From NCBI GenBank assembly GCA_964035545.1, contig OZ037765.1, forward strand, positions 28,384,004 through 28,448,003: a DNA stretch of 64,000 nt. Direction: 5' to 3'. The position numbers were made by a program, and so were the translations under genes. The notes beneath the pieces are model-generated. The model saw only the letters and a program-made list of their open reading frames with translations. It did no database searches and was not told the origin of the DNA. Source of the stretch: Bugula neritina. Taxonomy: Eukaryota > Bryozoa > Gymnolaemata > Cheilostomatida > Bugulidae. Below are positions 1 to 64,000 of the stretch, in pieces; position 1 is the first letter of the stretch; every line of letters begins with the position of its first letter.

Positions 1-2547
1 TTGGCACTTTGGCCTCTTCTAAACTGCATTTTGAACGCAGTGTCATTTAGTTTGAATTTTTAAAAAGAGAATTTTTTTGTTTGTTATAGTTTTATTTTTT
101 TAGTTTGAATAAGTGGTTGCATAGCAAAAACATTGTGATTTCTACTTGAAATATAATTTTTTCCCTAAAAATTTGTAAACCAGTTTTAGTTTACTTCATT
201 GTATTGTAAAATAGCTATAAAGTGCTTTGAAACTAAAATTGTATATACGTAAACTAATTGACTATGTTGTAGATTCATTTGTTTGGTTGAAAACAATTAA
301 CAAAATTTCTAGATTTGAAATCAATGTTTAGAAGTGATTATAAAGTCATACAGAGACAGTAATATTTGCGCTCATATTACAAGTAGTGATAATTGAAATG
401 TTTCAACATTATCAATCAAAGCCCATGAGTTGTTGCAGCAAGCAGATTAATCAAGTGGCGGCTATGGTTTGTGATCTCGCATCATGTCTGTAATACTTTT
501 AACATATTATCAAATAAAGACATAATTGCAATATGAATAAGTTCTAGAATTCATGGTAATCTTGACTAGATAATGAAACCTATAGTCTACTTGCTGTATA
601 TACACATAATATTTCAAGGTGTTTTAAATTGCCATCAATAGTTGTCCTAAGTATTCATAAAATAATATTACCAAACAGATGAAATTAATGCCGACTCATC
701 AACAATCTCTTAAGTTTAGAGCTGCAAATACTCAACAACTTAATTGGTTGTAAAAACTGGCAATAAGTACAATAACGGCCATTCAAGAGGACTATATCAC
801 ATCATATTACCAGCTATATGTCACCATCTAGTAATGAAGGGTTTATACAAATGAAATTGGAATGTTGCTGCGTTTGCACTGATAGAAAAATATTTTGTGG
901 CCCTTATAACTCAACAGACGCTATGAAAAAGTAAAATATGTATCAACTATCTGTTGTAGCAATATGTTTAGCTTGAGAAAACAATACAAAATTAGCTTCA
1001 GACTATATATAAAAATCAGTATGCTCATTTAATACTGTTACAGTGTTAGAAATGCTGAAATTGAAACTTAATGATCATGCCTAATAAATTGATTAAAATA
1101 CTTCTAAGCTATTTTGACTTTTATACTTTGAGATTTTACTGGGAAAAAATGAAAACACCTTTGTTTCTTTGTAAAATTATTAAATTTTCTATGAAAATTT
1201 TTTTGGCTTTTATAAAACATAATGATGTTGTGTTTGTGTTGAATTATTACCTCATTTTCAACACGTCATTGTAGATTTATATAGACTTGATATTTTCCAA
1301 GACTTGTAAGGCATTTGTTGTGCTCAGCAGAATGTTTTCTCAATATGTAACAGAATAAACATAGATTAGATGGATGTCATTTGAGTTACTTAATTCTTAC
1401 TCATGTAACAATTATAATTACTATTAAACAATATAGAAATTGTTTGGAGCTGGAAATTTTCAAGATTAGTTATACCCACAATCTACGCAAAAACATTGAC
1501 AGCTAGGCTATAAATGATAGATTTTATTATGACAATCAGCACATGATCATTGAGATCAGCACAGCAGTATTTTTCGAATTTCTGCAAAGACCTTTTTGTC
1601 ACAATAATTTTCACACTTCACATTACAGAGCATTGATCATTGTTTTAAGCATCACCACTAACAAATCTTACATGCAAATTTTTAACTTGCATCTTGATTA
1701 AACAATTTATATATAACATGTAGCTCTTTACTTTGAATATGCAACACAAAAAATGTGTTTTGGATGACTTATTTACTAATACAGTTTTAAAAAATAATTA
1801 TAGTTAGTATGTTTTTTACTGATCATGCTTTATAGTATTGTTTTATTTGTTGCAATTGTGCTACCTTTGATATATAATAATGTATTAATGGTCACTAAAA
1901 ATAGGGCTTTTATTTTATATACAACATTAGAGTGACCATGTAAATGTGTGTCTGCAACTGTAATATCCCTCATACACACATGCACATACAACACAAACAC
2001 AAGCACACACAACACAAACACAAGCAGACACAACACAATGAGTTTGATCAAAAGCAGTGCTTTATTACTTTACAACATTGACATTGGCAAAATTTATATT
2101 TGGTAAATAATTGTCTCAAAACTATTTAAAGATTGAAAAGATTTTAATTTGCACCATTAAATTATTCTAAAATATTTCAATTATATAACTCACTCATAGT
2201 TTCCAAGTTAATAATAATCATTACTGTATTTACACAAAGTTGAGCATCAGCAACATTGTGCTTTTCAAAATGTTGGATTTAAATTCAATTGCTAAACTGT
2301 GAAGGTCATCTGCAAAAGTTTGTAGCCATTAAAATGGGACTACATTACTTCAAGAATGTTTTAGATTGATCACATGGTAATGCTTCTTAGCCAATCAGAG
2401 TATAGTATAGTATGAGAAACTTTGTAAATAAATAATAGTATTCTTTGTAATACTATCTAAGAAGGCTAAAATGCTTGTTCGTGTATGCTGATATACGGAT
2501 TATATATCTTTGAAAAATCACATACTTCCTATTATTTCATTTTTGAA
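1..2547. other. Intergenic AT-rich sequence upstream of Hhex
   Basis: No coding exon recognised on either strand. The short ORFs (for example 1071-1274 and 1830-2051) are low-complexity and resemble no family I know. A CA-rich stretch lies at about 1970-2040. The Hhex promoter presumably lies at the right end, but I see no convincing core-promoter motif. Confidence 0.6.
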
Positions 2548-5084
2548 ATGGCAGCTGATAACAGTTTTCACCGCTCTCTGTTTTCTATCGATCAAATCTT
2601 ATCTACTGAAAAAGCTGAAAGTGCATTTTCCAAAGTTCCAAGTTTAAGTAACTTTCATGACATCAAATCTCAGCTGCGTGGCAGCTACCCGGAGAACAAA
2701 GTATCTCAACAAGCAAGTTTGCCTGCTATAATGAGGCAGCATTCACAAGATTCTTTCCATTCCCAAAGACATCTGCCGTTTGCTTCACCACCGTTGGTAT
2801 CTCCCACATGGAATTCTACACAGCTTAGAGATCCCGAGCTAATATATAACAAAATGTATTTGGACTCTTTGTTACAAGGTACTGCTTATCAAGTTGATTC
2901 CTGAATTTTAATAATAAAAATGAACACGTAAAATAGGAAAATTTTAATTTTTGACATACTGCTTCATTAGGCAGCATTATCTTATTATTGTTGCAAAGTT
3001 TAAATTTTTTTGTTAAATATATTTCTACAGATTAATGGAATTCAAATGTGTATGCTAATGTGTTAAGTTGTAGTATTTTCTCTTTTAAAATGAATTTAAA
3101 ATACTGTTTGAATGAAATTAAACCGGTGTCAGTTATTGTAAGCAAAACTCATTATAGACTTGAAAAGTTTTTCTAGAAAGTATACTGGCTGTAATAGATA
3201 CACATTTTTTCGTACAAACAATTATTTCGAATAATTGATTTTATGCATGTAATTAATGTAAAAGCATTTGGTATAGTAGTTTATCAAATATTTATGCAGC
3301 AGAATTACAGCAGCATGAACTGATATTTTACGGATGTAGACTGTGTAAAATGTCAAGTTATTAATTACTAAACCAATAACAATTATTATAATAACTATAA
3401 TAATTTCTTAATGTAAACTCAAATATAGTTTTGCTTAGTGCCTATAAAACTTATAGCAAAAATGTCATCGATTATTAAATAGTCTGCAATTTACAATACT
3501 TGTCATTATATCAAATGACATTGTGATAGCACTAATAGCATAATAGGAGAAAACTCTTGTATCCTGTATTTTTTCATTATGTTTAACATGAAATGCATTA
3601 ATAAACAATTAAGAAATCATCATTAATTACCTTTTATAGATCAGCAAGTCTATCACAACCCATGGCTGGCTCTTTTCTCATCAATTCCATTTCACAAACG
3701 AAAAGGTGGTCAAGTAAGATTCTCTAATGATCAAACCATTGAACTAGAACGAAAGTTTTCCCTGCAGAAATACCTGTCACCAACAGAACGAAAAAAAGTA
3801 GCAAAAAAACTACAGCTATCAGAGCGGCAGGTAAATTGTTTTGTAAAATTAACGTCCATTATAAATTAGCCAACCATGTAATCTTCTATACCAAGCCATG
3901 AAGCTAATATTAGCAAAAAATACAGAAGAACTGCCTATTAGTTTTCAACCTTGTAATATTTAAGTTTTCAACATTTTCCAATATACAGTGCAAATAATTT
4001 ATTACTCATATGTTAGGAGCTTTATGTAGTGTAAACAAAATGAATTTTATTATTCTATTATTTTTTTACACAATAATCTGTAGCGGAAGTCTCAGCAAAA
4101 TTAGTATCATAAATGCAGTAATTTCCCATTTCATTTTGTTTCTATGTATACAGTGTGATATTTTATCAATTGAAATCGGATTAAACAGACACGAGGGAGC
4201 CAATTTTAAATCTGTATTTCATTCTTAAGTACTTTGGCGAACAATTTGTTATCGAAGCTTTAATGACGTTATATGCTGAAAAGTATTGCTGATAGAAGGT
4301 ATCTATATGCAGGGATTATAATTATTAGGGAGATTTAAGCTCTTAAGTCAACCATATGCTGTTTGCAGTAGCAATATACCATCCATAATTGGGCTGATAG
4401 GGCAATACACACAGCAGTCAACAGTCTATAGTATAAAATTAATCAGCAATACTTAGATAAGATATCAGCTTAATTGGTCTACATATTGGCTCTATTTATT
4501 TAAGCTGACAATATGTGCAAAGTGAGAGCATGTTAGCTAAATTTAGAGCATTTCACAAGTTGTCAATTGCTTAATTAAATGGAATATTATTGTATTTCAC
4601 AATGCATTTGTTTACAAATGCAATCAATATACTCTATACAAATTGACTTTTGCTTGTTGATTATTTTAGGTTAAGACATGGTTTCAAAACAGAAGGGCTA
4701 AATGGAGACGCTTGAAACAGGTAAACTGTGGTTAGCACATTCGATTTTTATACCACCAAAAGATTTATATTTTCCTTGTTTGTATGTTTGCTCTAATTGA
4801 TGATACCTTTTCATAAGCGTTTATCAAATTGATAGGACACCAAACAATATATTAAACCACAAGATGTGAAGGAGGATCAAAACATGCCGACAGAACAAAA
4901 TGATAAATCAGCAAGCATTCCATTAAACCACACAGACGATTCACAACTAGAAGCAGTGCCTCACAACTCAGATATGTATAACTCCGCTGCCGGCTTAAAA
5001 GAGAACAAAAGTAACTTCTTTGAGAAATACAACCTCCCTTCTAGTAGTCAAGAACTGGTAGAATCTGATATAGAAGTAGATTAG
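2548..5084 (+). CDS. HHEX: Hhex-type homeobox transcription factor
   Basis: Four exons join in frame: 2548-2878, 3640-3830, 4670-4720 and 4836-5084 (stop TAG). They give about 273 residues, close to vertebrate HHEX. An eh1-like repressor motif (Phe12-Ser-Ile14, then Ile17-Leu18) lies at the N-terminus, as expected for a Groucho-binding repressor. The homeodomain covers roughly residues 131-190. It begins KRKGGQVRFSNDQTIELE, which is almost the vertebrate Hhex sequence, and helix 3 is VKTWFQNRRAKWRRLKQ with Trp178 and Asn181. An intron splits the homeodomain exactly before helix 3. The C-terminal exon is acidic (ends DIEVD). The start at 2548 puts eh1 near the N-terminus; an in-frame upstream ATG at 2485 would add 21 hydrophobic residues and is less likely. 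Role by family: nuclear DNA-binding repressor in development. Confidence 0.95.
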
Positions 5085-6117
5085 ATCAAAAATGAAAAAC
5101 TTTTATTTTTAGAATCCTTTATTCCCTAAATTTAAAAAAAAAAGTAAATAGAACAATATAATACAAATATATTTTGTAATAAAGAAATTGTTTTTGTCTT
5201 TAATATATTATGTAAATTATTTGAAAAAATCAAAGATAATAGTTATAAATGTATATGACATGTACTGACCGCTACAATTTGGAAAGTAACAATAAACACC
5301 ATGGACATTGTGACTGTTAGAATTTATACAAGCTAGTAAATAAAAGCAGCAAAAAGTATTGTTAGAGATTACACAAATATCATTTAAACATATATTAGGA
5401 GAAATATACTACCTAATAGTTTTTGATAACTAACCATCACCTTGGGCATGTATAAGCCATTACATTTTGAGCTATATTATTGTGTTCCACAATTCAAAAT
5501 TGCATAGATTTGGTTGACGATATATAACATGGACTAGCGATAAATTATCGCAACAACCAGCACCTATAATGTACAGCATAGAAAAGCTAAAACATTTACT
5601 TAAGTGTTAATAAAACAAACTATAGTTTTTTTGTGACTGAACAATTTTTCAATAGAATATCACATTTTACAAAGAGATGAGTAACTACTAGGTTACCTAA
5701 TATTTGGGACTTGGAGCTGGTGACATGGTATGTACACATTTGAACACAATTGAAGATCCGTATAGAAATTATATTACCTGTTATGTTTAGTAACAGGTAA
5801 AATTTTGAGCTACTATATGAGTAAATGCACCGATATAGAACAAGCCAAACTAGTGCCTAGTGATACTCATGAGGATGAAGCATATAAAAACAACTAAAAA
5901 AGTTTCTAATTAATTTTTTAACATTTAGAATTATATAAAATTAAATGAGAAAAATTAGTTTTGAAGAATTACCACTTCTAAATTATTTAAAAAGCTAAAT
6001 TGCAGACATAAAAATAGAAAAGTTGTCCATAGAGGCCCCGCAGCATTACTAATACACAAGATTCAGTGTTTGCCAGTGTTGAAGTAAGTTTTAGGCAGTC
6101 ATAAGAATTGACAAGAT
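5085..6117. other. Convergent intergenic space, Hhex / MFSD10
   Basis: About 1 kb between two tail-to-tail genes. It holds the Hhex 3' UTR at the left and no recognisable coding exon. The rest is unremarkable AT-rich sequence. Confidence 0.6.
5178..5183 (+). terminator. Candidate poly(A) signal of the Hhex gene
   Basis: AATAAA lies 94 bp after the Hhex stop codon, in a T-rich 3' flank. It is the first canonical hexamer downstream on this strand. Confidence 0.6.
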
Positions 6118-6122
6118 TTATT
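6117..6122 (-). terminator. Poly(A) signal overlapping the MFSD10 stop codon
   Basis: On the minus strand the last codons read GAA-TAA-A, so the stop codon TAA lies inside an AATAAA hexamer. If used, the 3' UTR would be only some tens of bases. I saw no other MFSD10-strand hexamer before the Hhex 3' UTR. Confidence 0.4.
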
Positions 6123-8930
6123 CTTTCCTCTCCACAGCTCGAACTCTAGTGAACATTAGCATAGTGAATGGAACCAACATAAGAACAGCTCCTAGAACAT
6201 AGCATGTCTCTGCCCCCAGGCTCCAGTAGGCTATAACATAGAAACAGTTATGTAGACAACATAGAAACAGTTATGCAGACAACATAGAAACAGTGAAACT
6301 GAAAATAATACAGCGTGTGTGTGTGTGTGTGCGTATGTGTGTGTTCGCGCATGAGCACGTATTTGTGTATAGTAAATATTTAGAAGAAAAAGTATTTTAA
6401 ATAAAGATGTGAAAAAAAAAGTATAGAGAATGCAAAATAGATAACAACCTTATGTAAGGTTTTAATGATTTGGCTGTCAAAGCATTATGTGAAATAATTA
6501 CTGCATGTCAAAACAATTCAAACCTGCAGATGCTGACAAGGGGCCCATGGCTCTAGCTAGAGCTCCTAGGGCCCTGAATACGCCCAACACAGAACCCTTC
6601 TGACTGTCAGCTCCGTATTCAGATATTATTGTCGTCATGCAGGGTACAACAGTTGCAGAAGCTGTAAAGAGTGCTCACAGCTTAATGTTGACACACAGTG
6701 GATGAACAAGAAGAAGCATAATTCAACAGCACAGAATGCCAGAAAACAGACTTTACACTAAACAAAAGTAATAAATCTACATATCATGTGTATATGTATA
6801 TACAGTCAGTGGAGGATCAGGTACAGATATAGGAGAAGTGCCTTATAGACGTATGGAATCACACACAGACTTTACTCAATCTAATGTAACCTAATGATTA
6901 CAATAGATTGATAATTGTTGACACAACAGACCATCTGATTAACTCCATTCTTAGAATGCCACACAAAATAATGTAAAATTATATTCTTAAGATAACAATA
7001 CATTCGACTGTAAATCAGACATTCGATAACTATAAGAGGATTAATATGATTTCACACCCTCTGCAAGTCTATACAGCTGTATATCTTACAGTTGGCTATT
7101 GCTACTCTACTTGAGAGCTATGCATGTCACTATTCATGATATAATTAGTCTACTTTATTCAACTCACATGGGAATATAACTCCAACAAATGAAACCATTT
7201 CAATATTTTTAGCATTAGTTGCAAACAACCACCCACATTAATTAAATATTCAGTAAAGAATATTGCAAGGTTACATTGTTTGATCAAATTTTATACTAAA
7301 ATATTTAATAAAATAGTAAAGTGACAGAGTAAGAACACAATGAGGTATACTAATTGTGAGTTGAGGGTGGTGTCTGACCCTACCCACGACTCATCCTAAA
7401 ATACTTTAATTATATAATGGAGCCTACATGATTTCTTTTATTTGAATGCTGTCTGTCATCTAACTAACACACTGCGTGATAAATTTAATAGGAGTTAATT
7501 AATTTACCAAATCCAAAGAGCAGGAGTCCCAGATAGAAGAGGGCAGCACTTTGAGCATATCCGATACATAAGAATGCAGGCATTAGAACCAGAATACCAG
7601 AGAGGGCGGTTTTCTTCTCAGTACCACTGGCCTTCCTTCTAGTGTATCCACCTAGTATGTAGACGAAGATTTGAAACAGCCATCTGCTATTATCATTTAT
7701 TATTCTATATAGTTACAGCGAAGGGTAATTATTGGTAAATAAAGCATTGTTGTAAAAATTCACATATTTCAAAATTAAATTAATGTAAAAAAATAATGTA
7801 CATTAGTCTAATGGCCATTATAAATATTGCACTATGATATGGCAAAAACCTCACACAATATTTATAAAATACACACTAATTTTATTAAAACTTGGGTAAC
7901 AAAAACAAATCTAGATATAGAGTTAATATATTGAGCATAGTTTACCTTGAATGAATATCATCACTAGACCTAGAGTGAAGAACATTTTCCCTTGTTGCAT
8001 ACTACAAACAATATAAATGTTTTGCATAACAAAAAGGGAAGTTTTGGTGAACTAATTTATCAGCAGATGTTAGGAGTTATATGCTCTCAAATATAAATGG
8101 TAAGTTGTAACTATTACCTAATGTACACAAGTGTATCTTTCATGTGAAACTGTTGACTGCTAAATATTTTTAGGTAAGAAGTACAATGCTATAACAAACT
8201 TAATGCTTATATATTACAACATTTCACCTAATGGCTGTACTACTGTGTGGTGCAGCTATGATGCAGGTAAAGTTTGCACACAATGAGCCCTAGAAAGCTT
8301 TGTGCTGCAAGCCATGTATACTATGCTAGCTGCAGATTATGTGAGTTTTCTAGTCCACCTGCATGTAATTTCCTTGCAGAGGGCTTAAACAGATAAAGTT
8401 ACAGCTGAAGATGCTAAACATAATTAGTGTCACAGCTGCAATTTACATTATAACTTTATTGTATTAGATACTAAATGAATGCACTGTATAGCACATGGTG
8501 AGATGGGAGTCCCATGAAAATAGATGATTATACTATTAGGCTTCCTTATAATACAGTATTGCCCGAACAGGAGCTAACAACTCCAAACAATATTAACTAG
8601 GCATATGAACACTGCATGTTAGAGTGTAATCAGATAGGAGACGAGTGTTGCTGTGACAGCACTTTTATGACATGTGAGTAAAATATTACCTGGAATAATT
8701 GAATCTAAGGTAAGTGAGGAAGGTCAAAGTGAATTCAATTCCCGAATATAGGAACAGATAAATAAAATATATAAATCCTATTTTTCTCATTGCGCGTCTC
8801 TCTGTAACACACAAGCATATTATATTGTAGTATACAAATTGTAATATGTTACTTATATTGTAACAAATATATAGAGTAAAATAGTACATATATTATAGCA
8901 TACATATTGTAATATATAACATATTCTACA

Positions 8931-8984
<54 letters not shown>

Positions 8985-10809
8985 AAATAGCACAAATATT
9001 TAAGGTATACTAATAAAGTATATTCCAAGCTGAACAGAATTAAAATGAATTAAGACACTCGCATACCTTCCACTTTTACTCCGGACACATTTTTGAATGA
9101 GAAGAGGGCCAGAGGGTTGATGAGGTCTAACATTCTGTTTCCAGCAGCAAACATGGAATCCAGCTGAAAGATAAAGGAGAAAATGAGAATTCCTCTTGAG
9201 CTCTGGGCAGAGCCACAGCAGAAGTCGATAAAATTCTGACATTCCATTGGCAGCAGTGAATAATAGGAAAAGCTGTCAAGACAAAGTGAAGGACAACCTC
9301 TGCTGTGATAATAAGTGATTACCCTTTTATTTTCTGGAAGAGTTTCTTGAAAGGCACAAAATATATAAACAATATCCAGCAATGCCATTGACAGTGCAAA
9401 GAGAGCTGGACCAACAAAGAATTCACCAGAGCCAATCCCAGGCACAACACCACCAGCAAATCCTGTAAGCAGAGTGGCAAATGTTTAGAATCCACTATAT
9501 ATTCATATACTCTATAGTTTACACAACAGTGCATTGTGTATTACATATAACAAACTCATTCATTATAGTCACATTACTAACACAAACCTGCTCCGATTAT
9601 CGGCCCCAATAGAAATCCCATGCTGAATGATATGCCTATCATTGCCTACAAAATGTTCAGAAATAATCAGAATTGTAAGAAAAATAATTCATTTGATTAG
9701 GTAGTGCTATTAAATGAATTAACTATTTAGTAACAGTTGATTACTGGTTTTGATATACTATATACATGAACTAAAATGATTATGAGTTTACTCAACTGAA
9801 GCAAGAGGCCATTTTAGTGGCAAAACTACAAAAAATTCTCAAAGCAGGATGTATAACTTACTTGAGAGAAAATTACCATTATCATATTTGCTATGAATGA
9901 TACATAACAGTATGTACAATTACCAGTTACACTATTTAGTGAGTAATAATTTTATTAATGTTTAATGTATGAATAAATATACACTCCCTTACCATTCCCT
10001 GTCCTCTTTGTTTAGTATTGTATACATCAGCTACCACAGCTGTGCTCAAGCTTACATTACCCTTGGCTAAGCCACCAACTATCCGTGAGAGAACAAATAG
10101 TGAAAAGTTTCCAGCAAATGCCCAAATGACATAGGATAAGGCAACTCCCATCTACACAAAACATGTTAAGCAATTTAATACATTGGCATGGGGTTTTATA
10201 CATGTGAAGTGTAAAATAGTTAGTATATAAAACATACCATAGTTAATAGCATCATTGGCCTTCTACCATACACATCTGAAGCCGCACCAATAAAAGGCGA
10301 TGCTAAGAATTGCAGCAAAGAGAAAAGTGATCCTATCACACCTGCAACAGAAAGATATTACTTATTACTTGTAGGTAACTTTAAACTCACTCCAGAAAGT
10401 CACAAAATAATCTCATCTAACCTCCAAATAGAACGGAATTCCATTTAGGTGTATCTGGAGCTCCCACCAATATTCTGAAACTTGAGACAGACGACTTCAT
10501 TGTTGAATATAAATCATCCTATGGCAAAAATCAATTAAAATACATAAAACATGTATAGCATCTTTTGAACTAATAACCAGGCAATAAACCAACATTCAGA
10601 AAATTACTTTATTGTATAACAAAAGGTTTATTACTCACAGATCCTTCTTTACCATAAAATTCAAGCAACTTTGGCATTAATGGAAGAATGACGGTGAAAC
10701 CCAACAGGTCAATTAGTAGAGTCATGAAAATTACAACATTCATCTTTGCCGTAGAGATCTTATTTTTTTCCTCAATAATCTTCTCATTATTTCTTTGGTA
10801 TTCGGCCAT
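6118..10809 (-). CDS. MFSD10: MFSD10-type major facilitator transporter
   Basis: Twelve exons join in frame, in transcript order: 10639-10809, 10422-10518, 10238-10341, 9993-10151, 9588-9645, 9323-9462, 9067-9163, 8690-8801, 7946-8001, 7508-7651, 6524-6661, 6118-6230. Total 462 residues, close to human MFSD10 (TETRAN). This is a polytopic membrane protein of the MFS, a putative organic-anion/drug-type transporter by family. The MFS loop 2-3 signature appears as GAASDVYGRRPMMLL. Family-diagnostic blocks are GGLAKGNVSLSTAVVAD in exon 4, FIYFIYLFLYSGIEFTLTFL in exon 8 and GVFRALGALARAMGP in exon 11. All splice junctions are GT-AG and all phases agree. The gene is complete with no frameshift. The 11 introns run from 80 bp to about 1.3 kb. 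Confidence 0.95.
6235..6296. repeat. 23-bp tandem repeat against the MFSD10 exon 12 acceptor
   Basis: About 2.7 copies of a 23-bp unit (AACATAGAAACAGTTATGTA...). On the minus strand the first copy supplies the pyrimidine tract of the acceptor of the last MFSD10 exon, whose first base is 6230. Confidence 0.75.
6313..6346. repeat. GT/CA microsatellite
   Basis: Alternating GT run, slightly interrupted, inside the last MFSD10 intron. Confidence 0.85.
8933..8981. repeat. (AT)n microsatellite in an MFSD10 intron
   Basis: About 24 uninterrupted AT dinucleotides, roughly 130 bp upstream of MFSD10 exon 8 on the transcribed strand. Confidence 0.95.
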
Positions 10810-11489
10810 AATTCTTAAGTCTATAAATTATAATTTTACGTAAATATAATTATTATGCAACATTTATTTAACAAACTGTACTGTATTTGGTATGCACAGG
10901 CAAATTACTGAATGAGAGAACTTTAATATAAAATCAACCTAAAAGCTTACTTTGAAATCTCATAGCAAATTATTTTATCAGCAGTAAGCAACATTTAACA
11001 ATACACGGTTTAATGAGTTGAAATTACTAGATATTACTATTACCTATTAGGATTACATGTGATTGATAATCAATTTTACCAAAATAGCTACTGCATAGAT
11101 GAGGATGATGAGCAGATGACAAATTTCATCTTAGTTATCTGTCCTTGATTCAACATTCAGAATCTAGTCAATCAATATTAGCATTACTAATAGTATTACA
11201 ATAACTCAATAAGAATGTCAGCCATATTATTTTTGTGTCTTTGTAATTGCTGGAATTTGATTTTGATTCTCTGTCTGAACCAATAACAAACAATTTCAGT
11301 GTCATTAAATATCATAATTAGCATAAGTATAATAATAAAGATTACTAACTCTAAGTTTAATAAGTTATAGTCACTGTCAGTGACTCCAGTATATTTCCTG
11401 TCAACTCGAAGTTGAACTTGATTAACAAAATAAAGGTTTAGGTTAACCTAAACTTTAACTAAACAGTCAATTGGCTACCTAGTAATACT

Positions 11490-12115
11490 AGTAGCAATAA
11501 TATCCCTATCAGTATGAGTATCACTATCAATAACTGTAAGACTAAGAGTAACCGTAAGTGAGTATATTGTATAAGTAAGACTTATTGACTATCACTGTCA
11601 CCATCAGTATCACTATTAGTATTACCATTAGTACTACTACTACTATTACTATTAGTCTATTACTAATACTAATAGTTATAGTAATAGTATTACTATTAGT
11701 ATTAGTAATACTAATAGTAATAGTAAATGTAATACTAATAGAGTAATACTAATAGTATTAGTATTACTCTATTAGTATTAGTATTACATTTACTATTATT
11801 ATTACTATTAGTATTACTATGACTATTACATTTAGTGATTTACTATTACTCCATTACTATTAGTATTACTGTATTACTATTAGTAATACTATAACTATAG
11901 TATAAGTATTAGTAATACTATTGCTATTAGTATTACTATTAGATTTAGTATTATTATTACTATTACTATTACTATTAGTATTACTATTACTCATTTACTG
12001 TATTACTAGTATTAGTATTACTATTAGTAATTACTAATAGTAATAGTAATTAGTACGAGTATGTTTAGCACGAGCATAGAAATTAGAATAATATCAATAC
12101 TAATAGTAATAGTTG
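11490..12115. repeat. TAATAC/TAATAG degenerate simple-repeat tract
   Basis: Long stretch of interchanging ACTAATAGT and ATTACTATTAGT words. The tract reads similarly on both strands because its words are near-palindromic. Related tracts occur at about 12640-12990, 22800-22870, 24830-25100 and 50640-51600. Confidence 0.85.
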
Positions 12116-13377
12116 AGACGAAAACTTAAATTATTAACTGTAACAAATAATCAAAAGAGCATCAACATCTGCAGAAATTTTTTTTATATAATTTATATAA
12201 CCTAGAGGCTACATAATCGGCAATGCAGGAAACACATAATGACTTTTGTATGACCTTGAAGATTTTTTTTTTACCGTTATTATTCACCCAATAACAATAA
12301 AGTTTCATTGAAAATTTGTCCAATGGCATGAAACTTGATTCATTCAAGTTATGATAGCCCGTGCTACAAAGGTTCTCTGCATATGCCACAATGTAAAAGC
12401 TAGCAAATCGTATTCTTTTGAAGAACACGTTGACTATATAATATATGTTTTACAGTCTAAGTAACAGCAGTAGGGAACAAAAATAGCTAAAATTAGTTTT
12501 TACTTCGTAATTATAATATTGGTGCGCATAGTAGTAAGTAAGTGAGTCATACAAGTTATCCCACATAACTCTAAGTCTATGGTTGTAGTAATGAGTTTAC
12601 TAAGTTGATCAAGCACATCAATTTTAAATTTACGACTGCTATTTGGATTCTATTAGTATTACTATTAGCTAAATATCAGAATTTATATTATTTTATTTAA
12701 TATTTTAATTTAGTTTTATTAAATAGTAAATACTAATAGTAATTACTAAAAGTAAATTAAATTTATTTTTGTTCAACCTCAAAGTTATACTTATTAAGAT
12801 GATGATCATCATGATTATTATAACTTTGACTATAAGTATAACTGTATAACTATAAGTATAACTATAACTGTATAAGTAAAACTAAAAGTATAACATTAAC
12901 TATAAGTAGGCCTAAGGCTAATACTAATAGTATAACTATAAGTATAAAATTAAATATAATAATAAATATTAATATAAATATTATTTATTTTTTAAATTGT
13001 GATAGCTTTGTCACTAACTTTGTGGGTTGTTAAACTTAACGGAACCTTTAAGTTTTAGTGATTAGTCTAATTCACTTTCAGTTAGTGTTGGTGTTACACT
13101 TACTGTTACACTTGCTGTTAGTTTTAGTGAGTTACCAAAATAAAAAGTATCACTATCTGTAACTATACTGTAACTGTAAGTACAAGCTACAGCTGTAGGC
13201 AATTGAAACTTAAGGTTCCTGTTGAGATTAGGCAAATTTAGCAAGTTTCAAATGGCTAAGATTGTAGATGATTGTTTTCAGAAATAATTATAATCCGTGA
13301 TAGTATTAGTTATTGTACCTATGATTAATGTCATTCTTACTCTAAGACTGATGGTATCACAGGCAAATGGGCATGAA

Positions 13378-13800
13378 AAGGGCTTTTTATTGTGTTTGGG
13401 TAGCATAGCATACAATTTTCTGTGCATTTCTCATCTAGACTATGCATCTACAACATTCAACCCCATACCACAAAAAAAAAACAATTTCCATTGAAGAAAT
13501 ACAAAAACTGGTTGTAAGAGCCATAGCTAGTATCAAAGGTCAAAAGCAGTGCATCAAACAGAGGAAAGACTGGAGCTAGTCAATCTTGATGGAAAGAGAA
13601 GAGTTTGAAAGACTAAAAACTGCTTATGAGATCACTCTATATGCTCCTTAAAGAAAAACAGTGCTCCAGCTTTCTGCTGCATATGATGATTTAATGAGGA
13701 CCCGTTTTGATATTGCAATAGCCAGTACCACAATAGTTTTCTACCACAAATTTCAACTAGACAAATCTAAGCATGAACTTAACCAAACATTGACTGTCCA
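13378..13800 (+). pseudogene. Decayed 3' fragment of a LINE reverse-transcriptase ORF
   Basis: Translation drifts between frames but keeps the C-terminal landmarks of the complete LINE ORF at 23096-24800. LDYASTTFNP corresponds to LEYAATTWDP; EIQKLVVRAIASIKG corresponds to EIELVQNRAIRFICCLKG; a later SAAYDDL-like block corresponds to SSSYTEL. In-frame stops and at least one frameshift (in an A-run near 13475) make it non-functional. It is probably an old, 5'-truncated copy of a related element. Confidence 0.65.
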
Positions 13801-15981
13801 AGTGGCAGGTACTTTTATACAATATTACTCTACTATCTCTCACAGCCTACAGCCTAATTTGTTAACCTCTCTGTCCGACTTTATATATGTGAACCACATA
13901 ACTTGGAGGTAATAATACTCTTGATATTGATAACAATGATAGATTTGCACCAGTTTTTAAACTTATTATAATGCCCAATCATAATGATAACCGTTAATGT
14001 ATAATTGTTGTAGTAGTTATTATCAATTGCAATGCATATTAATTTATTTCATATGCCAGTAAGCATGAGTGTATTATTGATTCTTTTTAATTCAACTTAG
14101 CTGTTATGATGACCTTTATTATATTCATTATGTAAGCACAAAGTCAAATGTAATCAAATGAACACTCAAACGGATACTAATAGTGATAGTTATATTATTA
14201 GAAAAATTAAATTAATAATGCAATACTAATTGCAGTTAGTTACTCATTGTTAGTGATTACATCACTGGTAGTTCAGTATGGCTATCACTGACATACTAGT
14301 ATTAAATAATGTGATTATGATTATATTTTAGTTGAATTTACTTTTTATTTAAATTCGAATTTGAACTGCAATCTCAATTTGTTATAAAGTTTAACATTTG
14401 GTTGTTTTAAATATATGGCAACTGCCTATTCTTTCAAACATCAATTGTCTAATTTAATGAGAAAATTTATTTTATGTTGGGTTTGATGTTAAGTATTAGC
14501 ATCAACTTCAAATATTAGTTTCTGTATTGTTGCTATTCCTTGTTATTCTTATTACCATATTCTCAGTGGCTAGCATAGCTGTAACTGTCTAAGCCCTAAG
14601 GTATAGTCACAGTAACAGAGTTATAGTATGAGTATAGCTTATAGCCTATAGCCTTTATGTTAATTGTAGGTTACAAGTCTTTACTATACTTGTAGAATTT
14701 TTGCAACAATAATGTTTAAGTCCACATAGTACTGAACTTCATCAAAACCTGAAATGATACCTTATCTACTACACCACTAAAAAACCTTAAAATTAAGACC
14801 ATGAGAAAAAGAGTTTTCGATGTTTTATACAATGCAATTTTCTACAACAGATGTTATTAAGCAGCTGAGCTGACTGCCAATAACTATTTTTCAATAATGC
14901 TGGAACTCTGTATTCTAGCTTTAATATTTATATACTAGCATTTCTAGCTGCAGTTTTTTCTTTAGTCTTGATTTAATTGTAGAAATATAGGCCTACTAAA
15001 TTCGGTGGCTTTTTCTGTTATAATTTTAGAATATTGGTAAAATTTGGGTTAAATTACTTGGTAGTGTTAGAGTTTTATTAATCATCACAGCTATTAATTG
15101 TTTTTCAGAGTGAGCAAATTATTTTATCTATGACTTTCTTGCTCACCCTAAAGAGTTCATAAAGCTATCATGCCACCCTGCTTAGGGTTTTATTTTGCAT
15201 AAAATCGTTCATCAAAAAGTAGTTTAGAAAAAAAATTGAACAGAATTAGGATAAAAAAAACAATTTTTGGTAGCAAGTTCAAAATTCACATAACACAATA
15301 GAGTAACTATTTGCCTAATGGCTGATGCTTATATTATTTAAAATTAGATTAGATTTTAAATTAGATTTGTCTAAAATAGACTTAGTTGAACCCTGTTAAG
15401 ATAACTATATGTTTTTAAGTACCAATATTTTGATCAATCATGTTACTAAAAATAAATTGTTCAAAGGTTCGGTAACCTGGCATGTATGTAGAGTATTTAA
15501 AATAGTATTTAAAACTGAAGTTATGTTGGTGAAATCTGAATAATACTCAATCGTTCAAGGAACTTAGCAATCATTCAATGAGCAAATAAGTTGCAATAAA
15601 TTTAATATAAAGCAAATTAATTGTTCTAGTGTAGCATGGTATGAATGAAAATTAAAACAATAATCAATACAAGCATTCGTCATACACTGCTCAATCAGCC
15701 ATGCAGTACACAAGTTAGCTTTCAGTTTAGTAACTCCCCATCCTCTTCAGTTTCTTTTTAAATATACTGATTTATAGGAGTTAAAGCCTGTTCATAGTTT
15801 GCCGTATTTCTAGCATTAGATCTAGTTAAAACTACACAGATCAAACAGATTTAAATTGAAGCATGGTATGTTGAAGCTGCTTTTACAGCAGGATATGCAA
15901 CGCAGTTGTTGGTATATAATATTATCTTTTCATAATTTCAGACTGACTCAACATAATGATCTGGCCTATATTAACTTAGGG

Positions 15982-18900
15982 ATGGCTACAGAAACAGGAG
16001 AAAGCTTTAGCTCTCATGAAAATTCCCTAGATAATGCTAATGATTTGGAAGGTAATTTCATATTTTAATCAGCTCTTCATATTTTTGATACAGAAATTAA
16101 CCCAGTTCATACTATCCTATGCCAGAGTATTAAACGTAATTTTAACTGAACGTGGTGCACCGTGTCATTCTGGGGTGATCATCTTAAATATTGATAATAT
16201 GCACCATATTACAGCATTTGTTGTTTGAAATGAAATTATTGTCATAATAAATATGATAGTTGCTAATATTGTTAGCTCCTCTCACTTGTTCTATCTATAT
16301 AAATACTGTGTTTTATATTATAAATCATTCAACCTAATAAACTAGTAAATATTCCACATATTTATAAACGCCTACAAATTATTACAAATTACAACTATAC
16401 AAATAATTCCCAACACAACAAGTCAAGTACACCGGTTCATACTATGAAAACTAATGGTAAACTGACATTCAAATTACTAATGTATTTCTGCACTGCTGCA
16501 AAAAGTAGCTAATGAAACTTATGGGATGGTCCAACTCATCCCAAACTTTAGTGAGTTAAGCATACAAATTGCTATCACTGCCAACAGCTTGTCTTTTAGG
16601 ATATGATAATGAATTTATTCCTCCTGACCATTGCTATGAGTGTCCTATATGCATGATGTGCCTAAGAGAGCCCTACCAAACAGACTGTGGCCATAGGTTT
16701 TGTAGAAACTGTATAAAGCGTTGGCTTAGGTAAGCATGAAATGTGTCTATGTGTTTCTATGTTGTTTAGTTGTCTAGTCATCCTGAACATTGGTAAACGT
16801 GAAACAAAAAAATATTTGTGTACTGCTTTTGGAGTATGATAATGTTAGTCTAATGCTTTTTTGACAATTTCAGTCAGGATTGAAGGCCTCTGAAAGTAGT
16901 TTTTTGCCAACAAAAACATTTGGTTGATGGTATTTTATTATAGGTGTTGTTATAGTGTTGTGATCTATCTATACTGAACACTGTTATATGTAAATGCTCT
17001 GTGTGTTGTTATTAATATAGACATATGTACATAATGTTATTTTATCTGATGAAAAAATGATAGGCTTTTAGAACAATAGCATTGTGTCTGTAGAAGTTAA
17101 AAACTATTGAATCATATTATACAATGTTAATTAGTGTTGTGTGACGTTTGCATGAATAGAACTAATGCTCCTGGAAGGAAATGTCCAGCTTGCAATGACA
17201 TCCTCACTAGTGAACAAATATATCCAGACAATTTTGCTAAAAGAGAGATTTATTCTTTGGAAGCTAAATGCAGATATTCCAAGAGTGGATGCGAGGTGCA
17301 AGACAGTCTGAAGTCACTTTTAGTATGTAACAAAAATTGATTTCTCATTAGATTAGTCAATAATAATAACTTTGGCTAGTAACTCATGTAGATAATTATA
17401 CAGCAGATGGTAAGCAAAGTGGTGATTAGACTGAGAGAGTAGTAGCTGTGTGCAACATGCGTTGTTGGCATTTTATTTCATTTATTATGACTATATGTGT
17501 GCTAATCTATTTCAGACTATGGTTTAGATTGGCATCGTTGCTATGTCAATAGTGATGTTAATATTTCAGAATCACGAAAGGCATTGTGAATTTAGACCAA
17601 GGAAGTGTCCTAATTGTGGCCAGGTTGTTGTATGTAAAGACATGGACGAACATTTGAGTAAACTTTGCCCCAAACTAACTGTCGAATGTCAACTATGCAG
17701 ACACCATGTGCAACTCTCTAATCTAGATAACCATAGAAACTTGTGTGCTATAGGTAATAATTCTTGTCCGGATTGCGGTGAATCTTTAGACTCGAAGGTA
17801 ATTCTATTAGACTACTCAGACTATGTCCCATAATATTCTCAGTATTCACCTCTTTCTACTAGAATATGTAGACTGTATATGCTATAGCATCATGTCTTAT
17901 ATATGTAGATGCTATAGCATCACGTCTTATATATGTAGATGGTATAACATCATGTCTTATATATGTAGACGCTATAGCATCATGTCTTATATATGTAGAT
18001 GCTATAGCATCATGTCTTATATATGTAGATGCTATAGCATCATGTCTTATATATGTAGATGCTATAGCATCATGTCTTATATATGTAGATGCTATAGCGT
18101 ATCTTAGCATCCTATAGCAGACCTACAAGTTATCAGATATTCCACTGAACTAGTTATTACAGTGCTGGTTTTGCATCGCTCTGTGTGTTGGCTGACTGTA
18201 CTGACAAGTTTGTGTTGTTTATTCCATGTTTATGGTTGAGTATAAATCAAATTGCTAAACTCTGCAAGCTCTATGCCAGTGTGGAAATGCATTAGGAAGA
18301 GATAGTAATGTTTAGGTTGCCTGCATTTTGAGCAGTGGCATATCTCCCATCAGTAAGCTAGTAGCCAGCATAATAAGGGACATTTTGTACAAGTGTATCA
18401 TTTGTATGCAGATTTTGCTCTCTAGGCAGTAGTCAAAATAATGTATATTTTACTAACCTCTATTTCTTACGCAACACTCATGTGAATTCATGACTCATCT
18501 TAGCTTGATATAGTTTGTACAGCTCACAGCTATGCTGCTGGAAAACGAACTTTTTGAATAAATATTTCTCTCCCTTTCAATATATTTAGCATTGCTAATA
18601 GACGCCAAGAGCTCACAGAAAAAACTTAACTTGGTTGAATAACACTGAAAAATGTAGTTTCAGTATCATGCTTTACCTACCTTATGTACTACTGCCTCTG
18701 GTTACAGCTATTGTAATATTTACCTGCATGGAAATTTTTGAAATTTGTTAGCAGTTTAGATGTTTTCTTTATTGATTTAGAACTCAGCTGATAAGCTTCA
18801 CACCTGTTCGAAAGAGATGAGTAAATGTAGATTTAATAACTTTGGATGCAAATACAAGGTATGCATTTATTTATTCTAAGTGTGTTTCTTTCATTTATTC

Positions 18901-20149
18901 AAAGTTAATACTGTATATTTAGCTTTATTTCTAACCCCTACCTACAGGTTAAGTTATGTTTATTGCTTATTAATCCCATTGGAATAATAATTTCCTCTAG
19001 TCTTGGCTTTGTTGTTGCTGAATGTACAATAATGAGTTCACATTCTGAGCAAAAGGCATGCTGACCTATCTCAGCCGAGCTCAGGGAAATGAACTCAACT
19101 TGGTTCATGTTGTGCTGCTGTAAGAGGAAACTGAACTATTTGTTCATGTGATATCAACTGCTAACATTGATTGCTTTCAGGGTTTACAGACTGAGATGAG
19201 AAGCCACATGGAGCAGTATCAAAGAGAGCATTTAGCTATGCTAGCTGACTCAGTTGAGCAACTCATGTCAAAATACCCGAAACCATCCCCTGACGTTGCG
19301 GCAATGGGAGCACAATTACAAAACTTTTTCTCAGCTTCTACTAGTGCAGAGTGTGCACCTCGGGACCATGCAATGGCTGCTGCCGTTGATTTTGAAGAGG
19401 ATCTAAAAAAGCCTAAGTTAAAGCGGGCTGCCTCATTGGCCACTCAGCCAGAAAAGAGCTTTGTTGAATCTGAGTCTATGAGATATGGAAGTGGTGAATA
19501 TGCTGTGGAACAGTCTGGTGATGTGGTGTTGCAGCTTCGTAATCAAGTAGCTAGTCAGCAACAGCATATTATTGAACTTCAGTCTAAAGTTAATTATTTA
19601 GAGAGCACTGTTCAAGATGCCCGATCAGATTTACAGAATGTTAAATTGGATTTCAAGAGACGCTTGTGTCACGGAAGTTTTGTTTGGAGACTAAAGAATT
19701 ATAAGAAGTTGAGAGAAGAAGCAAGGCTCGGCGCCCCTAACTGTGTGCTTCATAGTCCAGGGTTTTACACTAGTTTTAATGGTTATCAGTTTTGTATAAG
19801 ACTCAATCTAAATGGAGTGGAGAATGCTCAAGGCACTCATTTATCATTATTTATTCACTTGATGCAGTCGGAGAATGATGACATCTTAGCTTGGCCTTTT
19901 ACCGGAAAAGTCACACTGACGATATGCGATCAGCACCAGGTGGCTAGCAAGCGCACTTCTATCTCGGAGACGCTGGTGGCAAAACCTGGTTTAGCAGCCT
20001 TTCAGCGACCAACCACTTTTAGAAACCACAAGGGTTTTGGGTACATGGAATTTGCGCCAATTTCGTATCTTGAAAGTGAAGACAGGTACTTCATCAAAGA
20101 CGATGTGCTGCTTATAAAAGCAGAGATTCGATCAACTTCTGTCTCTTAA
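15982..20149 (+). CDS. TRAF6: TRAF6-type adaptor / RING E3 ubiquitin ligase
   Basis: Six exons join in frame: 15982-16051, 16600-16729, 17160-17322, 17570-17797, 18781-18858 and 19181-20149 (stop TAA), giving 545 residues (human TRAF6 is 522). Domains: RING about residues 38-78 ([20 protein letters not shown]), preceded by GYDNEFIPP as in TRAF6. TRAF zinc fingers follow at about 80-222 with repeated Cys/His sets, including NFAKREI. Then a linker, a coiled coil near 320-370 and a C-terminal MATH/TRAF-C domain about 388-545, with [27 protein letters not shown] and [13 protein letters not shown]. By family it acts in the cytoplasm downstream of TLR/IL-1R or TNFR-type receptors and builds K63-linked ubiquitin chains. 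The start ATG gives a short N-terminal leader like TRAF6; the frame stays open upstream, so the 5' exon is slightly uncertain. No stops or frameshifts. Confidence 0.93.
17881..18103. repeat. 30-bp minisatellite in a TRAF6 intron
   Basis: Seven 30-bp copies in perfect register plus a partial eighth. The unit contains CTATAGCATCATGTCTTATA, then TATGTAGATG. It sits 83 bp after exon 4. It keeps ORFs open on both strands (17823-18107 and 17859-18110), which are repeat artefacts. Confidence 0.95.
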
Positions 20150-22931
20150 CCAGGCTGCTTGGATTTCAATTAGTTTTTGGCCAGTAGAAATTCCTTTCTT
20201 ATTAGGTAATTTAATATGAGTAATACCAGCTTACTTGTCTCTCTAATCATATACAGAAGCATTCTATTGTAAACATTGGCAGCAATAAGACTTTTTCGTT
20301 TGATTATTTTATTTTGTGTAAATTTTTATTCTAGTTGCTATCTTGTTTTATGTAGTGTGTTGATATATTTGACTTTATTGTCATTGCTGTTTTCATTAAT
20401 AACTTATTGGAAAAATGGATAATTAGATTTAACAATGTAGATTTTATACAGATTTGACTGGAATTTTAGTGTAGTAGAAATCTATGATATTTTTGCCTTG
20501 TTTCAATTATTTATACTTGTTAGTACTGGTGTTGGTACTGGTGAAATTAGAACACCTTTTCGAACCTATACTTGATTACTTCCTGCATTGCTTTTGTTAT
20601 CAAATTACCCAGTCTGCAAAGTGTTTCTCATTCAGTTGATTGATTACCATTTACTGTGTTCTTATTGGCTTAACGAATAGCCAATAGAAACGCAGATTTG
20701 ACATGAGATGAATTTTTTCACAAATATGCTTTGTTTACATAAGTGATAAGTTTTATTCAGCAATACCTACAAAACATGCCATGATCACATAGTCAAGGGG
20801 GTCCAAAAGTGAAGATTTTTATTGTTTAAATGATATTGCTGATTGTTTTTGAGTGTTGAAGTTATTTTAGTGCCCAAAAATTTGGCACTCCTATAATATT
20901 ATATACTGCTTACTAAGCTACTAGGTAAAATGAACTACTGTAATTTAGAAAAGAATGCAGAAGTTGGCAGAAATTTTGTAACTATTTATAACTGATAATC
21001 TGAAGAATAGTATTTAGTTGAAGAGGGTAATGAACTTGGCAAGTTGCTCAAAGTAGCTACCAGCTCCTACTCTAATATACTCAACACCTAAAGCATACAG
21101 ATTTTCAATAATTGTCATGCAACATGAAATGAAGCAGAAAGGTTTATTCCATTGATGTCAAGTAACCAAGTAACTTAGTAGCTTTGCCAAGTTCATGGAC
21201 ACTATAAGATACTGGGCACCATGCAACAAATTTGCCTATTATCTATGGAGATGCGTAAACTTAAAAATTGCAATAATAAAGCTTTATCTTATCAGTGTTA
21301 GTACACAGCTAGAGCATCTAATACGCCTGCAGGCAAATAAAAGCTAAACTTTGATTGCATTGTTTTGCATAAGTTGGCGACATTTGCAAACTTCCTGCAG
21401 TGAAGTAATAATTTAAACACCTGGATTTTATAATTAGCAAATAACAAATATCATAAATAGTAATTTATAATTATTATACTGTATTTGATATTATAATTAA
21501 TAGTGAGAAAGTCACAGTGACCTAAAGTAAAACTTTGCTTTTTATTCACTCAATAATTTCAATAACAACCCAACACCTTTGTAAAATATAACATGACAGA
21601 TTAAAAGTTGAGAAGCATTATTTGTGTAGGGATACTATGATTTTATTTTGCATTTAATATTAGTCTGCTTATACTATTTCAGCAATCTTTATTAATTTAT
21701 TTGATTGATCATCTGTATATTACTTTGGCATTGAATGCTTAAAACCTTTAAAGAGGCAATAAATTATATTAATTCAAATTAGCATAATTTCTTTGATATG
21801 CAAACTGCAGAAACTTTAAAATATCTCCTATGTTTGTTTGACAAGTAATGAGCACTTTAAAACCCTAGAAGTGACTTGACTTTTATATGGCTGAGTTTTG
21901 CTTTTTCTTTAATTTTGCTTAGAGCATTGGATAGGTGTAATAGGAATTGTCTCCTCTTGCAGTTTAACACCGTCTAAACTCTAAGCTAAATAAAAAAGAA
22001 GAATATGTAATTTATTGTATATAATGCAAAATTCAAATTAACATCTGAAAAAAATATAATCAATTTCAAGTAAGTAAATTATTGAAAAAGGCATGATGAT
22101 GATGAACTCTTTATTGATAAAATAATACAAGAAAAAAAAGAAAATACCTCTAGTTGCAGGCAAAGATGAAAGTTAATATTTTCGAATGAAAAAGGCAACT
22201 CTGCATGAAGAGATAACTATCGAAGATTTTGATGGGCCCAAGTTTCTATTTAATGAATATGTTAGAATTTATCATGTAGATAATTTCTAATTTGAATACT
22301 TACGCTCATGACTTTCTCTATAAACAGCTCCAAAGTGGGAGTGACTCCGAGTTCTATAGTTGGCGGTTCTCGAGCTTGAAGTTTGGGGTCCGAGCTTTAC
22401 AAGTATCACTCTCGATCTGGACCCAAAAGCGCGTTCTTCACTAGTAGTACTAGAGTAAAGTTGTGAAACTATTATACTATTTTCTAACACACATATATAC
22501 GGTAAAATTCCAATAACATAAGATTATCGTATTGGTAAAATGTACTCTTCGCCAACTTGATTTAAAAAAATTATATTACAAAATTGAAATTCAAGTTGAA
22601 CTTGAGAACATCGAGCGAGTTCGACATGGCAGCCCACGCTCAAGAAAACAAATTTGATTTTCACAAGTTGAAGTCTAGCATTCAGGTAGTTACTGTTACA
22701 ACTGTGGCTGTATTGAATATAAACCTACTCAGTTTAAGATAAAAAAGCTATTTTGTCAAGTTGAAATATTTTTGTAAGCTATAGCTAATGCCTAATGCCA
22801 ATGGTAATACTAATACTCAGTAATACTAATAGTAATACTAATACTGTAGTAATACTAATAGTAATACTAATAGACTTAGAGTTAGTGTATAACTAATTAC
22901 TAAGTATAACCATAGCCGACTAGTAGTAGTA
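20150..22931. other. Intergenic, 3' of TRAF6
   Basis: No gene recognised in about 2.8 kb. The left end is the TRAF6 3' UTR. The right end is a TAATAC-type tract (about 22800-22870) into which a LINE is inserted. ORF 22287-22490 (-) resembles nothing known to me. Confidence 0.55.
22090..22141 (-). mobile_element. Possible LINE 3' tail fragment
   Basis: On the minus strand: T-rich run, TATTTTATCAATAAAGAG, then TTCATCATCATCATG. An AATAAAG followed by a short trinucleotide tail is a common look for non-LTR retrotransposon 3' ends. No coding sequence is attached, so this is weak. Confidence 0.3.
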
Positions 22932-24835
22932 CTACTTACTTACTTCGATACTTCGACTTTAGCACACGCTAGATCACCATAAGGCGCAAGAGGCGTGCCT
23001 CAGCAGCTTGTTACAATACATTTGACATAGAATTATAACTGTATTTGCATACATTATGCATTTTAAATTTGGCAATTGTAGTACCTTTCAGGTTATCATT
23101 TATCAAGTATTTGGGGAGTTCCAATTCTTAGGTCTCTAATAGTGCGCGGTAGGAAGCTGTTATGATATGCTGTGCACATGGCAGATATCGCAGTTGGTAT
23201 TCCGTTAGAGGCAGCCCTCGTGGTAACGGTAGCGGTTGATTTGTCCCTTGTCAGTTCAGTGTAGCTGGAAGATAATGCCTGATGACATTCTTCTTTGGAC
23301 AGGATCTTCAAAAGGAGGGTTATTCGTAGGCTTTTGCGACGATCTTCCAGTGATGATATGTTGAGTTGTTCTCTTGCATCACTGATGCTAGCCTCCCGGC
23401 CTTTGAGACAGCAGATGAATCTAATAGCTCGGTTCTGGACTAACTCAATTTCTTTCACAAGTTGCTTTGTTACAGGATCCCAAGTGGTTGCAGCGTATTC
23501 TAGTATAGGTCTGCAGAGAGTCATATATGCCAGCAGCTTTGCTTTCTTGGGAGCTCCATAGAGGGATAGCTTTAGCATGCCAAGAACCTTGTATGCTTTG
23601 TTTATTTTCTTAGTTATGTGGCTGTGAAACTTGAGGTTAGATTGTAGTGTAACTCCAAGGTAGGTAATCTCATCTACGTAAGGCAATGTTTCTCCCCCTA
23701 GTCGATATGATGGTAGAATTTGGGGATCTTTGCCAAATGACATGATTCGGCATTTTGAGGAGTTGAACGGCATCTTCCACTTCAGAGACCAATTCTCAAT
23801 CTGTTCAATATTCTTTTGGAATTTTCGGACATCATCTAGGGAGTCCACCTCTTGAAAAATCAGTGTGTCATCAGCAAATAAACTGACACTGCAACTTAGT
23901 AGATCAGGGAGATCATTGATGTAAAGAAGGAATAGGGTGGGCCCCAGGACAGAGCCCTGTGGAACGCCAGAAAAGACTGGTAATCTACCAGAAGAGTGGC
24001 CATCTATGATTACTTGCTGCTCTCGCTTTGTCAAAAAATTCTGGAGCCATCGGAGTATGTGAGGATTAATTCCATCAACGACGCTTAACTTATGTATGAG
24101 TAGCTTGTGGGGGACTTTGTCGAAGGCCTTCTGGAAGTCGAGGACAAGAGCATGAGTGGTGTGAGAGTTGTTCATTGACCTGGCAATTTCATGGAGGGTT
24201 CCACAAAGCTGTGTTTCGCAGGACAAGCCACGACGGAAACCATGTTGACGATTATGGAGGATGGGATCTAACAGTTTATTGAGATAGTGTAGCACAATGT
24301 GTTCCAGTAACTTGCAAGGTATACTGGTTAATGATATTGGTCGATAGTTGTTTGGCATATCTAGCTGGCCTTTCTTGTGGACAGGGATGATGTTGGCTAG
24401 CTTCCATCCCGCAGGAAGTTTGGCACTGCGCAAGGATGCGTTAAAGATTAGTGTTAGGCAGTTGGCTATCAATCTAGTATCGATGCAGAGATGCTCTTTG
24501 TTAAGTCCGTCCGGACCAGGTGCCTTACCAGTTTTGAGATCGTTCAGAAGCTTTTCCACCCCATCGGGAGTCACATTCAGATCATCATCATCAGAGTGAT
24601 AAGGGAGGTCGTCGGTGAAGAAATCTTGCTGGCAGAACTGTTGCTGAAAAAAATTATTGAGTATCTCAGCATTTTCTCGAGGATCAGTTGTGGAAGTACC
24701 ATTAGGGTGAGTAAGTGTCAGCATGGGTTTTGTTTTGTTCTGAATATTCTTCAGATATTTAAAGAAGGGTTTGCTGTTTCCAGCTTCCAATGGTCCGCAT
24801 ACCACTTCAGTGTATAGTTGTAGACCTACTACTAC
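22932..24835 (-). mobile_element. 5'-truncated non-LTR retrotransposon (LINE)
   Basis: It consists of the RT-bearing ORF (23096-about 24800), a 3' UTR of about 150 bp (22947-23095) and an AAGT tetranucleotide tail (22932-22946, minus strand). The endonuclease half expected upstream is absent, so the copy is 5' truncated, as target-primed reverse transcription often leaves. Both flanks are TAG/TAC-rich simple sequence (near 22920 and 24825), so an exact target-site duplication cannot be fixed by eye. Confidence 0.85.
23096..24800 (-). CDS. LINE reverse transcriptase (C-terminal part of ORF2-type protein)
   Basis: The frame is open without a stop for 586 codons, from 24856 to the stop at 23096; only about residue 20 onward reads as LINE protein. 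Reverse-transcriptase blocks appear in order: IPVHKKGQLDMPNNYRPISL (finger/palm start), HGFRRGLSCETQL, LDFQKAFDKVPH (first catalytic Asp), GVPQGSVLGPTLFLLYINDL, FADDT at about residue 328 (catalytic Asp pair) and a C-terminal region with LEYAATTWDP. The arrangement resembles the Jockey/CR1-type clades; I do not assign the clade. No endonuclease domain remains and no translation start is evident, so the copy cannot move on its own. The intact frame suggests recent insertion. Confidence 0.93.
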
Positions 24836-26053
24836 TAGTACTATTACTACGATCATTTTAATTTTGCTTCAAAGTGAAAGTAACAGTTGAGGTTGACTCG
24901 ACATAAAAGTGTATCACTATAATACTGACTATCACTATAGTAATACTCAAATAGTCAGTATGAGTATAACTATAAGTATAAGTAAAACCTGAGGCTAATA
25001 TCAATCAATATCAAATTGAATATGAAATTGAATATGATCAATGATGACTATTTATTAATAATATTAATATTACTATTAGTATTAGTTTAATATTGAACTT
25101 TTTACAATATTTATATTGTAACATAAAATTTAACAGGCTCAAAGGGGTGCTTATGTATTAATTATATTACTATTAGTATTATCATCATTATGCTTATGCT
25201 TAGCCTTATTGCGATAAAAATCACAATGAACTTAAATAATGAATTACTGCTGTATTAAATTTAGCACTAATAACAATAACATTATTGTACAGTTACTAAT
25301 AGTAATTGTGATTCAATGATAATTGTATTTAGATGATCACTGAGCTACCGTGATCTTAGGGTTAGACTGGTGAGTCATAGGTTCTAACCCCAGTAAAGGC
25401 CATTAATGATGTTAGGAAGAGTAACCAGTCATAATTGCTGCTGTGCCCCATCTGAATAAGTCTTTAGCCCATTTTCATCAGGGATTTTTCACAGAGATAG
25501 TGACTATAAACTTGCGCGAGAGTTTATTTACTAATAAACCATACAAGTATACCAGGTCCTAACTTCCATGGTAACACCAAGTCTAACGTTTGGTGTTTAT
25601 AACAAGATATATAACAGTTGAATTGTTTTATAATTTTAAGCAATTTCCTGCCATTATTTGATTACATTTTTGCTTTAGTTTTGTTCAGCTCAAGAAAATC
25701 ACCATAATTGTTACTATTAATATTATTATTATTATTATTGTTAATACAATAGTATAAGTAATCCAGTATTACTAGTACCGTTTGTTTGCCAAGTGCATTA
25801 TTCATGGATTGCAGTTGGATCTCTGTTAAAAGTGCATATTAATAAAATAATTTTGTATTTATAGAATATAAATCTAAAAGCAGTAAATAAGTCACTTTAT
25901 AATATGTTTCAAATAATGAAAATCTACAAAACCTTTTCACTGAATCAATATTAAGTTAATTTAGCAAGTTAGTTGGTTGTTAGTTGGTATTTTCTGACCA
26001 AACTATCTTTAATGTTTTTGAGAAATTATACATCATCATCACTTTGCTTGTAG
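24836..26053. other. Region upstream of the first recognised THOC1 exon
   Basis: It contains TAATAC-type repeats (about 24830-25100), one SINE (listed separately) and unassigned AT-rich sequence. The THOC1 start codon and first coding exon should lie here or be very short; I could not place them. Confidence 0.5.
25335..25527 (+). mobile_element. tRNA-derived SINE, copy 1
   Basis: A box-B-like GGTTCTAACCCC lies at 25380-25391, preceded by a tRNA-like GACTGGTGAGTCATAG. The body (AAAGGCCATTAATGATGTTA, then CAGTCATAATTGCTGCTGTG) and the 3' part (CATCAGGGATTTTTCACAGA, then GTGACTATAAACTTGC) match copy 2 at 26863-27028 along their length, in opposite orientation. Head region partly decayed; no clear target-site duplication seen. 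Confidence 0.75.
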
Positions 26054-29000
26054 AAGTTAATTGGTACAGCGAACCTTACAGAAGTATCTGCCGTTAGTCA
26101 ATTTCAAAAGGTGCTGTCTACTTCACCTGGGAGGTACTTTCATATATTTAATCTCGTTTTTTGCACTTATGTTCTAATTTACATTGGTTCAATTACATAT
26201 TAAAATTACCTAATACCTATTCAATTTATTTATTGTATTTGAAAATTGCTTACTTTTTAAATTTAATATCAGTTAAAAACAGCTTGTATTTACAATTCTA
26301 TCAATCTATTTTTTTACATTTGATCGAGCTATCTGGAGTTGTTTCATTTTTTGTTTTTTTATTACAGTGACAGTGAGAAGCTAACTTGTGTTGACTTGTC
26401 TCTACGAGATCAGCTCAAGGATATCATTGTAAGAGTTTAAATATTACTTATACTTGTGGTTAACTAGAGTCTACCTAGTGTATGTACTATGTAGATGGTG
26501 TTATTATACACCTACATAAGTTATAAAGTCTTTTCAGTTGGTATTCTTTTCAGTTGGTATTATTATGGAGGATGCAGCCGTGAATATTTAATGGAAGATT
26601 TGTTTAAACAGTTGGCAATATTTTTTTTTCCTTATTCAAAGTTTTATTTTTTTTATAGAAAAATGGAGGAGATATCCAAGACGCTGTTCCTCTACTTGAT
26701 TTTACTTTACAAATTATACCCAAAGGTAGAGTAATCTTTAACCAATAGTTTGTTGGAATTGCTGAAAGCTGTAAAAGTAGAAGTTGTCTTCTCTTTCTGA
26801 CATGTTTATAAAGTTGCTCATTAGTTGGCATATTATTTATATAAGACTTTTGTAGAACCACAAAAAACTCATGCAAGTTTATAGTCACTGTCTCTGTGAC
26901 AAACCTCTGATGGGAAGGGTTTTTGTTAGAACGGGCTAAGGACTTGTTTAGATGAGGCACGGGAGCAATTATGACTGGATGCTCTTTCTAACATCACCAA
27001 TGGCCTTTGTCCGGGTTCAAACCCATGTTGTAGAACCACAGATTCACTTTAAATTGTAAAATTTATTTTCTTTACTCAGCTTTGAGTAATGAAAAGCTCA
27101 CAATAAACATTTGTTTTTCAAAAGTTTTAGGAATTGGCTTCTTTTTTATTTAATCTCAACTAAGCAAAGCAACGAATTATTTGAAAAAAAGTTACATGTT
27201 TCAACTTTCTTATAAAGGCAATTATAAATAATTTGGGAAACAAGTTTTTTAAAATATTCATACTGTGACTGAAACTGTGTGAATGTGCATTTTTAAAAGC
27301 CAAATAAATGTAATTGCTAACTGCCATGTTAATTTTTGTATTCACAATGTCTGTAAGTATGTTTTTATTTTATAAATTTTCTTGTAGCCTTATAGCTCCA
27401 TTCAAAAATGTATGATTCTCAAAGATTTTTGAAGACAAAAGTTCTGAGAGTTTTGAGTTGAGCTGTCAGAGTAGTTTCAAATTCTTCAGTGTTTTTTTGA
27501 ATTTGGTCACCAGAAAAAATATCTAATAACTGAATTACTAAATAAAAACATCTTAATTTATTTAAATTCATATTCACGTTGAAAATAAATTGGTTATAAA
27601 TGTATGACCAGTTACAATTTATTTTATGATTATATTTTTAAATAGTAATGAAACACTTTCAGAGTGTATAAAGCAGAAATTTTAAACTGATAATTTAATT
27701 TGGGCTTTTTAACCTTCCTACACAATGCCTCTGATTCAACTGTATCTGAGCAACATTATGCCGTCTTTATCTCTACAACCTATTTTAATGTTTGTGCACT
27801 TTGTAAATTACCATCTATTTTATTTGTTTAGTGGGTAAATTCATAGGTTTGAAAGTCAATGCTGAAGGTATGCTCAGAAATTTATTGAGTTAAATTTGTT
27901 AACCACAACTGAGAATGTTTGCATGTTCAACTATGTTATACTTTCAACTTCTACAGTTGGATTTGTATTTCTAATGCCTTGTTTCTAATTATCTGTAAGA
28001 GCAACAAACTTAACTATTTGATTGTTTCTGCATGTGGTAAATTTTGCTGTGTTGTTTTCTAAGAGCGAAATTACTGAAAGATCTGTTGATTTCAATTCAA
28101 TAAACTGTTATATTCTTGTCAATGGAGGCATACCCCTACCATATTCTGGTAAATTCCTGTGATTCTCTATATAAATCATGGTGTCCTTGTAGAATCTTGT
28201 CCACTGGGTACCATATTCAGTATGTTAATGGACCTGGCTGATTGCTCTACCATATCACAGTGTGAAGACCTGTTTACATATGTTGAAGGAAAAATGGGGA
28301 AGTTTAAGTCTGTAAGTTTCAATAGGCGTCTGTGTATTAAATATTTCTTTACTTAATATTTATACTCCACTTTCATCATGCACTAAAAACTTACCTGTAT
28401 TTTTTGTAGGAACCTTTTTTCGCAAAGGGCAAAAACCACCTTCTTAGGATGTGCAATGGTAAGGCATACTATATACCTTTCTGTAAAAATTTAATTTTTT
28501 TATTTTCAAAAAGTGTTGGTAGGTCTAAAATACCGATGTGTTGTCTTCTGCTATGATAGATATATTTATGGTTTGTTTGAAGTAAAAAATGTCACACTAT
28601 TTTTATTTGTGTACAGATATTCTCAAAAAGCTGTCTAAATCTCAGAATACAGTGTTTTGTGGGAGAATACAGTTATTTCTGGCTGGTCTCTTCCCTTTGA
28701 CAGAAAAATCTGGTAAGTGTGCTACTGTTGTCCAACGGTGATTTAAATGTTAAGTATTGTAGCATATCTAGTCTATAAATTCAAGTGTTGGTGGAGCACT
28801 TCTGATTGCTTGTTGTGTTTTTTCAGGATTGAATCTTCTCAGTGAGTTCAACTTGGATAATTTGACCATCTTTGGCAGCACTTCGCTGTCAGTAGACACC
28901 GTAGAGGTCTGTATGTGCTGTTTCTACATCCCAGACACTAATTATCTTTTTGTAACTATTTGCTACAAGTTTTTGGAATCAACAATAATACTCCATCTTT

Positions 29001-32000
29001 CTTTTATATGCAAAGTTTTCTAAATGTTTATATTTTATTAATAATTATAAAATTTAAAAATAGGTTTTGTGAAAGAATGCATTTGAATTAATATCATACG
29101 CGTTACAGTTGCCACCAGTAAAACAAGATGAGCAAATGGATACGGAGGAGTTTGGGCTGTCTTTAGCCAAGTAAGTGCATCCATAGAGGGTTTCTTTTTC
29201 TCTTTCGATGACTTAGTGTCCAGTTGGCACTACTGTTTACAATGTGCTATATTTCTTTCTATAAGTTTTTCCATCATTATGCAGTGCATATATTATTCAT
29301 TAATAAAAGTGGTGTTTTAGAGATGCTCCTGTAGACTATAATTTCTACACTAAGTTCTGGTCTCTACAGGATTTCTTCAGGGAGCCCACGCAGTGCTACA
29401 ATCTCTGGAAAAAATTTTCAACGGTATCTTGTTTTTGTCACTTTTTATTAGTTTTTCTCTAAATTAAAGAATTTCTAAGAAATGACCAGTTTAATTAAAC
29501 TTTATAGCCATAAGTTAATATTATGATCTATTCGGTGTACTTGGTTGTTGATTGTACTATGAGAATTAATTATTTCAATATCGTAACTGTTGAAGAAATT
29601 TGATAACTTTTCTGTATTACAGTAATATGTAATACTTCTCTGTAATATGTAATACTTCTCTGTAATACAGTGATACTTCTCTGTAATACAGTAATACTCC
29701 TCTGTAATACAGTAATACTCCTCTGTCGCTATGTCATAGTATACCGACTCAGTGCTGGACACATTTAAGAGCCTCAAGTTGGATGATGCCAAGATGATGA
29801 GTCAGAGACAGAAGCTGAAGTACGTCAAGTCTGTTAGAGATCGGCACACCTTCTTTGCTAAGTACTTGACTAGTGACAAGGTAAGATAACTACTGTTAAT
29901 ATTGTGAGTTGCATGTATATGTATATGTTAATAGTATAGTATATAGTATAGTTATATATATATATTTATTTTTTGTGTGTATTATATACCACTGTATATA
30001 TAGTTTGTGTTTTGAATGTATATACGAGTATATAATTGATATGTTAAATAAAAAGCTGCATTAAAAGTGTTTTAATTACTTGGTTTGTTGTTTTTGTCTA
30101 TAGCCTGTATTTTGGCTGATTCTCAGACACTATGTCATCATTTCTATTTTGTGTATACAAGCGGAATAATGGTGGGATTGATGGGCAGTGTCAATGGTAG
30201 TTTATTCTTTGAGTTTTATCACAAACTTTGGATAATTTGCTGAATATTATTTTAGAAGTTTAGTAGCTACTAGCTATGATTTCCCATGTTGGATTGTCTC
30301 TTGCAGCTCTTCAATCTCCAGCTGAGTGATGGAAATTTCAGACGATATGTTCTTGTACAGTTCCTGATCCTTCACCAGTACTTGACATCTCAAGTGAAAT
30401 TCCGGGTGTAAGTCCAACTAATTTAGTGTATGTTTAATGTTAGACTCATTGTATACTTTTATACATTCATAATGTGCAAACCGTACTGTACATAAAGTAA
30501 AATCTACCGTCTTGTTGATTTTCACATACTATTTTTTCTACTTGTTTATTCATATTATGATAATTATTCAATAGTTTCTTGAATATGATGAGAAAAGGTG
30601 AAAGTTTCTGTATTTAATCTCATGATTAGTTGGAAATGTTTCTTTAGAAAGTTGCTGTGTTGATACAGCCTGTGTGTGAGAAAGAGTTTGAGGGTTACTG
30701 TAGGATATGATATGGTGCTACTAATATTGCTATTATGCTGTTCTGCAGCTCGACACTTGGCCTCACAGAAGAACAGACCAAGTGGCTGACTAAACTGAGA
30801 AAGAATGTTCTGGAACTAATCTCAGAAACGCCACCCAATGGCCCGGCCTTTGCTGAGACTGTTGAGGTATACATATTCCACTGAAGGCTTTCTACTCATC
30901 ACATTTTATTTGTATTTTTTTGGTTTTTCGTTGTGTATTTTTTGACATTCAATATACTGGTCAACTTACCCGTCTTTTTAAAAATTTATGTTCTATCAGT
31001 CATGCCTTTGAGTGCAGAGTTGCACAGTGTTGTTTCTTGCAGCAGTTGTGAATATAATTACCTTACTTCATAATAGTGACATTTTATACTTTTTAGCACC
31101 TCTTGTCATATTCTATGGTATATGATAGGTTTTAGTTATTTAGTGTAATAATTGTCAAGTTTTCTTTCTCAGAGAGTATTGGAGATGGAAAGCTCATGGA
31201 ACAGCTGGAAAAATGAGCAATGTCCTAGCTTTGTCAAGAGAGCAGATCCTAAAGAACAGCGAACTAGAATCATGTATGTATTCTACGCAGCCTCTCTTTC
31301 AACAATGTTGTTAGTGATACTGTAGAGTATTTAACTCTAACTGAGGTTGTATACTAATTAGTGAGTGTGTCACTGTGTTGCATGGAGTGGTTCACTGGTT
31401 CTTTATTTACTTATCTTATATACCGTGAAACTTAAATTAACACAAATTATACCAATATAAAAACAAAGTACAAACAAAAACACTAAATACAGGTGGTGTA
31501 AAATAATTATGGTGGAATACAAAAATGGAATACAGAACTTTATGAACAAAATATAAAATTAAATAAATGAAACTCTACTGACCTTTGGTCTCCTGCTGAC
31601 ACACTATATTATGTTATGCAAAATTTATGACTACTAACAACAGAGATCTGAGAGTGACTAAATCCAGCAACTAAATCCAGTACACATCTGTCAGCTGGCT
31701 ACATAACAAAACTTCGGTTGCCCATTAAATTCCAAGTCATTTAAAAGCCACACAAGCAAGCATGGATGAGGTACAGCAGTGAGTCGAGCAGCAGGCAATC
31801 CATAAACCCAAGCTTTCTCAACCACAAAGCCTGGGGTAGTCCGAGTGAACTAAGAGATGACTATTATATTTTTACAGATACATTGTTACTAAGCTACTCA
31901 GTCGCACAGCTCACATGTTCGTCTGAGTTCTTTTTTCTAATTAATGGGTTTTGTTGTGGGAATATACTTCGCTTATAAAAATAATAATCAACTATAATAT

Positions 32001-34336
32001 ATTTTTACCTTTGACAAAAGTAAATGCAACTTAATTGGTAAATGTTAGTCATCTATATTGGCAATTATATAAGAGCAAGGTAGAATATACATGTGTGTTT
32101 GGTAACTAGTCATAATGTGACACATTGCATGCGAGTTTCCTGACAAAACTGGGAAGGGAAGGTTGTTTTGGTTATTCAAAGTTGAATCCTATGCAAAACT
32201 GAATTGAATTCAAAAACAAAGTTAGCTTTGCTATTCAAAAGACCTGTGAAACTGGGAAATAATCTGGGAGGAAACAAGTTATATTATTACACATGTATAC
32301 TAATATTCTGTCTATAAACATGATATGATACAGGTGCCAAGGAGTAGTTAAGGCAAGCAATTATATGTTTTCCTTACTGCTCAATATGTTATTTAGAGCA
32401 TTCCTAGACATTGTACACATTATGAAAGTATTTGTTGGTAGTGTACGAAAAAGATCTATGGTTGATGATCTCAACATAACAGATCCAAAGATGATTAATC
32501 TGGGCAACAATGAGCTAAACAGACTTTGGAATCTGCATGCAGACAACGAAGCTATTATAAGGTTTATCTTATCTCGGGTCATGTTGTGTGAAATACTTCA
32601 CTTGCTTAGAGTCAATGTTGCATGTAATGTACATTTAGATGAAACATTTCACATTCTCAATCTGTCTAGGTCAGAGAAGAGGCAGTTTGTTCCTGCCATA
32701 GAGCAGTACTTTGAAGATGCCATAATGGCCGCTGATCCGGCTAACCAAATAGAAGATTCCTATAAGTGAGTTGTCATCTCTTGCTCTGTATACTTGAAGT
32801 TGTATCCTTTTTAGCTCTCCACCGAGTCCTTTTTTTCTACCATATAAAGATTTTATAAACCCTTTCCATCAGAGCTTTTCGCAGGGATAGCGTGAGTTCA
32901 TAAAGAATGTATGAACATTAGTATTACCGCTTTTGAATGTAAAACGTTTTTTTAGAGACGTTCACAAACCAGGGTGGCAATGGCGGGCTCTTCGTCTACT
33001 CTCAAAGAAAAGTAGACATTTGTTTGAGCAAACGCAGACTCCTGCTAGGAAAATACCAGACTACCTTGAAGACATCATGAGGAAGTTGGCTAAAGAGATC
33101 ACTGTAAGTCATATAGCTGTGGCTAGACTTCCATCTAGTAGAAGGTTGGCTTGTCTAGTCCAATGTCTCTGTTATTGTTCCCAATAATAGCAGATCATGG
33201 GTCGAGCTGATTTGTCATTGCTATTCTGTTGACGCTGCAGCCAACTGGAGATCCAGGTGGATCCAACCAGGAAGAGGAAGTTTCTCTCCAAACTGGTCAG
33301 GCAAATGAAGAAGAAATTGATGTGGAAGCAGAGGAGGTGTTGAATAATACAGCTGGTGAAAATGACACTAGCAAACCTGGTACAACTCCTGTGGCTGATA
33401 TTAGCCAGTCAAATATCGGTGTGTTAATATTTCTTGAAGTGAATTTAAAAATTCATATTTGTGCAAGTCCATTAGGCACTTTTACAGTAGGAAACTTCAA
33501 GTTTGCTGAATCTTTCTAATATATTACAGGTTCAGAATAAATTCTATGTTAGATACAGGCAAATGGTAAATGCAGCAAGAATGTATTGATTAAAATCAAA
33601 TGGTACAATTTTTGGTCAGTTTTATTTCCTGATGTTGTAGAATATATTTTGCAGTGTAATAAGGCACATATCATTGTAGATCTCAAATTAATGATACAAA
33701 AAATTAGTAGGTGGCAGACGGTCTTTGCAGGGCTAGATTCCTTCAAATTAATTTTTTAACTTATCTGATGCATTTGATGACTTCCTAGAGTTATCATCTA
33801 TTATGATCTTATCAGATGTTGATTTCCCTCTATCATTACTTCAGCTAACAACGATGATATTATGGAGACTACACAGACCTTGCTGTGTTCTCTGGTATCG
33901 AATGACCACATCAATTCAATAGCTGAGCATGTAGCAGATAAATGGGAGAAGCTCGCTACTCAGTTCACCGAGTTGGACCAAGATGATCTCAATTACTTTA
34001 AGGATAAGGAAACCCCATTACTACAGGCCTCTAACATGCTTACAGTTTGGAAGGTAGGCTTATCGATTGTAAGGTAGTCTTATAGATGGTAAGGTAGGTA
34101 GGGTTACAGTTCAAAGGGTTTGCTTATTTTAAAAGGTAAGCTGTCTTGAAAGTTTTTGCAACAGTTTTAGGATATTTTTGTTATGTAATGTTTTTATTTC
34201 TCATTTTCCACATCAATTTTCTCTGCAGGAGATGCTAAACAATAAAGCTACAGTGGAGAAGATGTCCTCTGCATTGAAAGCTGCCGGCATGTCTGAAGTG
34301 GCTATCAAAGTTTTTGGACCATCAGTCTACAGTTAG
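26054..34336 (+). CDS. THOC1: THO complex subunit 1 (THOC1/HPR1), N-terminal exon not found
   Basis: Exons join in frame: 26054-26133, 26368-26428, 26659-26725, (27832-27867), 28193-28311, 28410-28458, 28617-28712, 28827-28906, 29109-29170, 29321-29423, 29740-29880, 30307-30407, 30749-30866, 31173-31273, 32442-32561, 32670-32765, 32956-33103, 33241-33418, 33845-34053, 34229-34336. About 690 residues, against 657 for human THOC1. Family blocks: [89 protein letters not shown], then an acidic linker and a C-terminal death-domain-like region (about 33870-34330). By family it is a nuclear subunit of THO/TREX, coupling transcription to mRNP export. All junctions are GT-AG. The upstream start exon is missing from my model, so the 5' end is provisional. 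Confidence 0.94.
26851..27040 (-). mobile_element. tRNA-derived SINE, copy 2, with 12-bp target-site duplication
   Basis: The element occupies 26863-27028 in THOC1 intron 3, antisense to the gene. It is bounded by a perfect direct repeat TGTAGAACCACA at 26851-26862 and 27029-27040. It starts at the box-B-like GGGTTTGAACCC (5' truncated) and carries the same body as copy 1, ending in CTATAAACTTGCATGAG and a short T-run. The conserved ends and clean duplication support recent retroposition. Confidence 0.85.
27832..27867 (+). other. Possible 36-nt in-frame microexon of THOC1
   Basis: Good acceptor (T-rich, TTTAG) and donor (GAAG/GTATGC) enclose 36 nt that would add 12 residues without changing frame between exons ending at 26725 and starting at 28193. 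The encoded residues match nothing I recall in THOC1, and skipping it also gives a good join, so it may be optional or spurious. Confidence 0.35.
29621..29723. repeat. 20/21-bp minisatellite just upstream of a THOC1 exon
   Basis: Five copies of TGTAATACAGTAATACTCCT-like units (20 or 21 bp) end 16 bp before the exon beginning at 29740. The array therefore occupies the branch-point/pyrimidine-tract zone of that acceptor. Confidence 0.85.
32850..32905 (+). mobile_element. Partial SINE, copy 3 (3' part only)
   Basis: CCCTTTCCATCAGAGCTTTT followed by GCAGGGATAGCGTGAGTTCATAAA matches the 3' part of SINE copies 1 and 2 with scattered differences. It lies in a THOC1 intron 50 bp before the exon at 32956. 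Old and short. Confidence 0.5.
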
Positions 34337-34390
34337 CCAACTTAAGCAAGCAGAGTAGTGTGACGTACATATATGCTCCTGTGAATACAG

Positions 34391-34396
34391 TTTATT
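34391..34396 (-). terminator. Candidate poly(A) signal of the LAP gene
   Basis: TTTATT on the plus strand reads AATAAA on the minus strand, about 260 bp after the LAP stop. It is the only canonical hexamer for that strand that I found between the two stop codons. It lies inside the THOC1 3' UTR. Confidence 0.45.
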
Positions 34397-34454
34397 GTAA
34401 AGTGTAATGACTAGAGTGTACCAATGTAAAAATTGTTACAATTTTTACAATTAT

Positions 34455-34460
34455 AATAAA
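34455..34460 (+). terminator. Candidate THOC1 poly(A) signal
   Basis: AATAAA lies 119 bp after the THOC1 stop codon, followed by an A-run. Confidence 0.55.
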
Positions 34461-34656
34461 AAAAACTCATTCTGTACAAAAAAATAACTGTGCAGCAATT
34501 TTGTTCATTATGATTGCAAATAAAACTAAGAAATAAATAATATAGTAAAATACTTGTAAAAAATATGTAGCAAATTTACAATTATATTGAACATGTTAAG
34601 TAGAAAATGTAAAACATGTGAAATTAGGTGAGATTGTTACTCCAGAGAGAGCAGAG

Positions 34657-37600
34657 CTACACGTCTGTAGGTAAGTGAGTTGTCCTCTCTATCACCATTT
34701 CTACGTGCGCCGGCTGCTGCTTCAATATATTCACAGCAGTATTATGTTCCATTCGATTAAAATCTACTCCGTTTACAGCCAGTATTTTATCTCCTGGAGA
34801 AAGTACTTCATTTGCTGATTGAGTATGTATTTTCGTTATGAAAATACCCTAAAATAATGCACAATGCTGATTGTAATCACAAATGTATAATTGTTAGGTA
34901 GACTAGTATGTACAAAATAATTGCAGTGATTTATAGCAGTGCAACTCTTATAAGTGGTGAAACATGGCACAAGCTTTAGACATCTCTTTTTGGCTTGGAG
35001 CACTTTGAAACCAGTAAACCCAATGCTGCACTAAAACTACAACTATTGTACCAGTTTGATGTAAAAAAAGAAAATTTGATCAAGAAAGTCAAAATAAACC
35101 AAAATTATTAAACTCCAAGTAGTTCGATCAAGTATAGCATTTATTTTCATTTGTTGATAAAGTTTGTCCAGCCAATGAGCAAAGGTCTATTAGACAAAGA
35201 TGAATATATAATGCTATCTTCTAGGCTTAAAGTATTGTCACTGTTAGAAAAATTGTTCAATACGAGAACATAAGCCAATTTTCAAACATCAATATAAGAC
35301 TTACCTCATCATGTGGCTTGTATGGATTTCCCTGCAGTCCAACACCACCAGCTATACTAAATCCTAATCCAGGGTTTTTCGCTATTGAAACTTTCAGCTA
35401 TAAATGAAAATCAGGTACATATAAGACAACTTTTGTACTAATAAATAATAGTCTCAAAGTTCATCAACACTGATAAAAACGACTGTTTATTAAAAATCAT
35501 AAGTCTGCAGTTGGCTCACAGAACACTGTAAAAATATGTTAGCAGCAAAATATAAATACACAAGTGATTATTGTGAACAACTAAATTAAAGCAAGAGTGA
35601 GTAAAAAAGTCTAACAAAATAATACAAAATACTTACTTTTTAATTCATAAAGCAGCTTACCCGAAAGTAATTGTTAGTAAAAAATAAAATATATTTGGTA
35701 AATATCAATACTTTTTATGAAAAAAGTATGACTAACAAATTAATGCAACAAATTTAGGAAATGTTAATAAACTTATAACTGTACAATAAGAACTGCAAGT
35801 GTATATACATTACATAGACCTACAGTTACACATCTGTGTTTAGAAAGGAATTAAAGGGATGGAGAGATTGCTCTGAAAAACTTACAATTCTATTTTTGCT
35901 GGGTGGGTCAACCTCAAGGCCAGTGGGTATTATTTGTTTATGAGGGAGTTTAGGGGACTTTCTAGTGGGAGGAGGCAAGTAGCTATAGTTGGAGGTGTGT
36001 TTCACAGAGTGGGCACTAGGTAGATGCCCGTTAGCCATTTGCTGGTATGGGGAGGCGACACCTGAGTGAAGTGGTTTATGGGAAGCTTGATGACCTCTAG
36101 GCATGTGAATTTGGCTGTCGGCGGCTTCTACTCCAGGCTATAAACAGGAAGAGTATCTCATATACTTTGATATATTCTCAAATAACTGAAAATACTAATA
36201 GTTAAGTAGAAAGTTGGTAGAGTTTGGTTATTTAGGTGAAAAATTAGTTTAGAACTTGAGGTTATTTAGTGGACAACAAAAAATTAATCATTATTGTAAT
36301 TAATAAACATAGACACAGTACTTATGTTTTACAATTTTAAAATTTGAGGGTGAAACATTGCAAATAAATTTTCATAACTTCATGGGCTAGCCTATTGTTG
36401 GTTATTAATATTTAGAAAAATCAATTTAATAAAACTCAATAGCTATTTCCCTTATTCAGCTTCAGTTCAAGGTATTTAACTGCTAGCCAGAGCACAAATA
36501 AACAACATTTTGCTAACCTTGTTAACGACCCCATATAGCTCACTGGTATTGCTCCACGAAACACCATTGTCATTGGGTGCACCACTAAACAAGGCAGGGG
36601 GTGGTACCATATCGTTAGCAGCAGACAACATCTGAGAATGAGGTCGAGTTAACTTCTTGTCGGACTCTCTCCCATAGCCGAGTCGACCCAAGCTTTTAGA
36701 TATTTGAGCTGCATACGCCGTGTCCACCGGACCATCCTCCTGTAAATATACATCGACCAATGAGAGCTTGTTACTAATTACAGATTCAATATATAGGCTA
36801 CAGCATATGAAACCATACACTTAGATTATTGAAGCTGCTGAATTAGAACAGACAACTCCTACTACTGTCTTGTGCATTTAACTTACACTTGCATCATAGA
36901 ATTTGGACCTCTGATTGGCTAATTGGTGGGATTTAGCAGACGTTTCTGCCTTTGCAGTGTTAGTACTGTTGGATCTTTGTACAAGAACTGGCTTTTTACA
37001 ATTTTCTATTGGAGAATAATAACTGGCACCGTTAGTATTTTCATGAGCTATAACCCCCATAGACGAAGGGCGCTTTGACAGACTAGGTGTGACGGGAGTA
37101 CTAGTGACTGCGTGAAGAGCGCTGGTCACAGGATTGGCTGTGACATTCACAAACGAAGTGTTGACATTTCTAATGTTCTCCTCCACGCCATACGATTTAA
37201 ATGGAGTATTGTCATGGTTGGTGGCATCTTCATGTAGAGGAGACGACCTTGGAACCCCATCATTGCTTGCTCCATCAGGACCAGGGTCCCTGGTGGGGGG
37301 TTTGTAAGGCGGAGGGGGTGGAGGAAATACATTATTCTAAAAACAAAAAGCCATGCAGCTACGCTTTGAAAAACGAAGTTCTATAAAAAGACATGCATAT
37401 AAAAACACACACAGCGAGACCTACAAACTTAAAATTTATCGTCATGCCATTAATTCCCTACTTGGTTATTTGGCTGTATAGCATTGGGAGGAGCTTAGTC
37501 TAAAATCCGCTACAGTTTTGTGTGTGTGTGAGGGGGACTTCACAATTGTTATCCAGTTTATTATTCAAGTTTCTAGGAGCTGTGCTACTAGAGCTGTTTC

Positions 37601-40600
37601 AGCCATGTTTATTAATGAAGATTCATTTGGCCCGCTAAAAGTAACTTTGGTTTTTTAAAACTGTTTTGTGTTCAAAGCAGTTCTAGCCCTGAGATATTCT
37701 TTAACCATCGCCCTAAATTTAGTTATCTTTCTTTAAAACTGCCAGCTACAGATTGTAAACAGAGCGAGAGAGAGCTTGCTGTTGACTCTGTGGATTTGGG
37801 ATTAGAATTTTATCAGCTGTATTTTAAATATCTAGTATGGTTTGATAATTTTCACATTCACAGCTGCCTACTACAGCAGCAAAATATTATTATCTGTGCT
37901 TTTTTCTATATTACACAGTAGAAATTACAGGTTTCACAGTTTAGAATAATACAGATGTAAAACACACTGTCAATGTCTTTCACAATCAAATGCTTCAGAG
38001 TCTAAAACTTCACATGAACCTTAAATTTGAATTACTATTTTGCATATCCAGCAAAAATGAATTAATCTATGAGAGTATGGGTTACAAAAGAGAAGACAAC
38101 TTCTAAGAGAGACTGAATAATAGAAATAAAGAAAGAAACTTCAATTACCTCGAGCTGCTTGCTTTCATTGCGTTTGGCTATGGCTATGTTGTAAGATGGT
38201 GGAACAGTGGGTCTATGCTGACTTACGTTACCATTGCTGCCATTAGCTGACCTCCTGGAGATGCCACGCGAGTAACCCGGCCGGGATGATAAGTGGTGCA
38301 TCCGCTGACCTAAACACACATATATAAAGTAAGTAAAATCGCAAACAGAATATATATATATGGTCAAAATTATAACTATAGCAGCAAAAAACATGATGAG
38401 CCAAAATACCTGTTTTAGAGTTATCTTCTCACGCTACAGCTAACTGGTGACTGAAAACCATGAAATTTACAAAAAAATACCAGTGTTACTTTTTATGCAC
38501 TCTTTAAAAATTAAAATGCAGTGAAGAAATTACAATTTTCAAATAAATGAACAATTAAAAATAATAACTTGGTGTAAGTTTTGTAAACCGTATTCTAAGT
38601 TAGTTTTGCAAGTCCTCTAACCTGCATAGGAGAATCCATCCACGTCACTGGCGTAACCATCCCCTACACTTCGCTGGCTGTACCTCTCCCACTCATGGCC
38701 ATCTCGGCCCTGCTGGAGCGGATATCTGGGTCTGGACCTGGTGTCACTGGCCGCTCTAGAAGCCCCTTTAAACTGGGAGTTGTAATAACCCAAATCAGAC
38801 TGCACTTCGGGGTTCTTCCTGTGTTTTTGCATTCGCTGATAATACTTGAAACTAAAAGAAACATATAAAAGTATTATATTCATAATCTTCCACAAATAAA
38901 TGAAAAGTTACACATTTTAAAAAATATTCACGGAAATATAAAATATTGTTAATGAGAAAACTAACCGACGCTGATACATTTTGGGATCTTCATTTGACAC
39001 AAACACACCGAAAGTTTCTTCCTGGCTATTAGCCATTTGACCGTTAGAAGTTGAAAGCTTGTCAGCCTGTGATCTGGAGATGTCAGCAGGTGCCCTAGAA
39101 GTGTCAGCAGGTGTCCTAGCAGTGTCAGCAGGTGCCCTAGAACTATCAGGTGTATCTTGTAACTGCAGCTGACTAGTGAGATAGCGGTCGTACGGCTGTC
39201 CTCTGAGTGATTGCTGACTGCTGTACGGCAGCCGAGATGTGTCATGATGTGACTGATTGTCTCTGGCAGCTGACCTGCTGCTCGGCGTTCTCTTTACTTC
39301 AGTATTGGCAGCAGATCTAGATTCAGTAGGCAGGTGGGAGGAAGCATGATAGTGGCCATTTTGTATTGTCTTAGGCTGACTATAGGTTGATGAGAGACTG
39401 GAACCGTTAATCTTGCCTGAGGGTGAGCTAACAGTTGTAGACTCTGCATCCAGACCTCTTTCTGACAGTTTAGAATGTCTTCTGTCTTTCACTGTATAGT
39501 AATTACTTGTTGCATTAAAATATATGCATAAAAAGCCTCAATTACATCATCTCAACATGATAATGTCTAAATTGTATGTTCAAATGATAAAACAACATAA
39601 AGGTCACTCACATTTATTGGGCTGCCTCGTTAAATCCTGAGATGAATTTTGTTTGTGATGGGCAAGCAGAGACAGCTGTACATCTTCTGAATTAACTTCC
39701 TGGGAATGTCGGTTTATCCTCGCTTTATCTTTAGCAACTTTTTCCTAACAAAAAACATGGTTTCTTTGAAAGTCTTGAAATTTATTTTTTCAACACTTTT
39801 TTTATATTATCAGAGAAACTGCTTCTACACAACATAGAATACCATTCCAGCTAGTTGGCATAAGCTGTGCTTTTTAGGCAAATTATTTTCAATGTCAGAT
39901 AACGCGAAACCAAAAACTGCAAAAATATAATTGACACCAACTAAGCACCATGGCAACTACGGTATTTAGAATTCAAATGAGCAAAGGCCAACCTTTTCCA
40001 GTTTAACTAATCTGTGAGTAGAAGTCTTTGGTGAATCAGGTGCAGAACCAAGGAGTATGTTGCTAGCTGTTTGCTCCTACAATATTAGGTACCGCATGGT
40101 GTTGAAATGAGATAATTAGCAAGATGTGAACAGCCAGTATACAGAAAGTATAATTAGCAGACTAGAAAGAAATGCATACATTTGGACTATTGTCATTTTC
40201 AGCATCACCACCTTCCGTCGTTTTTCTAATCGCTTCATTCTTCATGTGCCGAGTTCGAACTCTCATCTCCTTAGGATACGATGAATTGACCTGCTAAAAC
40301 ATGCAAAATTGAACTATAAACACTTGCCACACCAACAAGTTAAGACAGGCCTGTGCGTTAAAGATTTCATGCTCAGAATTAAACTCATACGATCAAATAG
40401 CAATAGTCACTGCAATAAGCATACGTTGCAACTAGTAGACCCTGCATCTTCAAATTGTATCTGTAACCGCTGCTGCCGCTGCTCCTCCCAGAGAGACGGG
40501 TGGAAGCTCTGGCTGTCATCCCCATACGAATCTATTGGATCCATTCGCTGCTGAGGCAGCAGATAGCAGGTAAGGCATCGTCTGTTTGTTTCTGGGTCAG

Positions 40601-43600
40601 TAGCCGCTTGCAGACGAATTAAAGCTTTTGACTGAAAATATCCAAAAATAAATGGGCTGCATAAATCACCATTTGACAAGTTGATACATCACTGTCTCTG
40701 TGTTGAGTGAAATATTGTTCTTCCAAGACTGAAAACCAAAGAGCATACAGCAGGAAATAGAATTCTGTAAGATGAACTCTTTGCATTTAGCTGAAGTAAA
40801 CAGCAACAGAGTTTACAGACTATGGCTTTGCCATCTTCTGCAATCTTTCTAGATATCACACAATATTTGTACAAATGACTTTTCAACAAATGAAGAAACT
40901 TAAGTAGATTGGAAAGATATAAGAATTCACCTGCAAATGTGCTTTACTATTGCGGAATTCCAGTGAATTACACATTAAAGGAGGGCAACCGAGTGCACAG
41001 CTCTTAGAAATTACACTATTATGCTGTGTTATTTAATTGAGTCATTGAGATGTTGAATGCAAAAACATAAGTGGGTGATTATTTGAAAAACTAGTCCATA
41101 AGTAGGTTTACATTGTACACAGTAGAGAGTAAATTCATGTTTAGTAAAACAAGAGTAGTTGTTGAAAATTGTCTAAAATACTATAGCAAGGTTGTATTAT
41201 AAAGGCTGTATTGATAGAAAGGTGGGAGTACTAAGCTGGGTATGTAAACATTCTAACAAGGAGGAATTGTTGGTCTCTATGAATAGGAGGTATTGTTAGC
41301 CAACCACTTGAGATTCTGCAAACTTCATCCAACTATAGGATGTTCAAATAAACCCAGCATGTGACTAGCTTCTCAATTACAAAAAAAATTAAATTAACAT
41401 TATGACTAAATTTTGAACCTCATGAAAGAGGAATTTAATTAAAAAGTTCACTCAAAAAAGGCGAGTTAATGCAGATCATACAAAATGCCCTGCGACAGTT
41501 GATAATCATGTCTAAATCATGTATAAATGAGCTCTCCAGTGAACGGCTCCTCATACTTGACGTGTATGCTGATAAAATGAAGGAGCGTTTCGAAGAAATG
41601 TGCCAGAGATGCGTGAAGAGCAAGAATTGCCTCATTAGTATGCATGTCTATTACGCATACGGAGCAATAAATCACGCACCACTTTCTCTCTCAAACACAG
41701 CGGTTTGGCTAAGAGAATTGCTAAGTCTTGGTTTCATACACAACGTTTCAATGGCAGTCAGTGCATTCTTGTGGATTTCATTCAGTTACATGTTGTGGAA
41801 GTAGAGGCTGATTAGTACAATGACCTTTATAATTAATATATATTATCAGACTAATTAATAGCCATTTTATTAAAATTAATAACTGACCTGGTTTTCAGCA
41901 AGCCACAGAGCTTGTAGCTCCTTAAGATTCATCAGACTGTAGGGCAGAACTTTTACTTCATTGTCACTTAAGTTCAACACCCTTAGCCTAGGGATTCGGC
42001 CAATCTCATCAGGTAGGTAGGTTAGCCTGTTGCTTCGAACTAAAACATTAATTCCACCATTAACTTAGCCTATTATAGCATGTTGCATGAAAACGGATAT
42101 TTAGCGCAAAACTAACCACACTTTTTTTTAGTAAGTACTGACAGTGCTATTACGAAATAGAAAGTTTCCCAATTTTTTATCAAGTTTTCAATTTACTTTT
42201 GATGGTTGCATTTTTTATGATAATAAAATTTGATTTATGACTAATCATAAAGTTATTTTCATAATAATATTTTCCCTTTTTCATCCCTGCCCTGGACATT
42301 CCAAATTTCATGAATAATAACCATTTGCTACACTTTGGCTACACTACACTAACTATACACTACACTAACTACACACTACACTAACTATACACTACACTAA
42401 CTACACACTACACTAACTATACACTACACTAACTAAACACTACACTAACTATACACTACACTAACTACACACTACACTAACTATACACTACACTAACTAC
42501 ACACTACACTAACTACACACTACACTAACTATACACTACACTAACTATACATTACACTAACTACACACTATACTAACTATACACTACACTAACTACACAC
42601 TACACTAACTATACACTACACTAACTATACATTACACTAACTATACACTAAACTAACTATACACTACACTAACTATACACTACACTAACTATACATTACA
42701 CTAACTATACACTAAACTAACTATACACTACACTAACTACACACTACACTAACTACACTAACTATACACTACACTAACTATACACTACACTAACTACACA
42801 CTACACTAACTACACACTACACTAACTACACACTACACTAACTATACACTAAACTAACTATACACTACACTAACTATACACTACACTAACTATACACTAC
42901 ACTAACTATATACTACACTAACTATACACTACACTAACTATACACTACACTAACTACACACTACACTAACTATACACTACACTAACTATACACTACACTA
43001 ACTACACACTACACTAACTACACACTACACTAACTACACACTACACTAACTATACACTACACTAACTAAACACTACACTAACTATACACTACACTAACTA
43101 CACACTACACCAACTATACACTACACTAACTATACACTACACTAACTATACACTACACTAACTATACACTACACTAACTATACACACAGCATACCTGACA
43201 GGACGGTGAGCCCAGAGCAGCTCCCCAGTTCACACGGAATATCAGCGAGAAAATTCTCATCTGCTATCAGAGTTCTAAGGTGACGCAACAAGCCAATTGT
43301 GGGGGGTATCTCCTCCAGGTCGTTGGCACTCACATCAAACTCAGATAAGGAAACCAGGCTACAGAATGCAAATATCAGTAAGCAACTTAATTAATGTGGA
43401 TTTGTGTAAAAACTAACACTAACAACGAAAAGCTGCCTCCAAATACAATTTGAAGAGTTCTTATCTTCTATTTTGATGTTGAATAATCATAATAATGAAA
43501 TGTCATGAGCTGTGAGTGGATAACATCCTGAACTTTTGGAGGTAGAAGGAACAGCTGCTTGTAGGGTTAGTAGAGTAAACAATATACACCTTGTAATACT

Positions 43601-46600
43601 TTAGTCATCCACATTAGAAATAACATACAATAATTATAAACTGGTGTATACAGACATACTTTAGTAAAAAAAATAAATGTGTCAAAGAAGCATCAAACTG
43701 AAAAAATGAATTTATGTAAACGTTTGTTTATATAAAAAATAATAATAAGGTAAAGCAACTCCCGCTATGTCTTACATACATGTACAATACTATACAATAT
43801 GTTGGACAGAAATAGCATCACAACACCAATACAGGATGCCTGCAATCCCCACCTTATCTCATCTCTCCACCCCAACCCCCTCTCTCCACCCCTACATTGC
43901 TTCCTCTCTCCACCCCTACCTAGCCCCTCTCTCCACTCACCCGCCAATAGATGAGGGCAGCGACACCAGCTGATTGTCATCTACTTTCAGAGTCGTGATA
44001 TTGCTGAGTCTACCGATACTGTGAGGAAGCGTCTTGAGAAGGTTAGTAGAAAGGTGAAGGTCACTGAGAGAGATGCATCCATCTATCTCATCAGGCAAGT
44101 CAGTGATTCTGTTCTTACACGCATCAAAGTACATCAGCTGTTTCAGATTGCCAATTTCCTGTAAGCAGAAGATGTGGCAGAGTTAAGTGTTGGCAATCAC
44201 ATTTATGGAAACTAACAGACTCTTTGAAAGCCCTCCGTGGTAATTACATCAAGTAGACAGTTCCTACAAGTTTTGAAAATGAATGAATACTTTTCATATA
44301 ATTGCAATTTTTTCTCCATTATTCAAAGCAAAATTTTTTCCGCAGTTTAGCCCCATTCTGAAATTCCATACCACTGCTGAATGCTAGTCTCGACTATATA
44401 AATAATGTAACCGGGCTTTCATAATTGAAGCTGTCAACTTGGAATGAAACAAATTATTGATTGAGGAGAGCAAAGCTAACAATGAACTGCTATTCTGCTA
44501 TCTTCCTTACAAACAATCTCCATACTACTATTCCACTGTTTTCAAATTGACATAATACTGACCAACTACAAACTGAATTCTGCTGAAAATATGAATGCCA
44601 AATGCTAAAACATTTATTGCATAACATGTAACCATGAGAAGAGTTTCTGTTGGGTTGACTAAGTAATAGTTACAGAGATAAAAGTGGTCACAGCCTACCT
44701 TTGGAATACTAGTGATCTGGTTGGAGTCACACCAGAGTTCTAGAAGGTTCTTCAGTGTAGCCACAACAGATCCAGACTGCAAAAATATAAAATTCACTCT
44801 AAATTTCATCAAAATATGAGTTTAACCATTTATAGAAATGGATATCATAAGTTAGTTATTTTGCTTTATTGTTATCAAGACTGAAGAGTTGTGATAACAC
44901 TGAACATTGCAGTTACCAACATACACCTTGTGTAACATTATTATGTATTACACAAACGGAATGTTTCACTTTTCCAAAATGAAGAAAGTATGTAAACTAT
45001 GACCAAAGAATCTGCATGAACCAACTGTAAGCGGTTTATCCCCCATCCAACCCACAAAAATGCATTTATCATGAAACGTCTACTAAGCCAAGCATGAAAC
45101 TTCACCAATCTCTCTATTGCTCAATAGTTCAACTTCGGTTTTTTGTAAAGATTTCTTATTAACTAGGATATATCTAAATACTTGTATAATATTGTGACAC
45201 TGCACATCCACCTACTGTCAACATGCATAATCAAAATGAAGCAATAGCAAGCTCTTCTTACTTCAGGGATGAAATAAGTGGGATTTATAAACTACTTTGT
45301 GTCAAATAATGAATGGAACGGCCACTACAACAGACCCTCTGCTTTATCCACTCAAATATAACTAGTCTATCCGTGTACACAAAGGTGTATGCTATGTGTA
45401 TGTATGCTATGTGTATGTATGCTATGTGTGTGTATGCTATGTGTGTGTATGATATGTGTATGTATGCTATGTGTATGTATGCTATGTGTATGTATGCTAT
45501 GTGTGTATGCTATGTGTATGTATGCTATGTGTATGTATGCTATGTGTATGTATGCTATGTGTATGCTATGTGTGTGTATGCTATGTGTGTGTATGCTATG
45601 TGTGTGTATGCTATGTGTATGTTATGTGTATGCTATGTGTGTGTATGCTATGTGTGTGTATGCTATGTGTGTGTATGCTATGTGTGTGTATGCTATGTGT
45701 ATGTTATGTGTATGCTATGTGTGTGTATGCTATGTGTGTGTATGCTATGTGTGTGTATGCCATGTGTGTGTATGTTATGTGTATGCTATGTGTATGCTAT
45801 GTGTATGTTATGTGTGTGTATGCTATGTGTGTGTATGCTATGTGTGTGTATGCTATGTGTATGTATGCTATGTGTATGTATGCTATGTGTATGTATGCTA
45901 TGTGTATGCTATGTGTATGTATGCTATGTGTGTGTATGCTATGTGTATGTATGCTATGTGTATGTATGCTATGTGTATGTATGCTATGTGTATGTATGCT
46001 ATGTGTGTATGCTATGCAAATACTACACTAAAACACTTTGTGTAATCATTCAGTGAATTCTATTGAGTAAAGCAGAGACAAAGCAAAACATTGTATCAGG
46101 TGAATGAGGTGTAAATTATGAGTTAACCGATTAGTAGGATTAGTAAGTGAGTGGTGCTGTAACAGGGTGGGAGTTACTCTTCAAGGGTGCGCCACCAGCT
46201 ATAGCACACACTTGCTTACTTCTAATAGTTAACATAGTGTAACTGAACCCCAGAATGTATCATATTATTACAAGAATATACTATGGAAGATGCAAGTAAT
46301 AAATTAGGTAATGACAGGCTGAGACTGACCAGTTCTGTGAACTCATTGCAGCCAATATCCAGTCTCTCCAGCTCTGTTAGTCTGGCCAATGACTGTGGTA
46401 AAGTCTTTAAGTGGTTTTCTCTTAATTCTAGAGTCTTTAGCTGTGATAATCTACGGAAATACAATTGTTTTACTGCTGCGAAACATAAAGCCATGATTGA
46501 TGGCACCATTATATAACAATATTTATCAGTTGGCAATGGCAGTGAAATATTTTACAGAAATAGGTCTCCGCCCTGATCATGAGTCAGATAATTGATTTTA

Positions 46601-49538
46601 AATATAATTTGAAAACAGTTTTTAAAAATAAAAATATTTGGACCAGGATCACTGTTATCTGGTTGAAATATCTATGAACTTTGAAAATAATATTTAGGTC
46701 ATTTAGTCTTTAGGCTACATGGCAACTGCCAGCTACATAAAATTAGAGCCTAGTTAAAATGATTTAGTTAATTTGTTAGTAACTGCATAGTGACTGCATA
46801 GTGACTGTTAGTGACTGAAAGCCCAGTAGTCACTGTTTGCACCTGATGATGTATATTAATAAGATATCCATACAGGCAAAAGATCTAATCCAATTAAGGG
46901 GCACTTGACTAGGGCTGCTAAGGGGTACTGCTCATCAGTTGGTAGCAATTAATTACTGAATCCAACAAAAATCACTCCATACTTTAGACAATGACATGTG
47001 TTTCCTTTGTAAGGTTACACAGTCATAATTACCATAAGCAGGCCGATGAGTACTGCATACATACTGTGTACATAATGGCCACAGACCCACTCAAAAGTAC
47101 TACCATATGCTACAGGTATTGAGGGCACACTTCTAGGTAAGCTGTGCATGTAATTATTCATTATTAGCTGTCACGGGTCCCTCTGTCAAAACTGTTTCCA
47201 GCTTTGATGGGCGAAGGAAACACTTTCATCTGACGTAAAGCTAAGATATCAACACCCAATAATTTCTTTTAAAGTGTTAAGTTACTACATGCCTGCTCGG
47301 ATCTGTTATAGGATTAGGTTAGCCAACATGAACATCCTGATGTTGATATTGTATTTACAAGCTGAGGTCAGATTAGGTTAGATTCAAGGGTTTGGGTGTA
47401 TAATACAATGGAATATGGTGGGGAATGTATATGATTTAGAAAGCAATATTTCAGATCTATAATTTTTTTATGGCTTTGCATAAAATCACATGATATAAAG
47501 TTTCTATTATCACGATGTGCACTAAAATTCAACGGCAGATCATGTTTTTTATCTGTAATTGGTAGCCAAGGCATGTACAATGATTGCTATCTTCAAAAGT
47601 ATGGAAACATCATTAGAGTTGCTTAATGGCTACGAAGGATATTCATTCTGATGTAAATTTGTCTCGTTGGAGTATAATGATTCACCAACAGTCTAAGATA
47701 TGCAGTAATTGTTCAGTAGAAACAGTAGAAACTGCTTTTAAATTACTGATTAATGGTATAGTTATGAGCAACTTAATAAATGTGAATGTTTATGCTGATA
47801 TATTATAATATAGAATAATACTTTACTGGTAAAATATTTTAATTCACTATACTGAATTATGAGCTAGACAATATATTGACTATTAAAAGAGATGAACCGA
47901 CGTACCTTCCGAAGTTACCTGGAATATACTCAAGGAAACAGTCATTCAGACAGACTTGAGTGAGATTAAGAAGCTGTGTAAACCCATCCGGCAGCCTGAA
48001 GGGAACAATGAGACACAGTCAATGCAGTGCCTAGTTTATTATTCAGTATACAAAGTAAACACATACACAACTGTAAGCCACATAATCAACCTTCAACATC
48101 AGCTCACACAGTTCTCCTATACTTAAATGTGTATCTTGTTGACTTGACAATATATTCAGGGAAGTATCTTTTTCACACAACTAAGCAAAAAATAAAACAC
48201 TTCTATTCCAATGTATCACAGGCAATCGTACGAAAAACTGATGCATAAATTACAAATACGCATAGGGAAAGGGTGAGATTTATGGCTTATTCAACTCCAG
48301 TGGGTATCTCTGATTTATGCAAGATACAAACAGACTAGAGAAGGTTGTGGTGTACTAGTGATTCTAGCACAGCAACATCACACAACCCAGTAATCTAATG
48401 CTCACTCACTTCCCCAGAGGGTTGACACTCGCATCAAGGACACTCAGGTACTTCAAAGTCTTCAAATTCTCTGGTAGCTCAACAATACCTGCGTGAAAAC
48501 ACAACACTTTGTCAACTCCAGTAAGAAGGTTCACAAATATTTGGCAAAACTACTCTCTAACTACAAGTTAAGGACAATTCTGGCAGCAACATAAGTGTTC
48601 CTATCCTCACTGTGGATTTCAATATGGGCACGCTCAACCCACACACCAAATTAAGAGACACAAATTCCAAATAAAAAATAAGGTAATGCCAGACTGCCAA
48701 AGTAACTATGAATGTGAATACAGACAGAACTATCTGTTTCAGTTGCATTAACTCAAACTGCCTGCATTATGCTCTTTTCTTTACAAGCTGTATATTGCAT
48801 ACATAAAATGAATAATGATATCTAATGAAACATGTAATCTATTATGTAGATAGATATGAATACACACCATTTTTACTTAGATCAAGTTTTTCTATATTTG
48901 TTAAAGCTGAAACAGCGGGTGGTATAGAAGTGATTTCATTATCACTGAGAGTTAGAATCCTCAGGCCATGGCAATGGAATATCTCCTGTTGGAAAAGCAT
49001 ATGGCATGGTCTAGATATTGTACGTGTATATATTGATATTACTGTCACTCCATGTTAGATATACTGGGAAATATGCATGCTATTAATACCTTTCTGCATA
49101 TAATATTCAGTTAGTAACATTCCATTATAATAGAGTTATTTCACATAAAAACTTGCTATTCGCTTGGCTATTGCAGCTGCTAGTCCATATGATATAGTAG
49201 TAGACTACAAAGAGTCCATTGATCGAATTACATCACCAAGCTTTAAACAATCAATTGAAAACTTCTAATTGTAGAAAATAGTAATTACTAGACAGCGAAA
49301 GTCATCAAAGAAAACGTTTGCAGTATTCAATGACTTTTTGAATGTATGGTTTAGTATGTCTATTCATCCCATGACATACCCTTGGCAAAACTTTAATTTG
49401 ATTGGAGTCTATGTGTAGCTCTTCAAGAGATCTTTCAGCATTAAAAACAGCACTGGGGACCTGATTCAGCCCGCTGTGTCTGTAGTCAAGTGACTTCACA
49501 TCCACCACCTTGCGGATGCAGCAACCAAACAGGGGCAT
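34657..49538 (-). CDS. LAP-family scaffold (LRR and PDZ), Erbin/LRRC7 type
   Basis: Twenty-one exons join in frame, in transcript order: 49380-49538, 48868-48985, 48410-48488, 47906-47995, 46330-46450, 44699-44776, 43941-44158, 43195-43358, 41888-42039, 40425-40631, 40180-40290, 39993-40076, 39612-39744, 38966-39491, 38622-38851, 38149-38309, 36887-37336, 36518-36739, 35886-36137, 35305-35397, 34657-34848. About 1279 residues. Leucine-rich repeats fill residues 1-393, with Erbin-like blocks [20 protein letters not shown] and [20 protein letters not shown]. The LAP-specific domain follows ([19 protein letters not shown]), then a long low-complexity region, then one PDZ domain from about 1186 with GLGF at 1195-1198. 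Cys6-Cys7 near the N-terminus could be palmitoylated, as in relatives. Role by family: basolateral/junctional membrane scaffold in cell polarity and receptor localisation. One PDZ excludes Scribble (four) and favours Erbin/LRRC7. The sequence ends THLPTDV. No breaks seen. Confidence 0.93.
39075..39150 (-). repeat. Coding tandem repeat in the LAP gene
   Basis: Four heptapeptide units ([28 protein letters not shown]; residues about 689-715) come from a 21-nt repeat within one exon. It is in the disordered region between the LAP domain and the PDZ, so length changes would keep frame. Confidence 0.85.
41469..41804 (+). other. Unassigned 111-codon ORF antisense inside a LAP intron
   Basis: ATG-initiated ORF of 111 codons between LAP exons 9 and 10, on the opposite strand. 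The middle is charged with spaced cysteines ([18 protein letters not shown]) and the C-terminus is hydrophobic and membrane-like. It is long for random sequence at this AT content, but I recognise no family and see no promoter or poly(A) support. It could be a nested gene, an exon, or chance. Confidence 0.2.
42340..43186. repeat. 16-bp minisatellite in a LAP intron
   Basis: About 53 copies of a 16-bp unit (ACTATACACTACACTA), alternating with an ACTACAC variant. On the LAP-transcribed strand it begins about 8 bp after the donor of the exon ending at 43195. Confidence 0.95.
45388..46016. repeat. 10-14-bp TATGCTATGTGTATG minisatellite in a LAP intron
   Basis: About 630 bp of TATGCTATGTGTGTG/TATGCTATGTGTATG units with variable spacing. 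All three plus-strand frames stay open through the array (45313-46056, 45389-46045, 45456-46031), giving Tyr/Cys/Met/Val-only translations that are not genes. Confidence 0.95.
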
Positions 49539-52500
49539 TCTACATCTGCTGTTCTAGCCAATGGCAGTTTGGAAGTTTACCAACTCATTTATCTATGCAC
49601 AACAAAGCCTATTAATTAAATTAAGTGTCTGCCCAGCAAGAGCAATGAATAATTATCTTCATAAATTAGTATTAAAATGAATACAATTTCCAAAATATTA
49701 AGGAGACGTTAATCTGATAATTTATTTATTAAAACCAATAGTTCAATCAAATCAATCGAAGTAAAAAGAAAACTGATCAAATTATTTAATGCAAAATATT
49801 GGAGAAGTATGCTTTTATGGTGAGATAGATTATTTGGCTAGTCAATCTTACTTGACCACACACTATTATTTTTAAAGAACATAAAAAAAATGCTGCAATG
49901 TTGTACTCTTTTAAAAGTAAAAATATCAATTCTAAATACTACCTTCAACTAAAGAGAAGCAAATATTATTTAAGTTTGTAAAACCAAAAGACTATATAAA
50001 ATTTCTAAATCAACGTTTCATAAAAAACTTACAAAAAAAACTGAAACAACGACGTTAAATTAAAAAAACAAAAACAAAAAACCGAAAGTGACAAGCTTAG
50101 AAGCTTTAAAATTGACACCTTTCATGTAACATCATGCATGGCATGAGTCATCAGATTTCATGGGAAATTGAGAATTTAAAAGTTCACTGTTCACAAACCA
50201 ATAAAGAATTGTGCTTTCAACAGCAACATTTTACATTGTCTGTGATTAGTAGTAATAATCAGCAGTTAATTCACAACTGGTGAATATTAACATCCAAACA
50301 GTAAAGCTGCTAGAGATTAGATTAGGTTTAACATTACTGAATAGACAACCACAACAATAAAACTAATTTAAGTATAACCTATAGTTTACCTTAAACATCA
50401 GTTGGCATAACTTAGCATATGTTTGAGTAGAACTATTAGCATCTAAATCCTAAAACTTGACCCAACCATCTGATGTATCTGATGGTGTCTATCCATGAGT
50501 CTACTGAGTTGAGAGTTAAATTAAGACGATGAAAATTTCAAAATGAATGTCGCTACCTTCTTTGTAACTATAATCACCATACTAATGCTTTAATCATTAA
50601 ATTTAGTCGCTCAAAATGATGGTTATAGACAAAATCATACTTGGGCCTTTACTATAGTAATAGAGGCTAATAGTGCTGCCCTAGCCTAGTGATAGTCAGA
50701 GAGATAGTACAGCAGTAGTCGTGGATTTACCTGTTTCAACTAAAATTAAAATAGCATATATATTTTAATTGGTAAGTATTACTCTCAGTATGAGTATTAG
50801 CTTTAGTGTCAATCAACCTCAGTATTTTTATGTCGACATTCAAATATAGTTCATCTTCATACTTGTAGTTACAGTACTAGGATAGATATTACATTCATAG
50901 TTTTTTACTATAAATTATATACATATTAGGTATAATTTAAATTTTATAGATAATCATGATGATGCCCGATTACCAGTAGGCAGTAAGAGTTACATGCCAT
51001 TATGGCAATCATTATTATTTGACAATATTAATACTAAGTCTAGTACTAATACAGTATTGTTAATAGTAACACTAACTGTAAGACTAAAGGCTTTTTGCTT
51101 AAGTTCATTTGTATATGTATTAGTAAAACTAATGTAAATGCTTTTACAACAAGTAGTATAAGTATAACTATTAGTATTACAGTTACTAACAGTAACACTA
51201 ACTTAGTCAGACTAACAGTTACAATAACTACTTAAATGGATATTGAAATTATAATAATAATTAGAATAATTATTAGTATAAGAGTTAAATAAAAATTAAT
51301 CATTACTAATGTTATATTTACTATTAGTATTATATCAAATTAAAATAAAAGTAAAAACCAGTAGAGCTGTAAATTTATTTTTCGATTAGTATTACATTTA
51401 ATCAGTAAATACTGTAAATACTAATTTAGTAAATTACTGAATTAGTATTTATAGTATTTCAATTTAGTACTATTTTAATTTTTAAAATTGTAACAAGTAT
51501 AACTAATAACTAATAAGTATAACTGTATAAGTATGAGTATCTGTATAGCAGTGTTACTGTTATACTTATTCTTATATTTATAGTATTATAATTATTATTA
51601 GTATTACTATTAGTATTAGTTAGGCTGAGTAGTCAGTACTTACAGTTACTGTTACAGTGTTAGTGTTATTAACACTAACAGTAACACTAACAGCAAGACA
51701 AGGAGTGAGTGTGACACTAAGACTAAGAGTAAGAGTAAGGCTAAGAGTAAGTGAGATAAATATAGACATAAAGTTAAACACAGTATCAATGTCACTGAGT
51801 GACTCAGACTGTGATTTGTCACTGTGACTGTGACTGTGTCTGTGACTGTCACTGTGTGAATCACTCTGAATGACAGATAGTGAGATACATTTAGTGATTT
51901 ACTTTTACAGTTTTACTTTTACTTTTAGTTTTAGTGATTTACTTTTAGTAGTACAAAATTAATGCTATCAAAATTATATATACCTAGAGTACTACAAGTA
52001 TAAGTATAAGTTGAAGGAGATTAATTGTACTAGCTTATTGCCAACTATTATTACCAACATTGCTGTAATTAATTTATTAAAGCTACAACTTTACCCCACT
52101 ACATTCATCCACAATCAAGTAATCATTATGCATCAGTCACAGTGCAATGCCTGCGTAGTTTTGGTTTACAACGGTATCATTGGATATTCAAGACGATTTA
52201 TATGGCAATATAGAAAAGACAAATCGAAATAACAAAAATTGTGTTCCTTTCATGGTTATGTGAAGGAAAACAACTTCAAACTATACTTCTGATCTCATTT
52301 TGACATACATCTATTCCAAAATTTTATCCTTACACAAACAATAACTTATGTCAAAAAATTTTTGCATCACTTTCAATGTGCATGTATAATTAGTTTGTGT
52401 AAAGACTAAGCAAAACAAACATAATATTACTTGGCTAAAATATTTTATAATAATTATTATATTTAATTAAATACTTCAATTTTACATACTGTAAAATGTA

Positions 52501-54126
52501 TTTCATTTATAAAATGTATTTGCATATATAAGAATATAAAATGTATTTACATATATAAAATATGTTGTGTTTGTTGAATTCCAAACAAAATTACTATTAT
52601 AGTGCTATAGCACGTAATAATGATTACCTGGAGCATAATTTGTTTCTGATTTGATACCATGTTATAAGTGGCCTAACATCTTAATGTTTTAGCAAAGTAA
52701 AATCAGTGTTGGTACCCACATGACAAAATAAATTTTTAGGCCCTTTTATGGTTTCAACTAATAATATTAAGTATATCGCATGCTTTAATCCTTGAATGCT
52801 ATTTGACAGGTATTGTCAATAAATATTATAGCATTAGAAATAGATTTTAAAAGTATAAATTAATAATTGAATATATAAAGTTTTCAACTATGGTATCTGT
52901 AGCGTTTCATAAATTATTATAGAACTATTAAACATGATATTTTTTGCTGTCACAGTATACATAACAACATACTAGCACTATGCACTTTACCATGGTCTAA
53001 TCTTGAAGAAATAATTCTTTGGGTTAGCACTCTGACGTTGCAGATCTTTTCAGGCTACTTTCAAGTATAAGCAGTACCTATGCATGCATGTGTAGCTAGA
53101 TTATAAATGCATAATTAAAATTATAATCTACTAATAAATTATATACACACATGTACATGATGTGTGTGTTTATGAATGCATTGTGTATCACAATATAATA
53201 AGCAGTTCAATTTATACAAGTCTTTGGCGGCATTCAGTTAGTTGATGTTGCTCTTGTAACAAAAGGTTGCAACACTATTTTCTCACATTAAATGACTAAA
53301 ACTGTAAACAAGATATGCCACATCAAGCAAAAAATTTAAAAATTAATCAGCTTGTTTAACCACTAGACTGCCAATTTAAAATTTAATGACCAAAATGCAA
53401 GTTAGTAGAGCAGTTAAAGCAACCTTGTGTTTCGTATATAAGTATTAGAACAATGTGCTTTCAAGTGAATATATTTGCTGATAGTTAGTAGTAACAAGTA
53501 TTCCAATAGGAAAAGCAGATGAAATTTTAGCAAAAAAGCAAAAATAAGGTAAGGTAGAAACATATAAATATGTTTTGTTTCAGTAGTGAATAGCAAATAG
53601 TAAATTTAGTCTAAATCAGCATGAAACAAGTGACCTTTATGAGATCAAAGCTACTGAATGATAAAATAAAATCTAAGGCTATTTGCAAGTCAAATTGGTA
53701 TCTATGACAACATTTCTATCACCAGTGTTGGTTTGATTAGCTCATACCATATAATTAAATAATAATAATTTGATTGAGTAAAATATGACTTGTAAATTAT
53801 GGATTATATATAATTACACATGTAGGATAATACAAGACCGGCACCATTACTAAGATTGCGGAAGGATATCAACTAGTAATCAAAAATATCATTCAGAATA
53901 ATTACAAATTTGTACAAAATGACATAACGTCATAAAATCAGCCAATTAAAACACATACCATCAACTATATAATAGCAATACAGTATTACAGCATTAAATG
54001 GCTGCAAATGGAATACAATTATGCAAAAATCGGTGAATAATGTGTGTGTGTATATATATATATAAGAATGTGAATGAATAGTTAGCACTAGTACTATGCA
54101 TAGCTATATCTGTATTTCAACCCAGT
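49539..54126. other. Intergenic region between the LAP and RFX genes
   Basis: About 4.6 kb. The LAP promoter should be near 49540-50100. A TAATAC-type repeat tract and related TAG/TAC-rich sequence fill about 50640-51960. The remainder to 54126 is AT-rich with no recognisable exon; ORFs at 51652-51864, 52011-52232 and 53414-53596 are repeat-derived or random. A short TG/TA run lies at about 54040-54062. Confidence 0.6.
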
Positions 54127-57100
54127 CTATTGTGTATTCAACTTCTGGCGTTTGGCCGATGGACCTTCTGCATCTGGATTAGCCTGTGGAGGTAGGACGA
54201 CTATATTCTTGGATCCAGGTGTATCCCCATCACTGGTAACCACTGTCATTGGGGAGGCCTTCATCTTAGTCATTGAGCTCTTCACTCCATAGTGGTGATC
54301 CAAGTTCTGTGACTGACTACTCTGTTCAAGCAGCTGCATTGAAAATACACAATCTTCAGTACAAAAGGTTAATGTATCATCATTAGCCAACTTCAGAATT
54401 AATATTACATAATATAAACCTAACCTCAATTTTAAAATAGGAAAACCTTGCAGAGCTCAAAAGATTACACAGCAAGAAAACATAATCTAAAACTCAAGAA
54501 TGCCCCAGGTGTTGAGTATACAAGAGATATAATACTGACCTCTCCCATGACAGCAATAGAGGTTTGACCTGTGGCTCCAGCCACTTTCTGTTCAACCAGA
54601 TAGAAGATGTACTCATCATACAAGAGGCGAATCAAATGAAAGGATCCAAAGGAGGCAGCACTTCGCAAAGTCAAATCTCTAATTATCATGGAGCTAAAAG
54701 CAAGAACAGTAGAAAATTATACTATTTGACATCCATAAAAATACTACATGTTATTCACAAACTGTGGGTTTTTCAAAAAATACAGTGCATTCACAATAAT
54801 TCATTATCTTTGTCAATTGCATCATCAGTTATTACTATTTTGTTTAGTAAAAACAAATAAACAATATCAAAATAAAAGCCTAGCAGTGACTAATAAACTA
54901 GAAACATGGAATGCTCAAAATAAGAAACAGAAGGAAAAAAACATTTATGGTACTGCTTTTTAGTAACTTCCCATTAAAGTGAGATCAGTAAAGTTATTAT
55001 TATTTGCATGCTTCCCTGGAAACATAAAAACCCGTGACCGGTGAAGTGTACACGGGCAACCAGACAAAGGGTGGACGTGAAGACAGACCAGCTGGGACAC
55101 AAACTTACCTGTAGAACGACCATTTTAGGAGAAACTGCCGTGCAGCTTTGGTGAAATTCTCGGTCTGTTGGTAAGGCTTGAGCACCTCATCAACAACAGA
55201 CTGAAGCCATGTACTCCACTCCTCTAGAGTGTGTTGGTCCTGGAGGAACCTCTTGAAGTCCTTCTCCAGCTGGGTGACTAGACTGTCTTCACACTGACAG
55301 ACCCACGATGCTTGTTCCTGTCAGAATATACGCACCCAGGTTGACGGAAAGCACAAACATTGTAAAGCACTTGGCTTGAAAAATCAGAATTTCTGGGGTA
55401 CTATATGCTATGTTAAACATACCAGCTAATTAAACTAAAGGTAAGCAATTTAATGGAATTTAGTAAAATTAGAACCGGTTGGGTAGCATACTTATTTTAG
55501 TATTATATTATTTGTATAAGCGTTGTATTATTTATATAAGTATTTATCATATAATTGAAATAGTTTTAAACATTTGGTAGAGTAAGCTGCTTTGAAATGC
55601 AAGCTTATAAGATTAAAAAGCTATAGAATACATGTGATGAGACAACTTTACACCAACCTAACTTTATATACAACTTAGCATGTTGTTGCTATGTACATAA
55701 GAATTCGTCATTTGCAATGCTATAAGGAGTGATATTAAAAAAAACCGTTGCCGTAGAAACAAGAAAGTTAGATAGAATCACAATATCTGACTAATAAAGA
55801 GAGTAGTGAGCTGCTACCTTGACAACCTTGTACGAACTACAAAAGCACCATATCCTGATTTACACAGCTGCTTACACTACACACTTTAAGCAAGTAATAG
55901 AATTACACAGAATGTATATTTTATACAACAATAATTATATTAGACAGCTATAAAAATTTACATCCCATAAAATACTCAACTAGGATACTAAGAGTATGAC
56001 CTCAAAAAGGTTTTTAAAAGTAATGAAATACACTTTTGATAGGTCAGTTTGCAGTATGACGGTATTGAGTTGAAACAAAAATAGTAGCTAGACAGTATCC
56101 CAAACAACAGAAAGAAAACTTTATCAAAATTCAGAGCAAGTATTGAAGAGAACTCCCTGTTCTATATGCATTCGACTAGCTCTACATCTAGTAGTTCATA
56201 TTTTCTGATTGGCAAATTAGGTAGCGCCTACGATTGGCTTACTGATTCTAAACGCTGTAGTAACTCACTCATGAACTCCAACTCCCACATTGAACCATGC
56301 CAACATGTCGAGTCAGCCAAAATTTCGAAGAGAAATAGCGGACACTAGATAAATGTGAAAATTTCTTCGCTAGTAAAGCGGAAACAGGAAACACCAAAAA
56401 CTTTGGCAAGACAAACTTCTTTCAACGACTATGAGTAAAATATACGTAGATATTAATCATAGATGAATAAAATCTGTTGAAAACCAAAAATGTGAAAAAA
56501 ATTCTACTTCGCAATGTTAGAAGTTTTAAACATTGTTGGACAACTTCTAGAGAGAGAGAGACAGCAGCAAATGGAATACGAGATAATATTACCACGCTGA
56601 ACTACTCGTCACCATGGATGTGTTTTGTGCGGTAAATATAAATATGACATAGTTGAAGATGGCACCAATTGTAGCTTTTTTTACTTACCAGCACATTTTA
56701 ATGAAAAACATGAGCAACTGAATTCATAGCCATAAACATTTTATAGGAGATGGTGCTTTACACTGCTAAACTTTAAAAAACATTTCAATTTTAAAATAAT
56801 TTTTCTATTTTAGTATTTATATAATTTATGATCTTGCCCAGCTCCTGATTTAAAATTTTTTTTTACTCGATTATGCATTGAAATTGATAAGATTATAATA
56901 ATATTCATTATTGATTGGGATGTTTAGTAATAGTTACAACACATAATTCAATCGTAAAGTTGGTTGAGTATGATAATGATGGCCAGTATTATCTTACTGT
57001 TTGTTTATTTTAATAATTGATAATAAACTATTTCCTTCCAGTTTTATTAGCTCCGACAGCCCATCAGTGATGTAACTGAAAGGAGAGCTAAGACAGTTGT

Positions 57101-60100
57101 TGTAGTGACTTCTATGTTGTAAATGTTAATTTGATCAATTCTACTTCATATAAATTTAAATATAACTATTGACAATAGTTTTATTAAAACGTTCATTGTA
57201 CTTTTGAAAACATTAATGCGAAGTTATATTATTTCAATCATTTTATGTTAACAGTTGAGAATTTCTGCTAAGTTTTTCAGTTTCTTGTTATATTAATGAA
57301 CATAGTATGTAATTTGTTTCTCAGAAATAATGCCTGTTGGAGTAAATTTACTATCCTCTTAGCAAATAGAATGACTCTGTTGACAAGCTAGTTGTTAGTC
57401 ATTGTGATAAGAAATTCTTTAAAATCATATTCCTATCTTGAGCTAAAAGAGTACTAATCATATCTATTTTAAAGTTTGTACCTTCAACTGAAATAAATGT
57501 ATTAATATGCAATACATACTGCAATAACAAACCAATAACTGCTAAAAAACAAGTAACAATCAACTTTGTTTTAGGACATCATCAATATTAGGAGATATGG
57601 AGATATACCCATCAATACCTGAACATTGGCGAAATCTACTCGGTTCAGATCTGACAGCATCTGAGTTATTTGGGACGAGTTCTGTAGAACCGATCTGGCA
57701 GCCTGAGCCAGGTGATTGAGTGATGTGTATCGACGCAACGTCTGTGAAAATGCGCTAACGGCACCAATCTGTAAAAATACATGAGGATTTATATAACTAT
57801 AATCTATATTCATAGAAAATGTAAGTAATTAATATTAGAATAATAAATATGCAAGGCTCAATAATATTGATTAAATCAAATAAAAATTCAATTTTTTTAA
57901 AATGTGATTTATTGTTAGACCTCTATAACAAATGTTTACTGTCTTATAATGCCTTTATACTATGACAATCATAAATACAGCAAACATGTCATATACATGA
58001 ATGGATATAAGTTTTATAACTACTGTAATTGGTTAGTCGCACTAGGTGGTCACATAACTGTATAATAGTTACATTAAAAACTATGTTAGCACATTTTTCT
58101 ATACTTGAGACACTGGTCAAACATGATAACTTAACTTATCCCACCCCAAGTCCAATTTGCCGAATATGTTCCATTCACTGTTTTGTTTCCAAGACTCATA
58201 GCTTGTTGTAATTATTTCAAACTTGTCTAACATGTACATTACATTCTGTAACACAAGTCAATTACTGATATCAGACTCACCTTGACACTGATCATAGCCT
58301 CAGGTATTCCCCCAATTGATGACCTTAGGGAGGTTTCCAAGCCTTTCGCAAAGTTTCGAATAGTTTGGGTGAGTGTACCTAATAGAGGATACACCAAAAT
58401 AACAACTTATACACTGAATAATATCCATTTACTTGAGACATACTGTGATGCTGTGTGTGAATGGTGAAACTGCTTGTATGCTGTAACCAAGTCAAATACT
58501 TACTAGGTATAGGCCTAAGGACATCTGGCACCAACAACTCAAGTAGCGCTTGGTAGAAACTGTAGTCTGCTTCCTTTACAAACTCCTGTACTTCTGACAG
58601 AGCAGCCAACTTCAACAATTTCTCTTTCGGCAGTTTTGCCTCCACCTCAGGGTCAACACTACAAGTTATTGACACTAGAGTATATCTGTAGGCGATGGTT
58701 GAACAGGTCAAAAATACTCTCAAGTTGCATGTCACACTCATACTTATATGCAATGTATAAGCTAGAGTAAAGTAGATGCTTCAACTAACCTTACATTCGT
58801 CTTCCTCCAAAATGTTTGCCACAAATTCTCAATGAGATTTAAATGTAAATTTTGAACTAAATCTAACACCGCCTGAAATAAACAACACAGAATGTGTTTG
58901 TACATTTACAGTCATTAGCATATGCATCATGTACCAATCAAATATAAAGATAGTGAAACATGAACCTACTTCACAATGCTCTTTGTACATGGTATCAAAT
59001 GTGTTGGCATCACCCATAGTGACACCCTGGGGCAGGTTCTTGCTATCTATAGTTAGATCATTCTGTGGTATGGCCTCCTCGGGGGATCCTAAATACTGTT
59101 TATGTTGCTCAGTGTCCTGACTTGTAGCAGCTGCCTCAGTCTTCATGGCGTTTCCAGCATCTCCCCCATCGGCACCACTGGACTTGGCTATACGTCGGTG
59201 TGGCTGAGTGGCTTGCCTCATCGCTACAGGAGTATCATCAGGCACCATCTGGTTGAGAGGACTGTCGGCCTTGATGCGTATGCCATAGTAGTGGTACTTC
59301 GAGTTGCCCCTAGAACCAGCCAGTAATAACACTGAGTACAATGTGAAAACACGTGACGGCGTACAGGTAGAGGCTACTTCAACGTGAAGGTTTTCCTCAA
59401 TAGTGATGAGTCATCCATGGCGTGTGTTGTCTTAATTTAAACAGAAATTAGTTTCCAGTCTCTACAATTATAACATGCATTTGTGCATCTTAGTAAGAAA
59501 GTTTAATTGAGATCAGCAGCTTACATATACTTTACAACAAAGAAAAACAATTTAAAAAGACATTTCCAAAATGCTAGCACAAGAGCAGCACCCATCCCCT
59601 GTAAGACTGTGTACTTGACAAGTGAAGAGCGTGTTAGAGCGTGAAAGTCCTTCAGCAGCGGCCACGGTTACCTGGTGCCTAAACGCCGGGTCCTGAGGCC
59701 TAAAAATACCGACCGGATAAGTTTGCCAAAACTAGCAGGATTCATTGGGTCGAGCCTAGCCTGGCGACAATGCTGCATATAATGGGCATAGAGAGTAGAG
59801 CGAGGCAGACTAACTCCTTCAGCTACATCATAGTTATCTAGTAGCCATTGAACCTGCAAGTATGTAAGAAACACGGGTGTAGCATCTTTAATCAATGCAG
59901 ATTATCATTACCTTTGCCCCAATCTTCTAGTTTTCAAATCTCTGAATATTGTTCGGACTAGCTTTCCAAAAGATGCAGGATTGGATGCTTCTATTTTCTC
60001 ATTATTGCAATGATGCATATAAAAGTTGTAGAGTGTACATCGAGGCAAGCTTGTACCATCGCAACTTTCAAAGTTAGCTAGCAGCCATTGTACCTAATAT

Positions 60101-63100
60101 ACAGCACAGAGAATAAGAATAATATTGCATGCAACACAATGTTCAGTATATAATCGAATAATATATTAGTAGACTGAGGTTTTTTACTATTCTCATTACT
60201 AGGTTAGGGGATTAGTACGAGCATATATTATTAGAACAGGGCACCCCATCTCATCTCAATCAGACTTGAGCAGTGGTATAACAAAATAGTTAAGTTTACC
60301 GTTCGATTATCGAAACTCACAGTAGCAGGGGCTGCTCTTGTGGTCTGAGCTAGTGGGTATCCTTCGCCGTCCATAGTAGCACCGTGGATGAGGTAGGCAT
60401 GACCTCCCATTTGTTGCACCATTTGTCCAGGGAAACTCTGTATGCCCAACTGTGATAGCAAGGACAACCATACATTTTCAGTTAAATTACATAACAAGAA
60501 GTGGGGTTTCAATATTTTCCAGACTCAGAAATAAATGGGACCAAGTAAACAAGTAGATTATAATCACAAATAACCAGTTAGACCCTAAAATTATCTTCTA
60601 AGTTTGAGACTCTAATAAACAAGTGATATACAAATAATTACATAGAAATGATATTATCTGGACCCGAAAGGCCACGTAGCTCACATGGAACCATACATGG
60701 AACCACCAGTTTCACTAATTATGGTTATGACGGTTTCTAAATCTTTTATTACAGGTCTAGCAGATTTAAAATACGTAAACATTTTCATTTTGATCACGAC
60801 GCTAAGATTTTTAGTCTCAACTCCCAGAAGGTCAAGGTCACTTTGAGAATGATCAAACCGAATATATTTTTAAAAACACTAAGTTGACACTAAAATCTAT
60901 TATTTTACTCAACGGGTAAAAATTGATTATTAAATGAATTTAAAAATAAAAACATTCATGCTGATACTTATTTTATAATATTTATTTATTCAATTAATAA
61001 AACTTTAAATTATAATTTCGTAGTATCAATACATTACCATGAAAAAAAAGATCTTTATGTTAATACACATGCTTTATAGAATTTGCTAAACTTTATAACT
61101 TTTACTGAATTAATAGAAATCAATTTGATATAAAATACAATGCTACCTCTGTATCTCATGGTTCTATTTCCCACGAAATTCCACAGGTCACGAGGAGGGC
61201 TTGGACCACCGTTTTGTGGCTTATGTATGTGTGTGTGAGATATGGAGAAAGCATTGTCATTGTATTTTTAAAGAGTAATAGTACTACGCTTCGTGCAAAA
61301 ATCTCAATTTTGAATTAACTAATGTACAATGAATAAATAAAAATGGCCGAATTTAACAGATCCGTGAGTTAAATAGGTTGTTTTATATGCAGTCGGCTGG
61401 CTCGACATATATTTCTGATTGGCTAATTAAGTTGCGCCTATGATTGGCTTACTAGTTTTAAATGCACAAATTGTTGCTGATGGCTGTGACTGTCATGGCG
61501 CACACGTGCACTCTAACTCACAGTAAATCACACTAACATTTACAATTTCAGTTTCATAGCTTAAGCTCGGCAACTTTTTTATGTAAGAAGTCACTAAACT
61601 TAAATCACATTGTTGATAAATTGATACAGAAGTAATTTTTATTTTTAAAGATTTTTTTAGTAGTGAAACTAAATGCAGTTGTTTTCGTGCCAGTAGTAAC
61701 ATTATAAAGTAAGCCAATATGAGATGCTAACTCATGAGCCAATCAGAAAATGTCAAGCAGCTAATTGTCGAGCCAGCTGACTGCCTATTATAGAAATTTC
61801 CAAGTTAAATCTGGTATTCTACTATGAGCTTAGTGAGATATGGAGGGAGCATTGTAATTGTATTTTTTAGTGAGGAATAGTACTACACTTTAAATTAACT
61901 AATGTAAAATGAATAAAAAAAAATTACTGAATTTTTTATGGTGATGGTGGACAACTAAAATGACCGTTTTTATAACCGATGGAATTTATAAGCACAACAC
62001 TGATACATTTAGTCTTTCTACTTAGGCTTTAATCATTAATTTATATTATATTAATTTAAAACTAGTTTTTTTAATTGCTTCTGAAATGAAATAAAATTCA
62101 AAACAATACATACAAACAAACATACATACAGAGCTAAAAATTTCCGCGTGTGTGTGCTTGTGTGTGTGTGTGTGTGAAAAACAGTTAAACTCTGCAACTT
62201 GCTGCATGCTAAAATTTTGGGAAACTAAAATGTTTTAGAGCTAAATAAAATACACAAGGCATGCACACATATAATAATAAGTCAGTAGGATATTTTATTA
62301 GACTAAATAAGCCTCACCTGTTGGCCAGTTGAGTATCCATGATAGTTGTTTGTGGGTGAATATGTACTTTGAGAATACTCTTGAAATTGGCTGCAATGAC
62401 ATAAATTGTACAACTTGATTCGGAGTTAGAAAACAGGGCACAGCAGGTTCTAAAGATAGCATTCGATATCATATATTACTTTATATAGGAGAATATTGCA
62501 TTAAAAAAAGGTGAATACAACTCACAATGCTGCACACTTTCCAGTTACATAATGTATAATATAGTTTTACAGTATAAAACACATTATGATGGGTAGAATC
62601 AGTATATCAAAGGCTTCTAACTATATAAGTAAGCACCAAGTGATAGAATACCTTTACACTAATGTGTAGTTCTAGCATTAACTTACATGTTACTTTGCTA
62701 TTTATTAACATACATGTTATTTTGTCATGTTACTTATATGTAATTTTGTCATATAACTTACATTTTACTGTGTCATATATTAAGTTACATGCTATTGTGT
62801 CATATATTAACATACATGTTATATTGTTATAATATATTAACTTACATGGTATTATGTCATATAACTTACATGTTATTTTGTCCGTTGGGATATACTATTT
62901 GTTCCTGACCAGTTGTCACGCGGTTGACAGAATCTACATATTGCACAGGATAAACCGTCTGTCCAGCATTTCCATGATCTCCACCTGCATTTCCTGCACT
63001 GGCAGCTGGGTTGGTGACTGCTAGAAAATGCATAGAATTTGCACTAGTTGGAGAATGGTGGTGATGGTGGTGATGGTAATATCCATGGTTCATGCTAACA

Positions 63101-63889
63101 CCTTCGGAAATATGCATTTAAGCAGAAAAATATAACTCTTGATATGTTTCCTTTAAAAAACAAGCAAATCAGATAGGAATTTTCTTCTAATGCTTTTTTG
63201 GTAGCTATGAAGTCCAAATATCTTAGCTTGAGCAGATATACTAAGTATAAGCTGTCACTGTACGTTCAAATGTTGCTCGCCAACAATATAATTCAAGATG
63301 TTTCACCCTCTATAGCTAAAGGATGAATGATTCAACTTTTGTCACGGCTCAACACACATAGACAACTAATGCTATTACCACTAAAAGCGCGCTTTGACTT
63401 CTGCATTACCACCCTGGTTACTATAGGGTCACGCTAACCAATAAATGGGCTTCCTGGCTAAAAATAACAGTATTTATTTGGAATCTCTTGATTGATTTGC
63501 AATTTCTTCTGCTTTCGAATTCCAAAGATCCAACAAGATATTATAGATGTTATAAAAGAATTACTCACCAAATGCAAAAAAATAATTTACACATCTCAGA
63601 AAACTTCCCATTCCAGTACTTCTAAATTTTAATTCCGACTTACACAATGTACACACACTTCATAAAAATGTCACAAAATGATTAGCAAAGACTAACATAT
63701 TTAGTTGATATCAACAGTTGGCAGCATAGGAGTTATACCTGTCACGATATATTGCTGTCCGCTGCCATCACTAGTGGGTTGAATAATTGTGGCCCCTTTA
63801 CTTTGAGTGACTACAAACTGCTGCCCGGTTGACATGTCTCCAGACACAACAATGGTCTTCCTGGTGGGTGCGGAAGTGCTTGCTGCCAT
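54127..63889 (-). CDS. RFX1/2/3-type winged-helix transcription factor
   Basis: Transcript-order exons: 63739-63889, 62870-63101, 62318-62390, 60321-60449, then one DNA-binding exon (59672-59853, or alternative 59912-60093), 58970-59309, 58790-58872, 58504-58658, 58281-58378, 57619-57768, 55109-55317, 54540-54693, 54127-54333. About 720 residues. An in-frame TGA precedes the ATG. N-terminal activation-type region is Gln/Thr-rich with His60-66. The RFX DNA-binding domain is about residues 196-270, entered through QTTRAAPAT as in vertebrate RFX1-3 and closed by [14 protein letters not shown]. The B/C and dimerisation regions follow: [79 protein letters not shown]. The C-terminus has a basic SAKRQKLN. 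By family it binds X-box motifs and drives ciliary and other genes in the nucleus. Complete; all phases agree. Confidence 0.97.
56163..56320. mobile_element. Short foldback (MITE-like) element in an RFX intron
   Basis: The left part (TTTCTGATTGGCAAATTAGG, then GCGCCTACGATTGGCTTACT) aligns with 61384-61466. Near the right end CATGTCGAGTCAGCC is the inverse of the left-arm motif. It looks like a small, diverged copy of the element at 61384-61800. Confidence 0.5.
59672..59853 (-). other. RFX DNA-binding exon, canonical version
   Basis: 182 nt, entering at phase 0 and leaving after two bases of an Arg codon completed by the exon starting at 59309. It encodes [20 protein letters not shown] and ends in [10 protein letters not shown], very close to vertebrate RFX1/2/3. 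Acceptor CTTGCAG; donor CCAG/GTAACC. Confidence 0.95.
59912..60093 (-). other. RFX DNA-binding exon, divergent tandem copy
   Basis: 182 nt, same entry and exit phase as the canonical exon, placed immediately upstream of it in the transcript with only 58 nt between. Uninterrupted frame: [20 protein letters not shown], then [18 protein letters not shown] and RRLGQR. It shares 34 of 60 full codons' residues with the canonical exon. The core that forms the winged helix ([13 protein letters not shown]) is kept, while the first helix, the middle segment and the end differ. Acceptor ATATTAG; donor AAAG/GTAATG. Probably a mutually exclusive exon. Confidence 0.9.
61233..61940. repeat. Direct repeats flanking the foldback element
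   Basis: 61233-61370 and 61832-61940 are two diverged copies in the same orientation. Both read GTGAGATATGGAG, then GAGCATTGT/AAGCATTGTC, GTATTTTT, AATAGTACTAC, AATTAACTAATGTA and AATGAATAAA. The foldback element lies between them. Confidence 0.7.
61384..61800. mobile_element. Foldback (MITE-like) element in an RFX intron
   Basis: The left arm starts TATATGCAGTCGGCTGGCTC, then GACATAT and TTTCTGATTGGCT. The right arm (61735-61797) reads as the inverse of this: GCCAATCAGAAA, GTCGAGCCAGCTGACTGCC, TATTATA. So it has imperfect terminal inverted repeats of about 60 bp around an AT-rich core and no transposase. Consistent with a non-autonomous DNA element. Confidence 0.6.
62682..62880 (-). repeat. 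Tandem repeat containing 5' splice-site sequences at the RFX exon 2 donor
   Basis: About eight diverged units of about 23-30 bp run into the exon boundary at 62870. On the transcribed strand the unit reads AACATGTAAGTTA-TATGACA. Four units keep GTAAGT exactly (plus-strand ACTTAC at 62691, 62756, 62840 and 62864); others read GTATGT or GTAACT. The last GTAAGT is the real donor. Confidence 0.8.
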
Positions 63890-64000
63890 AGCTTGTAACA
63901 ACTTTGTTCACAAGGGGTTCCAGTATAATTCTAATAATATAAGCAGTACATAAGCCAGGCTAAATATGCACATTGTCCCAGCAGTTTCATATACGGTTAA
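63890..64000. other. Upstream flank of the RFX start codon
   Basis: Probably 5' UTR and intron. A stop codon lies in frame shortly before the ATG at 63889. The transcript's first exon is likely outside the window. Confidence 0.5.

Follow-up and report, generated by a model that had tools for sequence, protein, structure and literature searches.

Mutually exclusive exons in transcription-factor domains are already known. The DNA-binding domain of FOXP1 contains two mutually exclusive exons, 18 and 18b, and the DNA motif that is preferred differs between the resulting isoforms (Gabut et al. 2011, as cited in an excerpt of PMC11701043). For mammalian RFX proteins, an excerpt of PMC2533330 describes a wing that contacts the major groove and a helix 3 that contacts the minor groove, with nine contact residues. 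As regards the splicing of exclusive exons, the limit on the distance from donor to branch point is roughly 50 nt in human (excerpts of PMC6692369 and PMC7969005), and the human exclusive clusters reported in an excerpt of PMC5740500 include 57 (9%) with such a short distance and 377 (60%) with exon lengths not divisible by three. Among the open-licence papers listed, titles and beginnings of abstracts described neither an RFX gene whose DNA-binding domain is encoded by alternative exons nor such a layout in Bryozoa.

The locus described here lies in a window, i.e., the whole 64,000-nt stretch of DNA that was analysed (G000:C1:28384004-28448003), from a genome of 215.8 Mb in 295 contigs. An RFX1/2/3-type gene runs on the minus strand of the window from 63889 to 54127, with 12 shared coding exons and one alternative slot that can be filled by either of two exons, here termed A and B (Table 1). 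With either exon choice, the corrected gene model codes for 700 aa and has a single stop, at its end. At the end of the exon upstream of the slot, two in-phase donors are available 21 nt apart, at 60321 and 60300; the border was originally placed at the former, but the exon probably ends at 60300, with 21 nt more and in the same phase, since the models of both annotated orthologs (P0001 and P0159, see below) use the distal donor, thus reading VSFDNRT before the alternative exon.

Table 1. Features of the RFX gene and their positions in the window
Feature	Position	Strand	Remarks
First coding exon	63739..63889	-	Starts MAASTSAP
Coding exon 2	62870..63020	-	Start placed by homology to P0001
Coding exon 3	62318..62390	-	
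Shared upstream exon	60300..60449	-	Homology puts the donor at 60300; a second in-phase donor lies at 60321
Alternative exon A, 182 nt	59912..60093	-	RFX DNA-binding domain of the derived, bryozoan type, helices 1-3 as far as the wing base; annotated in W. subatra ortholog P0001
Spacer between A and B, 58 nt	59854..59911	-	yTnAy branch-point-like A's 46 and 19 nt past the donor of A
Alternative exon B, 182 nt	59672..59853	-	Canonical RFX1-3 DNA-binding domain; 61/61 residues identical in B. neritina P0159
Shared downstream exon	58970..59309	-	Wing tip and strand 3
Shared exon next after the wing exon	58790..58872	-	
Shared exon within the part matching the RFX dimerisation region	58504..58658	-	Start placed by homology to P0159
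Shared exon	58281..58378	-	
Shared exon	57619..57768	-	
Shared exon	55109..55317	-	
Shared exon	54540..54693	-	
Last coding exon, with stop codon	54127..54333	-	

The predicted gene belongs to the RFX1/2/3 subgroup by domain score, C-terminal region and orthology. When joined to the shared next exon, A and B score 108.1 and 116.6 bits, respectively, against the Pfam RFX_DNA_binding profile, for which the cut-off is 27 bits. The C-terminal dimerisation region matches, exon by exon, the C-terminus of human RFX3 (the query sequence being an approximate one). The best protein matches, among those listed, are RFX1-3 proteins with PF02257 and PF25340, and in the tree the gene is placed among lophotrochozoan RFX1-3. 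A search with the B-form domain at E up to 0.001 recovers, as solved relatives, 1dp7 (the RFX1 domain) and 8zjr (which contains RFX5).

Other features were also observed in the window. An open frame of 590 codons at 23096-24868 (-) includes a reverse transcriptase domain and is apparently a non-LTR retrotransposon, and an exon of a MATH-domain protein of TRAF type lies at 19124-20149 (+). A tandem repeat at 45313-46056 (+), open in several frames and encoding 12-residue units, comes just after a region of strongly negative GC skew (40001-44000). The window contains 8 X-box-like sites, against a chance mean of 5.5.

Exons A and B have the same phase (0 in, 2 out), are bounded by AG and GT at both ends and each encode the RFX DNA-binding domain from helix 1 through helix 3 and into the beginning of the wing. 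They are identical at 34 of 60 residues (35/61 over the 61-residue exon) and at 108 of 182 bases. The original prediction had described two adjacent 182-nt exons, 58 nt apart, with equal phase, intact splice sites and this same residue identity, and remeasuring of the frames and borders bore it out. Its further claim that using both exons, or neither, would shift the frame also proved correct, the first stops falling at codons 241 and 199, respectively, with over 1,100 nt still to go to the last exon junction. Stops that far upstream of the last junction should trigger nonsense-mediated decay. In a chance control, where B was left to drift neutrally to roughly the DNA divergence of A, the frame was open in 230 of 2,000 simulations and the observed 34 of 60 identical residues were reached in none of the 2,000, the maximum being 27. 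No special RNA structure was predicted around the exons, 17 of 20 shuffles folding as well or better. Mutually exclusive DNA-binding-domain exons would be the best reading of this arrangement.

The spacer between A and B is shorter than all of the other 78 introns measured, with a minimum among these of 78 nt. Its predicted position as the shortest intron stood; the next-shortest value of 80 nt given with that prediction comes near this minimum, although that exact value was not reproduced. The sample comprised 12 introns of this gene (smallest, 97 nt), 13 of the paralog described below (smallest, 93 nt, placed by eye), 47 kinesin introns on contigs C1-C9, whose lengths were estimated from the distance separating one match from the next (smallest, about 84 nt), and 6 inside kinesin matches; 2 of 49 kinesin gaps were dropped as belonging to an intronless copy, and small contigs were excluded as an apparent contaminant. 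Because a short intron could hide inside a single match, 12 long or stop-bearing kinesin matches were read individually, and 6 of them contained an intron (78, 96, 108, about 105-111 nt and two longer). Introns shorter than 78 nt may occur elsewhere, given that the kinesin matches read amount to 12. The branch-point A's predicted by motif within the spacer are 46 and 19 nt away from that donor of exon A which precedes them, below the limit of roughly 50 nt quoted above for human. The 58-nt length favours a steric exclusion of splicing between the two exons, though neither it nor the branch-point placement proves this.

As a separate observation made on the kinesin matches, several small contigs (e.g., C42, C52, C149, C154, C189, C213 and C283) carry kinesin genes with in-frame TAA and TAG, mostly without TGA and often recovered as one-piece matches, and look like those of a ciliate (TAA/TAG = glutamine) contaminant or epibiont. 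An intronless kinesin motor at G000:C1:15946867-15947844, with in-frame stops and frame changes, resembles a processed pseudogene.

The top protein matches of the window gene are bryozoan, namely P0001 and P0003 of Watersipora subatra and P0002 and P0159 of Bugula neritina (best 120 matches per search). Isoform B and the B. neritina ortholog P0159 are identical at 375 of 377 residues, which makes the source animal B. neritina or a species close to it; Bugulidae and Watersipora both belong to the cheilostome bryozoans. In P0159 the string ATVSFDNRT is followed by exon B, with all of its 61 residues as in the window. In the W. subatra ortholog P0001, the same string is followed by exon A in the same slot (56/61 residues identical), and both proteins run on into the same shared exon after the alternative one. 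P0001 and P0159 are database gene models, possibly predictions, P0001 being a one-member cluster without isoform number. No A and B isoforms from one species were found among the best 120 matches per search; the two exons occur together in the window genome, and the annotated proteins give A in W. subatra and B in B. neritina. Exon B may have been lost in Watersipora, since only A is annotated there. A fragment of the window RFX gene (P0168), from jgi and lgn sources, was also retrieved, and no relatives were found in genome_contigs and viral_contigs.

A second RFX1-3-type gene, L011, is present on contig C2. It has one DNA-binding exon, again of 182 nt and of A type, whose residues are as in A at 47 of 61 positions and as in B at 36 of 61; its relatives P0002 (B. 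neritina) and P0003 (W. subatra) are also A-type. A second DNA-binding exon hidden in L011 was not found, tblastn at E up to 10 giving one full-length match. A Pfam RFX search of the whole genome returned seven places. Besides A, B and the paralog, these are exons that belong to three further RFX loci, and no additional RFX1-3 domain was found among them. Absence or decay of the divergent exon in relatives had been named in the original prediction as a refutation, but that exon is annotated in the Watersipora ortholog and is the sole type in the paralog. An assembly artefact or a random ORF is ruled out, since two genes of this genome, as well as three proteins from two relatives, carry the same exon type.

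To place the two exon types, a tree was built on the 61-residue DNA-binding exon with 22 rows (Owenia was dropped, the text pattern giving no exon). All five A types group together (100/100), the stem of their clade being long (1.04 changes per column), and inside this clade the orthologs pair with each other (91/79), as do the paralogs (95/87). Exon B falls among the canonical RFX1-3 of other phyla, adjoining Lingula (96/95). A recent exon duplication within the species was rejected, a clade of window A and B (with the B. neritina copy) having a p-AU of 5e-105. A grouping that unites every bryozoan A and B exon is absent from the exon tree but is not clearly rejected (p-AU 0.09). The tree built on the shared region that follows the exon (20 rows; the window row comes from an early gene model, which has 9 extra residues where two exons meet) places the duplication of the gene before the separation of Bugula and Watersipora.

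On these trees, type A would be older than the gene duplication or would have arisen about then, and the simplest history is likely an exon duplication followed by the gene duplication and by loss of B from the paralog; an exon transfer between the genes soon after the duplication is possible. The reverse order, in which the gene duplicated first, the exon of the paralog diverged to type A and one of its copies later came to lie beside B through insertion or conversion, would agree with A being closer to the paralog exon (47/61) than to its own neighbour B (35/61). Such a capture is nonetheless unlikely: window A pairs with the A of the Watersipora ortholog and not with the paralog of its own genome, so that any exon transfer predates the Bugula-Watersipora split, and the insert would have had to land in phase with both splice sites; flanking sequence of that age would by now be past recognition.

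Synonymous differences between A and the paralog exon amount to 28.3 over 38.3 sites, against 21.7 over 141.7 for the nonsynonymous ones (Fisher on rounded counts, p = 2e-11), with a pN/pS of about 0.2 and a dN/dS of about 0.05, dS being near saturation. The selection check suggested for the divergent exon thus points to strong purifying selection. For the A-B pair no dN/dS is given, because their synonymous divergence is saturated (pS 0.785). Since A is annotated in a relative, belongs to a single A clade, recurs in the paralog and evolves under purifying selection, it is an old and conserved second DNA-binding domain and not a decaying copy. It is quite unlikely that one exon is vestigial or tissue-trivial, with a single exon in use and the other being a relic, regulatory noise or a feed for decay. 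The annotation of one exon only in each relative, and the premature stops caused by double or null inclusion, would be in line with such a relic, but both frames and all splice dinucleotides have stayed intact despite the synonymous saturation between A and B, exon B is fully conserved in B. neritina, and exon A is more conserved in Watersipora (56/61) than the rest of that protein, for which the values are 352/436 after the wing and 121/173 in the N-terminal part.

The residues that distinguish A were sought in a comparison set of 277 fetched proteins, of which 254 gave the DNA-binding exon by text pattern and 23 were unused; the 254 comprise 4 bryozoan and 250 other sequences, the latter corresponding to 127 distinct non-bryozoan domains. 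Across animals, the RFX1-3 DNA-binding domain shows little variation: 19 of the 61 exon columns are invariant in these 127 sequences, and A keeps all 19, including R18, R56, R57 and R61, as well as K44 and R47 (each present in 126/127 of the other domains). Seven residues (C11, S37, V46, I49, R51, D52 and Q60, exon numbering) are common to all five A types and each occurs in fewer than 3% of the 127 others, and A alters columns that are near-invariant elsewhere (I46, S48, V49, G52 and T60). One 13-residue string is present only in P0001, P0002 and P0003 among the 277 fetched proteins.

The top PDB match of the AlphaFold model of the A-type protein P0001 is 1dp7, the RFX1 DNA-binding domain on an X-box (TM 0.84 by target length, 68% identity), and the helix and strand borders of the domain are the same as in the model of P0159, used as a B-type control. 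On the P0001 model, the A-specific positions are found beside strand 1, immediately ahead of helix 3 and within its second half, in the following turn and at the wing base. Model confidence is low for the wing in P0159 as well as in P0001, and is therefore not peculiar to A. From the residues and the fold retained, the contact geometry and the likeness to FOXP1, we infer that type A would bind DNA and may prefer different sites. The idea that isoform A is instead impaired in DNA binding, already put forward in the original prediction, and dimerises with isoform B to damp it, draws on the dimerisation region common to both isoforms and on the near-invariant columns changed in A, but it is weakened to the point of being very doubtful by the full retention of the 19 invariant columns and of the basic residues K44 and R47, by a charge near that of B (9 basic and 5 acidic residues in A, 9 and 4 in B), by the predicted RFX fold and by Watersipora, where both RFX1-3 proteins among the matches listed are A-type and, if they are its only ones, no working RFX1-3 would be left.

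Our preferred reading, to which we assign a probability of about 0.8, is that a transcript of this RFX gene must carry either A or B, never both or neither, as its DNA-binding-domain exon, these two being homologous, with B ancestral and A derived, that the tandem preceded the gene duplication and that the paralog became fixed on A. B would yield the ancestral, canonical RFX domain, and A a derived bryozoan domain with predicted fold and basic residues unchanged and with helix 3, the turn between helix 3 and strand 2 and the wing base altered. Joint inclusion would be hindered sterically by the 58-nt spacer, and nonsense-mediated decay would clear the double or null products. Since the wing tip and the dimerisation region are common to both, A- and B-isoforms would dimerise together, and the A form would bind a shifted or overlapping set of X-box-like sites. 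Both exons would have stood in tandem before the gene duplicated in the ancestor of Bugula and Watersipora, with the paralog then retaining the A type only, a case of isoform fixation by gene duplication.

More tentatively, and with doubt prevailing, tandem duplication of the exon might have given cheilostomes a new DNA-binding specificity for RFX1-3 besides the canonical one, with one gene switching between the two by exclusive splicing and the paralog being hard-wired to the new one; the canonical domain might even be lost in Watersipora, with all RFX1-3 activity there resting on the new type. A second version of the domain that was built, diverged and conserved beside the ancestral one would offer a natural test of change in a near-invariant recognition domain. 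The system also bears on whether exon duplication precedes gene duplication and, the control of ciliary genes being the usual role of RFX1-3, on whether this control was rewired in bryozoans.

In overall architecture, DNA-binding domain and C-terminal dimerisation region, the gene resembles the animal RFX1/2/3 proteins (DAF-19, dRFX and human RFX1-3). With FOXP1, as described in the source excerpted above, it shares mutually exclusive exons within a DNA-binding domain of the winged-helix class; however, FOXP1 is a vertebrate forkhead gene, whereas the RFX swap concerns a complete 182-nt exon covering helices 1-3, is accompanied by a single-type paralog and entails a change of specificity that is putative. 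The tandem duplication of a transcription-factor domain exon also recalls the HLH exon of vertebrate COE/EBF, but according to an excerpt of PMC2394523 the COE copy is obligatorily included, while the RFX reading frame forbids both. The exclusive exons of alpha-tropomyosin and OGDH likewise have a short distance from donor to branch point, with a threshold of about 50 nt (excerpts of PMC6692369 and PMC7969005), whereas the RFX branch points, at 46 and 19 nt, are motif matches only. The teleost mitf duplicates (Altschmied et al. 2002) belong to another family, and differ from the present case in that the bryozoan gene keeps both exons and its paralog the derived one only. What is distinctive here, compared with the mutually exclusive exons already known in transcription-factor domains, is indeed this paralog with one exon type only.
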